Part shown: positions 1 through 13,346 of the stretch, piece by piece | Layout of the letters: each line of letters opens with the position of its first letter | How positions within the stretch are numbered: position 1 is the stretch's first letter | From: Methanoregula sp. | Lineage (GTDB): Archaea > Halobacteriota > Methanomicrobia > Methanomicrobiales > Methanospirillaceae | NCBI RefSeq assembly: GCF_002835825.1 | Contig: NZ_PIZH01000014.1 | Span: 1-13,346, forward strand | Direction of reading: 5' to 3' | Length of the DNA stretch: 13,346 nt | The notes under the pieces: model-generated | Told to the model about the DNA's origin: nothing | The model's input: only the letters and a program-made list of their open reading frames with translations | Databases searched by the model: none | Position numbers and translations under genes: made by a program

Positions 1-218
1 GGATCACCTTCCTTCCGTGTTTTTTTATAAAATTATTTATTGCTTTCTGTTTTATTTTCTTATAATGATAATTTTTTAAGATAATTATGCGACCATATCA
101 GGTATGGGGAATCGACAGAATAATTCCACTCATGGATGAAATCCCTTGCTCAAAGGAGGAGTGGCGGAGCGATCTCTGCTGGGGCGGGACACGGGATCCT
201 GTAACAGAATACCCGCTA
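1..218. other. AT-rich non-coding left end
   Basis: Bases 19-95 are strongly AT-rich and carry several T-runs on the plus strand (20-26, 71-76), unlike the GC-rich genes around them. The T-runs would suit a terminator for a plus-strand gene lying left of the window. TATA-like strings such as TTTTTTTATAAA are also present. From about 96 to 218 composition returns to normal, and I see no convincing gene. A small reading frame from 87 has no family resemblance and overlaps the antisense gene at 219-1466. Confidence 0.5.
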
Positions 219-1466
219 TCAGAACACCAGCACCCGCTGGTGCTCGGCATGCACATTCCCCGGGGGATAGAACAGGATCTTACCAAGCCCCGGGAATCCG
301 ATGTCAAGGACTGCGTTTAAGTCCTTGTTTTTCGTGAGCCCCCGCTTTTGCAGGGACGGTACGAGCACAAAGAAGTGGAGGTTCTCGCTTCCCGCCACCG
401 CATTGATCACATCCTGGATCGTGAAGAGGGGGGACTCCGCGGGTGCCCGGTGTGCCCCGGCAACCGAGTACACACCGTCTTCAAGGAAGACAACGCGGGT
501 CAGCACGCCCTGGTGGGCACAGGCAACGGCAAACGAGACTGCCCCAAGCACCATCTCGGTGCTGTACGGGGATGAGGTGACGAGGATCGTTACCGGGGGA
601 GCGGTGCTGCTCTTCTCGGCGCGGTCAAAGGAGACCGTTATCCCTTTCTTCGGGAAGTTGATCGAGCCGGCATTGGATGAGAGGATGATATGCGGGCGCT
701 CGAACCGGTCGACAATCGCGTTCAGGTCGCGGATATGGAACGGCTTGATGGCGCAGGTCGAGATAACCGATCCCTTCCCGTCATCCCAGGTGCTGTACCC
801 CCTCGCCGTCGCATACCGGTTGCAGGCAAGGAAGAGGCTTGAAACATTCTGTTTTGCCGCACGGTCATGGATCTCCTCGAGACCGTGCCCGACATTCTCC
901 GATTCGGTCGGGTGCTGGGCAGTGTGTCCCATGTGGATGCCGTCAAGGTACGCGTACAGTTCCGGTGAGAGCCGTGCCTCGATGCCGGCGTTCAGGCACC
1001 GCAGGGCATACACGGCGGAGAGATGCATGTAGGGCGACTCGCCCTGGAGCCAGCCGATGCCATCGGGAAGCGGCGGCCGGTTCTGCCGCACGAGCCCGAC
1101 CACGTCCTTCCAGAACGAGGGATGGTTGTCCGCGGCAAGGCTGTTGTTGTCGATCACCTGTTCGGGATATTTCATCTTCAGGCGACCGGCCGATACCCCG
1201 CGGAGATCCAGCTCCTGCCGGTCGCAGACGATCCTGACCGCGGTCAGCGAGAGGATGACCGACCAGACCTGCACGGTCTCGGCATCCTCAAGGCTGTATA
1301 ATGCGTCCCCGGTTAAGAGGAACGTGACGACCGGGCTCTCGGCCGGGGCCCGGTGCATCAGCGACTCCGGGTAGAGCTGGACAAAGAAGAACTTGAGACA
1401 CTCCTCGATCCACGAGAGCCGCTCAACGGACAGGCTGCCGGAAAGGAGGAAAAAATGCGTTGTCAT
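219..1466 (-). CDS. DsrE-superfamily three-domain fusion (TusB-TusD-TusC-like)
   Basis: This 415-aa soluble protein is probably a sulfur-relay protein. Residues 1-125 resemble DsrH/TusB: a LLTGDALYSL strand-loop at 50-59, then VRIVCDRQELDLRGV (77-91), like the family's 'aL..Dl.aRG' block. Residues 145-265 resemble DsrE/TusD: YMHLSAVYALRCLNAGIEARL, a GLEEI..A helix, then FLACNRYATARGY, where Cys215 sits where TusD carries its persulfide cysteine. Residues 291-400 resemble DsrF/TusC: VTILVTSSPYSTE...VVFLEDGVYSV. In bacteria these are separate subunits of the TusBCD or DsrEFH hexamer, which takes sulfur from TusA; here they are joined. HRAPAESP occurs twice (38-45 and 339-346). The gene lies 27 nt after the TusA-like gene, presumably in one operon. 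No TusE/DsrC partner is seen. ATG at 1466 is the first start and has no strong Shine-Dalgarno. Domain assignment is by eye; the DsrE fold is fairly sure, the exact one-to-one mapping less so. Confidence 0.75.
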   Translation of the reverse strand: MTTHFFLLSGSLSVERLSWIEECLKFFFVQLYPESLMHRAPAESPVVTFLLTGDALYSLEDAETVQVWSVILSLTAVRIVCDRQELDLRGVSAGRLKMKYPEQVIDNNSLAADNHPSFWKDVVGLVRQNRPPLPDGIGWLQGESPYMHLSAVYALRCLNAGIEARLSPELYAYLDGIHMGHTAQHPTESENVGHGLEEIHDRAAKQNVSSLFLACNRYATARGYSTWDDGKGSVISTCAIKPFHIRDLNAIVDRFERPHIILSSNAGSINFPKKGITVSFDRAEKSSTAPPVTILVTSSPYSTEMVLGAVSFAVACAHQGVLTRVVFLEDGVYSVAGAHRAPAESPLFTIQDVINAVAGSENLHFFVLVPSLQKRGLTKNKDLNAVLDIGFPGLGKILFYPPGNVHAEHQRVLVF

Positions 1467-1493
1467 GGTCAGGAACTCATTCTTTTCAGGGTT

Positions 1494-1724
1494 TCATTTT
1501 CTCGCCAGCCGGATCTCCCAGTGCCCGTCCGGCAATTGTGCGATCTCCATAGAGAGGCCCCCCTCCCGTGCAATCCGCGGAATGAAGGTTGTAACGGCGG
1601 GGAAATTATCGCAGGTAATGAATAATTCCCCTGACGGGGATAAAGCCTTTGCTTTTTTCTCTACGACTGACAGGCAATACGGGCTCGTTTTACCGGAAAT
1701 ATCGAGTTTCTTCTGTTTTGCCAC
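1494..1724 (-). CDS. TusA/SirA-like sulfur carrier with SPYC motif
   Basis: This 76-aa protein starts at a GTG. It has the TusA (SirA/YedF) fold pattern: LDISG (7-11), the motif region, a helix VVEKKAKAL, then GELFITCDN (32-40), a long helix through FIPRIAREGG, and a C-terminal strand HWEIRLARK. TusA proteins carry a persulfide on the cysteine of a CPxP motif. Here the aligned residues are Ser14-Pro15-Tyr16-Cys17, so the usual Cys is Ser and a Cys replaces the second Pro. Cys38 is the only other cysteine. Either sulfur chemistry has moved to Cys17 or the carrier role has changed. It is followed by the TusBCD-like fusion 27 nt downstream, the expected acceptor of TusA sulfur, which supports a shared role. 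Family placement is confident; activity is not. Confidence 0.75.
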   Translation of the reverse strand: MAKQKKLDISGKTSPYCLSVVEKKAKALSPSGELFITCDNFPAVTTFIPRIAREGGLSMEIAQLPDGHWEIRLARK

Positions 1725-1770
1725 GGAATAAACCCCGGTTCAGGCAGATTACGGTATCTCTCATTCTTTT

Positions 1771-1792
1771 GTCCCGGGATAAAAATCCCTGT
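1771..1792. promoter_or_regulatory. Divergent promoter region with GGGAT-AAAA-ATCCC palindrome
   Basis: A 14-bp inverted repeat, GGGAT AAAA ATCCC (1776-1789), lies between the minus-strand TusA-like gene and the plus-strand HTH-like gene that leads into moeA. Read on the minus strand it contains TTTATC, the TATA-like string seen before other genes in this window, about 55 bp before the GTG at 1724. On the plus strand the ATAAAAAT core is about 70 bp before the ATG at 1854. It could serve as TATA element and/or operator for both directions. No experimental support can be read from sequence. Confidence 0.4.
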
Positions 1793-1853
1793 GCTGCCAT
1801 GCCTGATCACAAAAAGTAAACCCAATAAGGAAGTACACCAAACATGAGCAACC

Positions 1854-2030
1854 ATGAGTGACGAGAAGATAAAAAAGGCAATAGAAGAAGCAGGAATTAC
1901 CGAGAAGATCACCTGCCCGCAGGCGTTTGCAATCGCCGAGAAGGCAAAAGTCTCACGGAAAGCCGTGGGCGAGTACTGCACAAAGAACCGGATCAAGATC
2001 CGGGAGTGCCAGCTGGGCTGCTTCAAATGA
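1854..2030 (+). CDS. Small Cys-rich HTH-like protein coupled to moeA
   Basis: This 58-aa frame runs from ATG at 1854 to TGA at 2028-2030. The predicted shape is a short helix, then an HTH-like segment: ITCPQAFAIAEKAKVSRKAVGEYC, with 'AFAIAEKAKVSRKAVGEYC' in the helix-turn-helix position, and a compact tail IKIRECQLGCFK. It has four cysteines (21, 42, 52, 56), which is many for this size and could bind metal or be redox-active. Its stop overlaps the moeA start (ATGA), so the two are almost certainly translationally coupled and functionally linked. I infer a DNA-binding or metal-sensing accessory protein for molybdenum metabolism, but I cannot name a family. An upstream ATG at 1844 stops after five codons and is not the start. 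Protein-like composition and the overlap make the gene itself likely. Confidence 0.75.
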   Translation: MSDEKIKKAIEEAGITEKITCPQAFAIAEKAKVSRKAVGEYCTKNRIKIRECQLGCFK

Positions 2031-3235
2031 GCAGGTTCCTCTCCGTCATTCCCGTAGCGGATGCCGTAAAGGCAGTGGAACGGATCGCCCCTGCACCGCA
2101 GGCAGAGACAGTCCCGATCGATGCATCCGCCGGGAGGGTGCTGGCAGAAGATATACGATCGGATACGGACATTCCCGGCTTTGACCGATCGGTTGTCGAC
2201 GGGTACGCGGTCCGGTCGGCCGATACGACCGGTGCGGGAGACTCGATCCCCGCGCTCCTCCGGTGCGTGGGGAGGATCGCGATGGGAAACCTGGATTCAT
2301 CGCTCGTTATCGGGAATGGCGAGTGCGCTTACATACCCACGGGGGGCATTCTCCCGCAGGGCGCCGATGCAGCGGTGATGGTGGAATATACCGAAGTTGC
2401 CGGTGACACCATACTCATCAGGAAGGCGGCATCCCACGGAGAGAATATCATCAGGAAGGACGAGGACTTCCGGTCCGGAGAGCGTGTCTTTTCCACCGGC
2501 CGCAGGCTCACGCCGCAGGATGCCGGCGTCCTCGCCGCCTGTGGCTGTGCGGATGTCACCGTGGCAAAAAAGCCCGTTGTCGGGATCATTTCGACCGGTA
2601 ACGAACTCGTGCCAGCCAATGTCGTGCCCGGGCCCGGGCAGGTGCGGGACGCAAATGCCCCGATGCTTGCCGCATGGCTTCTTGAATACGGCTGCCTGCC
2701 GCGGCGGTACGGAATCGTAAAGGATGAGCGCGAAGCGTTCGAGGCCGTGATCACAAGGGCGGTTGCAGAATGCGATGTCGTGCTCCTTTCAGGAGGGAGC
2801 TCCAAGGACGACCGGGACATGACGGCAAGCGTCATTGCATCGCAGGGTGAAGTGCTGGTCCACGGGATTGCGCTCGCGCCGGGCAAACCAACCATCATCG
2901 GGACCGTCGGCAGCACACCGGTCTTCGGGCTGCCCGGACACCCGGCCTCGGCCTTTGTCGTCCTGATCGCGATCGTCCGCCCGCTGCTCGACCGGATGCT
3001 CGGGCAGAGTGAGCCCCTCGTCCGGACCGTGCGGGCAACGCTTTCCGAGAACATCCCCTCGCAGCGAGGGAGAGAGGAGTACGTCCGCGTGAAGGTGAAA
3101 GACGGGATCGCGACTCCGCTCTTTGGCAAGTCCGGCCTCCTCAACACGCTTGTCCGGAGCCAGGGGCTGATCCGGATCCCGGCCGGCTTCGAGGGGCTTG
3201 AGAAGGGCAGCACCGTTGACGTTATTTTATGGTGA
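2027..3235 (+). CDS. moeA: Molybdopterin molybdenumtransferase MoeA
   Basis: This 402-aa protein inserts molybdenum (or tungsten) into adenylated molybdopterin in the last step of cofactor synthesis. Visible motifs in family order: IPGFDRSVVDGYAVRSADT (49-67, the conserved DGYA block), PTGGILPQGADAAVMVE (104-120), IISTGNELV (187-195), GQVRDANAPML (204-214), the substrate loop VVLLSGGSSKDDRD (251-264) and ALAPGKPTIIG..PVFGLPGHPASAF (282-310). Length is normal for a single MoeA. The chosen start is the ATG at 2027, inside the stop of the 58-aa gene. A longer frame from a GTG at 2006 would add seven unrelated residues and overlap that gene further. The loop reads GGSSKDDRD rather than the common GGVSxGxxD, and GLPGHP rather than GLPGNP. 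A MOT1-type transporter gene lies nearby. Confidence 0.95.
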   Translation: MSRFLSVIPVADAVKAVERIAPAPQAETVPIDASAGRVLAEDIRSDTDIPGFDRSVVDGYAVRSADTTGAGDSIPALLRCVGRIAMGNLDSSLVIGNGECAYIPTGGILPQGADAAVMVEYTEVAGDTILIRKAASHGENIIRKDEDFRSGERVFSTGRRLTPQDAGVLAACGCADVTVAKKPVVGIISTGNELVPANVVPGPGQVRDANAPMLAAWLLEYGCLPRRYGIVKDEREAFEAVITRAVAECDVVLLSGGSSKDDRDMTASVIASQGEVLVHGIALAPGKPTIIGTVGSTPVFGLPGHPASAFVVLIAIVRPLLDRMLGQSEPLVRTVRATLSENIPSQRGREEYVRVKVKDGIATPLFGKSGLLNTLVRSQGLIRIPAGFEGLEKGSTVDVILW

Positions 3236-3275
3236 TCCACCCCGGGGATAAGGCCACCCTGCTCCAGTCGATGCC

Positions 3276-3286
3276 TCTTTTTTTAC
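3276..3286 (+). terminator. T-run terminator after moeA
   Basis: Seven consecutive T residues (3278-3284) lie 43 bp after the moeA stop, in the 58-bp gap between convergent genes. Archaeal intrinsic termination needs mainly a T-rich tract, so this fits the end of the HTH-moeA transcript. No stem-loop precedes it. Confidence 0.45.
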
Positions 3287-3293
3287 AGGCCGC

Positions 3294-4403
3294 TTACACG
3301 CAATCCTTTTTCCGGGCGGCAACACCGAACAGTGCTCGGACAACCGGGATTCTCCTGATGATCTCGTAGCAGGCAAACGTCAAAAGGAGACTGAGGAGGA
3401 CGATAAGCGTGTATTGCACCGCGGGCGGGACAGGAACAGTGATGAGGAAGTACGCAACTGCCACCAACACGGCATGATGGATGATGTATACCGGGTACGA
3501 TGCCGCGGACAGGTATGTTGTGATACTGTTGGAGAAGTTGAGCAGGTACCTCCCTGCACCCAGGAGGGCAAGTGCCCCGGTCCAACCGGTCAGGACGAAG
3601 AGCGGGGATGACCCCCAGAAGAATTCTCCGTGACCGAGCGCGATCCCGCCAATCCACATGACGCCGAGGGTGAGCGCGATCCATACCACAACGAGAAGCG
3701 CCCAATTGTCTTCCAGGGAGACCTGGACCTTTTCAATCGAAACCAGGGAGTACCCGCTAAGGAAGAACAGGAAATACGACAGGAACGAATACCCTGCCAC
3801 ATTTGGGCCGGCTGCGTTCAGGAGCCAGGCCGGGACAAAGAGGAGGAAGAGAACGGGAAGGGGTATGGTGAAGGAGGTGAACCGGGACCCCAAGAACCGC
3901 CGCCAGAGAAGGATCGGGCCGAGTGCGGCAAGCGAAACGAGAAACAGGAACAGGATGAACCAGAGATGATCCACACTGAAGTCCCCCACCATCCCGTTGG
4001 TGTACGGAAAGGTGGAGGCTGTGCTGAAAAAATGCACGACTGCCCCGGCATAACTGCCGTCATAGCCGGTGTTGAATTTCAGGGCAAAGTAGGCAATAAC
4101 AGGGCAGACGATGACCACACCGGCAAGGAAGGGGATAAGCAGCCGCTCTGTGCGTTCTCTCAGGTACGCGAGGGGCGTGCGTTTCTGTAACGCGAACTTC
4201 GTGCTGATGCCGGCAATGCAGAAGAGGAGCGGCATGATCCAGGGCTCAATGGCAACCGTGAGGCAATGCGCTGCCACGGAAAAGTACGGGGACAGCACAT
4301 AGTAGCTATACCAGCCGGTACAGAAGACGAAAGCGGCGTGGGTCGGGAAGAGCAGGAGGATTGCTATCCACCGCAGGTTGTCAATGAAATGCAGCCGGAC
4401 CAT
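3294..4403 (-). CDS. Acyltransferase-3 family integral membrane protein
   Basis: This 369-aa protein is highly hydrophobic, with about ten predicted membrane helices. It matches the acyltransferase-3 family (OafA/OatA/YiaH-type), which moves acyl groups from the cytoplasmic side onto extracellular sugars, lipids or glycans. Evidence: N-terminal HFIDNLRWIAILLLFPTHAAFVF with the conserved helix-1 His22, then the MPLLFCIAGISTKFAL block (58-72), then YLRERTERLLIPFLAG (80-95) with the conserved Arg-rich RLLIP stretch. The C-terminal helix pair SAASYPVYIIHHAVLV is also typical. The substrate cannot be read from sequence. It starts 68 bp after the transporter stop on the same strand, so it could be cotranscribed, but no shared role is obvious. 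It converges with moeA. No clear ribosome binding site precedes the ATG at 4403. Confidence 0.85.
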   Translation of the reverse strand: MVRLHFIDNLRWIAILLLFPTHAAFVFCTGWYSYYVLSPYFSVAAHCLTVAIEPWIMPLLFCIAGISTKFALQKRTPLAYLRERTERLLIPFLAGVVIVCPVIAYFALKFNTGYDGSYAGAVVHFFSTASTFPYTNGMVGDFSVDHLWFILFLFLVSLAALGPILLWRRFLGSRFTSFTIPLPVLFLLFVPAWLLNAAGPNVAGYSFLSYFLFFLSGYSLVSIEKVQVSLEDNWALLVVVWIALTLGVMWIGGIALGHGEFFWGSSPLFVLTGWTGALALLGAGRYLLNFSNSITTYLSAASYPVYIIHHAVLVAVAYFLITVPVPPAVQYTLIVLLSLLLTFACYEIIRRIPVVRALFGVAARKKDCV

Positions 4404-4471
4404 GAGATGATCTGATATTCGATACCGGGAAAGAAGACGGTTACGCTATGGACTGCCCCCGACCAACCTTT

Positions 4472-5602
4472 TCAGTTCGCCGGTGCAGCCCTCTTCGCGT
4501 GCCATGCCAGCAGGTATGCAAGGACCATCCCCGCAATGAAGGCAAGCGTGATCGAGCTGACGAGTGCAAGGAACCCGATGACCGCGGTCACTGCGAGCGA
4601 ATCGGTCTTCAGGCTGTGGCGCCCCATCTCGATCCCGACAAAGACGAGCAACGCGCCGAGCACGCCGACTGCAATGAGGGAGAGGACCTGCGGCGAAGTA
4701 AAGAAGAGGGCAAGCACAATGAAGATGATGCCCGCATAGATATTCGCCCCGCCGGTGCGGGCCCCGTACCGGTACTGCCCCGCAAGCCCGCCGGCACCAT
4801 GGCACATCGGGAACCCGCCGAACGGGACCGAGGTCAGGTTCATCAGGCCGATGGTGGTGGAGAATTTTTTCGGTGGCACATCCCGGCCGAACAGGTCCTT
4901 GGTCAAAAGCGAGGTGGCGAGGATGGCATTTGCGATGGTGAGGACGAGCTGGGGAAGGACCAGCTCCGATACGGCAGGGATGACATCCGTGGTGAGGGGG
5001 ATCACGAGCCGTGGTGCAGGGATCAGGCTTATCGGGGGCAGACCAAAGAGCATGATGCCCCCCACAAGGCCCACGACGATGACACAGATCGAGGAGAGGT
5101 CGGGGATCCCCCGGAACCGGACCAGGAGGAGGAAGCCGACAATGACAGCGATCCCGATCCCGAAGAAGAGAGGGTCTTCGATGATGAACCCGGCTGATGA
5201 GCGGAAGAGGAGGAGGGCAAGGCCGAGCTGGATACCCCGCACAACGCTCTGCGGCACGTAGCGTTCGATGATCTCAAAGAAACGGCCGTAGCCGAGGATG
5301 AGGAAGATGACACCAAGGATTATACCGGCAACAGCGATCTCGCCGGATGAAATCCCCCCGGTCGCACCCGCGGCAATAACGACAACGGCGATCGCTTTCA
5401 TCGGTTCCAGCGGGATGGGCAGCCGGTAATACAGGCCGGTGAGGATGAACCAGATCCCAAAAAAGAGCAGGATGTAGCGGGGGTCCACATCCGAGACGAG
5501 CGCAACGGCAAGGATGAGCGGGATGATGGTCCCAAAGTCCCCGAGAGATCCTGCAAGCTCCGTGAGGGAGAACGAGAGCGGGAGCGGGGAGTCTTTGTTC
5601 AT
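4472..5602 (-). CDS. MOT1-family molybdate/sulfate transporter
   Basis: This integral membrane protein of 376 aa has about ten helices. It fits the MOT1 branch related to SulP anion transporters, which import molybdate at low concentration. Diagnostic blocks (numbered from the upstream GTG, giving 380 aa) are FSLTELAGSLGDFGTIIPL (15-33), PIPLEPMKAIAV (66-77) and PFGGFPMCHGAGGLAGQYRYGARTGG (264-289). No STAS domain follows, as in MOT1 and unlike full SulP proteins. I chose the ATG at 5602 because the GTG at 5614 lies inside a perfect stem-loop; the longer start adds only MPAS. Proximity to moeA supports molybdate as substrate, with tungstate or sulfate possible. The likely promoter is at about 5640-5647, giving a very short or absent leader. 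Confidence 0.9.
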   Translation of the reverse strand: MNKDSPLPLSFSLTELAGSLGDFGTIIPLILAVALVSDVDPRYILLFFGIWFILTGLYYRLPIPLEPMKAIAVVVIAAGATGGISSGEIAVAGIILGVIFLILGYGRFFEIIERYVPQSVVRGIQLGLALLLFRSSAGFIIEDPLFFGIGIAVIVGFLLLVRFRGIPDLSSICVIVVGLVGGIMLFGLPPISLIPAPRLVIPLTTDVIPAVSELVLPQLVLTIANAILATSLLTKDLFGRDVPPKKFSTTIGLMNLTSVPFGGFPMCHGAGGLAGQYRYGARTGGANIYAGIIFIVLALFFTSPQVLSLIAVGVLGALLVFVGIEMGRHSLKTDSLAVTAVIGFLALVSSITLAFIAGMVLAYLLAWHAKRAAPAN

Positions 5603-5611
5603 GGACGCAGG

Positions 5612-5632
5612 CACGGGCGGCGGTCGCCCGTG
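5612..5632 (-). repeat. Perfect 8-bp stem-loop at the transporter 5' end
   Basis: CACGGGCG (5612-5619) and CGCCCGTG (5625-5632) are exact inverted repeats around a five-base loop. They lie just before the ATG of the transporter gene and include the alternative GTG. The predicted transcription start (about 25 bp past the TATA-like element at 5640-5647) falls within or beside it. It may be a regulator-binding palindrome or a leader hairpin. Confidence 0.5.
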
Positions 5633-5639
5633 TTTATTA

Positions 5640-5673
5640 CAATAAAGGGATTGACCGAAATTAACCTTTATTA
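5640..5673. promoter_or_regulatory. Inverted AATAAAGG/CCTTTATT pair, divergent promoter
   Basis: AATAAAGG (5641-5648) and CCTTTATT (5665-5672) form a perfect inverted repeat 16 bp apart in the gap between the divergent transporter and small-membrane-protein genes. The left arm, read on the minus strand as CCTTTATTG, is a good TATA-like element whose expected start is near 5617, right at the transporter start. The right arm points the other way. The symmetry may also mark an operator for a molybdate-responsive regulator; that is inference. Confidence 0.45.
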
Positions 5674-5705
5674 AGACGCTTTACCGGTCGCCGTCGGGCA
5701 TGCAT

Positions 5706-5718
5706 TCAATAAATTTAT
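5706..5718 (+). promoter_or_regulatory. TATA-like element for the small membrane protein pair
   Basis: AATAAATTTAT at 5707-5717 is AT-only in a GC-rich context and lies about 40 bp before the ATG at 5754. Expected transcription start is about 5738-5742, giving a short leader that carries AAGG as a weak ribosome binding site. Confidence 0.45.
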
Positions 5719-5753
5719 CTGTTTGTTCACTGTAACAGTCACTAAGGTATGCT

Positions 5754-5942
5754 ATGGCGGATATGTTCACGGACCTTTTGATCTATATCGGTATCGGGGT
5801 CATCACGTTTGCCATCGGGATGGTACTCGGGTACCAGCTGCTGGTTATGTACTACACGAAACGGTTCCTCGTTGTTGCAAAGGAGTGTTCGGATGCTGAC
5901 TCGGTCGTCCCGCTCGTGGACGAGCTTGCGAGGGAGTCGTGA
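5754..5942 (+). CDS. Small single-span membrane protein A
   Basis: This 62-aa protein has one strong hydrophobic helix at residues 8-33 (LLIYIGIGVITFAIGMVLGYQLLVMY), followed by YTKRF and a soluble, acidic tail of about 25 residues. The positive residues after the helix place the tail in the cytoplasm. I recognise no family. The next gene, 10 bp downstream, encodes a protein of the same size and layout with a similar join between helix and tail (YYTKRF versus HYAKKL) and a similar tail end (VVPLVDEL versus IAPVLAEY), so they look like diverged tandem duplicates. They could form a membrane heterodimer or anchor a partner. Start is ATG 5754 after AAGGT; the ATG at 5749 is out of frame. Confidence 0.7.
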   Translation: MADMFTDLLIYIGIGVITFAIGMVLGYQLLVMYYTKRFLVVAKECSDADSVVPLVDELARES

Positions 5943-5952
5943 GGGTGGAACT

Positions 5953-6138
5953 ATGGTAGACATACTGAGTTATTCCCTGGTCATGGTCACCTGTTTCTGT
6001 TTTGGCCTGATCGTCAGTTTCCAGGTAGCGCATATCCACTATGCAAAAAAACTCACCACACTGGTGCGCCGCTCTGTATCCACAAAGACCATTGCGCCGG
6101 TGCTTGCCGAATACGAGACGCTCAAACCCCGGAAATAA
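5953..6138 (+). CDS. Small single-span membrane protein B
   Basis: This 61-aa protein starts at ATG 5953 behind a clear ribosome binding site, GAGGGTGG (5941-5948). It has one membrane helix at about 6-27 (SYSLVMVTCFCFGLIVSFQVAH), then YAKKL and a basic tail ending PRK. Its layout matches the preceding 62-aa protein, but its tail is basic where the other's is acidic, which would suit pairing of the two tails. The genes are separated by 10 bp and surely cotranscribed. The function is unknown. A longer overlapping frame beginning at 5809 would run through most of the first gene out of frame and is rejected. T-runs follow the stop. Confidence 0.7.
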   Translation: MVDILSYSLVMVTCFCFGLIVSFQVAHIHYAKKLTTLVRRSVSTKTIAPVLAEYETLKPRK

Positions 6139-6140
6139 TC

Positions 6141-6157
6141 TTTTTTCTCGTTTTTTT
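6141..6157 (+). terminator. Double T-run terminator
   Basis: Six T residues at 6141-6146 and seven at 6151-6157 begin two bases after the stop of the second small membrane protein. This is a typical archaeal terminator and separates the pair from the downstream hydrolase-ligase genes. Confidence 0.6.
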
Positions 6158-6181
6158 CGGCCGCGTTCCCATCGCGGGCAC

Positions 6182-6189
6182 GTTTATCA
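6182..6189 (+). promoter_or_regulatory. TATA-like element upstream of the MBL-fold gene
   Basis: GTTTATCA at 6182-6189 contains TTTATC, the same string found before msrA and the two tandem membrane genes. It follows directly on the terminator and lies 68 bp before the ATG at 6251, implying a leader of roughly 40 nt. Confidence 0.4.
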
Positions 6190-6250
6190 CGAGCGGCCCC
6201 GGCCTGCCGCAAATCAAATCTCTAATACGAAGAAGGCCAATACTACGGTA

Positions 6251-7039
6251 ATGCGTTGTACTGTGCTTGCCAGCGGGAGCAAGGGCAACTGTGCCATCAT
6301 CGAAGGCTCATCCGCCACCCTTTTGATCGACGCGGGCCTCAGCGCGAAGGAACTCTTCCGTCGCATGGCCATGGCCGGTCTCGACCCGGACGCGATCAGC
6401 GCCATCCTCGTCACCCACGAGCATGGCGACCATATCCGCGGACTTGACGTGACCGCACGGAAACTCGATATTCCGGTCTATGCAACCGAAGGCACGCTCC
6501 GCGATTTCCTGGGATTCCGCAAGGTGTCGAAAAAGCCGCTCGTCCACCATACCTGCCGGTACCATGAACGGTTCATGGTCGGGGACATCTCCGTTGAGCC
6601 GTTTGCCACCTCGCATGACGCGGCAGAACCCTGCGGGTTCATTGTCAGCGAGGGCGACTGCCGGATCGGGTACTGCACCGACACCGGGGTCATGACCCCG
6701 CAGATGCACTCCCTCCTCCGGCCCTGCGACGGGATCGTTCTCGAGAGCAACCACTGCCCGGAGATGCTGGCAAACGGGCCGTATCCCGAATCGCTCAAGC
6801 GGCGGATCCGGTCAAAGCACGGCCACCTCTCCAACCAGGCCGCAGCCGAATGCCTCCACGGCTTTGGAAAGGATGTACCCCACATCATCCTCGCCCACTT
6901 GAGCGAGATTAACAATACGCCTGAGAGAGCACGGGGCACGGCCCGGGACGGTCTTGGTCTCTTTTTTGAGGAAGAGCACGTGGTTGTGGCAACGCAATGT
7001 GGGAGCTGCCCTGCATCGCCGCAGGAGATCCGGCTCTGA
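6251..7039 (+). CDS. WalJ/YycJ-like metallo-beta-lactamase-fold hydrolase
   Basis: This 262-aa cytoplasmic hydrolase has the MBL metal-binding set: THEHGDH (55-61), SHD (121-123), TDTG (143-146, the bridging Asp) and AHLS (215-218). The opening [14 protein letters not shown], the SNHCPEML block (166-173), YP..LK.RI.S..GHLSN (178-195) and the C-terminal AHLSEINN identify the WalJ (YycJ) group, whose bacterial members are reported as 5'-3' exonucleases linked to repair. Zinc or manganese is the expected cofactor. I start at ATG 6251, where family similarity begins; the open frame extends to 6041 but the extra residues come from the antecedent gene and its terminator. It lies 79 bp before the DNA ligase on the same strand, which supports a nucleic-acid role. 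Confidence 0.88.
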
Positions 7040-7118
7040 ACGGATCCATGGATCCTCACCGGTAAGAAATGATTATGTTCATCCCCCCACCCATGTAAGA
7101 TCAGCAGGGAACACCGCG

Positions 7119-8771
7119 ATGCTCTTCCAGGATTTTGCACAGACCTGCGGGCAGCTGGAGAAGACCTCCGGCCGGCTCGACATGATCGAAATCATCAGCC
7201 AGGTCCTCCCTGGCCTGACCGATGAGGAGCTGCCGGTCTTTGTCCGGTTCGTGATGGGCCGGATCTTCCCGGACTGGAGCAGCAGGAAACTTGGCATCGG
7301 GCCAAACCTCCTGTACGAGGCGGCCGGGTACGTTGCCGGGGTGAAAAAAGAGCAGGTGATCGACAAGATCACGGCAACCGGGGATGTCGGTACGGCGGTT
7401 GAGGAACTCCTCGCGGAGAAGTCCCAGACCACATTCTTCCACGAGGACCTCGAACTGGTGCAGGTGTACAACGAGCTGATCGCCATTGCCGATACGGAGG
7501 GGAAGAAGTCCCAGCGGGAGAAAGGTCTCGCTGTTCGCCGCCTGCTGGGAAACGCCCGTCCGATTGAGGGGCGGTACCTTGCCCGGATCATGCTCGAAGA
7601 GCTGCGGATCGGTGTCGGGGAAGGGAGCGTGCGGGAAGCTGTGGCAAAAGCGTTTGCAGTCGACTCCTCTCTTGTTGAGCAGGCCCAGCAGGCCAAAAAC
7701 GACATGGGCGAGGTGGCCCGGCTTGCCAAGACCGGTCCCGCTGCGCTGGAGGACGTGAAGATCACGCTTTTCCACCCGGTCCGGATGATGCTGGCCCAGC
7801 AAGGGTCCATTGCAGGAATGATCGAAGAGCACGGCGAGATCGCGGCGGAGTTCAAGTACGATGGCTCCCGCTTCCAGTTCCATAAAAAAGGCAACTGGGC
7901 CCGGCTCTACTCGCGGAGGCTCGAGGACGTGACCGCGGCGCTGCCGGATGTCATCGGGCAGTTGATGGGCGCAACCGACCACGACGTGATTCTTGACGGC
8001 GAGGTGATCGCAATCAAAGATGGCAAGCCGATGCCGTTCCAGTCCGTGCTCCGCAGGTTCCGGCGCCGGCACGATGTTGCTGAGGCACAGGAGAAGATCG
8101 AGATGGTGCCAAACGTCTTTGATATCCTGTATCTTGACGGCGAGACCCTCATCGGTCTCCCGTTCTTCGAGCGCCGGAAGAAGCTGGAGAGCGTTGTGAA
8201 GATGTACATCGCCCCGCAGACGGTCAGCAGCGAGCAGGAAGCGATCGAGAAGACCTACAACGATGCCCTTGCCGCAGGCCACGAGGGGATCATGATCAAG
8301 GTGCCGTCCTCGCCTTACTCCCCGGGCCAGCGGGGGAAGAACTGGATCAAGATCAAACCCGAAGTGGACACGCTCGACCTCGCGGTGATCGGCGCCGAGT
8401 GGGGCGAGGGGAAGCGGGCCCATGTCTTCGGCTCGTTCCTTGTCGCCTGCCAGGACCAGGGAAAGCTCCTCCCCTTAAGCAGGGTCGCAACCGGATTCTC
8501 TGACGAGCAGCTTGCCGAAGTGTATGATCTCCTCAAGGACACTGTTGAGCGGAAGGCGGGAAAAGAGGTCACGTTCGAGCCTACGCTCGTCTTCGAAGTC
8601 GGGTACGCGGAACTGCAGGCGAGCGTGAATTACGAGGCGGGCTTTGCCCTCCCCTTCCCCCGGTTCATCCGGATCCGGGACGACAAGGATATCTCGGATA
8701 TCGAGACCATCGAGAGCATCCGGGCCCGGTACCAGCGGCAGGCGAACACGGCGCAGGCGTATCAGAATTAG
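7119..8771 (+). CDS. lig: ATP-dependent DNA ligase
   Basis: This 550-aa archaeal replicative-type DNA ligase seals nicks after Okazaki fragment maturation and repair, using ATP. Residues 1-210 form the all-helical DNA-binding domain ([48 protein letters not shown]). The nucleotidyltransferase domain has motif I EFKYDGSR (244-251), with Lys246 as the AMP-accepting lysine, followed by YSRRLEDVT (motif Ia/III region), [11 protein letters not shown] (motif III), [28 protein letters not shown] (motifs IV-V). A C-terminal OB fold includes [26 protein letters not shown]. Length is normal. I chose ATG 7119; the frame is open back to 6954 but the extra part overlaps the preceding gene. It probably interacts with PCNA, though no PIP box is obvious at the termini. 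Confidence 0.97.
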
Positions 8772-8870
8772 TAAAATCTGTCAGTGTCTTTTCTTTGTCT
8801 CTGGTAAGATGGAGAAGAGTGAAGACTGTTCTGTGTAGGATAATTCTTGTCTTCCCGCGATCGCCCCCCT

Positions 8871-8902
8871 TGCGCCAGCCCGCCCCGAGGGGCGGGGGCG
8901 CA
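8871..8902. repeat. GC-rich stem-loop 1
   Basis: TGCGCC plus CCCGCCCC (separated by AG) pairs with GGGGCGGG plus GGCGCA, giving 13-14 base pairs with a two-base bulge and a tight CGAG-type loop. It is far more stable than expected by chance. It lies about 100 bp after the ligase stop and lacks an immediate T-run. Confidence 0.7.
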
Positions 8903-8927
8903 GGTGATGCCGCATTATTACCCGTAC

Positions 8928-8954
8928 AAGAAATTCTACAATGATTCGAACAGG
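8928..8954. repeat. Imperfect 27-nt direct repeat, copy 1
   Basis: This copy matches copy 2 (9059-9085) at about 21 of 27 positions, ending in the identical string TCGAACAGG. The two copies are 131 bp apart and flank stem-loops 2 and 3. Confidence 0.5.
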
Positions 8955-8961
8955 TTATTGA

Positions 8962-8994
8962 TGCCGCCGCGGGGCGCCCTTCGGGGCGGCGGCA
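8962..8994. repeat. Stem-loop 2 with TTCG tetraloop
   Basis: TGCCGCC (8962-8968) pairs with GGCGGCA (8988-8994), and inside it GCCC-TTCG-GGGC (8976-8987) forms a capped helix with the very stable UUCG-type loop. Seven bases bulge on the 5' side. This arrangement is characteristic of a folded RNA rather than a DNA-only palindrome. Confidence 0.65.
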
Positions 8995-9013
8995 GTTCAT
9001 CACAATCGGGGGT

Positions 9014-9033
9014 ATGGGGGCATCAGCCCCCAT
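9014..9033. repeat. Perfect 8-bp stem-loop 3
   Basis: ATGGGGGC (9014-9021) and GCCCCCAT (9026-9033) pair perfectly around the loop ATCA. It lies between stem-loop 2 and the second direct-repeat copy. Confidence 0.7.
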
Positions 9034-9058
9034 CTTACGAATGATAATTTTCACAGTG

Positions 9059-9085
9059 AAGAAAATTGACCATGACTCGAACAGG
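9059..9085. repeat. Imperfect 27-nt direct repeat, copy 2
   Basis: Second copy of the repeat described at 8928-8954, about 21 of 27 identical, ending in TCGAACAGG. It lies after stem-loop 3. Confidence 0.5.
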
Positions 9086-9116
9086 AAACAGATGTTATTC
9101 GAAGACTGGTGACCCA

Positions 9117-9140
9117 TTTTCCTTTTTTATCAGATTTTTT
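9117..9140 (+). terminator. T-rich tract at the end of the non-coding region
   Basis: T-runs of four, six and six (9117-9120, 9123-9128, 9135-9140) lie immediately before the convergent nreA stop. They would terminate plus-strand transcription, whether of the ligase or of an RNA from the structured region. Confidence 0.45.
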
Positions 9141-9142
9141 CC

Positions 9143-10300
9143 TCACGAGAAAAACTCCCCCAGCGTCCGCTGCGTCCGCAGTTCGGGGATCAGCGTGCTG
9201 TGGTGTACCCAGCTGTCAGAGCCAATCACGGAGACCGTGTGGGCTACCGCAGCATCGAGCGTCGGGAACACCAGCGGCGGGGCAGCCATCGCCTTCCGGG
9301 TTGCCTCCCGGATCACCCATGTCCCCAGCGGCGCCCAGTATTCGTTCGAGACACTCCGGACAACGATGACGCGGGCAGACCGCCGGATGCGATCAAGGTA
9401 CTCGCAGACGGCGAGCCGGGCCGAGTAGTAGGCGCCCGTGATAGGGGAATAGCCCTGCTTTTTCATCCCTTCGCGGTCCTGCACAATCATCTCCTCCTCC
9501 CCGCCCCAGAGGGTGTGCGCCCCCCAGACCTCGACCATCTCGTACCGCCAGTCGCCCGGCACGAGAATGCAGGCAATGCGGTTGCCGAAGATTTCTCCGG
9601 AGAAGACAAGGATCTCCTCGATCGGGGCGTTACGGGCGATCTCCTTTTTCAGGTCAGTCGAGACCGTGTCGTCAACTGCCGTGATGGCCCAGCGCGTGGG
9701 AACGAACCGCCGCCGTTTGCCAAGGAGCCCCGCGGTCATCAGCTTCGAGACCTGGTACACATCAACGGATTCGTTTGCCAGCGCAATGCAGGCCTCGGTT
9801 GCGGGGAGATCGGTGTCGGAGGTGATCCGGTCCACCACCCGCTCCACCCTCGCGCTGCCGATCACATCCATCTTCTTCACGGAACCGGTCATCCCGACCG
9901 GCGCCATGGTCCCGTCAAAGGTGAGCGAAAACGAAACCGGGCGCTCGAAGGCAACATCCACATCCAGCGGGACGGACGAGAGCGCAATCTCCTGAAGGCT
10001 CCCGGCGACAGGGGTGAGGGCAGAGCTTCCCCGGAGCGTGCGGGCACGGATGCCCACGATCTCGTCCATGCCGAGATTTCTCTTCAGCCAGTCAGGAGGA
10101 TTGTCCGAGTCATCGATTAAGAGCGGGCCTCCCTGCACATCGGGATAGCCGAAACTCCCGATGAAGACCGAGGGGGAGCTGCCCTGGTAGCTCGCGGACG
10201 GCTTTGCCATCGAGGCCGCCTGTGCGTGGAACCGGCTCACGATGGGGCAGCGGGGGAGCCCACAGAGACCCTTGCCCTTGCATTCGGCACACCGAATCAT
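9143..10300 (-). CDS. nreA: DNA repair protein NreA
   Basis: This 385-aa protein belongs to the archaeal Nre family, which in Haloferax works with UvrABC against mitomycin C damage through PCNA. Visible: an N-terminal zinc-binding set Cys4, Cys7, Cys13, Cys18 (CAECKGKGLCGLPRCP), the family block FIGSFGYPDVQGGPLLIDD (46-64), SVDVYQVSKLMTAGLLGKRRRFVPTRWAITAVDD, a central-to-C-terminal domain with WGGEEEM and GAYYSARLAV, WVIREATRKA, and at the extreme C terminus QRTLGEFFS (377-385), a consensus PCNA-interacting PIP box. The start ATG 10300 is fixed by a strong ribosome binding site, CAGGAGGT on the minus strand, and by the zinc cysteines. It is last in a likely four-gene minus-strand operon and converges on the DNA ligase. 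Confidence 0.92.
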   Translation of the reverse strand: MIRCAECKGKGLCGLPRCPIVSRFHAQAASMAKPSASYQGSSPSVFIGSFGYPDVQGGPLLIDDSDNPPDWLKRNLGMDEIVGIRARTLRGSSALTPVAGSLQEIALSSVPLDVDVAFERPVSFSLTFDGTMAPVGMTGSVKKMDVIGSARVERVVDRITSDTDLPATEACIALANESVDVYQVSKLMTAGLLGKRRRFVPTRWAITAVDDTVSTDLKKEIARNAPIEEILVFSGEIFGNRIACILVPGDWRYEMVEVWGAHTLWGGEEEMIVQDREGMKKQGYSPITGAYYSARLAVCEYLDRIRRSARVIVVRSVSNEYWAPLGTWVIREATRKAMAAPPLVFPTLDAAVAHTVSVIGSDSWVHHSTLIPELRTQRTLGEFFS

Positions 10301-10345
10301 CGCTGTACTAAAACCTCCTGATGAAGGATTAGGCCTGAAGAAGAA

Positions 10346-10687
10346 TTAATCCGGATCTTTTAGGTCATGGGACGGGAGAGCGGGGGGGCTTGTAATGATC
10401 GTGACCTGCGGGGAAGAGGCCGGTGCCTGCACAGGCCGGACCGGCGCTATGACAAATTTGCTCTCCAGCTCCGAGAACGAGACCCGCCAGCCGACATCAT
10501 AGCGCGCCCCGCATTCCGGGCAGATGAGGATGACGCGAAACACCTCGCGGGTGGACTTGACGGGGTTGTCCTTGTCGGCGTTCGTACCAAGGAACGAGGT
10601 ATGAAACCCCAGCTCGTACCCGCAGGACGGGCAGATGCGGAACTCGCTTCCGGCTTTGACCGTGGTGATGGGCCCGGGTGCTGTCAT
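10346..10687 (-). CDS. Zinc-ribbon protein of unknown function
   Basis: This 113-aa protein starts at ATG 10687. A single zinc ribbon lies near the N terminus: CPSCG (ICPSCGYELGFHTSF), then about 30 residues, then CPECG (VILICPECGARYDVGWRV), four cysteines in two CxxC knuckles. The segment between, FLGTNADKDNPVKSTREVF, is polar. The C-terminal third is Pro/Ser-rich and probably disordered. I recognise no named family. It may bind nucleic acid or a protein partner; its place between a glycosyltransferase gene (34 bp before) and nreA (45 bp after) favours cotranscription, possibly with a role beside NreA. A start at 10750 would overlap the glycosyltransferase by 29 bp and add low-complexity residues, so I prefer 10687. 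Confidence 0.75.
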   Translation of the reverse strand: MTAPGPITTVKAGSEFRICPSCGYELGFHTSFLGTNADKDNPVKSTREVFRVILICPECGARYDVGWRVSFSELESKFVIAPVRPVQAPASSPQVTIITSPPALPSHDLKDPD

Positions 10688-10721
10688 AGGACTAAAGAAT
10701 GGATTAGGATCTTTTGTGGAA

Positions 10722-11825
10722 TTAACATTGCCTGCGCCCGGCAACTGCAAGGATGATCTCCATGGCCTTCTCCCGGCCGTTGGCCGAGCCTGGAGTTGCC
10801 TGGAAGGGCTGCGGCACGATCTTCATGGCCTCGGTGAGTTTTTCTTCCAGGGTTTCCGCAGTGAGACTCCTTCCATCGATGGAAACCCCCGCCCCCATCT
10901 CAACGATCTTCTGGGCATTGTTCTGCTGCTCGGGGTGTTTTGGGTCCAGGATAATCAGGACAGGTTTTCCAAAACTCATGGTCTCGTGGAGCGTTGTCAG
11001 GCCGCCGTGGACGATCGCGACCTTTGCTTGTGCCATGTGCTCGTACAGGTTTTTGACATAGCCGTGGGTCAGGAAGTTGCCGGACGATTCCGGGAGCCCC
11101 GGGGTCGTGGAGAAGACATCGAAAGTCTCGTCCTCGTGCCGGCCGGCAACTTCGCGGAGCATAAGGTACATCGGGAGCTTGTAGGGTTCCCCGCCGAAAC
11201 TGGCAAAGATGGTCTTCTGTTCATGGACGTACTGGCACGGGTCCAGCATGTAGAACGGGCCGGTATACCGGTACCGTTTCTGTTCGGGAATGGGGATCCG
11301 GATATTATACTGGCTGATCGTGTTCGGTGGCGCAAAGTCGGGGATGATGACTTTTTTTGCGAGCCGCAAATACCCACGGACAAGACGGGAGAGGAGCCGC
11401 CAGAGCGGGTTTGTCTTCCCGTTCGGCCCGCAGAAATGGTTCTGGTTGGTGATAAAGACAACCGGCACACCCTGCAGCCGTGCCGCGAGCACCCCGCCGT
11501 ACATCGTGTCGCAGACAACGCAGTCGTACTGGTGCTCGCGGATGAGAAGGAAGACCCGGCCTGCCGACCGGATAAGATCGAGGAGGAGGAACTTCGAGTG
11601 CCAGAGGGTCCGTCTCATGCTGAAGAAACCCCCCTTGCCCTGGAGGCAGACCTCGCGGCGCACGCGATGGAGCACCGAACACCCGTGCTGGTTCATGAAG
11701 GTATAGGACTTGCCGTACCCTGCATAGTGGACCGCATGTCCCTGCTCTTCCATAAAATGCCCGAGATGGAGGCACCGGGACGCATGCCCCAGCCCCTCCC
11801 CGCAGACCACAAAGAGGATCTTCAT
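10722..11825 (-). CDS. MurG/UGT-like glycosyltransferase (GT-B fold)
   Basis: This 367-aa protein transfers a sugar from a nucleotide donor. The N-terminal Rossmann domain opens ILFVVCGEGLGHASRCLHL with the GxGxGH-type loop (9-14) of MurG-like enzymes. The C-terminal donor domain carries VAIVHGGLTTLHETMSFGKPVLIILDPKHPEQQNNAQ (269-305), with HGG at 273-275, Glu281 and the Gln-rich stretch expected to hold the UDP-sugar. No membrane helix is seen; MurG-like enzymes sit on the inner membrane face. It resembles the archaeal MJ1255-type proteins often labelled teichoic-acid-related, but acceptor and sugar are unknown (surface glycan or glycolipid likely). It lies between the pspC-domain gene and the zinc-ribbon gene on the same strand. 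A perfect stem-loop lies just upstream of the ATG at 11825. Confidence 0.88.
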   Translation of the reverse strand: MKILFVVCGEGLGHASRCLHLGHFMEEQGHAVHYAGYGKSYTFMNQHGCSVLHRVRREVCLQGKGGFFSMRRTLWHSKFLLLDLIRSAGRVFLLIREHQYDCVVCDTMYGGVLAARLQGVPVVFITNQNHFCGPNGKTNPLWRLLSRLVRGYLRLAKKVIIPDFAPPNTISQYNIRIPIPEQKRYRYTGPFYMLDPCQYVHEQKTIFASFGGEPYKLPMYLMLREVAGRHEDETFDVFSTTPGLPESSGNFLTHGYVKNLYEHMAQAKVAIVHGGLTTLHETMSFGKPVLIILDPKHPEQQNNAQKIVEMGAGVSIDGRSLTAETLEEKLTEAMKIVPQPFQATPGSANGREKAMEIILAVAGRRQC

Positions 11826-11834
11826 TCCAGCGCT

Positions 11835-11854
11835 TCAGGACAGGTTTGTCCTGA
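11835..11854 (-). repeat. Perfect 8-bp inverted repeat before the glycosyltransferase
   Basis: TCAGGACA (11835-11842) and TGTCCTGA (11847-11854) are exact inverted repeats with a four-base spacer, in the 40-bp gap between the pspC-domain and glycosyltransferase genes, nine bases before the ATG. It could be a leader hairpin limiting translation, an RNA-processing site or an operator. No T-run follows, so a terminator is unlikely. Confidence 0.5.
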
Positions 11855-11865
11855 TGAATGATGAA

Positions 11866-12093
11866 TTATGGGGTCTCGCCGCCGGGCTCTTCGGGGATAA
11901 GGATCCATGCAGCGAGGTAAACGATGATGCCGGTGCCAAGGGAAATGAGCGTAAGCGCAGCCCAGATGAGGCGTATGACCGTGGGGTCGGTGTCCAGATG
12001 GTTTCCGATCCCGGCGCAGACTCCCGCGATCATGCGGCCATCTTTCGGGCGAACGAGCTGTTTCATACCGAAAGAATGGGGATTTTCGGGCAT
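11866..12093 (-). CDS. PspC-domain membrane protein
   Basis: This 75-aa protein consists essentially of one PspC domain. KQLVRPKDGRMIAGVCAGIGNHLDTDPTVIRLIWAALTL (11-49) carries the family's 'GVcaGia.yl..dp..vRl.w' signature, followed by a membrane helix ISLGTGIIVYLAAWILIPEEP (50-70). PspC domains are linked to membrane-stress responses in bacteria; in archaea the partner is unknown. The start at 12093 has GAGGA three bases upstream, favouring it over the internal Met10. It heads the minus-strand run and diverges from msrA across a palindromic promoter region, so it may be co-regulated with msrA in stress. Confidence 0.9.
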   Translation of the reverse strand: MPENPHSFGMKQLVRPKDGRMIAGVCAGIGNHLDTDPTVIRLIWAALTLISLGTGIIVYLAAWILIPEEPGGETP

Positions 12094-12126
12094 TAATCCT
12101 CGCTTCTGTATCCCGGGCTGCCATAA

Positions 12127-12146
12127 CCGAGAGATTTATCTCCCGG
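12127..12146. promoter_or_regulatory. 20-bp near-palindrome containing the TATA element
   Basis: The 20 bp centred on TTTA are symmetric except for one pair and the centre: CCG-A-GAGAT on the left, ATCTC-C-CGG on the right. TTTATC begins at 12135, 37 bp before the msrA ATG; the minus strand reads GATAAATC about 40 bp before the pspC-domain start. It is therefore placed to act as TATA element and operator for both divergent genes. Confidence 0.5.
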
Positions 12147-12171
12147 ACGCCAAGATTGAGAATAGACCGGT

Positions 12172-12666
12172 ATGGCTGGGACAGGAAGTACCCGCACGCT
12201 TGCTACCTTTGGGGCTGGCTGTTTCTGGGGCGTGGAGGAGGCGTTCCGCACCATCGACGGCGTGATCAGTACCGCCGTCGGATACATGGGCGGGTTTGTT
12301 GAAAGTCCAACCTACGAGCAGGTCTGTACGGGGGAGACCGGCCATGCCGAGGTGGTGCAGGTCACGTACGACCCCGCCCGCGTCAGCTACGAGAAACTGC
12401 TGAGCGTTTTCTGGTCTGTCCACGACCCGACCCAGCTCAACCGGCAGGGGCCGGATATCGGGCCGAACTACCGCTCGGCGATCTTCTTCCACAACGCAGA
12501 GCAGGGGACCCTTGCACGGAGGTCAAAACTCGACATCGAGCTCTCCGGGAAATATGGATCGCGAAGCATCATGACCGCCATCCAGCCGGCCGGACCGTTC
12601 TACCGCGCCGAGGAGTACCACCAGCAGTTCTTCAAAAAGAGGGGCGGCGGGCGCTGTCATCTCTGA
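12172..12666 (+). CDS. msrA: Peptide methionine (S)-S-oxide reductase
   Basis: This 164-aa cytoplasmic enzyme reduces the S-epimer of methionine sulfoxide in proteins, repairing oxidative damage. The catalytic motif [13 protein letters not shown] has Cys17, the sulfenic-acid-forming residue. Further blocks are [32 protein letters not shown] (37-68), [27 protein letters not shown] (79-105), and the C-terminal [13 protein letters not shown]. Cys162 in the tail GGGRCHL is the likely resolving cysteine, with thioredoxin as recycler. Length is normal for a single-domain MsrA; no MsrB is fused or adjacent. The leader is short, and no strong ribosome binding site is seen. It stands alone, ended by a T-run. 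Confidence 0.96.
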
Positions 12667-12685
12667 TCCTCTACGTATTTCCCGG

Positions 12686-12692
12686 TTTTTTT
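12686..12692 (+). terminator. T-run terminator after msrA
   Basis: Seven consecutive T residues lie 19 bp after the msrA stop and just before the next gene's TATA-like box, consistent with an archaeal terminator isolating msrA. Confidence 0.5.
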
Positions 12693-12699
12693 CGCATTG

Positions 12700-12707
12700 T
12701 TTATCAG
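12700..12707 (+). promoter_or_regulatory. TATA-like box TTTATCAG, tandem gene 1
   Basis: TTTATCAG starts 32 bp before the ATG at 12732. Archaeal TATA boxes centre about 26-27 bp before the transcription start, so the message would begin at or within a few bases of the ATG, that is leaderless or nearly so. The same string lies at the same distance before the paralogous gene. Confidence 0.6.
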
Positions 12708-12731
12708 CAGTCCCGAAAATACCAACGTACC

Positions 12732-12986
12732 ATGGACATCTCCGGAACCATCCAGCTTGTCGCAACGCTTGCAGAAGTGGCAGTTGCCCTGATTGCATTC
12801 CTGATCGCCGTACAGAAGAAGAAACTCTACGGCTGGTTTATCGGCATCACGTTCACCCTCTTCGTTGTCTTCGACCTTGCCCGCATCTTTACGCTGGAGA
12901 TGCCGGCCGAGCTGCACGCGCTGGTGCTCCTTATTGCCTGCATATCGATGGTCTGTGCCGTATGGCTCCTCTGGAGATCACGGTAG
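12732..12986 (+). CDS. Small three-helix membrane protein, paralog 1
   Basis: This 84-aa protein has three predicted membrane helices: about 6-27, 33-53 and 60-80. Between helices 1 and 2 lies the basic QKKKLYGWF turn, probably on the cytoplasmic side. A charged segment, DLARIFTLEMPAELHAL, lies between helices 2 and 3. The next gene encodes a protein about 60 % identical by eye, with MDISG.IQL, QKKK.YGWFI.ITFTLFV and RIF.L..P.EL.ALV invariant, so these are tandem duplicates. I recognise no family or function. There is no ribosome binding site, which agrees with a leaderless message. Confidence 0.8.
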   Translation: MDISGTIQLVATLAEVAVALIAFLIAVQKKKLYGWFIGITFTLFVVFDLARIFTLEMPAELHALVLLIACISMVCAVWLLWRSR

Positions 12987-13007
12987 ACGGGACTGCCATT
13001 CACAGGA

Positions 13008-13015
13008 TTTATCAG
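13008..13015 (+). promoter_or_regulatory. TATA-like box TTTATCAG, tandem gene 2
   Basis: TTTATCAG starts 31 bp before the ATG at 13039, the same string and spacing as before the first paralog. The second gene thus has its own promoter, and its message is expected to be leaderless. Confidence 0.6.
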
Positions 13016-13038
13016 CGGAACCGCACCACCTGCATACC

Positions 13039-13299
13039 ATGGACATCTCAGGGGCTATCCAGCTCATCGCATCCGCTGCCGAGGCATTCGTTGCCCTGAC
13101 AGCGGTGATGATTGCCATCCAGAAGAAGAAAGTGTATGGCTGGTTCATCGCCATCACATTCACCCTTTTTGTCCTCTTCAACTGCACCCGGATTTTTTCC
13201 CTGCACGTGCCGGAAGAACTGGACGCGCTGGTATTCCTCGCTGCCGGCGCCTCGATGCTCTGGGCAATGGTCCTGATCCGGAAAGACCTATACCCATAG
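13039..13299 (+). CDS. Small three-helix membrane protein, paralog 2
   Basis: This 86-aa protein has the same three-helix plan as the preceding gene product and about 60 % identity by eye. Conserved: MDISGAIQLIA, IQKKKVYGWFIAITFTLFV and RIFSLHVPEELDALVFLAA. Differences concentrate in helix 1 and the C-terminal tail, which here ends IRKDLYP. A longer frame open from 12865 runs through the first gene out of frame and is not used; similarity begins exactly at the ATG 13039. It has its own TATA-like box. Function is unknown; the pair may form a hetero-oligomer in the membrane or be expressed under different conditions. Confidence 0.8.
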   Translation: MDISGAIQLIASAAEAFVALTAVMIAIQKKKVYGWFIAITFTLFVLFNCTRIFSLHVPEELDALVFLAAGASMLWAMVLIRKDLYP

Positions 13300-13325
13300 T
13301 TCCCTCCCCGCACATGGAACGCAGG

Positions 13326-13335
13326 CTTATAAACC
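13326..13335 (+). promoter_or_regulatory. TATA-like box at the right edge
   Basis: CTTATAAACC at 13326-13335 is close to the archaeal TATA consensus and lies just after the last gene, so it probably starts a gene beyond the window. Confidence 0.45.
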
Positions 13336-13346
13336 AGATCGGATAA

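Follow-up and report, generated by a model that had tools for sequence, protein, structure and literature searches.

A one-chain TusB-TusD-TusC-like protein in methanogens and Asgard archaea and its copy in a Methanoregula contig

The intracellular transfer of activated sulfur (or selenium) in methanogens and Asgard archaea, which takes place without the bacterial acceptor proteins, is the wider question here. It is raised by one reading frame of the window, the whole stretch of 13,346 nucleotides that was analyzed (Methanoregula sp., contig NZ_PIZH01000014.1 of assembly GCF_002835825.1), which is one whole contig of a genome that is ∼90% complete. A preliminary description of this DNA had read the frame as a TusB-TusD-TusC (DsrH-DsrE-DsrF) fusion; its features are collected in Table 1.

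Table 1. Coordinates of the fusion gene, its domains and residues, and neighboring genes in the window
Feature	Position	Strand	Basis
One-chain TusB-TusD-TusC-like protein, 415 aa	219..1466	(-)	Single ORF; stop codon 219-221
Domain 1, residues 1-132, DsrE-superfamily fold, TusB/DsrH-like by ranking	1071..1466	(-)	hhalign 2.4e-6 to archaeal B; fold
Domain 2, residues 135-265, TusD/DsrE-like, holds Cys215	672..1064	(-)	hhalign 1.1e-19 to archaeal D
Domain 3, residues 289-415, TusC/DsrF-like	222..602	(-)	Pfam DsrE 5.2e-9; profile to DsrF 2hy5_B 3.8e-5; hhalign 6.6e-16 to archaeal C
Codon of Cys215, DsrE Cys78/TusD active-site position	822..824	(-)	Profile alignment to 2hy5_A
His178-x-x-His181 in YLDGxHxxHxxQ, domain 2	924..935	(-)	33/33 close homologs
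TusA-like protein, 76 aa, SPYC (Ser14, Cys17) replacing CPxP/CPxC	1494..1724	(-)	Pfam TusA 3.6e-6
MoeA, divergent neighbor	2006..3235	(+)	Pfam
Molybdate transporter MFS_MOT1, two genes past moeA	4472..5614		Pfam

Three DsrE-superfamily domains in one reading frame

The single ORF was found to encode three successive DsrE-superfamily domains, as had been proposed. The predicted model of the whole chain has a pTM of 0.88, a value compatible with the putative trimer mimic suggested earlier, and by model-based structure comparison all three domains share one common superfamily fold; domain 1 was modeled separately for this comparison, since VIA-align of the whole model barely covered it.

When each segment was compared by hhalign with archaeal B, D, and C subunits, the expected subunit type ranked first for every domain, which supports the proposed order. 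Domains 2 and 3 matched best the D and C subunits, respectively, of unfused archaeal operons (Table 1), and on this profile evidence the D label of domain 2 and the C label of domain 3 are strong. For domain 1, the archaeal B subunit ranked first (2.4e-6, probability 89), ahead of the B subunit of the B-D-C operon set, which has the fusion's own order but reached only 0.0012, and of C (0.0093) and D (0.029). Because hhalign E values between non-equivalent subunits can be as low as 3e-6 to 7e-6 (as for domain 3 with D, or domain 2 with B, in the B-D-C set), the value for domain 1 alone indicates the superfamily and not the subunit. The B label of domain 1 is weaker and depends on the combination of ranking, fold, and domain order.

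The NCBIfam TusB model, TIGR03011, was the top NCBIfam match for all six archaeal B proteins (best E value 7.4e-21, with two of the six over the cut-off). In 19 of 33 full-length members of the fusion family its matches fall in domain 3 and not in domain 1, so these were left out of the TusB argument. Domain 1 profiles gave chance-level matches only in searches of the PDB, NCBIfam, and Pfam (DsrE in 1 of 41 members, at 0.11), and phmmer with the single fusion sequence returned no match in the PDB. The window's fusion scores below the NCBI cut-offs for TusB, TusC, and TusD (at best 23.6 of 89.25 bits for TIGR03012 and 17 of 94.15 bits for TIGR03010); by these cut-offs it is outside the three families, yet it probably works like them. 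We are highly confident that B-D-C in one chain is the right description of its architecture.

Distribution, conserved residues, and two kinds of locus

The three-domain layout was sought in other archaea and found there. In the order to which the window belongs, 70 of 232 genomes have some match and 61 of 232 a full-length one; in the phylum to which the collection used assigns a Lokiarchaeota genome, these counts are 118 and 9 of 227, and one of the nine full-length genomes (G233) is titled Bathyarchaeota. Most of the related contigs that have titles are labeled Methanoregula or another member of the Methanomicrobiales; a few are labeled Asgard and one Bathyarchaeota. A pattern scan across 84,980 species of bacteria and archaea returned 55 loci, all with archaeal titles; as the scan relied on a pair of short peptide patterns, bacterial absence does not follow from it. 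The fusion is a family common to methanogens and Asgard archaea.

Cys215 had been assigned to the TusD active-site position from sequence, and profile alignment confirms this by pairing it with Cys78 of DsrE from A. vinosum (2hy5_A), a sulfur-binding residue according to the available text of PMC13293266. Of the 33 close homologs, 28 have Cys215, as do 23 of 25 diverse homologs and 63 of 70 loci. His178, His181, Arg222, and Gly223 are each present in all 33 close homologs, and the two histidines recur in 24 (His178) and 25 (His181) of 25 diverse ones; Cys81 and Cys238 are conserved among close relatives only (32/33 and 31/33, against 7/25 and 9/25 in the diverse set). A second cysteine at position 218 creates a CxxC motif in 43 of 70 loci, and the window's copy, with Cys215 and Tyr218, lacks it. 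One active cysteine per three domains, as earlier suggested, is not general, since CxxC occurs in 31 of 31 cassette loci (defined below) and neither cysteine is present in 5 of 70 loci, all five among the 39 non-cassette loci. In comparisons with four relatives, the window's fusion (dN/dS 0.145-0.162) and its TusA-like neighbor (0.109-0.398) are both under purifying selection.

The 70 loci were selected from 156: each has an ORF covering >300 positions of the model, and duplicates were removed on the basis of the last 150 residues. Shorter pieces (L027, L040, L042, L043, and L140-L142, for example) were dropped before counting. We defined a cassette locus, by a split of our own, as one with a YeeE-type motif ≤2.5 kb upstream or a TCTN/TCTS motif ≤450 b downstream of the fusion; 12 loci have <2.5 kb of upstream sequence, and 4 non-cassette loci, the window included, have <450 b downstream. 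Neighbor families are BLAST single-linkage clusters built from greedy ORF calls, and some members may be wrong. In the frames of 576-577 aa (L093, L095, and L099), the N-terminal excess was taken as a probable extension of the frame upstream of the gene, not as extra domains.

Of the 70 loci, 31 are cassette loci, where the fusion is accompanied by YeeE-type transporter halves, by a second TusA-like gene, or by both; 23 of the 31 have both features, and in 11 the motifs of TusA, of the transporter, and of the second TusA-like gene were all seen. In 27 of 70 loci the fusion is preceded at ≤70 nt by a TusA-like gene, and two short YeeE-type genes lie upstream in 22-23 loci (Pfam Sulf_transp in the three genes tested). 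The second, weaker TusA-like gene is found downstream in 28 of 70 loci by motif and in L046 and L156 by eye, with Pfam E values of 0.0026 for the Lokiarchaeota copy and 0.11 and 0.069 for two others, all below the cut-off. Every recognized cassette TusA carries CPYC or CPFC (16/16); the other 15 cassette loci, mostly Methanolinea, have no recognized upstream TusA. Among the 39 non-cassette loci, CxxC is present in 12, and the recognized TusA neighbors carry SPYC or SPFC in 11 of 11 cases (10 by motif, L050 by eye).

A quick tree, in which Asgard rows and some others drew long-branch warnings, places the window's gene in a branch made up of 23 non-cassette loci (SH-aLRT 100). A moeA family member lies ≤8 genes away in 19 of these 23 loci, as against 2 cassette loci and 3 others. 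The window's copy retains Cys215, as do 20 of the 23 loci. In the window's upstream neighborhood no yeeE was found, though the TusA-like gene is present on the fusion's strand, 27 nt ahead of the fusion gene; its product scores 27.2 bits with Pfam TusA, under the cut-off of 28.6, and has SPYC where the Cys-Pro motif with the catalytic cysteine would stand. L035, a copy with 91% identity from a genome of one contig, likewise has no second TusA-like gene. The window shows a derived side branch: its copy, which has lost the second cysteine, is a derived paralog outside the YeeE cassette.

Several further features of these loci were observed. The order of moeA and molybdate transporter in L035 is apparently that of the window, which gives the region a molybdenum-related look. 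The window's genome has a different YeeE-type pair elsewhere (G000:C477), and at G000:C791 3778-3930 (L049) a 49-residue stretch resembling the C terminus of the fusion (61%), with an internal stop, that is perhaps the remnant of a second copy. A second fusion copy in another one-contig genome (L040 4292-5555, G011:C1) consists of two overlapping ORFs that match query residues 1-277 and 285-415, by natural split, frameshift, or assembly error. A divergent 380-aa fusion (L140 4669-7831, G201) stands in a one-strand run with genes that resemble both YeeE halves; TusA (CPFC), another TusA-like gene, and OsmC (by Pfam) are also part of this run.

Some neighbors recur. The loci L082-L085, L146, L151, and L152 form one branch with upstream neighbors of 248-267 aa that look alike by eye; that of L084 is Nitroreductase by Pfam, and no TusA was recognized adjoining any of the seven. 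A small sulfite-reductase-like family (NIR_SIR and ferredoxin domains by Pfam on the L036 copy; L036 9213-10100 and L046 2574-3449, for example) lies ≤8 genes from the fusion in 28 loci, and a molybdopterin oxidoreductase family resembling FwdB does so in 19. Behind the second TusA-like gene, Methanoregula and Asgard cassettes encode a protein of 117-122 aa, alike by eye (L036 5158-5508, L104 7433-7798, and L219 3050-3403); the two copies run gave no Pfam match over the cut-off.

A proposed sulfur relay and its rivals

We propose that the fusion would act as a one-chain version of the TusBCD/DsrEFH heterotrimer. As a putative persulfide carrier, it would accept sulfane sulfur on Cys215 of the TusD-like domain and hand it on, with the TusB- and TusC-like domains in a structural role and the TusA-type partner encoded directly upstream as the likely donor. 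In the cassette form, the YeeE-type transporter halves, together with TusA, would bring the sulfur in, and the next carrier, in the role of TusE/DsrC, may be the second TusA-like protein encoded downstream of the fusion. A comparable step has precedent in the available text of PMC13293266, in which TusA of cable bacteria passes sulfur in vitro to DsrE Cys67 of an analogous separate-gene complex. For the window's copy, loss of the first motif cysteine of TusA suggests that the donor, the acceptor, or both have changed, and the recurrent moeA neighbor makes sulfuration of a Mo/W-pterin enzyme the best guess for what the acceptor might be. We consider this explanation as a whole (one-chain B-D-C, a relay through Cys215, and a derived copy in the window) to be probable, and we lean toward the window's protein still moving sulfur.

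A wider proposal, which we hold to be doubtful, is that methanogens and Asgard archaea have an undescribed chalcogen import and relay system, made up of a split YeeE-type channel, a CPxC TusA, a CxxC one-chain TusB-D-C, and a second TusA-like protein and working without TusE, DsrC, or MnmA, and that the Methanoregula paralog lost the TusA cysteine and was re-aimed at Mo/W-cofactor sulfuration. The loci form a natural series, from CxxC with CPxC to cysteines lost on both partners, that lets the cysteines needed for a relay be tested. A single-chain carrier fixes the stoichiometry of its domains, should be easy to express and mutate, and offers a gene handle on the pathway.

The window's copy, standing outside the cassette and beside a TusA that lacks its cysteine, might instead no longer be a sulfurtransferase and serve as a binding or regulatory protein. 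The SPxC motif of 11 of 11 non-cassette TusA neighbors fits this, as do the CxxC in only 12, and the loss of both cysteines in 5, of 39 non-cassette loci. Retention of Cys215 in the window and most of its branch (20/23), the invariance of His178, His181, Arg222, and Gly223 (33/33), and the dN/dS of 0.145-0.162 count against it, and we regard such a loss of activity as unlikely.

The cargo could also be selenium, brought to SelD by YeeE/YedE-type import, TusA, and the fusion. A SelD gene over the NCBI cut-off, with one in-frame TGA, lies directly behind the cassette of one Lokiarchaeota genome (G232:C40, fusion 15483-16661, SelD 17349-18191); another over the cut-off stands divergently in front of the cassette in G233 (C402, Bathyarchaeota by title), and a SelD-like ORF was seen by eye after the cassette in L219. 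The available text of PMC5322559 describes co-occurrence of YedE with SelD, and an archaeal YedE encoded by two adjoining genes like the transporter halves here; that of PMC11097638 reports TusAD and YedE transcripts of M. maripaludis rising under selenium depletion but no clear selenium phenotype of a yedE deletion. SelD exceeded the cut-off in 4 of 20 genomes (G150, G232, G233, and G234) and in none of the 15 fusion-carrying Methanomicrobiales tested, the window's included, although all of these gave weaker matches. The only tested Methanomicrobiales genome with SelD over the cut-off, G150, lacks a full-length fusion, and one of the four Asgard-side genomes, G235, lacks SelD over the cut-off. 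Because SelD is below the cut-off in the 15 fusion-carrying Methanomicrobiales tested, sulfur is the likelier cargo in the window; SelD beside the cassettes of G232 and G233 keeps selenium a serious rival in Asgard archaea and a weaker one for the window. For the cassette overall we judge the selenium reading to be quite improbable. In G150, DsrE-like, TusA-like (CPIP), and SelD genes occur in a row (L143 5454-7093), likely a selenium operon.

A role in tRNA 2-thiouridine synthesis, the process that TusBCD supplies in E. coli, would agree with the shared subunit set and the TusA-like gene, but in 16 genomes, the window's included, TusE/DsrC (PF04358) was found in none (among 14 control genomes only E. 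coli was positive) and MnmA exceeded the cut-off in none (weak partial matches in 14/16), so we dropped tRNA thiolation via MnmA as very improbable. Dsr-based sulfur oxidation was likewise dropped, with DsrA (TIGR02064) over the cut-off in 0 of 16 genomes, weaker matches in 16 of 16, and no control genome over the cut-off either. The 16-genome set includes two genomes without a full-length fusion (G150 and G352).

Origin of the fusion and comparison with known systems

Searches of 392 genomes of the phylum gave matches in 67, of which 25, by reading, have a full-length fusion, always in the window's domain order, and 42 do not. Unfused operons were read from 18 regions of non-fusion genomes and a few more. 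Three-gene D-C-B operons occur in L195, L196, L200-L202, L204, L206, and L207, and in L139, from the window's own family; B-D-C operons, often followed by a TusA-like gene, occur in, for example, L194, L197, and L203. Asgard archaea also have unfused B-D-C operons (L224 and L225), with a D motif, ACSRCAAARGY, close to that of the fusion. The existence of unfused B-D-C operons suggests that adjacent genes were joined, and on this genomic evidence the fusion gene most likely arose by joining in the order B-D-C. Internal duplication, giving three tandem copies of one DsrE domain, is barely credible and was dropped: the three domains do share one superfamily fold, but by hhalign they resemble one another poorly (E values of 0.31 for domains 1 and 2, 0.047 for 1 and 3, and 0.0029 for 2 and 3), domains 2 and 3 are far nearer to separate D and C subunits and domain 1 is nearer to B, and operons of the same order exist.

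The unfused archaeal operons (L194, L195, L224, and others) encode subunits homologous to the fusion's domains, and their D subunit often has a similar CxxC (CARCAAARGY in L195, ACSRCAAARGY in L224); by ORF calls they are separate proteins of ∼90-165 aa, in place of the one chain found here.

The gene order of E. coli tus is D-C-B. TusBCD acts with TusE and MnmA, and type I DsrEFH acts with DsrC and DsrAB; here these partners were not found or not over the cut-off. TusBCD of E. coli and type I DsrEFH of A. vinosum (2HY5) have the same superfamily folds as the fusion and an active cysteine at the same D/E position, but they are separate subunits and not a single ORF of 415 aa.

Two transport systems resemble parts of the cassette. 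As described in the available text of PMC11073785, YeeE/YeeD (TsuA/TsuB) thiosulfate uptake pairs a YeeE-type transporter with a TusA-type partner, as the cassette does; in that of PMC5322559, YedE of selenium metabolism is split in two in archaea, and YedF joins TusA-like and DsrE-like domains. Neither text, in the parts available, describes a three-domain B-D-C chain. A DsrEFH-like complex that accepts sulfur from YeeD is speculation only in the corresponding text of PMC13047784.

In the literature searched, which excluded subscription journals and preprints and was partly available as excerpts, no fused TusBCD or DsrEFH is described; the words "fused" and "fusion" are absent from the available text of PMC13293266 and are used of rhodanese fusions in that of PMC13047784. 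Within this literature, the one-chain TusB-D-C form is thus undescribed, and separate-gene DsrEFH and TusBCD are already known.

The nearest published system is type II DsrEFH, or the YTD cluster, compared here by its description in the available parts of PMC13293266 and PMC13047784. Its three subunits belong to the DsrE superfamily and are encoded in an operon that includes tusA and adjoins yeeE, as at the fusion's cassette loci (in the window no yeeE was found upstream of the fusion), with one conserved cysteine in DsrE and very low sequence identity to type I; transfer from TusA to its DsrE was shown in vitro (PMC13293266). It differs in being encoded by three separate genes, in its association with reductive dsrAB (73.9% of genomes), and in having DsrC as acceptor, whereas the fusion is one chain in archaea in which no DsrC, and no DsrA over the cut-off, was found. 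The published DsrEFH survey, according to the available text of PMC13293266, counted only sets of three genes in synteny and would have missed a fusion; a survey of this kind passes over the fused branch.
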